Below are positions 1-36,713 of a stretch of 36,713 bases of DNA, one piece after another. A program made the position numbers and the translations under genes. The notes under the pieces are model-generated. The model had not been told where the DNA came from. It was given only the letters and a program-made list of their open reading frames with translations, and did no database searches. The stretch lies in NCBI GenBank assembly GCA_015272465.1, contig JACYLR010000112.1:1-36713 (forward strand), written 5' to 3'. Numbering within the stretch: position 1 is the first letter of the stretch; each line of letters starts with the position of its first letter. The stretch is from Gloeomargaritaceae cyanobacterium C42_A2020_066. GTDB taxonomy: Bacteria > Cyanobacteriota > Cyanobacteriia > Gloeomargaritales > Gloeomargaritaceae.

Positions 1-59
1 CGGATCCTCGGCCCAAGGTTTTGTAGGATTGCGGCAAGCCAGACTTTACCCAGTGAGCC

Positions 60-2630
60 ATGACCCTCGTAGGCACTGAGGATTTCTGCGGCGATCTCCT
101 GACCTGGTTGCAGGAGCGCACCCCCTTAGCCAGTCTCCCCAGTCCAGTCCTGGCTGACTTGGCGACCCTTTTGGTGCGGCGTACCTATCCAGCCGGCACG
201 ACCTTGGTGGCCCCTGACCGCCGCCCCGATGCCTTGGCGATTCTGATCCAGGGGAATGTGGAGCGGTTCTATCCCACCCCGGCCGGCCGCTTGGGGGCCA
301 GTAGTTTGCTTCCCGGCTACCTAATTGGTTTTCAGGAACTAGCCTTAGATCGGCCGGCCGCCGTGGTTGTGGAAACCCAATCCCCCACCGAGGTCTGGCA
401 TCTCCCCGCAGCCCCCTTCCGCGCCTGGCTGAGCCGGTATCCCGAAGTCAGTCTGACCCTGGCGCAGCACTTGGCCCAGGAGGTGGTGGAGTTGCGGGGA
501 CAACTGCTGTTTGAGCAGGAACGCCAAGCAGCCCTGCGGCCCTTTGTGGTACCTCGGATCAAGCGCGGCATTGTGGGAACCAGTCGCTATGCCCAGCGGT
601 TGCGGCAGCAGATCAAACAGGCGGCCGGCTGGCCCCAGCCGGTGGTGGTTTTTGGCGAACCGGGTCTCCAGAAGGACAATATCGCCGCCCTGATCCACTT
701 TGGCTCTGTCCACCGTCGTCAACCCCTGATTCAACTCAACTGCGCCACCCTCCAGGCCAGTGGGGCCGATCTGTTCGGCCGGGCCGGGGGGAAACCTGGA
801 CTGTTGGGTTACCTAGGCCAGGGCACTCTGGTGCTCAACAATATCCAAGATCTGGCCCCAGAACTGGTTCCCCGGCTCCAGACCCTGATCCAGACCGGCC
901 GCTATACCCCCGTCGGCCGGCCGGAGGACGCGCCCGGTGCCGATCAACCGATGCAGGCGAGGGTGATCCTGATCGCCGAAACCACCCATCCCCTGACCAC
1001 GGCGATTCCCCAGGTGATCCGGGTGACACCCCTACGCGTGACGCGGGAAGACTTGGCCGCCCAGGTGAAGTACTACCTCAGCCTCTACTGTCAAACCCAC
1101 GGTATTCCCCAGCCCCGCCTCACCCCGGAGGCCCTGCGGCGGCTCCAAAGTTATGACTTTCCTGGCAATTTGACGGAACTGGAAAACCTGGTGGCTCGTG
1201 CCCTGCGCCAGAGCCCCGGTGCCACCGAGTTAGGAGAAGAGGTGTTCTGGCCGGCCGAAGTGCGGGGGCGGCGGTTCCGCGTCAACCTGCTCAACAGCTA
1301 TCCCTGGTTGCGCCAGGTGCTGCGCAGCCCCTGGTGGCCCGACCGGATTAACTATGGTTTCACCCTAACGGTCTTTGCCTTTGTCGTGGCGGTGCTCTTT
1401 CTTGGCCCCCAGACCCGCCAGACCAACTTCGCCCTCAACCTGTTTTGGGCCTGGTGGTGGCCGGTGGTGCTCCTCAGTTTCCCCCTTGTGGGACGGCTCT
1501 GGTGTGCCATCTGTCCCTTCATGATCTACGGTGAACTGGCCCAACGCCTTTCCCTCTGGATCTATCCCCGTGCCCTGGGACGCTGGCCGCGCCAAGTGGC
1601 TGAGCGGTGGGGGGGCTGGTGCCTCTATGGCCTGTTCACCGCCATCCTGCTCTGGGAGGAACTCTGGCACCTGGAGGATACGGCCTACCTGTCCGGTGCG
1701 CTGTTGCTGTTGATTACGGCCGGCGCGGTGGTCGGTTCGCTCCTATTTGAGCGCCGCTTCTGGTGCCGCTACCTCTGTCCAATTGGGGGCATGAATGGCT
1801 TATTCGCGAAGCTGGCAGTGACGGAACTGCGCGCCCAGCAGGGCATCTGTGCTGCCGCCTGCACCACCTATCAGTGCTACAAGGGCGGCCCCAGTTTGGG
1901 TGAAGGCCAAGAAACGGGTGGCTGTCCTCTCTATTCCCATCCTGCCCAACTGGTGGATAACCGGGACTGTGTCCTGTGCATGACCTGCCTGAAAGCCTGT
2001 CCCCACCGCTCTGTAGCCCTCAATCTACGGCCGCCCGCCATTGAGTTGTGGACAACCCACACCCCCCGCGCCTCGGAAGTGGCCCTGTTGCTGCTGCTGT
2101 TGGGGGCCGTGTTCCTCCACCACCTGCCTGAGTTGCAAGCCTGGGCCGGCCGGCCGGCCGTACCCCTGTCCTTTGCCGAACATGCCCTCTGGTCTGTTGT
2201 GGCGCTCCTAGGGCCGGGCTTGATTCCCCTGGGCTGCTATGCCCTCATTCCGGCCGGCCGGGCACTGGTTAACCGCTTGGGACAAACCTGGCCCAAACCC
2301 CGACCCTGGCTGACCCTCGCCTACGGCTACCTCCCCCTCATTTGGGGCGCCAACCTGACCCACTACCTGCCCTTGGGATTAGGGGAGGCCGGCCGGATTG
2401 TTCCTGTCACCTGGACTACCTTTGGCGCAATGAGTCCCGTGGCTTCACCGGTTCTTGTTGCCCACCCAGCGGTGATTGCCTTTCTCCAGGGCACGACTCT
2501 GATAAGTACTACCCTGGCCAGCCTCTGGGTCAGTCAAAATATTGCCCGTCAACCTTTTTGGGCACTCCTGCCCCAACACCTCGGCATTCTGGGGCTGGGC
2601 GTCGGCCTCTGGCGGCTGGTGCTAGGCTGA
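60..2630 (+). CDS. CRP-like sensor / degenerate NtrC AAA+ / membrane polyferredoxin fusion protein
   Basis: 856 residues in three modules. Residues about 20-150 look like a cyclic-nucleotide-binding (CRP/FNR-type) jelly roll. Residues about 165-400 resemble a sigma-54 activator AAA+ domain: the end motif YDFPGNLTELENL (about 365) matches the family's WPGNVRELEN. The Walker A region reads GEPGLQKD instead of GETGTGKE, the Walker B region reads GTLVLNN, and no GAFTGA loop is visible, so ATPase and sigma-54 contact are probably lost. Residues about 430-856 are membrane segments with Cys motifs as in NapH/NosR-type proteins: CAICP (about 481), CRYLCP (about 568), CAAACTTYQC (about 597) and a 4Fe-4S motif CVLCMTCLKACP starting at Cys637. 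No C-terminal helix-turn-helix is seen. It probably senses a ligand or redox state at the membrane and moves electrons through Fe-S clusters; its partners are unknown. Domain calls are firm, function is inference. Confidence 0.85.
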   Translation: MTLVGTEDFCGDLLTWLQERTPLASLPSPVLADLATLLVRRTYPAGTTLVAPDRRPDALAILIQGNVERFYPTPAGRLGASSLLPGYLIGFQELALDRPAAVVVETQSPTEVWHLPAAPFRAWLSRYPEVSLTLAQHLAQEVVELRGQLLFEQERQAALRPFVVPRIKRGIVGTSRYAQRLRQQIKQAAGWPQPVVVFGEPGLQKDNIAALIHFGSVHRRQPLIQLNCATLQASGADLFGRAGGKPGLLGYLGQGTLVLNNIQDLAPELVPRLQTLIQTGRYTPVGRPEDAPGADQPMQARVILIAETTHPLTTAIPQVIRVTPLRVTREDLAAQVKYYLSLYCQTHGIPQPRLTPEALRRLQSYDFPGNLTELENLVARALRQSPGATELGEEVFWPAEVRGRRFRVNLLNSYPWLRQVLRSPWWPDRINYGFTLTVFAFVVAVLFLGPQTRQTNFALNLFWAWWWPVVLLSFPLVGRLWCAICPFMIYGELAQRLSLWIYPRALGRWPRQVAERWGGWCLYGLFTAILLWEELWHLEDTAYLSGALLLLITAGAVVGSLLFERRFWCRYLCPIGGMNGLFAKLAVTELRAQQGICAAACTTYQCYKGGPSLGEGQETGGCPLYSHPAQLVDNRDCVLCMTCLKACPHRSVALNLRPPAIELWTTHTPRASEVALLLLLLGAVFLHHLPELQAWAGRPAVPLSFAEHALWSVVALLGPGLIPLGCYALIPAGRALVNRLGQTWPKPRPWLTLAYGYLPLIWGANLTHYLPLGLGEAGRIVPVTWTTFGAMSPVASPVLVAHPAVIAFLQGTTLISTTLASLWVSQNIARQPFWALLPQHLGILGLGVGLWRLVLG

Positions 2631-2640
2631 TCCCCGCCCG

Positions 2641-2669
2641 TTGTGACACGTCCACCTATCTGGTAAAAT
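2641..2669 (+). promoter_or_regulatory. Sigma70-type promoter of prk
   Basis: TTGTGA (-35, four of six matches) and TAAAAT (-10, five of six matches) are separated by exactly 17 bases. The predicted start near 2676 would give a 5' leader of about 120 nt before prk, and that leader contains one GGCCGGCC at about 2734. Assigned by consensus only. Confidence 0.5.
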
Positions 2670-2799
2670 CGGCTCCTGTTGGTTGGTAACTTCCAATACA
2701 GAGTGCCCAACCTCACTGGGCAATGGCTTGGGCGGCCGGCCGTCCCGGTTTGGTGTATATCTCTAAGTAACGAATCCGACGTGACCTGAGGGAACCTCT

Positions 2800-3810
2800 A
2801 TGACCAGTCAGCCAGACCGTGTGGTCGTCATTGGTGTTGCCGGAGATTCAGGTTGTGGCAAATCCACCTTCCTGCGCCGCCTGACCGATCTGTTCGGATC
2901 GGAACTGATGACCGTCATTTGTCTGGATGACTACCACTCCCTGGATCGCAAACAGCGCAAAGAGCAGGGGGTTACGGCCCTCAACCCCAAGGCCAATAAC
3001 TTCGACCTCATGTATGAGCAGGTCAAGGCCCTGAAGGACGGCAAGTCCGTCGATAAGCCAATTTATAACCACGAAACCGGGATGATCGATCCCCCGGAAC
3101 GTATCCATGCCAACCGGATCGTTGTCATTGAGGGGCTGCATCCGTTCTATGACGAGCGCGTCCGCGAACTCGTGGACTTTGGGGTTTACCTGGACATCAG
3201 CGATGAGGTCAAGATCGCCTGGAAAATCCAGCGGGACATGGCCGAGCGGGGTCACACCTATGATGATGTGCTGCGTTCTATCGAGTCCCGTCGTCCTGAC
3301 TTCAGTGCCTATATCGATCCCCAGAAGCAGCACGCCGATGTGGTGATTCAGGTACTTCCTACCCAACTGATTCCCAACGATACAGAGCGGAAGATTCTGC
3401 GGATTCGGATGATCCAACGGGAAGGCCGGCCGGGCTTCCAGTCTGCCTACCTGTTTGATGAAGGTTCCACCATCGACTGGATTCCCTGTGGTCGCAAGCT
3501 CACCTGCCACTACCCAGGCATTCGCTTGCACTACGGCCCCGATAGCTACTATGGTAACGAGGTTTCGACGCTGGAACTGGACGGCCAGTTCGAGAACTTG
3601 GAGGAGCTGATTTACATTGAGCAGCATCTCAGTAACACCTCCACCCAGTATTACGGTGAGATGACCGAGTTGCTGGCCAAGCACCCCGAATACCCCGGCT
3701 CCAACAATGGGACAGGGCTGTTCCAGGTTTTGGTTGGCCTGAAAATGCGGGCCATGTATGACTACCTAAACGCCAAAGAAGCTCCAGTAGCCGTGGGTGT
3801 AGGTAGCTAA
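2800..3810 (+). CDS. prk: Phosphoribulokinase
   Basis: Phosphorylates ribulose 5-phosphate to ribulose 1,5-bisphosphate, the CO2 acceptor of the Calvin cycle, in the cytosol. The 336-residue length is normal for cyanobacterial Prk. The P-loop GDSGCGKST lies near residue 18 and carries the first regulatory cysteine. The second comes in TVICLDDYHSLDRK, and a C-terminal pair is in IPCGRKLTC. These cysteine pairs are the family's thioredoxin/CP12 redox switch, so light-dependent regulation is expected. The gene stands alone behind its own promoter, with about 500 bp of non-coding DNA after it. Its codon use is even and only one GGCCGGCC lies inside (about 3424), perhaps reflecting strong protein constraint. 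Confidence 0.97.
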   Translation: MTSQPDRVVVIGVAGDSGCGKSTFLRRLTDLFGSELMTVICLDDYHSLDRKQRKEQGVTALNPKANNFDLMYEQVKALKDGKSVDKPIYNHETGMIDPPERIHANRIVVIEGLHPFYDERVRELVDFGVYLDISDEVKIAWKIQRDMAERGHTYDDVLRSIESRRPDFSAYIDPQKQHADVVIQVLPTQLIPNDTERKILRIRMIQREGRPGFQSAYLFDEGSTIDWIPCGRKLTCHYPGIRLHYGPDSYYGNEVSTLELDGQFENLEELIYIEQHLSNTSTQYYGEMTELLAKHPEYPGSNNGTGLFQVLVGLKMRAMYDYLNAKEAPVAVGVGS

Positions 3811-4314
3811 TTCGAGAGTCCAAGCTCATCGCGATTCGGTTTTCTAGTCAATCTACCTATCCAGTTTTTCTCTGTTGAGAGGCCAGAATACCGCCGCAAC
3901 CCGACCTGCTGGATATCTAACCATCTTTAGGGGAATGAGACACTTTTTTCGACTTCATGGGTGTCCCTAATTAGCCTTAGGGCTTGACGGTAGGCCGAAG
4001 GCAGAAAGGACAGGGGCGAGGATGGGTGTCTCATGCTTCACTTAAGTGGCCCTATAAGCATGCGATAAGCCGAGATTCAAAACCTATTGACCCCTATTGT
4101 TAATAGGCTCCTATCAGGACAAGGAAATCGAGGTGTCCTAAATATGAGGTGCTAGAGACCCATTCAAGAATCACCTTCGTGACAGCAGTCCTGGGTTCTC
4201 GCGGATGAGCACGATGATCTGAATCAACTCAAGGGCCGGCCGGCCGATGGTAAGGTAAGGGCCATTGATGCTCCCAGGGCTGCTGCCCTCCGCCTGGAAT
4301 CCACCCACCGAGCC
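3811..4314. other. Non-coding region with short inverted repeats
   Basis: No credible reading frame was found on either strand, and up to about 4200 it is visibly more AT-rich than its surroundings. ATGAGACAC (3935-3943) is mirrored by GTGTCTCAT (4026-4034). ATGGGTGTC occurs twice as a direct repeat (about 3957 and 4022). AGGACA and TGTCCT flank 4117-4139. The words GTGTCCCTAAT (about 3961) and GGTGTCCTAAATAT (about 4133) resemble the end GGTGCCCTAATAT of the MITE-like element near 35370. These may be decayed remnants of mobile elements. A tandem pair of GGCCGGCC lies near 4234. No clear terminator for prk is visible. Confidence 0.4.
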
Positions 4315-5364
4315 TTGAATCTCTCGCCCAACTCCAACCCTGCCCACACCCCAGTGACCCAGCGGCCGGCCGTGGGGCCTTTGTGTCTAGTCATTGCGGC
4401 CTTGGCCTTTGCCGCAGCGACAGCAGTGGCCATGCAACTGACGCAGTTAGGTGAAGCGCATCCGGTAGAGGGCCGCAACCCTATTTCCTTTTGCAATGTC
4501 CTGTTTGTCGGCAACCTCTGCGCCCTGCTGGTGCTCCTGCCCCTCTACCATCAGCCTTGGACGGCCGGCCGCTGGCACAGCCTGACCCGACCCCAGTGGC
4601 TTGCCCTCGGTGCCGTTGCTCTGCTCTCCGGTGCCCTCAGCCCCGCCCTTATCTTTACCGCCTTGGAATACACCGACGCCAATACAGTCCTGATTCTGGG
4701 GCGACTGGGGCCGCCCCTGACCCTGATCCTGGGTGCCCTCTGCTTTCGTCAGACCCTTGGGGTTTGGACTTGCCTGGGCGCGGCCTTGGCCTTTGGAGGA
4801 GGGCTGGTGGCCCTGGCATTCCATTCACCTGACCCAGCTCCGGTGATGGTGATGGGAGGCGTGGGCCTGGGACAAGGGCCAGTGCTCGTTCTATTGGGTA
4901 CCCTGAGTGGGGTTTTGGGTGGGCTATTGAGTCGAGCCTTCCTGGTGGCGCTCCCCCTGGGAATACCGCTGCTGGTGCGGCACGGGGCGGGTACAGTCAT
5001 CTTCTTCGGGATTGCCAGCGTGGTGTTTGGGCCACACCATTTCCAGGATGCCTTTAGCCCAGTTCTTTGGCAGTGGATGCTGATTTATGGGGGTGGCATC
5101 ATTGCCTTGGGGCAAGTTTGTCTGGCAGTCGGGATGCGTCTGACACCGCTGCTGCCCACCCATCTGGTGCAATCGGCCAATCCGTTGTTGGGATTGCTGG
5201 CTAACTTTGTGATTTTGGGGCAGATTCCTACTGCGGCCCAGGGCTGGGGAATGGCCTTGATCCTCACCGGCACCCTGGTCAGTTTGGTGGGTTGGGTCAC
5301 GCATCCTGTCCAGAACCGGGGAATGCGTATGATGGCGGAAGCCGCTGTATTCCGAGGCGTGTAG
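4315..5364 (+). CDS. EamA/DMT-family membrane transporter
   Basis: 349 residues with about ten hydrophobic segments in two halves, the layout of drug/metabolite (EamA) transporters. Segments include the N-terminal GPLCLVIAALAFAAATAV, an early ALLSGALSPALIFTALEYTD and a C-terminal GMALILTGTLVSLVGWV. The substrate cannot be read from sequence; relatives export amino acids, sugars or other metabolites. The start is uncertain. The frame is open upstream to a TGA near 4180 but has no ATG before TTG 4315. TTG is accepted because it leaves a normal cytosolic leader before the first membrane segment; ATG 4432 would cut into that segment. It stands alone on the plus strand ahead of the WD40/kinase pair. 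Confidence 0.8.
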   Translation: MNLSPNSNPAHTPVTQRPAVGPLCLVIAALAFAAATAVAMQLTQLGEAHPVEGRNPISFCNVLFVGNLCALLVLLPLYHQPWTAGRWHSLTRPQWLALGAVALLSGALSPALIFTALEYTDANTVLILGRLGPPLTLILGALCFRQTLGVWTCLGAALAFGGGLVALAFHSPDPAPVMVMGGVGLGQGPVLVLLGTLSGVLGGLLSRAFLVALPLGIPLLVRHGAGTVIFFGIASVVFGPHHFQDAFSPVLWQWMLIYGGGIIALGQVCLAVGMRLTPLLPTHLVQSANPLLGLLANFVILGQIPTAAQGWGMALILTGTLVSLVGWVTHPVQNRGMRMMAEAAVFRGV

Positions 5365-5434
5365 GTCTGCATGAGGACGACTACCATCGGGAATCAGATG
5401 CGGAGTTGCCCTTCAGGGGTTCAGGAGTCTGACG

Positions 5435-6490
5435 GTGTTTAAGGTCGGCCGGCCGGAGTGGGCCACTTGTGCCCAAGGAGACCTGGGAGATTACGTCACG
5501 GCCTTGGTCTGGTCACCCCAGGGCGACGCCCTAGCTGCCATCTCCGGCGTTGGGCACTTGCAACTTTGGTCACCCCCAAACGGCTGGCGAACCCTGCGGC
5601 CGGCCGATGGATTTTCCCTCGATGCAGTGGGGTTTGCCCCCACGGGGCAGGTGCTGGCCACCGCGGGTCAGGCCGGCCGGGTGGAGATTTGGGATTTGGC
5701 CCAAGGAAAACCCTGGGTGATCGAGCATTCGGGACAGTGGATCGACCGCCTGGCCTGGCATCCCACCCACCCCCAACTGGCCTTCAACCTGGGTACCCAC
5801 GTTCAGATTTGGGACACGGCCGGCCGGCAACTGGAGGCCACCCTACCCCTGGAAGGGGGCGCAGCCAGCGGACTCATCTGGCATCCCCAGGGCAGCCATT
5901 TGGCTGTTGGGACAGGGGCCGGTGTGCTGATCTGGCCGGCCGGGGCCTGGGAGGAAGACCCCCACCGCTTGGCCACCCCTGCAGCGGTACTCAATCTGGC
6001 CTGGTCACCCAGTGGGCAGTACCTGGCGGCCGGCCTGCTGGATCGTTCCCTGCGGGTCTGGCCCCAGGATCTGAACGACCCCTGGGCAATGACAGGTTTT
6101 CCGGCCAAGATTCGCCACCTGCTCTGGTCTGAGGCCCTAGGCGGAGGGACGCCGCGCCTGGCTTCCACCAGTGCCGATGGTCTGGTGGTCTGGAGTCGCC
6201 ACCGGCGCGAGGCGGAGGGTTGGCAAAGTCATGTGCTCCAAGGGCATACGGATACGGTGCAGGCCCTGGGGTTTCAGCCTGGGACGCTGATGCTGGCCAC
6301 GGCCGGCCGGGAGGGACGGCTCTGTATGTGGTCTGATAGCTACCGGCGGGTGCAGACCCTAGAACAGGATCAGCCCTTGACGACCTTGGCCTGGCAGCCC
6401 CAGGGCAAGCTGCTTGCGGCCGGCACCGAAACCGGTATAGTCCTGCTCTGGCAACCCAGTCAGCGGGGGCGGGGCTTCGGCCGGCCCTAG
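5435..6490 (+). CDS. WD40-repeat protein
   Basis: 351 residues almost entirely made of about eight WD40 repeats, each about 43 residues and ending in a strand with Trp: LQLW, VEIW, VQIW, VLIW, LRVW, LVVW, LCMW and VLLW. This predicts a seven- or eight-bladed beta-propeller, normally a protein-protein scaffold without catalysis. No signal peptide or membrane segment is seen, so it should be cytosolic. The start is GTG 5435, chosen because AGGAG lies 7 bases upstream. The gene ends 42 bp before the kinase-DEP gene on the same strand, which suggests an operon and a functional link, for example as scaffold or substrate of that kinase (inference). The gene is dense in GGCCGGCC: about eight copies in 1.06 kb. 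Confidence 0.88.
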   Translation: MFKVGRPEWATCAQGDLGDYVTALVWSPQGDALAAISGVGHLQLWSPPNGWRTLRPADGFSLDAVGFAPTGQVLATAGQAGRVEIWDLAQGKPWVIEHSGQWIDRLAWHPTHPQLAFNLGTHVQIWDTAGRQLEATLPLEGGAASGLIWHPQGSHLAVGTGAGVLIWPAGAWEEDPHRLATPAAVLNLAWSPSGQYLAAGLLDRSLRVWPQDLNDPWAMTGFPAKIRHLLWSEALGGGTPRLASTSADGLVVWSRHRREAEGWQSHVLQGHTDTVQALGFQPGTLMLATAGREGRLCMWSDSYRRVQTLEQDQPLTTLAWQPQGKLLAAGTETGIVLLWQPSQRGRGFGRP

Positions 6491-6532
6491 TCCAAGACTT
6501 CAGTTGTGCGAGTTCTGTCCTGATTATCTGTC

Positions 6533-7897
6533 ATGGAATGCCATTGCACCCGCACCACCTGCCCGGCTCCGGGGATTTTGGTGCCCGATTTACCTCAGGC
6601 CCAACTCACCGAGCAGGTCTGCCCCACCTGTGGCATGCCCCTCTGCCTGGCCGGCCGGTACTGGCCCGTGCGGCTGCTGGCCGAAGGCGGATTTGGCGAT
6701 ACCTACCTGGCCCGCGACCTGCTCACCCCGTCACGGCGCTCATGTGTTGTCAAGCGGCTGCACACGGGGCGCTTCACTCCAGGCGAACAACTGGCCAAGG
6801 CTCAGGATCTCTTCTACCAAGAAGCCGAGGTGCTAGAGATTCTCGGTACCCATCCCCAGATTCCCTACCTCCACGCTTTCTTCACCCTGACGCCGCCGGT
6901 CTTCAACGCCGAGCCTGAGGTCGAGTACTTCTACTTAGTCGAGGAGTTTATTCCGGGTCAGGACTTACTCAGCGAACTGCAAGCCCGCGGCCCCTTTTCC
7001 GAGGGCTGCATTCTCGACATCCTCGATAGCTTGTTGCCCATCCTCAGTTTCATTCACGACCAGGGCATCATTCACCGGGACCTCAAGCCCGCCAATATCA
7101 TTCGCCATGAGGATGGCACCCTCTATCTAGTCGATTTTGGGGTCGTGCGGAAAACCTACAGTGCCCTGTCTCGCCAGTCCACCATTGTCGGCAGTCCCGC
7201 CTTTGCGCCGCCCGAACAGCAGTACGGCACCCAAGTTGTCCCCGCCTCAGACCTCTACGCCCTAGGGGTGACCTGCATTACCCTGTTGACCGGCTACGAC
7301 CCCACGAACCTCTACGATGCTGGGGAGCAACGCTGGCATTGGCGGCCCCTCACCCAAATCAGTCCGGGCTTTGCGGATATCCTCGATAAGCTGCTCCAAC
7401 CGCGCATCTCCGAGCGCTACAGCACGGCCCAAGCTGTCCAGGCGGATCTGCGAACTGGGCAACCCGACAAGCCCGTGCCTGATCGGATCGCCCGGCTGAT
7501 CACCCCCGATCTAATAACCCGGCTGCGCGGCCCCCAGGGCTTCGGCATTCGCGATCGGCGCTACCTGCTCAAGGTCTATCCCCGTACTTTTGTGGGGTCA
7601 GAGGCGACGACCTGGATGGTACGCAACCTGGGGCTAGATCGGATTGAGGCCGTGACCTTAGGCCAGGCGCTGTTGACCCGCGGCCTGATTCACCATGTGG
7701 TCGATGCTCACTCCTTCCGGGATGGCTTTTACTTCTATCGGTTTTATGCGGATGAGTCGGAGACAGATGTGGCCCCGCAGTCAGTTATCCATTCGGCGTT
7801 GCGGGGGCTTTCCGGTTCCTTGACCCCCCGGCCCCAGAAGCGACGGGATGGGAATGGCTCCACAGAATTGAGTTCTGATCCTCCAACTGCGCCCTAG
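6533..7897 (+). CDS. Serine/threonine protein kinase with C-terminal DEP domain
   Basis: 454 residues. The N-terminus has Cys pairs (CHC, CPTCGMPLC) like the zinc-ribbon leader common on cyanobacterial kinases. A Hanks-type kinase domain runs from about 42 to 310. It has a Gly loop AEGGFGDTYLA, the lysine in CVVKRL, catalytic HRDLKPANI (about 181), DFGVVRK (about 200) and an APE-like FAPPEQ after a Ser/Thr-rich activation loop. All key catalytic residues are present, so it should be active. Residues about 330-406 match a DEP domain: RYLLKVYPRTFVGSEATTWM followed by LLTRGLIHHV and FYFYRF. DEP domains target eukaryotic signalling proteins to membranes or receptors and are uncommon on bacterial kinases. 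No transmembrane segment is present. It lies 42 bp behind the WD40 gene and is likely co-transcribed with it. Confidence 0.92.
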   Translation: MECHCTRTTCPAPGILVPDLPQAQLTEQVCPTCGMPLCLAGRYWPVRLLAEGGFGDTYLARDLLTPSRRSCVVKRLHTGRFTPGEQLAKAQDLFYQEAEVLEILGTHPQIPYLHAFFTLTPPVFNAEPEVEYFYLVEEFIPGQDLLSELQARGPFSEGCILDILDSLLPILSFIHDQGIIHRDLKPANIIRHEDGTLYLVDFGVVRKTYSALSRQSTIVGSPAFAPPEQQYGTQVVPASDLYALGVTCITLLTGYDPTNLYDAGEQRWHWRPLTQISPGFADILDKLLQPRISERYSTAQAVQADLRTGQPDKPVPDRIARLITPDLITRLRGPQGFGIRDRRYLLKVYPRTFVGSEATTWMVRNLGLDRIEAVTLGQALLTRGLIHHVVDAHSFRDGFYFYRFYADESETDVAPQSVIHSALRGLSGSLTPRPQKRRDGNGSTELSSDPPTAP

Positions 7898-7979
7898 GAC
7901 AAACCATTCACCGCCAGCGTGAACCCGGCCGGCCGATTTCCTGTCTTTAGCTCTGACCGGCTCAAAGCCACGGGGAAGT

Positions 7980-9815
7980 ATGCTCTACCGCTGGATTGTT
8001 GTGGGTGTCGCGCTGGGAGGCATGGGGATTGCGGCCGGCCGGGCGGCTGCCCCGGACTTGCCCTACCGCCAGGCGGGTTTGACCGAACGTCAAGCGGCCT
8101 TGCACCTCCTGAACCGCTTCAGCTTTGGCCCCCGCCCCCAGGAGGTGGATCAGGTTGTGCAGATGGGCTTGAACCGCTGGCTGGACACCCAACTCGCCCA
8201 ACGGCCCGACCCAGATCTGCAAAATCGCCTCAAGCATTTAACCGTCCTGCAACCGGGGGGGGAAACCAGCCGCTTCTCCAACCGCAAGGAGATTTTGGCG
8301 GCGGCGCAACAGGCGGGCCTCAAGCTGCGCGAGCTTGGCCCCGACGCCACCCCTGCCCAGAAGGCGGCCTTTCGCAAGCAATTGAATGCCTTCATCGAGC
8401 AGAAAGGGATTACCACCCGCGGCGCTCTCCAGACTGACCTGATGGCCCAGAAGATCCTGCGGGCCACCTACAGCCAAAACCAACTGGCGGAAGTGCTCAG
8501 TGACTTTTGGTACAACCACTTCTACGTCTCCCGGCGGGATCGGGCCGCAGCCCTCTGGATTCTCGACTACGAGATGCGGGCAATTCGGCCCCATGCCCTG
8601 GGTAAGTTCCCCGATCTGCTGCGGGCCACGGCTCAACACCCGGCCATGCTGCTGTATCTGGACAACGCCCAGTCCTCGGCCGGCCCAGAAGCCCTGACGC
8701 TAGGGAACCGTCGCCGCCCCCAACCTCAGGGGGAGATGGCCCCCAAACGGGCGCGCGGCCTGAATGAAAACTACGCCCGCGAACTCCTGGAATTGCACAC
8801 CCTGGGGGTGGATGGGGGCTACACCCAGCAGGACGTGATTGAAGTGGCGCGGACGTTCACCGGCTGGACTCTGTTGCCCGACGGTAAGCTGCGCCAGAAG
8901 GTGATGGCTGCTACGGCTGGCGCGCCCGTTGCACCGACGTTTCGGGGGGACTTTGCCTTTATCCCCAGCCGCCACGACGCGGGGCCAAAGTTGATTCTAG
9001 GCCAGCGCTTCCCTGGCAATCAGGGGTTGGCTGAGGGAGAACAGGTGTTAACCCTGCTGGCCGGCCGGCCGGCCACCGCCCAGCACATTGCCCGCAAGCT
9101 CGCTATCCGCTTTGTCAGCGATACCCCGCCCCCAGCACTGGTGGAGCGCCTCAGCCAAACCTTCCTACGCACCGGGGGCGATACCCCCAGCCTGATCCGC
9201 ACCCTAGTGGCCTCCCCGGAGTTTTGGCAGCCGGCGGCCCAGCGGGCCAAAATCAAGTCGCCTTTTGAATTGGTGATCAGTGCGCTGCGGGGTCTCAACG
9301 CTGAGGTCACGGAACCGGAGGCGGTGGTGCGCTGGTTGGAACGCCTTGGTCAACCTCTCTACGCCTATCCGGCACCCTCCGGCTATCCTGACCAGGCCGA
9401 GGCGTGGGTCAATACCGGTGCCCTCCTCAACCGGATGAGCTTTGCCTTGGACTTGTCGGCCGGCCGGATTCCGGGGGTTACGGTTCAACTGGTCGGCCGG
9501 CCGACAGATACCCTGAATAGTGCCCTAGAGCGCTACAGTGCCCTGCTCCTACCGGAGGTCAATCCGGGCCAACTGCGACAGCGGGTGATGCCCCTGCTGG
9601 AAAATCCCCAAAGTCTAGGCAATCTGGAAGCCCTAGCCCCGGCGATGCCCATGGACGGTCAATCCATGACTCCGGCTGAAAACGGTAAGGCTGATAAAGG
9701 GAAGAAAGGTGAAAAGTTAAGCCGTCGCCCCCGCCGAACACCGGAGGCTCTCCCCTCGGTTTCGGCCCAGGTTGTGGGTGTGCTGATCGGCTCGCCCGAA
9801 TTTCAACGGCGCTAG
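7980..9815 (+). CDS. DUF1800 family exported protein
   Basis: 611 residues. It begins with a hydrophobic signal-like segment (WIVVGVALGGMGIAAGRAAA) and then shows DUF1800 hallmarks: RQAALHLLNRFSFGPRP near the N-terminus, NYARELLELHTLGVDGGYTQ in the middle and VARTFTGWT. The biochemical function of the family is unknown; it is found beside DUF1501 genes in many bacteria, as here. A basic, low-complexity stretch (GKADKGKKGEK, then RRPRRTPE) near the C-terminus looks like a linker. A triple overlapping GGCCGGCC at 9059-9074 encodes LAGRPAT. The DUF1501 gene starts 12 bp after this stop, so the two are almost certainly co-expressed. The extracytoplasmic location is inferred from the N-terminus. 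Confidence 0.88.
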   Translation: MLYRWIVVGVALGGMGIAAGRAAAPDLPYRQAGLTERQAALHLLNRFSFGPRPQEVDQVVQMGLNRWLDTQLAQRPDPDLQNRLKHLTVLQPGGETSRFSNRKEILAAAQQAGLKLRELGPDATPAQKAAFRKQLNAFIEQKGITTRGALQTDLMAQKILRATYSQNQLAEVLSDFWYNHFYVSRRDRAAALWILDYEMRAIRPHALGKFPDLLRATAQHPAMLLYLDNAQSSAGPEALTLGNRRRPQPQGEMAPKRARGLNENYARELLELHTLGVDGGYTQQDVIEVARTFTGWTLLPDGKLRQKVMAATAGAPVAPTFRGDFAFIPSRHDAGPKLILGQRFPGNQGLAEGEQVLTLLAGRPATAQHIARKLAIRFVSDTPPPALVERLSQTFLRTGGDTPSLIRTLVASPEFWQPAAQRAKIKSPFELVISALRGLNAEVTEPEAVVRWLERLGQPLYAYPAPSGYPDQAEAWVNTGALLNRMSFALDLSAGRIPGVTVQLVGRPTDTLNSALERYSALLLPEVNPGQLRQRVMPLLENPQSLGNLEALAPAMPMDGQSMTPAENGKADKGKKGEKLSRRPRRTPEALPSVSAQVVGVLIGSPEFQRR

Positions 9816-9827
9816 GAGGGAATCCCC

Positions 9828-11057
9828 ATGTGGCAACGACGTACCATCCTCAAATCCGGCGGCCTCGCTCTGGTCGGCCTGGGTCTGGGCACCATTCCTA
9901 GCTTTCTCAGTCGGGCCGTGGCCCAATCGTCCCCACGGACTGCCGCGGCCGGCCGGGGGATTTTGGTGGTGATTTTTCAGCGGGGTGGCATGGATGGGCT
10001 GATGGCCGTCCCCCCTCTTACCGACCCCAACTTGGTGCGGTTGCGCCCCCAACTTGTGCCCGCGGCGGGTCAGGGCAAAGAGGGTCTCCAGGACTTGGAT
10101 GGTCGCTTTGGGCTGCACCCGGCGTTTGCGCCGCTGCTCCCCCTCTACCAAGCCGGCCACATGGCGATTGTCCACGGCGTCGGCTTGTCCACCACCACCC
10201 GCTCCCACTTTGACGCCCAGGATTATATGGAAACCGGCACCCCGGAGCGCAAAAACACCCGGTCGGGCTGGTTGAATCGCGCCCTGCAAGCGGCCGGCCG
10301 GCCGGGTGGTGAGTTTCAGGCCGTCTCCCTCACCCCCAATTTGCCCCGCAGTTTGGGCGGGACTCGGCCCGTGATGGCCCTCGGTAACCTGGACGATCTG
10401 GCCCAGCGCAGTGGGCGTGTCCTCCAGACGGCCGGCCCCAGTTTTGAGAGTCTCTACGACCAGACTAGCCAGCAACTCCTCCGCCAGACTGGTCGCGAGA
10501 GCCTGGAAATGGCCCGCTTGATCACCCACCTGGCTCGCCAGCCCCAGGCTGAAGGCTATCCCCCAACAAACCTCGGTCGTTCGCTGCGGCAGATTGCCCA
10601 GTTGATCAAAGCGGGGGTGGGCCTAGAGGTTGCCTTTGCCGAATCCCACGGTTGGGATACCCATGTCCGTCAGGCCAATAGCTTTATGGGGCCGGCCCGC
10701 GACTTGGCCCTCAGCCTGCGGGCGTTCTGGAACGACATGGCCAGCCAGCGGCAACGGTTAGTGGTGGTCACAATGACCGAATTTGGGCGCACCGTTGCTC
10801 AGAATGGCAACGCCGGTACCGACCACGGGCGGGGTTCCTGCTTCTTTGTCTTGGGCGAACCGGTCGCCGGGGGGCGAGTCTATGGTTCCGTCCCTCGACT
10901 CGAGCGGGAAGCCCTAGCTGACCGGCGGGACTTGCCTGTGACCACGGACTTTCGGGCAGTACTGGCGGGTACGGCCGGCCCTATTCTGGGCTGGGGGCAA
11001 ACCAGCCAAGTGTTTCCCGGCTGGCAGGGAAACCCTCTGCCGCTCTTGCGTGCCTGA
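9828..11057 (+). CDS. DUF1501 family Tat-exported protein
   Basis: 409 residues, start ATG 9828 behind a strong AGGAGGG. The N-terminus QRRTILKSGGLALVGLG is a twin-arginine signal, so the protein is probably folded, perhaps with metal, before export. DUF1501 proteins have an alkaline-phosphatase/sulfatase-like fold. Matching motifs here are FQRGGMDGL, RSHFDAQDYMETG, ESHGWDTHVRQ and MTEFGRTVAQN followed by TDHGRG, supplying Asp/His residues typical of metal binding. No substrate is established for the family. It pairs with the upstream DUF1800 gene, the usual arrangement, and likely works with it outside the cytoplasmic membrane. After the stop come 249 bp without a recognisable gene, before a convergent unit. 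Confidence 0.9.
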   Translation: MWQRRTILKSGGLALVGLGLGTIPSFLSRAVAQSSPRTAAAGRGILVVIFQRGGMDGLMAVPPLTDPNLVRLRPQLVPAAGQGKEGLQDLDGRFGLHPAFAPLLPLYQAGHMAIVHGVGLSTTTRSHFDAQDYMETGTPERKNTRSGWLNRALQAAGRPGGEFQAVSLTPNLPRSLGGTRPVMALGNLDDLAQRSGRVLQTAGPSFESLYDQTSQQLLRQTGRESLEMARLITHLARQPQAEGYPPTNLGRSLRQIAQLIKAGVGLEVAFAESHGWDTHVRQANSFMGPARDLALSLRAFWNDMASQRQRLVVVTMTEFGRTVAQNGNAGTDHGRGSCFFVLGEPVAGGRVYGSVPRLEREALADRRDLPVTTDFRAVLAGTAGPILGWGQTSQVFPGWQGNPLPLLRA

Positions 11058-11306
11058 TCTCGGTCGTGCTGAAGCTGGGTACGGTCATGTCTAGACCCTA
11101 GGCGAGCCGGCAATGACCCCACTTGAACAAGCCCCTCGTCCTTGTGATGATCAGTAGGCCCGCGCTCCTCCCTACGCCTCTAGTCAGCTTCCCCATTAGC
11201 TTTGCCATCGGAGAGTGAGCGACTCTAAAGCAGGTTCTGGAGATCGGCTCTTTGAGATGTGTCAACCTCTAAGAATCTTGCTACACAGGCATTCGGCAGC
11301 ATGAAC

Positions 11307-12533
11307 CTAAAGCTGGCGATCCTGGCTCCCATAAACGGGTTCAGCGCCGCCCGGCCGGCCGACCAGTTGCCGTAACCCGCCGATCAACGCCAGGGTAGAC
11401 AAGGCCAAGCCGAGCCACAATCCATCGGCCCACGGCCGGGGTAAATCGAGTACCGCACCCCCCAGCGGTGGCCCGATTAAATACCCCACTGCCCAGCAGA
11501 GGGAGTTGACCGCCAGATAGAGACCGCGGCGTTCAACCGGAGCCAGGTCAGCCACAAAGGTTGATCCCATCGGCAAATAGGCCGCGGTCGCCACCGCCAA
11601 AAGGGTGAGAGCCACCAGAGTCAGCGGCACACTCGCCGCCCCCCAACGGCCGGCCGCCCATACAAAACAGAAGCCCACGGCCCAGAGGCCGGCTGAGACC
11701 TGAAGGGTTTGGGTCGGTTGCCAGGCACGAAAATAGCGCACCACAGGCCACTGCACCAGGGCGGTCACCAGCACGTAAAGGGTGAAAAAGCCACTCAGGG
11801 TAAGGTGACTGAAGGTGGCGCCGCCGACAAAATTGTGTAAGTAGAGGGGCAACGCCGTGTTGACTTGGGCTAGGTAGGACGTAAACAGGATGTTCAGGGG
11901 AATGAAGCCCAGCAGCAGCCGATCCCTGAGCAGATCATGCCACTCTCCCCGGCCGGCCGGCCGCACCCGGGTGCGTTTCGGTTCCTGAAATCCCCCGGCA
12001 ATAATTCCTAAAAAGACCAGGAACGACAGGCCATCCAGAATAAATAACCAACGGTAGGACTCAATCAGGAGGCCACCCAGAGCTACCCCCAAGCCCAACC
12101 CCAGGCTATCCCCCAACCGGGTTAGGGCGAAGGCACTGCGCCGCACCTCCCCTTCCGTCAGGTCAGCAACCGCCGCTTCATTGGCCGGCCAGTAGAGACC
12201 CACCCCCAAACCGAGGACAAGATTGCCGATCACTAGGCCATTAAAGTCCTGAGCGGCCGCCAAGCCAAAGGTACCCAGGGCCGAGAGCAGGGCCGAGAGC
12301 ATCAGGGTTCGCTTGCGTCCCACCCCCACTCGGTCGCTCCAGAGACCTCCTAGGATACGCCCCGCAATTCCCGTCACTGAACCCAGGCCCAGGGCCAACC
12401 CCACCCGGCCGGCCGACAGACCCACCTGGTTGACAAACACGATCGGGGCATAAAACAGGGTCAAGCCCGTCCCCACCTGGGACAGCAGCCGGCCGCCAAA
12501 CAGCACCCAAATTTGCGAAGTTAAGCCCAGCAT
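11307..12533 (-). CDS. Major facilitator superfamily transporter
   Basis: 408 residues with about twelve hydrophobic segments. The loop between segments 2 and 3, GGLWSDRVGVGRKRTLML, matches the MFS signature GxxxDRxGRRxxL. A related motif DLAPVERRGLYLAVNSL follows in the second half. These features mark a proton-coupled transporter of the drug/sugar-efflux type; the substrate is not readable. The start ATG 12533 lies 33 bp after the stop of the inositol monophosphatase-like gene, and the pentapeptide gene lies just before that, so the three minus-strand genes are likely one transcript with this one last. A tandem GGCCGGCC encodes a stretch of the central cytosolic loop, a site that tolerates insertions. 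Confidence 0.88.
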   Translation of the reverse strand: MLGLTSQIWVLFGGRLLSQVGTGLTLFYAPIVFVNQVGLSAGRVGLALGLGSVTGIAGRILGGLWSDRVGVGRKRTLMLSALLSALGTFGLAAAQDFNGLVIGNLVLGLGVGLYWPANEAAVADLTEGEVRRSAFALTRLGDSLGLGLGVALGGLLIESYRWLFILDGLSFLVFLGIIAGGFQEPKRTRVRPAGRGEWHDLLRDRLLLGFIPLNILFTSYLAQVNTALPLYLHNFVGGATFSHLTLSGFFTLYVLVTALVQWPVVRYFRAWQPTQTLQVSAGLWAVGFCFVWAAGRWGAASVPLTLVALTLLAVATAAYLPMGSTFVADLAPVERRGLYLAVNSLCWAVGYLIGPPLGGAVLDLPRPWADGLWLGLALSTLALIGGLRQLVGRPGGAEPVYGSQDRQL

Positions 12534-12566
12534 GACGCGCCAGAGAACGGGGACACCCTCGCCAGT

Positions 12567-13427
12567 CTAGGTCTGGGTTGCCGTTGTCTGAGGGAGATTG
12601 GCCTCCACCTGGGTAAAGGGCAGGGCTACGGGGGAGGCATCCATCCACGGCTTAAACACAGAGACCCACTCCGGCCGGCCGACCACCAGGGTGGGGAAGG
12701 AGACTTGGCTATAGTCCCGCCCGGCTTGTAGGGGAAAAGGGTCTGTGTCCCCAAGGGAAACCCAAGCGGCCCCAGCCGCCTGGGCAATCACCCACACCGC
12801 CGCCAAGTCCCACACCTTCGGCGTGGCCTCCACCGCCCCCACACAAACGCCCTGGGCCACACTCAGCAGGTTGTAGCTGGCTGCCCCCACCATGCGTACC
12901 TTGCAGGGGAAAGCGGGCCGCCACAGCCGCAGACTGCGGGAGCAAAAACTGAACAGATGATGCCCATCCACCGGGCCTGGGTTAGGGCGGAGCGGCCGGC
13001 CGTTCAGCGTTGCCAGCCTCTGGTCAGCCCAAGACAGCCCCTGAAACACCCAATTAAGCGCAGGCAAATGGACATAGCCCAGCACCGGCCGGCCGAAGTG
13101 GAGCAGCGCTAGGGAAATCCCCCAAATCGGCAGCCCCTGACTGTAGTTGGTCGTGCCATCAATCGGATCTACCACCCACACCCAATCCCGATCCGGGGCG
13201 GTCTGTTCCCCCTCTTCCGTCAGCAAGCCATGATCTGGGAAGGCAGCCCTAATCGCCTCGCATAGGGCCTGATCCGCCCAACGATCCGCAGCCGTTACCA
13301 GGGAGCCATCTCCCTTGACTTCTGCGACTATTGCATCTTGGCGCGCCAGCAGTTCCCCCCCCACTGCTGCCGTGGTTTGACTTGCAAACGTGAACAGCGC
13401 CGACCAGTCAAGCGCTTCGTGACCCAT
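12567..13427 (-). CDS. Inositol monophosphatase family protein
   Basis: 286 residues. Family motifs are in order: GSLVTAADRWADQAL near the N-terminus, LLTEEGE (metal-binding glutamates), DPIDGTTNYSQG (metal-binding DPIDGT core) and KVWDLAAVWVIAQAAGA, the second signature WDxAA. These are the Mg-dependent phosphatases that act on inositol monophosphate, histidinol phosphate, fructose 1,6-bisphosphate or 3'-phosphoadenosine 5'-phosphate. Sequence alone does not separate these substrates, so no symbol is given. Length is slightly above the typical 260-275, with a short C-terminal tail. It starts 6 bp after the pentapeptide gene's stop and sits 33 bp before the MFS gene, so co-transcription is likely. 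Confidence 0.9.
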   Translation of the reverse strand: MGHEALDWSALFTFASQTTAAVGGELLARQDAIVAEVKGDGSLVTAADRWADQALCEAIRAAFPDHGLLTEEGEQTAPDRDWVWVVDPIDGTTNYSQGLPIWGISLALLHFGRPVLGYVHLPALNWVFQGLSWADQRLATLNGRPLRPNPGPVDGHHLFSFCSRSLRLWRPAFPCKVRMVGAASYNLLSVAQGVCVGAVEATPKVWDLAAVWVIAQAAGAAWVSLGDTDPFPLQAGRDYSQVSFPTLVVGRPEWVSVFKPWMDASPVALPFTQVEANLPQTTATQT

Positions 13428-13433
13428 CCAGCC

Positions 13434-14651
13434 CTAGTCCTCAGGACGGATTAGGCCCGTCACCACCGCCTGACTCAGGTCAGAATCCACCAGATAAGCC
13501 CCCGCCATATTCGCTTGGGCCAGATTGGTCTCGAACAGTAGCACATGGCATAGGGAGGCCCCAGTGAGGTCGGTGCCCGTCAAATCTGCCCCACTCAAGT
13601 CCGCCTCATTGAGAATGGCCCCTGCTAACACTGCCCCTCGCAGGGTCGCTCGCTGGAGATTGGCCCCCCCCAGATCAGCACTGGTCAGTACAGCTCCCTC
13701 CAAATTAGCCCCAGCCAGATTGGCACGGGTCAGGCGGGTATCCGTTAAATCCGCCCCCGCCAGATTAGCTGCTTCTAAAATCGCTTGGGTCAAGTTGACT
13801 CGCCGCAGCATCGCCCCTTGGAGTTGGGCTTTGGAGAGGTTGGTGCGGCTGAGGTCAACCCCGGCCAACCCCGCCTGCTGCAGGTTTGCACCGGTCATGT
13901 TGACCCGTGTCAAATTCGCCCGATCCAGGATTGCGCCCATCAAGCCCGCTTGGCTGAGGTTGGCATCCCGGAGAATGGCCCGGGTGAAGTCAGCATTGGC
14001 AGCCTTGATCCCCACCAGGGTACTGGTGCTGAGGTTCACTTCGCTAAGGATGGCTTCGCTTAAATCCGCTTCCTGGAGGGAGGCCCCACCCAAAATGGCC
14101 CGGCTTAGGTCTGCCTCCACCAGCTTGGCTCCGCTGAGGTCGGCCTTTCTCAGGGTGGCTTGGCTCAAATCCACACGGGATAGATCGGCAGTACAGAGCT
14201 TGGCATCGTTGAGGTTGGCGCGGGTCAGGTCAGCCCCCGTGAGGTTGGCCCCACTCAAATTGGCCCCCACCAAGTTGGCCCGGCTGAGATTGGCCCCGGA
14301 TAGGTTGGCCCCACTCAAATTGGCCCCCACCAAATCGGCCTCGGTCAGTTTGGCCCCAGAAAGGTTGGCGTCCTCTAGGTCAGCTCCGCTCAGGTAAGCC
14401 GCCACCAACTTCGTGGCCGACAGGTTCGCGCCTCGGAGGTTGGCACTGCTCAGATCGGCTTCCCGGAGCACGGCCCGGCTCAAGTCCGCCTTGCTCAGAT
14501 TGGTACCGCTGAAGGTGACGCCCGCCAGTTTCGCCCGGCTAAGGTTAATCTCCCGTAAAATGGCGAGGGCCAAATCGGCACCACTCAGGCTGGCCTTACT
14601 GAAATCTCGGTCGCCCGCCGCGTAACGACGCAGGAGTTGGTCAGCGTCCAT
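13434..14651 (-). CDS. Pentapeptide-repeat protein
   Basis: 405 residues, almost all tandem A(D/N)LxX pentapeptides, about 70 or more copies, predicting a long right-handed quadrilateral beta-helix. The first 15 or so residues (MDADQLLRRYAAGDRDF) and a short C-terminal tail (VTGLIRPED) are not repeat. Such proteins are abundant in cyanobacteria and their roles are mostly unknown; some bacterial ones mimic DNA and bind gyrase. No signal peptide is seen. At DNA level the repeats are recent in part: an exact 32-base segment recurs with a 60-base offset (14242-14273 and 14302-14333). Unlike nearly every neighbour of this size, it contains no GGCCGGCC. It is the first gene of the three-gene minus-strand unit. 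Confidence 0.93.
   Translation of the reverse strand: MDADQLLRRYAAGDRDFSKASLSGADLALAILREINLSRAKLAGVTFSGTNLSKADLSRAVLREADLSSANLRGANLSATKLVAAYLSGADLEDANLSGAKLTEADLVGANLSGANLSGANLSRANLVGANLSGANLTGADLTRANLNDAKLCTADLSRVDLSQATLRKADLSGAKLVEADLSRAILGGASLQEADLSEAILSEVNLSTSTLVGIKAANADFTRAILRDANLSQAGLMGAILDRANLTRVNMTGANLQQAGLAGVDLSRTNLSKAQLQGAMLRRVNLTQAILEAANLAGADLTDTRLTRANLAGANLEGAVLTSADLGGANLQRATLRGAVLAGAILNEADLSGADLTGTDLTGASLCHVLLFETNLAQANMAGAYLVDSDLSQAVVTGLIRPED
14242..14333 (-). repeat. 32-bp exact direct repeat inside the pentapeptide gene
   Basis: The plus-strand segment beginning AGGTTGGCCCCACTCAAATT (32 bases) occurs exactly at 14242-14273 and 14302-14333, a period of 60 bases or four pentapeptides. 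Exact identity at synonymous positions suggests recent duplication or gene conversion within the repeat array. Confidence 0.85.
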
Positions 14652-14709
14652 GCCAGATGTCCAAGGGTACGGATAAGCCGCACGGTTATGCCTATCTTCT
14701 CAGATAATC

Positions 14710-15378
14710 TCAAGTTAGCAAGAGGGCGACAAGGCCACATAGGGCAATGCCGTCGAAAACCCCGGCTCCACCAATACTCAACACCCCTGCACCCATGTGT
14801 TTCAAGTCGGGCAGGTGGAGGAGGTCAGCCCCAATGAGCGTGCCCAGTACACCTCCGGCAAAAGCGACTGGAGCGGCATGATCCGGGGCGACTAGGAAAG
14901 TAAGCAAGGCAGCCGTCAGGGGGGCAGTGAGGGCGTCCATCTGGATCCCGATGCCCGGCACGACCCGCGCAGCAAAGTAGCTGACTAGGCTGACCCCCGC
15001 CGTAACGGTGAGGATGGCCAGGGGACTGGCTTGGAAAAACTGGTAAACGGCTAACAGGACGGGGATCAGGCCACCCCCCAGGTTAAGGGCGATAACTGTT
15101 TCCTGGGTGGTGCGGCTCAGGGGAAACCCCCAGTAGTGGGCCAGCCAAGGATTGGGGGGGAGTACGGGTGTCAACACCGCGACTTGCCGGCGATAGAGGG
15201 GCAGGTTGATCAGGCTGCCCAGGAGAATGAGATAGAAGACTAGCAGGCCGGCCGGGGCACTGAGGCCCAACTTGGCGGCAGCAAAGCTGACCACATCCAG
15301 GGTGAGGAGTAGGGCCAGTACCGGCAGTCCCAAGACCAGCACGGCCATTAACAGGATGGGGATCGGCAGGAAAACCAT
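14710..15378 (-). CDS. DUF1614 family membrane protein
   Basis: 222 residues and strongly hydrophobic, with about six or seven membrane segments. It opens with FLPIPILLMAVLVLGLPVLA and continues with LLVFYLILLGSLINLPLYRR. GIQMDALTAPL and a Gly-rich end (LSIGGAGVFDGIALCGLVA) match the DUF1614 family as I know it. The family has no established function. The start codon lies 3 bp after the stop of the Ycf33-like gene, so the two are translated from one message. The end lies 58 bp from the pentapeptide gene, and the genes may form one longer unit. No catalytic motif is visible. Confidence 0.75.
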   Translation of the reverse strand: MVFLPIPILLMAVLVLGLPVLALLLTLDVVSFAAAKLGLSAPAGLLVFYLILLGSLINLPLYRRQVAVLTPVLPPNPWLAHYWGFPLSRTTQETVIALNLGGGLIPVLLAVYQFFQASPLAILTVTAGVSLVSYFAARVVPGIGIQMDALTAPLTAALLTFLVAPDHAAPVAFAGGVLGTLIGADLLHLPDLKHMGAGVLSIGGAGVFDGIALCGLVALLLT

Positions 15379-15381
15379 AGC

Positions 15382-15579
15382 CTAGGCCAGCCCCAGCATG
15401 GCTTCCAGGGTGAAGTAGAGGAAGAGCACTGCACTGATCAGAAAGCCCACCACCGCCACCGCAGTCAGCGGCCGGCCGAGGAGGGCGCGCAGGGGCTGGA
15501 TCAGGGTCAACACCACCCCCAGGATGACGGTGACAAAGTACTGGGCATAGCGGCCCACGTTAATCCAAAACTCCCGCAT
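15382..15579 (-). CDS. ycf33: Ycf33/DUF751 family small membrane protein
   Basis: 65 residues. The N-terminus REFWINVGRYAQYFVTVILG and the following LIQPLRALLGRPLTAVAVVG fit the Ycf33 (DUF751) pattern of cyanobacteria and algal plastids: two membrane segments with a conserved aromatic N-terminus. Function is unestablished; mutant work in other cyanobacteria has pointed to a role around photosynthetic electron flow, which cannot be judged here. GAGGAG about 10 bases upstream supports ATG 15579. It is the first gene of a pair with the DUF1614 gene. A GGCCGGCC near 15473 encodes part of the loop between the two segments (GRP). Confidence 0.75.
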   Translation of the reverse strand: MREFWINVGRYAQYFVTVILGVVLTLIQPLRALLGRPLTAVAVVGFLISAVLFLYFTLEAMLGLA

Positions 15580-15743
15580 GGCGCTGATCTCCTCATGGCT
15601 GGCTTGGCCCCGTACTCATGGTGCCACGGGTCACGGGGACTGCCTACGGACAACCGGCCGGCCGGTGCCCAAATTATTAAGATTTCGATAGGATGGTTTA
15701 CGAAACATTACATTCTCGCTGTGGGCGACTCAGGAGGCTGGGG

Positions 15744-16403
15744 ATGATCGGTCGTATTGATGGTCAGCGGTTATGGCGGCGACTCGCCACGCTGGGTGCG
15801 GTCAGTATTCTGGCCATGGGTTTTGCCGCAGCGCTTACGGGTGTGATGCTGGCGTTCTACTACGAGCCAGTCGCGGGGGGCGCTCATGAGTCCCTGGCGC
15901 GGGTGGTGCAGGACATTCCCAATGGCTGGCTGGTGCAGTCCCTGCACGACTGGGCGGGTAATGGGGTTATCGCCTTGGGGCTGATTCAGATCGTTGTGCT
16001 GTTTTTAGGGCGACGATTCCAGCCGGGTTGGCTAGTGGCCTGGATCAGTGGCATCCTGCTGGTGCTGGCAACGATTGGCCTGGGCTGGACTGCCATGATC
16101 TTGGATTGGGATCAGGTGGGGTATTGGCGGCAGAAGGTTGAGTTACTGACGATTGAGGCGATCCCCGTTCTGGGAGCAACCCTACGGGATGCGATCACCG
16201 GGGGGGCAGGCATCTCCTCTACTACGGTGGCGCACCAGTATGCCCTCCACAGCTATGTGCTATCTCTGGGGGCGATGTTGCTAGCCGTAGTGCATTTGGC
16301 CAGCTTACTCTGGCAAGAACTTCAGGATGCTGAGGTGATCAAAGGTTGGCAACCCTGGGGTCGGCCGGCCGCCCTCAATTCTGAGGAATCCTCCCTGGGT
16401 TAG
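15744..16403 (+). CDS. Divergent cytochrome b6-like membrane protein
   Basis: The ORF track starts at 15693, but AGGAGG at 15732-15737 sits 6 bases before ATG 15744, giving 219 residues, the size of PetB. Four membrane helices and b6 landmarks are present: LTGVMLAFYYEP, GWLVQSLHDW, ILDWDQVGYW and EAIPVLGATL followed by LHSYVL. By eye alignment, b6 heme ligands correspond to His68, His169 and His184, but the fourth (His100 of b6) is Gln82. The cysteine that binds heme c in b6 aligns with leucine. One b heme should be retained, while the second site and heme c are doubtful. No subunit IV gene follows. It is a paralogue, not the main petB; a role in an alternative electron carrier is inference. 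Confidence 0.82.
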   Translation: MIGRIDGQRLWRRLATLGAVSILAMGFAAALTGVMLAFYYEPVAGGAHESLARVVQDIPNGWLVQSLHDWAGNGVIALGLIQIVVLFLGRRFQPGWLVAWISGILLVLATIGLGWTAMILDWDQVGYWRQKVELLTIEAIPVLGATLRDAITGGAGISSTTVAHQYALHSYVLSLGAMLLAVVHLASLLWQELQDAEVIKGWQPWGRPAALNSEESSLG

Positions 16404-16716
16404 GGGAGCGCGAGGGTGGGGTGTTGGTCGGCGGGGGGGCTGATTTGAAGCTCTCGGCCGGCCGCTCCTCCCAGAGAATCGTCAGTTCCTTGGGCTGGCA
16501 GCGCTTGATGTTCACCGTGATCCCCGTAGCGCCCTCGTCCTCTAGGTCTTCGAGATAGCCAGACTGGCAAGATTCGGCCTCAGATTTACTGGCAAAGGGA
16601 CCAAAGAAATAGGTGCAATGGGGTACAGTAGTGGTCACTTCAATCCACCAGGCAAGACCTAATTTCTCAAGGAGAGTTAAGGCAATATCTTCAAGGGGCA
16701 TCGTTAGAAATTGCAT
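16375..16716 (-). CDS. DUF1816 family protein
   Basis: 113 residues. The core LAWWIEVTTTVPHCTYFFGP followed by SGYLEDLEDEGATGITVNI and RCQPKELTI matches the small cyanobacterial DUF1816 family, whose function is unknown; I recall links to phycobilisome and light-stress gene sets in some species, which cannot be tested here. The C-terminal tail is rich in Pro/Ser and carries a GGCCGGCC-encoded stretch. Its last 29 bases overlap the 3' end of the convergent cytochrome gene, so the two transcripts must be partly antisense. No signal peptide. Confidence 0.8.
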   Translation of the reverse strand: MQFLTMPLEDIALTLLEKLGLAWWIEVTTTVPHCTYFFGPFASKSEAESCQSGYLEDLEDEGATGITVNIKRCQPKELTILWEERPAESFKSAPPPTNTPPSRSPNPGRIPQN

Positions 16717-17069
16717 GGTACATCAGGGGCTATAAAAGCTAGAGGTGAACCAACCGCTTCCTCATTTATTACCTCGGTAGGCCAGGTCTGTGGCAATTCC
16801 TAGCCATTTAACCTAAAACCAGAGCGGTTGACCGTTTTAGGAAAGGGGGCGGTGGCCTAGTGTAGAAGTTAGAGTGTGGCTTGGGGCATCATGTGAATCA
16901 AGCTTGCTGACACCACACGTAGGATTAAGGGGAGGTAAAGCCATCACAGGGTTCATCAATTTTGAAAAGCTTCGATAGTTGAAATCTGATTTGATGGTAC
17001 CAGATTAGCGTAAGATTTCTAAATAATCTATACCTTCAACTCAAATTTTTCAGATTCTGGCCAGCGCTG
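16717..17069. other. AT-rich divergent intergenic region before cbiD
   Basis: 353 bp between the diverging DUF1816 and cbiD starts, clearly more AT-rich toward 17050. It holds an 8-bp hairpin CCTAAAAC/GTTTTAGG (16812-16841) and a 7-bp inverted repeat GAAATCT/AGATTTC (about 16981-17020). Both genes' promoters should lie here, but I cannot assign them with confidence. I looked for a cobalamin riboswitch and did not find a convincing B12 box. No GGCCGGCC occurs in it. Confidence 0.45.
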
Positions 17070-18197
17070 ATGCTCTCCTCGCCCCGTTCGGGTTACACCC
17101 TACCTGTGTTTGCCTGTGCCAGTGCCCTAGCGGCGCTCCACTACTTGCGAACGGGCCGGCCGGCCGAGACGGTGGAGGTGGATCTGCTGCGGCCGGCCGA
17201 GCGGGTGACGATTGCCATTGAGCAGGTAGCTCCTGTACAACCGGGGATGGTTCTGGGGATCACCCGGTCTGACCCTGGCGACAATCTCGACCTCACCCGC
17301 CACACACCCATCTGGGCCTTGGTCACTTGGGGGCCGGCCGACCAAGACACGCCGATCCATCTCATGGGTGGGGAAGGCATAGGAGTTAACGCTGAAGGAG
17401 GTACCGCGGCTATCTCGCGCTACGCCCGTGAATTGCTCCTCACCAACCTGCAAACCTGGCTACCGAAGGGAAAAACCCTCGTGGTCACGGTCATTCTCCC
17501 CGCCGGAAGATCTTTAGCAACCCGCACCTCCAACGCTGCCTTTGGCATTGTTGAGGGCTTGGCCTTGCTGGGGACGACGGGGATCAGTCAGCCCCTGAGT
17601 GCGCCCGCCCAACTGGCCCAGTTTCAGCAGACCTTGGCCGCCAAGACCCATTTGGAAACACTCGTGTTTTGCATCGGGGAGAATGGCCTCGACCTAGCTA
17701 CCCAGTTGGGGATTCCTGCCGAGCACCAAGTCAAGACGGCCAATTGGCTGGGGCCGCTCTTGGTTGCCGCGGGGCAACAGGGGGTCAGGTCGATCCTGCT
17801 GCTGGGCTATCACGGCAAACTGATCAAGCTGGCCGGGGGCATTTTCCACACCCATCACCACCTGGCGGATGGTCGATTGGAGATTCTGGTGGCCTGTGGG
17901 GTGGCGGCCGGCCTGCCCCTCGACCTGCTGCACGCCCTAGCGGCCTGTCCAACCACCGAAGCGGCCCTCGTCTACCTACGACAGACGGATGTAGAGCAGG
18001 GCACCCACTGGACTGCTGCCCTCTACAGCGAAATTGGGCAGCGGATTGAGCAGCGCAGCCGAGCCTATATCCACACCCATGCTGAAACTGATGTCGCCGT
18101 GGCCACGATGCTGTTTGACCGGCATCGGCGGATCATTGCCCAAGGCCGGCCGGCCGCTGATCTCCTCGCCAGGCTCACTCAGAGAACAGACCGCTGA
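17070..18197 (+). CDS. cbiD: Cobalt-precorrin-5B C1-methyltransferase
   Basis: 375 residues, the usual CbiD length. The N-terminal SGYTLPVFACASALAALHYL matches CbiD's conserved start, and the SAM-related region is followed by VTVILPAGRSLATRTSNAAF and LLLGYHGKLIKLAGGIFHTH, both typical. The enzyme methylates C1 of cobalt-precorrin-5B in the anaerobic (early cobalt) branch of cobalamin or pseudocobalamin synthesis. No other cbi gene is nearby, as is common in cyanobacteria where the pathway is scattered. The last 19 bases overlap the convergent pyrE. The start ATG 17070 lacks a clear ribosome binding site. Several GGCCGGCC copies cluster at its 5' end (17156-17200). Confidence 0.93.
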   Translation: MLSSPRSGYTLPVFACASALAALHYLRTGRPAETVEVDLLRPAERVTIAIEQVAPVQPGMVLGITRSDPGDNLDLTRHTPIWALVTWGPADQDTPIHLMGGEGIGVNAEGGTAAISRYARELLLTNLQTWLPKGKTLVVTVILPAGRSLATRTSNAAFGIVEGLALLGTTGISQPLSAPAQLAQFQQTLAAKTHLETLVFCIGENGLDLATQLGIPAEHQVKTANWLGPLLVAAGQQGVRSILLLGYHGKLIKLAGGIFHTHHHLADGRLEILVACGVAAGLPLDLLHALAACPTTEAALVYLRQTDVEQGTHWTAALYSEIGQRIEQRSRAYIHTHAETDVAVATMLFDRHRRIIAQGRPAADLLARLTQRTDR

Positions 18198-18766
18198 GCG
18201 TGACAGGCTTGTAAATCCGGCAGGGTAAACAGGGCCATAAACCCCAGGCCCTCGGTGGCGTAGACCTCTGCTGCACCTTGCTGCCGATCCACAACCGCCA
18301 TCACCTGATCGACCCGGTATCCCACGTCTCGTAACACCCGTACCGCCTTGAGGGCCGACTGGCCGGTGGTGACCACATCCTCCACGACAACAACCACCGC
18401 ATTCTGGGGCAACTCCGGGCCTTCGATCTGGCTGCGCGCCCCATAGCCCTTAGGTTCCTTGCGGATAATCAGGCCGGCCACGGGATGATCAGTGGGCGCT
18501 GAGACCACCGCCACAGACGAAACAAGGGGATCGGCTCCCAGCGTCAACCCAGCCACAGCCTGGGCCTCAACGGGGAGTTGCTGGTGCAGGAGATGACCCA
18601 CGGCCCACGCACCCTGGGGCTGGAGGATTACCGGCTTGCAGTTGATGTAGTAAGGGCTGGTTTGGCCAGAGGCGAGGACAAATTCCCCCTCCCGGTAGGC
18701 ATGGGTGACCAGCAGATCCAAAAGTAACTGCCGCAGTTGGGCAGCATCGGTGGGAAGACTGCTCAC
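18179..18766 (-). CDS. pyrE: Orotate phosphoribosyltransferase
   Basis: The ORF track extends to 18892, but the first 42 residues are glgP read out of frame. GTG 18766 overlaps the glgP stop as GTGA, giving 195 residues, the normal size, and implying translational coupling. Motifs are TSPYYINCKPV near the N-terminus, RKEPKGYG in the catalytic loop and the PRPP-binding VVVVEDVVTTGQSALKAV. The enzyme joins orotate and PRPP to orotidine 5'-phosphate in pyrimidine synthesis. It sits directly behind glgP with no obvious pathway link, and its 3' end overlaps cbiD by 19 bases. The first annotated Met is rejected because upstream residues resemble no PyrE. Confidence 0.93.
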   Translation of the reverse strand: MSSLPTDAAQLRQLLLDLLVTHAYREGEFVLASGQTSPYYINCKPVILQPQGAWAVGHLLHQQLPVEAQAVAGLTLGADPLVSSVAVVSAPTDHPVAGLIIRKEPKGYGARSQIEGPELPQNAVVVVVEDVVTTGQSALKAVRVLRDVGYRVDQVMAVVDRQQGAAEVYATEGLGFMALFTLPDLQACHAQRSVL

Positions 18767-20961
18767 GGCCGGCCGGCGAGTACTGGACTGGCTTGGCCGG
18801 CGTAGTACCGCAAGGCGTAGTCCTGCAACATGCGCTCGGTGTTGAACAGCGGAGCACAGGTGCGGATGGAGGCTTTCATTTTGGCGATCCACCCGACCGG
18901 CAGGCCCTGCTCATTGCGACTGTAGTAGAGGGGGACAATCTCGTTTTCCAACAATTGGTAGAGGGATTCGGAATCGAGCCGATCCTGCGCCTCTTGCTGA
19001 CTGGTGTGCAGATCCTCGCCAATTGCCCAGCCGTTCAGGCCCTTGCCATCCGGGCCAGCCTGGTAGCCTTCACACCACCAGCCATCCAGGACACTCAGGT
19101 TGATTCCCCCGTTAAAGCAAACCTTCTGGCCACTGGTACCGGAGGCTTCTAGGGGCCGGCGGGGGTTGTTTAACCAGAGGTCAACCCCCTGTACCAAGCG
19201 GCGCGCCGTGTGAATGTCATAATCCTCAATGAAGGCAACCCGAGCGTGCAGGGCCGGATGGTTACACCACTCCATTAGTCTCTGGATGATCCGTTTACCC
19301 TCCTCGTCGGCCGGGTGGGCCTTGCCGGCAAAGACAATCTGCACGGGCCGCTCGGCATGGGTGAAGATGCGGAAGGCTCGCTCGGGGTCTTTGATCAACA
19401 GAAAGGCCCGTTTATAGGCACTGAAGCGCCGGGCAAACCCAATCGTCAGGACGTCCGGGTCCAGCAGATGATCGACCCGATGGATGTGTTCGGGGGACTC
19501 GCCGCGGCTGAGGCGGGCCTGCTTCATCCGTACCCGGGTATGGGCAATCAGTCGCTCCTTAAGCACTTGGTGCCGCCACCACAGTTCCCCATCGGGAATG
19601 GTGTCCACCTTGGCCCACATCTGGGCATCCGTCAGATGCTGATCCCAATCGGCTCCCAGGTACTGGCTGTAGAGGTCTTCTAGCAGCGGTGCTGTCCAGG
19701 TTTTGACATGAACACCATTGGTGATGTGACCAATGGGAACCTCCGACTCCTGCCGCTCCGGATAGAGGATATGCCACATTTGACGGGAAACCTCCCCGTG
19801 GAGCGCACTCACCCCGTTGGCAGCCCGACAGAGACGCAGGGCCAAGACCGTCATGTTGAAGGGTTCCCAGGGATCCCCCAGCCGCCGAGCACCCAAGGAG
19901 AGGAACTGTTCGCGGGTCAGGTTGAGGTGGGGCCAGTATTGGGCGAAGTAGGAGTCCATCAAATCCGGCGTGAAGGCGTCGTGGCCGGCCGGAACGGGGG
20001 TATGGGTGGTAAAGATGCAGTGTTCCTGCACCCAAGGCTCTACCGCATAGAAGGACTTGCCGGTACTGGCCATTCGCTGGCGGGCCAATTCCAGCAGGCA
20101 AAAGGCTGCGTGGCCTTCATTAAGGTGGTAGGTGGAGGGGGTAATCCCCAGGGTGTTGAGGACACGCACGCCGCCAATGCCCAGCAGAATCTCCTGAGCC
20201 ACCCGGGTCTCCTGGTTGCCCCCGTAGAGGTGGCCGGTGAGCCAGCGATCAATCGAGTCGTTGTCGGGCAAATCCGTATCCATGAGATATAGGGAGACGC
20301 GCCCTACCTGAACCCGCCACACCTGGGCGGTAACCGTGCGCTCCCGAATCTCGACGGTGATGCACAGCGGCCGGCCGTCAGCCTGATACAACCGTTCCAG
20401 GGGCAACTCGTCAAAGCGGTTGTCCACGTAGTAATCCTCTTGCCAGCCCGCGCGGTTGAGACGTTGCCGGAAATAGCCCTGGCGGTAGAGCAAACCAATG
20501 CCCACCATGGGAATCCCCAGGTCAGAGGCTGTTTTCAGGTGATCCCCCGCTAGAATGCCCAAGCCCCCGGAATAGATGGGCAGGGACTGGTGCAGACCAA
20601 ACTCGGCGCAGAAGTAGGCCACGGGCTGCTGAGCCGTCAGGTGGGGAATCTGGTGGCTGGCCCAGGTCTGAGACGCCTGCAAGTAGCTGCCCAGTTGAGC
20701 CTGAAGACGGTGAACCCGCGCCAGGTAGTCGGGGTCAATGGCCAGTTGGGTGAGGCGTTCGTAGCTGACATTTTCCAGGAGATAGACCGGGTTCTGGCGA
20801 CCTGCATCCCACAGTTCCGAGTCGATTTGGCGGAAGATCGATAACCGATCCGGCGACCAGCTCCACCAAAAATTGAGGGCCAACTCGGCCAGGGGGGCTA
20901 GGGAATGGGGAAGTCGAGACCGCAACCGATCCACTAAAGGTGACGGCTGATGTTGTGTCAT
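18763..20961 (-). CDS. glgP: Alpha-glucan (glycogen) phosphorylase, DUF3417 type
   Basis: The likely start is ATG 20961, behind GGAGGGGAG, giving 732 residues; the 18 residues upstream in the track look non-coding. The N-terminus holds the DUF3417-like LAELALNFWWSWSPDRLSIF. Then come HLNEGHAAFCLLELARQRMA, VFAGKAHPADEEGKRIIQ and the cofactor region EASGTSGQKVCFNGGINLSV, whose Lys would bind pyridoxal phosphate. It releases glucose 1-phosphate from glycogen by phosphorolysis, supplying carbon at night. It is shorter than the classical muscle/MalP type, as expected for this subgroup. It is translationally coupled to pyrE downstream. Only a few GGCCGGCC copies fall in this long conserved gene. 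Confidence 0.93.
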   Translation of the reverse strand: MTQHQPSPLVDRLRSRLPHSLAPLAELALNFWWSWSPDRLSIFRQIDSELWDAGRQNPVYLLENVSYERLTQLAIDPDYLARVHRLQAQLGSYLQASQTWASHQIPHLTAQQPVAYFCAEFGLHQSLPIYSGGLGILAGDHLKTASDLGIPMVGIGLLYRQGYFRQRLNRAGWQEDYYVDNRFDELPLERLYQADGRPLCITVEIRERTVTAQVWRVQVGRVSLYLMDTDLPDNDSIDRWLTGHLYGGNQETRVAQEILLGIGGVRVLNTLGITPSTYHLNEGHAAFCLLELARQRMASTGKSFYAVEPWVQEHCIFTTHTPVPAGHDAFTPDLMDSYFAQYWPHLNLTREQFLSLGARRLGDPWEPFNMTVLALRLCRAANGVSALHGEVSRQMWHILYPERQESEVPIGHITNGVHVKTWTAPLLEDLYSQYLGADWDQHLTDAQMWAKVDTIPDGELWWRHQVLKERLIAHTRVRMKQARLSRGESPEHIHRVDHLLDPDVLTIGFARRFSAYKRAFLLIKDPERAFRIFTHAERPVQIVFAGKAHPADEEGKRIIQRLMEWCNHPALHARVAFIEDYDIHTARRLVQGVDLWLNNPRRPLEASGTSGQKVCFNGGINLSVLDGWWCEGYQAGPDGKGLNGWAIGEDLHTSQQEAQDRLDSESLYQLLENEIVPLYYSRNEQGLPVGWIAKMKASIRTCAPLFNTERMLQDYALRYYAGQASPVLAGRP

Positions 20962-21086
20962 GATCGGAACTCCCCTCCAGGACGGATTGACTGGGCCAGG
21001 GCCAACAGCGGCCAAAGCTGACCTATGCTAAGCCAGAGCGGTGAACCGCACATCACAATCTTCACAGTGTTTTCGGGTTCAGGCCC

Positions 21087-21986
21087 ATGCTGGGCTTCCT
21101 AAACCTCCACAAGCCGGCCGGCCGCTCCTCCCACGACGCCGTAGCCCAGGTTCGCCGTCTATTGCACCTGAAACGGGTGGGGCATGGGGGCACCCTAGAC
21201 CCGACTGCCACGGGGGTGTTGCCGATTGCCCTCGGTTCAGCGACGCGACTGTTGGACTACCTGCCCGGTGCCAAAGCCTATCGGGGAACGGTGCGCTTTG
21301 GTATGCAAACCACCACGGATGACTTAGAGGGCGAAGTCCTGAACCAAGTGGCCGCCGACTATCTTACTCTTGGGCAGGTCACCGCCTGTTTACCCCACTT
21401 TCTGGGCACCCAGCGTCAGCGCCCGCCGGCCTTCAGCGCCATTCAAGTCAATGGGCAGCGCCTGTACCGGTTGGCCCGCGCCGGCCGGCCGGTGGAGGCT
21501 CCCCTGCGCCAAGTAGAAATTCAGGATCTCCAGGTGCTTGCCTGGCGGCCCGGCGACTACCCGGAATTAGAGCTTCAAATTGACTGTGGGCCGGGCACCT
21601 ATATCCGCGCCCTCGCCCGCGACCTGGGCACAGCCCTCGGTACCGGCGCCACCCTGGTGGCTCTGGAGCGCACCCACAGTGGTGGCTTCGATCTCAACAC
21701 CAGCCTCACCCTCGAGGACTTGGCCGAGCAGGTGGCGGCCGGCCGCTTCCAGCCTCTGCCCGCTGATGCCCCCCTTAGCCATCTCCCTGCGGTTTATCTA
21801 GATACCCAAACCAGCGCCGATTTCCAGCACGGCCGGCCGGTGATCCTGGCTGCACCTGCCCCCCCAGGGCCGCTGCGGCTCTACCAGGCGGACGATCCCT
21901 CTACCTTCTTGGGCCTAGCGGCTATCGAGGATTCTCCCACCCACCTGCGCGCCCGTGTCGTCCTGCCCCAAACCGGGAATGCGTGA
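21087..21986 (+). CDS. truB: tRNA pseudouridine(55) synthase
   Basis: 299 residues. The N-terminus [20 protein letters not shown] and the catalytic [19 protein letters not shown] (Asp in LDPTATG) are diagnostic for TruB, followed by YRGTVRFG and the RNA-binding [15 protein letters not shown]. It isomerises U55 in the T-loop of tRNAs. The gene starts close to the diverging glgP start and ends 128 bp before kaiA on the same strand, so read-through into the clock operon is possible. Four GGCCGGCC copies lie in it, mostly encoding A-G-R-P stretches in variable loops. Confidence 0.95.
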
Positions 21987-22000
21987 CGGGATGCCCTAGT

Positions 22001-22030
22001 TTCCAGGGATTCTAAAAAGAGTGTTAAGAT
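22001..22030 (+). promoter_or_regulatory. Possible kaiABC promoter
   Basis: TTCCAG and TAAGAT are separated by 18 bases in the 128-bp truB-kaiA gap. The -35 match is weak and the -10 is fair (four of six). This is the only plausible site seen upstream of kaiA; no promoter is obvious between kaiA and kaiB, whose ends overlap. Confidence 0.25.
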
Positions 22031-22114
22031 CGCCTAGGCGTCTGCACCCCAAGGTTCAAGCCGTCCGTCGGGGTCGAATGGCTCTCCCCGATCCCTCTAC
22101 CCCACCCGTTCTGT

Positions 22115-22489
22115 GTGGCCCCTGCGCGTGACCCTGAGCAGTTTTTCTCTAGCCTGTCCTCGGCCGGCCGACAGGATGTCCTTGAGACGCTGCGACGCCT
22201 CTACCAGCGAATTGTTCTGGACTACTTCCAGTCTCCACCCCAGGTTGAGGCCCAAGTAGATGCCTTTGTCCAACTGGCCTATCGGCTTGACCTCCCCGTC
22301 TCGCGCATCCTCGAAATCCACATGGAGTTGATGGCCGATATCAGCAAGCAACTCAAGCTGGAGCACCGCAGCGAAGACATCCTGCTCGACTACCGACTCA
22401 CCCTGATCGACGTGATGGCCAACCTCTGTGAAACCTACCGCCGTGCCACCCGTCAAGTCCTGGGGTACACCGCTGAGGAGACCCGATGA
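22115..22489 (+). CDS. kaiA: Short KaiA, C-terminal clock domain only
   Basis: 124 residues from GTG 22115. The sequence [20 protein letters not shown] and [20 protein letters not shown] plus [20 protein letters not shown] match the C-terminal four-helix domain of KaiA that dimerises and binds the KaiC tail to stimulate autophosphorylation. The N-terminal pseudo-receiver domain found in the 284-residue Synechococcus elongatus protein is absent: upstream in-frame sequence reaches only low-complexity codons without a start, and truB ends 128 bp away. Short KaiA proteins are known from Nostoc/Anabaena relatives. The stop overlaps the kaiB start as ATGA. One GGCCGGCC lies near the N-terminus. The input function usually assigned to the missing domain must be absent or supplied elsewhere. 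Confidence 0.93.
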
Positions 22490-22821
22490 CTGCCCCCCGC
22501 AAGGCGTATATTCTCAAGCTCTACGTTGCTGGCAATACCCCCAACTCCGCCCGTGCTCTGAAAATCCTGCGTAATATCCTCGCCACCGAATTCCAGGGTG
22601 TTTACAGTTTGCGGGTCATTGATATTCTCAAAAATCCCCAATTGGCGGAAGAGGACAAAATCCTAGCCACCCCTACACTCGCCAAGATCCTGCCCCCACC
22701 GGTTCGCAAGATCATTGGCGATCTTTCGGATCGGGAGCGAGTTCTTATCGGACTGGATCTGCTCTACGACGAGTTGCGTGATGAGGAAGACGCTCCACCT
22801 CCCCCACCCGAACCGGCTTAG
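22486..22821 (+). CDS. kaiB: Circadian clock protein KaiB
   Basis: 111 residues, close to the usual 102-108. [20 protein letters not shown] is the standard KaiB opening of the thioredoxin-like fold-switching protein, and [20 protein letters not shown] is the conserved region near the switch residues. It binds KaiC at dusk and sequesters KaiA. The C-terminal acidic and proline-rich tail ([13 protein letters not shown]) is longer than I would expect. Its ATG overlaps the kaiA stop by four bases, so translation is coupled. No GGCCGGCC is inside. Confidence 0.97.
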
Positions 22822-22845
22822 TTGACACAGCCCTCAGCATGAGTG

Positions 22846-24399
22846 ATGACGCTTCCCATGGCCACCCACTTACCCCAAGACATCCAAAAAATCCGCACCC
22901 TGATTGAGGGGTTCGATGAGGTTAGCCACGGAGGACTGCCGGCCGGCCGTACCACCATTGTCAGTGGCACCTCTGGCACCGGCAAGACCATTTTTGCTCT
23001 GCAGTTTCTATACAATGGTATTCTCCATTTTGATGAACCGGGTATTTTTATTACCTTTGAGGAATCCCCAGAGGATATCCTCAAAAATGCCCTGAGCTTT
23101 GGCTGGAATCTCCGCAACTTGCTGGATCAGAATAAGCTCTTTATTCTCGATGCTGCACCGGAACCGGATAGCCAGCATATGGTTGGTGATTTTGATCTGT
23201 CCGGCCTGATCGCCCGCATTGAGTACGCGGTGGAGAAATACCAGGCCAAGCGGATTTCCATTGATTCGGTCACGGCCATTTTTCAGCGCTATAATGCGCC
23301 CCACATTATCCGCAGTGAATTGTTTCGGATTACTTCCCGCCTCAAGCGTCTCCAAGTGACCACGGTCATGACCACGGAACGGGTGGATGAATACGGCCCC
23401 GTGTCCCGCTTTGATGTGGAGGAGTTTGTCTCCGATAACGTGGTCATCCTACGCAACGTCCTCGAGATGGAGCGCCGCCATCGTACCCTGGAAATCCTTA
23501 AGCTGCGGGGTACCACCCACATGAAGGGGGAGTACCCGTTCACGATTACCCCGGATGGGATCAATATCTTTGCCCTCGGGGCCGTCCAACTCACCCAGCG
23601 CTCCTCCAATCACCGGGTGTCTTCCGGTGTCCCCACCCTGGATACCATGTGTGGCGGGGGCTTCTTCAAGGACTCAATTATCTTGGCCACGGGCGCTACA
23701 GGCACGGGCAAGACCCTGCTTGTCAGCCGGTTTCTGGAAGAGGTGTGCCAGCGGGGGGAGCGGGCGCTGTTGTTTGCCTACGAAGAATCCCGGGCCCAAT
23801 TGGCTCGAAACGCCTCTTCCTGGGGGGTTGATTTTGAGCGTTTTGAGCGCCAGGGACTCCTCAAGATTATTTGCGCCTACCCCGAATCGGCCGGCCTAGA
23901 GGATCACCTCCAGGGGATCAAGTCGGAGTTGACCAGTTTCAAACCCTCTACTTTTGCTATCGACTCCCTCTCGGCCCTCGCCAGAGGAGCCAGCGAAAAC
24001 GCCTTCCGTCAGTTTGTGATTGGGGTGACTAGCTACGCCAAGCAACAGGAAATCACCGGCTTCTTTACCAACACTGTGGATCAGTTCCTCGGTCTGCACT
24101 CCATTACCGAATCCCACATTTCGACGATCACTGACACGATTATTCTGCTGCAATATGTGGAGATTCGCGGCCAGATTTCCCGAGCCATCAACGTCTTTAA
24201 AATGCGCGGTTCCTGGCACGATAAGGGCATTCGAGAGTACGTGATCACCAGCAATGGGCCAGAGATTCAAGACTCTTTCCGGGATCTGGAGCGCATTATC
24301 AGCGGGTCACCGACGCGGGTTACGGTCAACGAACCCAGCGAACTCTCCCGGATTGTTCGGCGGGTGGAGGACAACACTGAAGATGGAAGTCAACCCTAG
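22846..24399 (+). CDS. kaiC: Circadian clock ATPase/autokinase KaiC
   Basis: 517 residues from ATG 22846 (a GTG at 22843 is the track start). Two RecA-like domains are complete: CI has P-loop GTSGTGKT and catalytic FEESPED, CII has GATGTGKT and YEESRAQ. The autophosphorylation segment ITESHISTITD keeps the Ser431/Thr432 pair and Thr426 of the S. elongatus numbering, with Asp427 replaced by Glu. The C-terminal A-loop and KaiA-binding tail (RIISGSPTRVTVNEPSELSR) are present. A standard post-translational oscillator is therefore expected despite the short KaiA. It starts 24 bp after kaiB and ends 3 bp before the convergent tRNA-Arg. Confidence 0.97.
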   Translation: MTLPMATHLPQDIQKIRTLIEGFDEVSHGGLPAGRTTIVSGTSGTGKTIFALQFLYNGILHFDEPGIFITFEESPEDILKNALSFGWNLRNLLDQNKLFILDAAPEPDSQHMVGDFDLSGLIARIEYAVEKYQAKRISIDSVTAIFQRYNAPHIIRSELFRITSRLKRLQVTTVMTTERVDEYGPVSRFDVEEFVSDNVVILRNVLEMERRHRTLEILKLRGTTHMKGEYPFTITPDGINIFALGAVQLTQRSSNHRVSSGVPTLDTMCGGGFFKDSIILATGATGTGKTLLVSRFLEEVCQRGERALLFAYEESRAQLARNASSWGVDFERFERQGLLKIICAYPESAGLEDHLQGIKSELTSFKPSTFAIDSLSALARGASENAFRQFVIGVTSYAKQQEITGFFTNTVDQFLGLHSITESHISTITDTIILLQYVEIRGQISRAINVFKMRGSWHDKGIREYVITSNGPEIQDSFRDLERIISGSPTRVTVNEPSELSRIVRRVEDNTEDGSQP

Positions 24400-24402
24400 G
24401 GA

Positions 24403-24476
24403 CGAGCGCGGAGGGATTCGAACCCCCGACCCTCAGAACCGGAATCTGATGCTCTAATCCACTGAGCTACGCGCCC
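24403..24476 (-). tRNA. tRNA-Arg (anticodon CCG)
   Basis: 74 nt on the minus strand, folded by eye. The acceptor stem GGGCGCG pairs with CGCGCTC with one G-T. The D arm has GCTC/GAGC. The anticodon stem TCAGA/TCTGA has loop TTCCGGT, giving CCG, which reads CGG. The T arm contains GTTCGAAT. CCA is not encoded. It converges on kaiC with only 2-3 bases between them. Confidence 0.95.
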
Positions 24477-24596
24477 TGGGGCTAAGCCATTGCCATCATA
24501 GCACTGTGGAGCGGCAACCTACGGCCGGCCGGCCTCGTCTCCAGAGCTGACCGACCAGACCCGCTCGGTCGTCCTCCCTGTGATACCTTGACCTTG

Positions 24597-25268
24597 ATGA
24601 ACACTACCTTGCCCATGCTGCTGCGCGCTTCTGCTCTGGGTTTTGGCCTGGGAACCCTCCTTCTGCTTGGGGCGACCGGCCGGCCGGCCGTGGCCCAACA
24701 ACCCGCCTCGGCTCCCCCCACGCCCGATCCCACGGATCCCGGTAACGTGGACATTCGCATTCCCAAGCTCCTGAGTGTACGGGGGGGGAAACAGCTGATG
24801 GATGAAGCCGCGGCAGCCATTAGCCGGCAAGACTACAAAACGGCGGTCACCAAGCTTCAGGATGCCCGTCAGGTATTCAACCAACTGTCAACCTTCTATC
24901 AACAACTGGTGGCCACCTTTACCGGGGTGGATAACCAGGTGGCGGAAAGTCAGCGGCGCCGCGCCCTAGAGACGGCTCAACTACGGGACGAGGCCACGTT
25001 TCAACTGGCCCTGGTGCATCGCACCCAACAGGAAGCGGACTTGGCCATCCCCCTCCTTGTGCAGATCATCCGCTCCCAGCAACCGACCCGTGAACTGGGG
25101 CAGAAGGCTTATCAGCAGTTGCTAGAGCTCGGTTTTGTAGACGTTCCCTTCCCTCGATTCGGCACCGGTGCCCCGGCCCCAGGGGCCACGCCCGCCACCA
25201 CCGGAACGCCACCCCGCCCAACACCGCCCTCCACACCAACCCCAGCCCCTACGCCGTCCCCGCGCTAG
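24597..25268 (+). CDS. Exported hypothetical protein with Pro/Thr-rich tail
   Basis: 223 residues from ATG 24597 (the track begins at TTG 24588). An N-terminal hydrophobic signal (ASALGFGLGTLLLLGATGRP followed by AVAQQ) suggests export. The middle (about 60-175) is helical and TPR-like, with AAAAISRQDYKTAVTKLQDA and LDNQ/TAQLRDEATFQLAL patterns. The last 35 or so residues are a Pro/Thr/Ala linker ending in PTPSPR. I do not recognise the family and assign no function. The tandem GGCCGGCC falls inside the signal peptide, coding TGRPAVA around the likely cleavage site. It converges with glk, overlapping it by four bases. Confidence 0.7.
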   Translation: MNTTLPMLLRASALGFGLGTLLLLGATGRPAVAQQPASAPPTPDPTDPGNVDIRIPKLLSVRGGKQLMDEAAAAISRQDYKTAVTKLQDARQVFNQLSTFYQQLVATFTGVDNQVAESQRRRALETAQLRDEATFQLALVHRTQQEADLAIPLLVQIIRSQQPTRELGQKAYQQLLELGFVDVPFPRFGTGAPAPGATPATTGTPPRPTPPSTPTPAPTPSPR

Positions 25269-26251
25269 GTCAGCAGCCGGCCGGCCGCCACCCGCGCCCC
25301 CAGCAAGCCCACATCCGGATTGGTAATCACGGTGACGGGAATCTGCTCCAACAGGCTCTGCATGCGGCCCTTGCGGGCAAACTGCTCTAGGAACAGCCCA
25401 GTTTGGAGGTGGGACAAGATCCGAGGCGCAATCCCACCCGCCACATACAGCCCCCCCAGAGGTAGGAGCTTGAGGGCGAGATTGCCCGCCTCAGCACCGT
25501 AAAGGCTGATGAACAAATCCAGGGCTTGCCCGCAGAGAACATCTGTGCCGGCTAGGGCTTCGCGGGTGATCACCGCGGCAGGTTCCTCCGTGAGAATCGC
25601 CACACTCACCTGGGGTGAAACCTGCTGGGGATGGCGATGGGCCAAGAATTCGTAGAGGCGTACAAGGCCCGATCCAGAGACAAATCGCTCAATGGAGAGC
25701 CGGGGCAGCCGTTCCAGCCAGTAGCAGAGGAGATCCATCTCCAGGGCGTTGCGGGGCGCAAAGTCTCCATGCCCCCCTTCCGAGGACCAGACCTCGTAGG
25801 CCCGGCCATTCCAGGTCAGGTAGGTCTGCCCCAGTCCCGTCCCCGCTGCAATCACGGCCTTGGGAGCCTGGGGCACCGGCCGGCCGGCCTGGAGAACGTG
25901 GAAGTCCGCCTCGGTGAGGGCCTCCAGACCATAGCCCACCGCCGCTAGGTCGTTGAGGAAATGTACCCGACCTAGGCCCAATTCGGCCGCCAAATCCTCG
26001 CCGCGGCTCACCCAGCCTCGGTTCGTGAGATGCATGGTGTTGTCCTGCACCGGGCCAGCCACTGCCAGGCAGGCCAAGGTCGGCGGATCGCCGGGCACCG
26101 AGGCCAAAAAATCCCGCAGCACGGGCGCTAACCCTTCATAGGCGGGACTGTGATAATCCTGCCGCCGGAGGCCCTGGGGGTGGGGTTCCATATCCACCAG
26201 TTCCAGGCGGGCATTGGTGCCTCCGATATCACCGACCACCACACGGGTCAT
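25265..26251 (-). CDS. glk: Glucokinase (ROK-independent Glk type)
   Basis: 328 residues when started at ATG 26251, which overlaps the upstream gmhB stop as ATGA; the 25 extra residues of the track are rejected. It phosphorylates glucose with ATP. Motifs are VVGDIGGTNARLELV (phosphate loop), HFLNDLAAVGYG (catalytic Asp region), AAGTGLGQTYL and SSEGGHGDFAPRN, all typical of bacterial-type glucokinase. The coupling to a heptose-bisphosphate-phosphatase-like gene suggests sugar metabolism. The stop overlaps the convergent hypothetical gene. Two GGCCGGCC copies in tandem near 25878 code for AGRPVP in a surface loop. Confidence 0.94.
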   Translation of the reverse strand: MTRVVVGDIGGTNARLELVDMEPHPQGLRRQDYHSPAYEGLAPVLRDFLASVPGDPPTLACLAVAGPVQDNTMHLTNRGWVSRGEDLAAELGLGRVHFLNDLAAVGYGLEALTEADFHVLQAGRPVPQAPKAVIAAGTGLGQTYLTWNGRAYEVWSSEGGHGDFAPRNALEMDLLCYWLERLPRLSIERFVSGSGLVRLYEFLAHRHPQQVSPQVSVAILTEEPAAVITREALAGTDVLCGQALDLFISLYGAEAGNLALKLLPLGGLYVAGGIAPRILSHLQTGLFLEQFARKGRMQSLLEQIPVTVITNPDVGLLGARVAAGRLLT

Positions 26252-26886
26252 GGCTGACCTCCACGCAGCCGTGCGGCCGGCCGGGTTTTGCCTTGCTGGA
26301 GGTCTGACCAGTGGGTCACCAGCCAATCCACCGCCGCCGCCAAGTCTGGGGCCGTGTAATCCGGTTGAGTGGCGTGCTGATAGGTGCCCGCCATCACCTG
26401 CTCCCCATAGCCCGTCTGCACCAAAATCCCCCAGCAGCCCGCATTGTGGGCCAGATCTACATCCGTCGCCTTATCCCCCACCATCACACTGCACCGCAAA
26501 TCCAGGTCGTGATCCCAGGCCGCCGCCACCAGCATCCCCGTATTGGGTTTGCGCCAGGCACTCCAGGTATTCCAGGGTGACACCACGCCGCCCTCCGGGG
26601 GACTGAGGTGGGGACAGTAATAGAGGGCATCCAGCCGCGCCCCCGCCTCCCCAGCCAGTAAGCCACACAACCGCTGGTGCAGCGCTTCCACATGTGCTAC
26701 CGGATAGTAGCCCCGCGCAGGCCCCGCCTGATTCGACACCAAACACGTGTAGATACCCCGGTCGTTCAGACGCCGCACGGCCGACGCCACCCCCGGAATC
26801 AACTGCAAATCCTCCAGACGATGGAGGTAACCCCGCTCCTGGTTGAGGACTCCATCTCGGTCTAGAAACACGGCCGGCCGAGCCAT
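26248..26886 (-). CDS. gmhB: GmhB-like HAD phosphatase (D-glycero-D-manno-heptose 1,7-bisphosphate 7-phosphatase family)
   Basis: 212 residues, HAD class IIIA. VFLDRDGVLNQERGYL carries the nucleophile and acid Asp pair; LVSNQAGPARGYY is motif 2 and VMVGDKATDVDLAHNAG the Mg-binding motif 4. This order matches GmhB, which makes the heptose for LPS cores. One feature is odd: GmhB normally has a zinc site CxH...CxC before the RKP lysine. Here CPH is present but the second pair reads SAW before RKPNTGM, so zinc binding is probably incomplete. A related histidinol-phosphatase-like role is possible. It is coupled to glk by a 4-base overlap. Symbol moderately sure. Confidence 0.8.
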   Translation of the reverse strand: MARPAVFLDRDGVLNQERGYLHRLEDLQLIPGVASAVRRLNDRGIYTCLVSNQAGPARGYYPVAHVEALHQRLCGLLAGEAGARLDALYYCPHLSPPEGGVVSPWNTWSAWRKPNTGMLVAAAWDHDLDLRCSVMVGDKATDVDLAHNAGCWGILVQTGYGEQVMAGTYQHATQPDYTAPDLAAAVDWLVTHWSDLQQGKTRPAARLRGGQP

Positions 26887-27025
26887 CCGTCACCCTTGGT
26901 ATACTGCATCCACTGGGGAAACCCAGGCCGGTCAGGCGAGCGGTCGCCCTCGGCCTGACCCCAATCGGCACCCCTACCCACCATACTGCCCCGGCCGGCC
27001 GTTCAGGCCCCGCCACTGAACCGTG

Positions 27026-28142
27026 ATGGAACTGACCACCCTCAAGCGCCAACTAGAAACGACCCGCACCCACCTGGGCCATGCCCAGGACTGCCTTTGA
27101 CCGGCCGGCCCTCCTAGCGCGGCTTCAGGATTTAGAGCAACAGGCTGCCCAACCCGGATTCTGGGACAATCCCCAGGCCGCCCAGCCTATCCTCCAGCGT
27201 CTCAGTGAAACAAAGGGCCAGTTGGAGCAACTCCAGCGCTGGGAACAGCACCTGGGCGATACCGAGGCTATTCTGGAACTCCTCGCCGAGGCTGACGACC
27301 CCAGTTTGGCCGCGGAGGCGCTGGCGACCCTAGCCCATCTTGAGCAGGACTTGGATCGCTGGGCACTTGAGCAACTCCTCTCTGGCCCCTACGACACCCG
27401 CGGGGCTGTCCTGACGATCAATGCAGGGGCGGGAGGCACCGATGCCCAAGACTGGGCGGACATGCTGTTGCGGATGTACACCCGCTGGGCCGAGCGACAG
27501 GGCTACAAGGTGCACCTGATGGAACTGTCGGAAGGGGAAGAGGCGGGGCTGAAGTCCGCCACCCTGGAGATTGAGGGTCGCTATGCCTACGGTTACCTAC
27601 GGGGCGAAAAGGGCACCCACCGGCTGGTACGCATCTCCCCATTCAATGCCAACGACAAGCGCCAGACCAGCTTCGCCGGGGTAGAGGTGATGCCCCTGCT
27701 GGACAACCAAACCATTGACGATGTGGACATTCCCGACACCGACCTAGAGGTCACCACTTCCCGGGCAGGTGGCAAGGGAGGGCAGAACGTCAACAAGGTG
27801 GAAACGGCGGTGCGGATGGTGCATCTGCCCACAGGATTGGCGGTGCGCTGTACGGAGGAACGCTCCCAGTTACAGAACAAGATGAAGGCGCTGGCCCTGC
27901 TCAAGGCCAAGTTGCTGGTGATCCTCCAGGAACAACAGCTCCAGAAAATCGCCGAAATCCGCGGCGATGTCGTGGAAGCGGCCTGGGGCAATCAAATCCG
28001 CAACTACGTGTTCCATCCCTACCAATTGGTCAAGGATTTGCGTACTGAGGTGGAGATCTCCGATATCCAGGCGGTGATGGATGGCGATCTAGACCTATTT
28101 ATCCAGGCTTACCTGCGCCAGACTGCCCGGCCGGCCGCCTGA
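27026..28142 (+). CDS. prfB: Peptide chain release factor 2 with programmed +1 frameshift
   Basis: The ORF track starts at 27081 (MPRTAFDRP), the wrong frame for the beginning. ATG 27026 opens a 24-codon frame ([20 protein letters not shown], then QDCL) that ends at TGA 27098-27100 in CTT TGA C, the classic RF2 autoregulatory shift site. After +1 shifting, GAC 27099 continues [15 protein letters not shown]. The product is about 371 residues. A weak AGGA lies 4 bases before CTT. SPF ([11 protein letters not shown]), which reads UGA, and GGQ ([13 protein letters not shown]) confirm RF2. It releases peptides at UGA/UAA. GGCCGGCC begins directly after the shift site at 27103. Confidence 0.95.
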
Positions 28143-28202
28143 ACCCGGCCAGTTTGGTATAGTTTGGGGGCATCTTTGTCATCATTCCACCCGTCAACGC
28201 CC

Positions 28203-29123
28203 ATGGCGAGCGCTACCCTGGATTCCCTGCGGCCGGCCGTCCGGTTGGTCAACTTTTGCTTGGGGATTAAGCCCCTGGCTGCCGCGGCCAAACATCAGGC
28301 CCGCACCATGATGATCAACCGAGCCGAACAGATTGGGGTGCCCTGGCGGCAGCGGGCGGCGGAACTTCAGGCCCGCGATTGGACTGAGGAGTTTCAGCGG
28401 GTTCACAACCCGGACGTGACCTACCCGGACTACTACCTCAAACCCTTCCACGCCTACGACCAGGGCAACCTCTGTTGGCAAGCCGCCACGGAAGCCGAAG
28501 TGGCTGCCTACGCGGTGCATGCGCGCATCTGGCCCGCGGCCGGCCGGCAGGGGGATGCCCAACTCCGCCAGAGCTACCACGACCTGCTGCTTCAGCACCT
28601 GCCCACCGCCCCTCGGGCCATTCTGGATGTGGGCTGTAGCGTCGGCATGAGCAGCTTTGCCCTTCAGAGGGTCTATCCTGAGGCCCAGATTACCGGCCTG
28701 GATCTCTCCCCCCATTTTCTGGCCGTCGCCCAGTACCAGAGCCAGCAGCAGGGCGCAGCCATTCGCTGGGTTCACCGGCCGGCCGAAGCCACCCAGCTCC
28801 CAGACGAATCCTTTGACCTAGTCTCACTGTTCCTGATCTGCCACGAACTGCCGCACCCAGCGACCGCTTCGATCCTTCAAGAAGCGCGCCGCCTCCTGAG
28901 ACCCGGTGGTCACCTCGCCCTGATGGACATGAACCCCCAGTCCACCGTTCATGCCACGATGCCGCCCTACATTCTCACCCTGCTGAAAAGTACCGAACCC
29001 TATCTCGATGACTATTTCACACTCGATCTACCTGGCCTGATCACCGCCGGTGGATTTCAGTCCCCGCGCCTTGTGGCGAATAGCCCCCGGCATCGCACCT
29101 TAATCGCACAAATCGTTACATAG
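28203..29123 (+). CDS. Class I SAM-dependent methyltransferase
   Basis: 306 residues from ATG 28203 (the track begins at TTG 28164). The C-terminal half has a methyltransferase fold: motif I ILDVGCSVGMSSFAL, then ITGLDLSPHFLAVAQYQ, PDESFDLVSLFLICHELPH and LLRPGGHLALMDM. The N-terminal about 120 residues are not recognised; they include DYYLKPFHAYDQGNLCWQAA, a stretch that suggests a dedicated cyanobacterial family. The substrate is unknown and could be a small molecule such as a quinone or lipid precursor. It begins about 60 bp after prfB and is probably in its own or a shared transcript. GGCCGGCC occurs three times, encoding AGR/RPA stretches. Confidence 0.82.
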   Translation: MASATLDSLRPAVRLVNFCLGIKPLAAAAKHQARTMMINRAEQIGVPWRQRAAELQARDWTEEFQRVHNPDVTYPDYYLKPFHAYDQGNLCWQAATEAEVAAYAVHARIWPAAGRQGDAQLRQSYHDLLLQHLPTAPRAILDVGCSVGMSSFALQRVYPEAQITGLDLSPHFLAVAQYQSQQQGAAIRWVHRPAEATQLPDESFDLVSLFLICHELPHPATASILQEARRLLRPGGHLALMDMNPQSTVHATMPPYILTLLKSTEPYLDDYFTLDLPGLITAGGFQSPRLVANSPRHRTLIAQIVT

Positions 29124-29155
29124 GTAAATGGCCAATCAAAGCCTACGGGAGATGC

Positions 29156-29161
29156 TATTAT
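29156..29161 (+). promoter_or_regulatory. Possible -10 element of the RRM gene
   Basis: TATTAT lies about 130 bases upstream of the RRM start. No clear -35 was found. The long A/T-rich leader would fit the cold-responsive leaders known for cyanobacterial rbp genes, but that is inference. Confidence 0.25.
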
Positions 29162-29293
29162 AGCCACGAGTGGTACGCATCGGGTGCAGAGTCTGTGTCT
29201 GGCATTGACGGGTTACCGGGCCGTGTTTTGACAAGCTTTCTTCCGAATTCTCACTCCAACTGACATCCCTCGATTTGATTTTGGAGTCTTTTC

Positions 29294-29611
29294 ATGTCGA
29301 TCTACGTAGGTAATCTGTCCTATCAGGTTACAGAGGAAGATTTGAAGGCCGTCTTTGCAGAATACGGCACTGTAAAGCGGGTTCAGCTTCCTGTTGACCG
29401 TGAAACCGGCCGGCCTCGCGGCTTTGGTTTTGTGGAACTGAGCAGCGACCCCGAAGAAAACGCGGCCATCGAAGCTCTGGAAGGGGCCGAATGGATGGGT
29501 CGCGTCCTCAAGGTCAACAAGGCCCGTCCTCGGGAAGACCGGGGTTCCTCCTTTGGTGGGGGTGGCGGCGGTGCCCGTCGGGGTGGCGGCAGCTACTCCC
29601 GCAGCTACTAG
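29294..29611 (+). CDS. Glycine-rich RRM RNA-binding protein
   Basis: 105 residues. One RRM fills residues 1-80: RNP2 is IYVGNLSY and RNP1 is RGFGFVEL. The tail is short and Gly/Arg/Ser-rich ([17 protein letters not shown]), as in the cyanobacterial Rbp proteins, which bind U-rich RNA and respond to cold or direct mRNAs to thylakoids. No membrane segment. It is a single-gene unit: a 170-bp leader upstream and a clear terminator downstream. One GGCCGGCC sits just before RNP1, encoding the loop ETGRPRGFG, a loop that is naturally G-R-P in many RRM proteins, so this copy may be coincidental in part. Confidence 0.95.
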
Positions 29612-29624
29612 ACCACAGCGATCC

Positions 29625-29653
29625 TTCATACCCTCACGGCTTGAAGGTATGAA
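29625..29653 (+). terminator. Upstream hairpin after the RRM gene
   Basis: TTCATACC (29625-29632) pairs perfectly with GGTATGAA (29646-29653) around a 13-base loop, 13 bases after the stop. It has no U tract and may be an mRNA-stabilising or attenuating stem ahead of the terminator that follows. Confidence 0.5.
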
Positions 29654-29663
29654 ATGAGGCAGG

Positions 29664-29703
29664 GGAAAGGCGACAGGAGACCTGTTCGTCTTTCCTTTTT
29701 TTC
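29664..29703 (+). terminator. Rho-independent terminator of the RRM gene
   Basis: GGAAAGGCGACAGG pairs with CCTGTTCGTCTTTCC (29664-29695, a few mismatches and a bulge), immediately followed by a run of seven T. It is the clearest intrinsic terminator in the window. Confidence 0.85.
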
Positions 29704-29863
29704 TATCGGCCGGCCGGCTGATGAATGTTAGCTCTGCCCTTCCTTACGTTTCTCAGGGTATAACTGCCCCAGATAGAGTCCTGGGGTCACCCGCATGCAA
29801 GCGATAGCTCAACAAGACCCGCCCTTGAGAATTGGCAAGTCCTTTCGTTCTCAGGTCTGACCC

Positions 29864-31417
29864 ATGCTGGCGCGGGTGTGGAGTGCAGCCTTGGTGGGGA
29901 TTGAAGCCGTCAAGGTCGGAGTGGAGGTCGATATCTCCGGGGGACTACCGGGGGTTGTGGTCGTTGGACTGCCCGATGCGGCCATCCAAGAGAGTAAGGA
30001 GCGGGTCAAGGCCGCCCTCAAAAATGCGGGTTTCACGTTCCCACAGCGTCGAGTTGTGGTTAACCTGACACCTGGCGATCTGCGTAAGGAAGGATCGGGG
30101 TTTGACTTGCCCATCGCCGTCGGCGTGTTGCTGGCCTCGGAACAGGTGGGTCAACCCGACGTAGAATCAATCCTTTTCCTGGGTGAGGTCAGCCTGGACG
30201 GAAGTCTACGGCCTGTCACCGGTGTACTGCCAATGGCCGCAACCGCCCAGTGCATTGGCTTCACGACCCTGGTGGTGCCGGCCGCCAATGCCCGCGAAGC
30301 CGCGTTAGTACAGGGGCTGCGGGTCTACGGGTTTGAGCATCTCAGTCAGGTTGGCGCTTGGCTGGCTGGAAATGCCCAGTTTCTGCCGGTGCAGGTGGAC
30401 TTGGCCCAGGAACTGCACACCGAGGTGCAGACCTATCCCGACTTGGAGGATGTTAAAGGTCAAGCCCACGCCCGTCGCGCCCTAGAGATCGCCGCAGCCG
30501 GGGGCCACAATCTCATCTTGGTGGGGCCACCGGGGAGTGGCAAGACCATGCTGGCCCGCCGTCTACCCGGTATCCTGCCGCCCCTCAGTCTTGAGGAGGC
30601 GCTGGAAGTCACCAAGATTCATTCGGTGGCAGGATTGTTAAGCCAGCGTCAGGCGCTTGTGAATCAACGGCCCTTCCGCAGTCCCCACCACTCGGCGTCG
30701 GGGCCAGCCCTGATTGGGGGCGGTAGTGTGCCCCGTCCGGGGGAGGTGTCCCTAGCTAGCCTGGGGATTCTCTACCTGGATGAACTGACGGAGTTTAAGC
30801 GGGATGTGCTGGAATTTCTGCGCCAGCCCCTGGAGGATGGGCATGTCACTGTGTCCCGCGCCCGCCAGACGGTCGCCTTCCCGGCCCGCTTTACTCTCGT
30901 GGCTTCGACCAACCCCTGTGCCTGTGGCTACTACGGTGATCCGGTGCAAGCTTGTACCTGCACACCCCGCCAGCGGCAGCAGTACTGGGGCAAACTCTCG
31001 GGACCCTTGCTGGATCGGATCGATTTACAGGTGATGGTCAGTCGCCTGCAACCGGAGGAGATTCTCCAGCGGCCGGCCGGGGAAAACTCCCGCACCGTGG
31101 CAATCCGGGTTCAGCAAGCCCGCGAGCTAGCGCAAATACGGTTGGCGGAGCAGGGGAATCTCCGTTGCAATGCCCAGTTACAGCCCCGCCACCTGCGCCT
31201 CTGGTGTCAACTCAACCCCAAGGCCAGCAGCCTCCTGGAGGGGGCAATCCGCCGCTTGGGGCTATCGGCCCGGGCTTCCGATCGGATTCTCAAGGTGGCC
31301 CGCACCATCGCCGACTTAGCCGGTGACCCCAGTTTTGAACTCCAGGAGCGCTACGTGCTGGAGGCCATTCAATACCGCTCCCTGGATCGCCTCGCCGGGC
31401 CGGCCGGCCTCGGTTAG
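29864..31417 (+). CDS. comM: YifB/ComM family Mg-chelatase-like AAA+ ATPase
   Basis: 517 residues. The N-terminal VEVDISGGLPGVVVVGLPDA and AALKNAGFTFPQRRVVVNL followed by SGFDLPIAVGVLLAS are diagnostic of YifB/ComM. The P-loop GPPGSGKTMLARRLPGILPP and a Walker B ILYLDELTEF are intact, and the Mg-chelatase domain continues with SRARQTVAFPARFTLVASTN. ComM is a hexameric helicase that drives branch migration during natural transformation and recombination, so the gene hints at competence or recombination ability. Its stop TAG and the convergent DUF3084 stop TAA share bases (TTAG). Confidence 0.94.
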   Translation: MLARVWSAALVGIEAVKVGVEVDISGGLPGVVVVGLPDAAIQESKERVKAALKNAGFTFPQRRVVVNLTPGDLRKEGSGFDLPIAVGVLLASEQVGQPDVESILFLGEVSLDGSLRPVTGVLPMAATAQCIGFTTLVVPAANAREAALVQGLRVYGFEHLSQVGAWLAGNAQFLPVQVDLAQELHTEVQTYPDLEDVKGQAHARRALEIAAAGGHNLILVGPPGSGKTMLARRLPGILPPLSLEEALEVTKIHSVAGLLSQRQALVNQRPFRSPHHSASGPALIGGGSVPRPGEVSLASLGILYLDELTEFKRDVLEFLRQPLEDGHVTVSRARQTVAFPARFTLVASTNPCACGYYGDPVQACTCTPRQRQQYWGKLSGPLLDRIDLQVMVSRLQPEEILQRPAGENSRTVAIRVQQARELAQIRLAEQGNLRCNAQLQPRHLRLWCQLNPKASSLLEGAIRRLGLSARASDRILKVARTIADLAGDPSFELQERYVLEAIQYRSLDRLAGPAGLG

Positions 31418-32750
31418 CCCGAGCGGAGGAGTACCTGGCCATCCCGCACCGCCACCAGTTCAATTTCCAGGGGGCCGGCCGTGTAGATGGGTCGTTTGGT
31501 CACGGACTGCACCTGCACCGCGCCGGAGAGGGTCTGGAGTTGCTCCACAAATTGGAGTAGGGTTACCTGGTTAAAGGTGCCTACCTTGTTGGTGAGGGGA
31601 TCGGCGAGGACACCGCTCTGGCGGGCGCGGACGTTGGAGGCTAGAAAGAGCCGATCCAGGGCGTTGACCACATTCGGTTCATCTGTTGATCCCAGGTTGA
31701 CGGTTACGGTTGCCACCACCGTACCCTCCGAGAAAACCAGACGATTCGGAAAGGTATCGGTGACCACACCAATTTGCTGTTCCCCAGTGGAGTAGTTGGC
31801 CGCAGCCAAGATACGCACCACGTAGTCCCGGCCATTGGCGAGGGTCTGAACCAGTTGGTTGATTTCCTGGGCGCTGACCCGCAACTGCGGCCGGCCGGCC
31901 GAGGCTTGGTTGGGATTGTTAATACAGGCTTCGGGTTGCAGGGAGCCGGGGTTGGTCAGACAACCTGCCACCCGGTTCGCTTCCTGGAGGGTTTGGTCTA
32001 CCGCCTCACGGGCCAACGTCGGATTGGTGATCGCGCGCACCGTGGCTGTGGCCAGCACTTGTTCGCGACGGATCACCACATTCCCCTGGCGTAGCTTAGT
32101 AATCTCCTGCTCCAGTTCCCCGCGGGTCAGTTCGAGGCGAGTGATATTCCGTTGCAACTGCTGCCCTTGCTGGCGGAGGGTATTGGCTTGAGTCTGGGCT
32201 TGGGTTACTTGGGCTGTGGCCTGGCTCAACTGGGTCTGAAGGCGCGTCCGCTCTTGGCCCAACCGCGCCACTTCGGATTGTAGGGCTGCGGATTGCTGGC
32301 TGGCCGCGGCGAGTTTCGCCTGGGCTGCCTGATAATTGCGTTCCGCTTGGCTCAGGGCTGCCTGAATCTGGGTGACCTTAGTCTCGGCCTCCCGCAGGTC
32401 TTGCCGGGTACGGGTCAACTGGCTTTGGGCCGCCACGAGCTGGCCACGAGCCTGTTCGAGTTCTTGGCGAGCTTGGCCCTTTTGCGCCTGGACATCCTTC
32501 AACTCATCTTGGATTTGCTGGAGGCGGAATAACCCATCCCGCAATTGTCGATCCGAGGCCAGGAGAATCCCCAGAGTACTGGCGGAAATCAGGCCGCCTG
32601 TGAGAACGGTGACCAACACCGCCGTGTTTTTGGGCCGCATCTTGAACAGGCTGAGGCGGGCTTTGCCGACCTTGCTGCCAATCCGATCCCCCAGGGTGGC
32701 AATGACCCCCCCCAACAGCAAGATGGCAATTACCAGGGTGTAGCCGGCCA

Positions 32751-32751
<1 letters not shown>
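31414..32751 (-). CDS. DUF3084 membrane-anchored coiled-coil protein
   Basis: 445 residues. Residues about 3-25 (TLVIAILLLGGVIATLGDRI) and about 45-65 (VLVTVLTGGLISASTLGILL) are membrane segments. A long Gln/Ala/Leu-rich coiled coil follows (about 75-200, many AQ/LQ heptads). The rest is a globular domain with the characteristic end GPLEIELVAVRDGQVLLRSG. This is the DUF3084 family, widespread in cyanobacteria and without known function. Its ATG overlaps the ligA stop by one base (TGATG), so the two are co-translated. Expected location: the cytoplasmic or thylakoid membrane with a large soluble part. Confidence 0.88.
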
Positions 32752-34847
<2,096 letters not shown>

Positions 34848-35033
34848 TCACCCACCGGTAACAGTTCCGTGCTGTGGCACACCTCTCCCCTAAGATAGCC
34901 CGTTGGGACTCGGGGTTAACTGTTGCAGAGGGGTTAGAGGTGGCCCGCATTTCATCAAAAATCATTACCGTTCCGTTACCTGATCTCAGCCATCCGCTAA
35001 AGTTTTCCCGTATCCTTACCTGGACTGGTACCT

Positions 35034-35144
35034 ATGGCTGCTTCCTTCCTGCCCTCGATCCTGGTTCCCATGGTTGGACTTGTACTGCCAGCAGTGGCTA
35101 TGGCATTTCTGTTTGTCTACATTGAACGGGACGAAATCGCCTAG
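35034..35144 (+). CDS. psaI: Photosystem I reaction centre subunit VIII (PsaI)
   Basis: 36 residues, too short for the ORF track. [14 protein letters not shown] opens a single membrane helix followed by [18 protein letters not shown]; the AASFLPxIxxP start and the FLFxYIE end are the cyanobacterial PsaI pattern. PsaI is a one-helix subunit of photosystem I that helps trimer formation near PsaL. Start ATG 35034 and stop TAG 35142 are followed three bases later by GGCCGGCC and then by a terminator. psaI often sits next to psaL, but here it is alone, with ligA diverging upstream. The C-terminal RDEIA is slightly longer and more charged than usual. Confidence 0.88.
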
Positions 35145-35163
35145 ACCGGCCGGCCGCTAACCC

Positions 35164-35203
35164 CAGCCTCCCCTGCTAGCTGCCAGAGGGGAGGTTGTTT
35201 TTT
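35164..35203 (+). terminator. Terminator after psaI
   Basis: CCTCCCCT (35167-35174) pairs with AGGGGAGG (35187-35194), extendable by a G-T and further pair, around a 12-base loop and followed by TTG and a run of six T. It lies about 20 bases after the psaI stop. Confidence 0.85.
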
Positions 35204-35256
35204 AGGGATACTATCGGTTAACTAAGCTTGGACAATGAGGTGTTGCTCCTCCTAAT

Positions 35257-35376
35257 GGGCACCTCTATATAATTGGCGAATTGCCCCCTTACTGAGAATG
35301 AGCCAGCTTGAAGCGCCTAGTTCTCTGGCCTCTATTGTCAATGAGTGCGTAGCAGACTGAATAAATAGAGGTGCCC
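35257..35376. mobile_element. MITE-like element with 12-bp terminal inverted repeats
   Basis: GGGCACCTCTAT (35257-35268) is perfectly mirrored by ATAGAGGTGCCC (35365-35376), with partial pairing continuing inward. TAAT flanks both ends directly (35253-35256 and 35377-35380), as a target duplication would. The 120-bp interior has no gene and no GGCCGGCC. Such a layout fits a non-autonomous miniature transposable element. Only one full copy is seen in the window, so it remains a candidate. Confidence 0.5.
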
Positions 35377-35400
35377 TAATATCTGACTGAATAAGTAGAG
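35355..35400 (+). repeat. 16-bp direct repeat at the element's right edge
   Basis: GACTGAATAAATAGAG (35355-35370) recurs as GACTGAATAAGTAGAG (35385-35400), one mismatch, offset 30 bases. The first copy contains part of the right terminal repeat of the MITE-like element. Two copies only, so not a CRISPR array. Confidence 0.7.
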
Positions 35401-36141
35401 AAGTCTATGAGTCCAATACCTCGGTTCAGCTACTCCTAAAACTTAGGGAGCACCCATCCCCAAAGGCATTGCAAGTGAGGCCCATACCTGTGTGGAGCCT
35501 GTGGGCATCTGTCCTGGCTTGATGCCTTTTGGGTGTGACTCTTTGCCAGGAGTCAGGCGATCTTTAAGCACCAGCGCGCTATCAAAAGGACTCACCCGGC
35601 GGGTTATCACCACGATTCTGCTGCGGAGTCCACTACACCCCTACGCGTCATTCTCATTAAGAATCTCTACTATTCCAGGATTGTCAAAGTGTGCCCCTGT
35701 TCTAGGGTAAGCCGACCGATCGATTAGTTAGGCAGCCACGCCTTGAGCCGCAACGAGCCAGGTTCCTAACAGGTTTAAGCGCCGACGGCTACCCGGCTTC
35801 GGGAACCTTAACGAGGGTTAACGGGATATTAACCTCTATTAGAAAACTGTATGCGTCGATCCAGCTCACTACCCCTACAATGGTAACTCTCTGCATCAAA
35901 GGTAGGATGTTTAGCGGTATGACTCTCAGGGGCCACTATGGGCCAGAATATCGGCCGGACGGATGTTTGGGGCGTCGGCACGGCAAGATAAATCGCCTCT
36001 CAAAGCACGCACTTCCTAATGGCCCTGTCACAGTAGATTGTGACTCTTTTGAAGGCACTCACGGGTTCCCCGAGGGACAGCGGGCCTGGGTACCGGCCGG
36101 CCGGGGGCGGGGAGAGCATTAGGATAATGGAGAACAACCTT
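35401..36141. other. Long non-coding stretch with hairpins before tRNA-Arg
   Basis: With the preceding MITE-like element this is about 1 kb without a believable gene. The two small plus-strand frames (72 and 80 residues) have no family features. Notable structure: AGGTTCC (35760-35766) pairs with GGAACCT (35802-35808), enclosing an inner GCCG/CGGC; then GAGGGTTAA (35813-35821) pairs with TTAACCTC (35829-35836) with one bulge. Together they could belong to a small structured RNA. The only GGCCGGCC is at 36095-36102. A -10-like GATAAT (36123-36128) lies 14 bases before the tRNA. On the minus strand a short coding-looking stretch near 35640-35690 may be a decayed gene. Confidence 0.4.
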
Positions 36142-36214
36142 GCTGCAGTAGCTCAGTGGATAGAGCAGCGACCTTCTAAGTCGTGGGTCGGGGGTTCAAA
36201 TCCCTCCTGCGGCG
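36142..36214 (+). tRNA. tRNA-Arg (anticodon TCT)
   Basis: 73 nt on the plus strand. The acceptor stem GCTGCAG pairs with CTGCGGC with one G-T, the D arm has GCTC/GAGC, and anticodon stem GCGAC/GTCGT carries loop CTTCTAA, giving TCT, which reads AGA. The T arm contains GTTCAAAT. CCA is not encoded. A -10-like GATAAT lies 14 bases upstream. Confidence 0.95.
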
Positions 36215-36230
36215 TCGGCCCCAGCCCGGC

Positions 36231-36713
36231 TCAGGGCTTGCGCTCCGACTGGTTTTGGGGTGGAGGGGCCAGCCACTCGGATAGGGGCCGGATCGTGGCG
36301 GTTTGCAGGTCAATCGTCGTCACATAGACCGGTAGCTCAGGGGTCTTTGCCGAGTCCGCGGGCGGATCGACAAGGGCGTAGAGAAACGCACCACTAAAGT
36401 CCATGGCCCCAACAATTAACTGGTGAGTCTGGCCGTTCTCGAGGGTAACTGTCACCGTTGCCTGAGGCTGATTCAACCCAAAATCCGCCTTCTGTTCTGG
36501 CTTTGCCTCAATTTGCCGCTCTTCCTGTGCTGCGGTCATTTGACTTAGGAGGAAGGCAATGGTGGCATCGTTGGCCCGCACATCCCTGGGTTTACGCATC
36601 CGCCACTGGCCGGGGGCCTGACGCTCAAAGACTAGGGTGCCCGCAGCATTGTCCAGCCGAATCGCTTTAACTTCAGCCTCCTTGAAGTTAAACAGGCGCT
36701 GGGCAGCCATTTC
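36231..36713 (-). CDS. DUF4340 family protein, 5' end cut by the window edge
   Basis: The frame is open to the last base of the window, so the N-terminus, which in this family normally carries a membrane anchor, is missing. About 160 residues are seen. LFNFKEAEVKAIRLDNAAGT, APGQWRMRKPRDVRANDATI and FGLNQPQATVTVTLENGQTH match the repeated beta-rich pattern of DUF4340 proteins, often encoded next to ABC-2 or gliding-type exporters and of unknown function. The tail is short and polar (PPPQNQSERKP). The gene converges on tRNA-Arg(TCT), with 16 bases between them. Its neighbours beyond the window are unknown. Confidence 0.75.
   Translation of the reverse strand, partial: EMAAQRLFNFKEAEVKAIRLDNAAGTLVFERQAPGQWRMRKPRDVRANDATIAFLLSQMTAAQEERQIEAKPEQKADFGLNQPQATVTVTLENGQTHQLIVGAMDFSGAFLYALVDPPADSAKTPELPVYVTTIDLQTATIRPLSEWLAPPPQNQSERKP

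Follow-up and report, generated by a model that had tools for sequence, protein, structure and literature searches.

In textbooks, cytochrome b of the bc1 and b6f complexes is a bundle that binds two hemes, and these link the two quinone sites. The window analyzed here (the whole stretch of 36,713 nucleotides) encodes a relative of cytochrome b6 that is missing one heme ligand, which raises the question of whether this gene encodes a PetB, a decaying copy of it, or a protein with a heme content and a use of its own. We favor, with modest confidence, the view that it represents a family of stand-alone b6 paralogues that have kept heme bp, have lost hemes bn and cn, and might use a rebuilt pocket on the cytoplasmic (n) side for electron transfer between plastoquinone, or some other small molecule, and the lumenal (p) side.

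The gene, its genome, and its relation to PetB

The open frame and its ribosome-binding site are listed in Table 1. An alternative in-frame ATG at position 15693 would add 17 amino acids, an extension that is absent from the orthologues. The 219-residue product matches Pfam domain PF00033 with 93.5 bits (cut-off 27.2), and its neighbors within the window are DUF1614, DUF1816, and CbiD genes. No subunit IV gene adjoins it at the locus, as an earlier, sequence-only reading had noted; the sole PF00032 match in this genome (2.73 Mb in 246 contigs) is a normal petD on another contig (C120), where it adjoins a normal petB, and the same search found no second petD elsewhere in the genome. That normal PetB (273 bits) is the only other PF00033 protein encoded in the genome.

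Two further observations concern the rest of the window. Positions 60 to 2630 encode an 856-residue protein in which a domain that binds cyclic nucleotides is joined to an AAA domain of the sigma-54-activator type and to a 4Fe-4S membrane domain; sigma-54 is not known to be used by cyanobacteria, which makes this fusion odd. The octamer GGCCGGCC, which is HIP1-like and differs from HIP1 in sequence, occurs in 101 copies across the whole window versus 3.4 expected.

Table 1. Positions of the paralogue and its diagnostic residues in the window, and members of the family with a fused N-terminal domain
Feature	Position	Strand	Remarks
Cytochrome b6 paralogue, stand-alone, four transmembrane helices	15744..16403	+	219 aa; open frame, PF00033, fold model
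Ribosome-binding site AGGAGG	15732..15737	+	Six bases 5' of ATG
Leu17, at PetB Cys35 (heme cn attachment) position, ungapped register	15792..15794	+	Counted from Gly33/Gly51
His68, = PetB His86, heme bp ligand	15945..15947	+	66/66 aligned members
Gln82, at PetB His100 position, lost heme bn ligand	15987..15989	+	Gln 62, Glu 3, Asp 1, His 0 of 66
Trp96, at PetB Arg114 position, cytoplasmic BC loop	16029..16031	+	Trp in 63/63
Arg129 (Ala147 in PetB)	16128..16130	+	Invariant in the Gln82 family and the Gloeobacterales second PetB
Glu133 (Val151 in PetB)	16140..16142	+	Invariant in the Gln82 family and the Gloeobacterales second PetB
His169, = PetB His187, heme bp ligand	16248..16250	+	65/66 aligned members
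His184, = PetB His202, former heme bn ligand	16293..16295	+	66/66 aligned members
Fused cytochrome members L081, L084-L086, L089, L096-L099, L107			In most cases with a PadR regulator gene immediately upstream

The closest solved structures are those of cytochromes b6 (2zt9 and 1vf5, E-values of about 1e-28; phmmer E of 9.9e-29 for the Nostoc chain 2zt9_A). The structure prediction that the sequence-only reading had called for returned the same fold: an AlphaFold2 model built with 63 orthologues as input has a mean pLDDT of 90.3, and the top Foldseek matches in the PDB are all cytochrome b6 chains, with TM scores of up to 0.75. The paralogue shares with PetB of the b6f complex the four-helix fold, the PF00033 domain, the equivalents of His86, His187, and His202, and the Trp-x-Gln and Gly-Tyr/Phe-Trp motifs of the cd loop. 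However, its sequence is only about 28% identical to PetB, it lacks the N-terminal helix and the C terminus of PetB, as well as a linked petD, one of the four axial histidines, Cys35, and the arginines at positions 114 and 207. Since several defining features of PetB are missing, we do not file it as PetB, although it belongs to the cytochrome b fold. Among single b6-like cytochromes in NCBIfam, the best score was to the ExtP b-type cytochrome (NF040969), of which the paralogue is not a member (105.2 bits against an equivalog cut-off of 290). No prior description of such a paralogue was found in the open-access full-text literature, so that the family appears to be undescribed as far as that literature shows.

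Heme ligands and the n-side pocket

In cytochrome b6, heme bp is held by residues 86 and 187, and heme bn by residues 100 and 202. All four are histidines that serve as axial ligands, and Cys35 is the attachment site of heme cn (PMC5730185). These positions were mapped through the phmmer alignment to the Nostoc cytochrome b6 (2zt9_A), which has no gaps from helix B on. The alignment agrees with the sequence-only reading that three of the b-heme histidines are kept and that Gln82 takes the place of the fourth, a position where none of the 66 aligned members has His. The same reading had assigned Leu to the Cys35 position, which holds by ungapped counting; MAFFT places a gap there instead, and there is no Cys at or beside this position in either register. 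Thus, with His68 and His169 kept and His100 replaced, the bp site retains both of its histidines, and one ligand is missing from the bn site. No substitute His in helix B is conserved among the 66 aligned members. Met86 was considered as a substitute ligand and discarded, as 7 members, including the paralogue of the window, have Leu at this position.

The divergence from PetB is uneven, with 35% identity in the lumen-side half versus 18% in the cytoplasm-side half, yet inside the family, which we refer to by its Gln82, conservation is 76% for the part of helix B on the cytoplasmic side. Arg114 and Arg207, which in PetB are located by hemes bn and cn, are both gone: the former is replaced by Trp96 and the latter mostly by Leu, Ile, or Val. 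In addition, PetB Gly37 is replaced by Ala or Ser and Arg103 by Val. The position of PetB Gly121, a residue that presumably packs on heme bn, retains a Gly (Gly103) in 59 of 63 members. The paralogue of the window carries the whole family signature, namely Gln, Glu, or Asp at position 82 together with His68, His169, His184, Trp96, Arg129, and Glu133. As judged from these alignments, the p-side heme site is kept, and the n-side pocket is rebuilt rather than decayed.

Distribution, variants, and the second PetB of Gloeobacterales

Orthologues (E of 1e-30 or lower; 45 to 61% identity) are found in 78 of the 390 sampled genomes of the class, representing 44 of 160 genera; the family to which the window belongs has seven further genomes, all of them without one. 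Neither a His at position 82 nor a full ligand set, which the sequence-only reading had named as possible refutations, was found in any of the 66 aligned members. With regard to the insertion history, the genes flanking the locus are not syntenic in the sister genus, and a search for plasmid-borne relatives yielded just weak matches in other phyla, with about 28 to 32% identity. In a PF00033 survey of 194 genomes, a normal PetB was found in the genome of the window and in nearly every other carrier; the exception is G016, where it was seen only as a fragment. A second petD is present in just two carriers outside Gloeobacterales among the 25 genomes tested, and in both it is a near-copy of the normal petD. 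The same class also includes a genome (G142; a single 3.8-Mb contig, 99% complete) with zero PF00033 matches, i.e., with no detectable petB.

One locus would fit a decaying petB duplicate: L092 in genome G148 is a partial copy, whose match covers residues 37 to 200 and has a TAG inside. For the family, this explanation is scarcely credible, as it is contradicted by the purifying selection seen across genera. Given a median dN/dS of about 0.11 (29 closer pairs), the spread over 44 genera, and the conservation of the replacement residues, the sequence comparison indicates that the paralogue is selectively maintained and not a decayed copy.

Several variants deserve mention. Ten genomes from two families encode a fused form, in which a helical domain that includes one extra hydrophobic helix precedes the cytochrome (Table 1), and a PadR-type regulator is encoded directly upstream in nine loci. 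In most of the fused cases, the new ATG follows an apparent TGA within a few bases, which suggests coupling within an operon. Two genomes of sister classes (G452 and G447; loci L166 and L167) contain tandem cytochrome b genes, one of which has Arg and Glu at the expected heme bn ligands. A member of the Gln82 family, L079 (G211), combines Asp82 with Asn169 and lacks one ligand of each heme while its frame is open. Such a protein would fit a PetB derivative that binds no heme and acts as a scaffold in the membrane or as an assembly factor; for the family at large we find this improbable, as the conservation of His68 and His169 in all or all but one of the aligned members is far above what a scaffold needs.

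No redox or operon partner recurs in the 63 neighborhoods compared, and a Rieske or cytochrome f neighbor is not conserved. A lipase-like gene upstream (12 loci) and an antiporter-like gene downstream (13 loci) were considered as partners; both look like shared synteny.

A second PetB of another type is encoded in seven Gloeobacterales genomes from three deep families (loci L148-L154, also listed as L168-L174), alongside a normal PetB. It keeps His86, His187, and His202, has Phe at position 100, and lacks Cys35. Like the Gln82 family, it shows a Trp-Arg-xxx-Glu motif after helix C, a short N terminus, and the loss of His100; unlike that family, it has Phe at position 100, keeps Pro139 and Gly135, and usually has petD next to it, whereas the paralogue of the window has neither this Phe nor a divergent petD downstream. 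A divergent short PetD-like gene directly follows the second PetB in 5 of the 7 genomes, with a PEWY motif in those that were read, and is located elsewhere in G095. This second PetB and its PetD could possibly form a second b6f-like complex that lacks heme bn. The tree joins the Gloeobacterales second PetB and the Gln82 family with 95/90 support, on two long branches, and either group can also be placed with PetB without rejection by AU tests (P of 0.10 for the Gln82 family and 0.13 for the Gloeobacterales proteins). These results are at most suggestive of a common origin of the two groups; His100 may have been lost once, at an early date, or on two occasions.

The Gloeobacterales gene pair also offers a possible parallel for viewing the paralogue as an alternative b6 subunit that, under some condition, would join the normal PetD, Rieske protein, and cytochrome f in a b6f-like complex with a bypassed n side. 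The closer similarity of the lumen-side half to PetB fits this view. Nevertheless, the missing N-terminal helix and C terminus, the diverged n-side surface, and the lack of an adjacent petD, or of any second petD in most carriers tested, make it an improbable one.

Heme content and possible role

The amide-for-histidine replacement H212N in cytochrome b of the Rhodobacter capsulatus bc1 complex hits the other ligand of the pair, on helix D. Reported as a knock-out of heme bH (PMC4807273), this mutant resembles the paralogue in that a side-chain amide replaces one heme bH ligand; it is, however, engineered and impaired at heme bH/Qi, whereas Gln82 is natural, conserved, and located on helix B. 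In cytochrome b6, heme bL binds first, and the H86A/H187A variant binds no heme (PMC5730185). The order of binding, the kept bp ligands, and the rebuilt n side make a one-heme protein plausible, and the bc1 knock-out makes a single heme bp the likeliest state, so that the paralogue probably carries one heme where cytochrome b6 has three.

Two findings count against the one-heme reading: the invariant His184, which a wholly vacated heme site does not obviously need, and the retention of Gly103 in most members. Both fit the main competing explanation, in which both b-heme sites are filled and heme bn is five-coordinate and high-spin, with His184 as the proximal and Gln82 as the distal residue, leaving an open iron face that could react with plastoquinone, oxygen, or nitric oxide. 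Globins with a distal Gln and, to some extent, heme cn of the b6f complex provide parallels, and a polar residue stands opposite His184 in 66/66 members. We nonetheless regard this explanation as unlikely, considering the loss of Arg114 and Arg207, the replacement of Gly37 by Ala or Ser, and the removal of heme bH function by a single Asn in bc1 (PMC4807273).

Under the preferred one-heme reading, the four-helix b6 fold would keep the lumen-side heme bp on His68 and His169, ligands that are assigned by alignment. On the cytoplasmic side, heme bn would be absent, and so would the covalently attached heme cn, as Gln82, the lack of Cys35, and the replacement of Arg114 and Arg207 suggest, and the n-side pocket would be rebuilt around the conserved Gln82-His184 pair and Trp96. 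The paralogue alone would not run a Q-cycle, because it lacks a dedicated PetD, and genes for a Rieske protein or cytochrome f are not conserved beside it. The vacated Gln82-His184 pocket may, most plausibly, take up plastoquinone or some other small molecule. Electrons might then pass through the single heme between this pocket and a partner on the p side. The sequence-only reading had proposed a single-heme, quinone-linked cytochrome with a new role. Its single heme finds good support in the sequence, through the loss of the bn ligand, of Cys35, and of the residues around hemes bn and cn, and in the literature on bc1 and b6; the quinone link and the new role found no such backing, with no conserved partner gene in the 63 neighborhoods.

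Taken further, the paralogue may be a one-heme, stand-alone b6 derivative that works outside the Q-cycle in an electron branch between the Gln-His site and the lumen, perhaps with an ancestry related to that of the Gloeobacterales second PetB; we offer this fuller picture tentatively and consider it doubtful as a whole. If true, it would add an unrecognized branch to photosynthetic or respiratory electron transport in cyanobacteria. In about one-fifth of the cyanobacteria sampled, a natural b6 relative minus one heme ligand is selectively maintained, which suggests that such a bundle can be kept for a use other than the Q-cycle. The Gln82 family would also provide a natural test of how heme bp acts without heme bn, and it points to an uncharacterized component of cyanobacterial electron transport that is open to knock-out in culturable strains.
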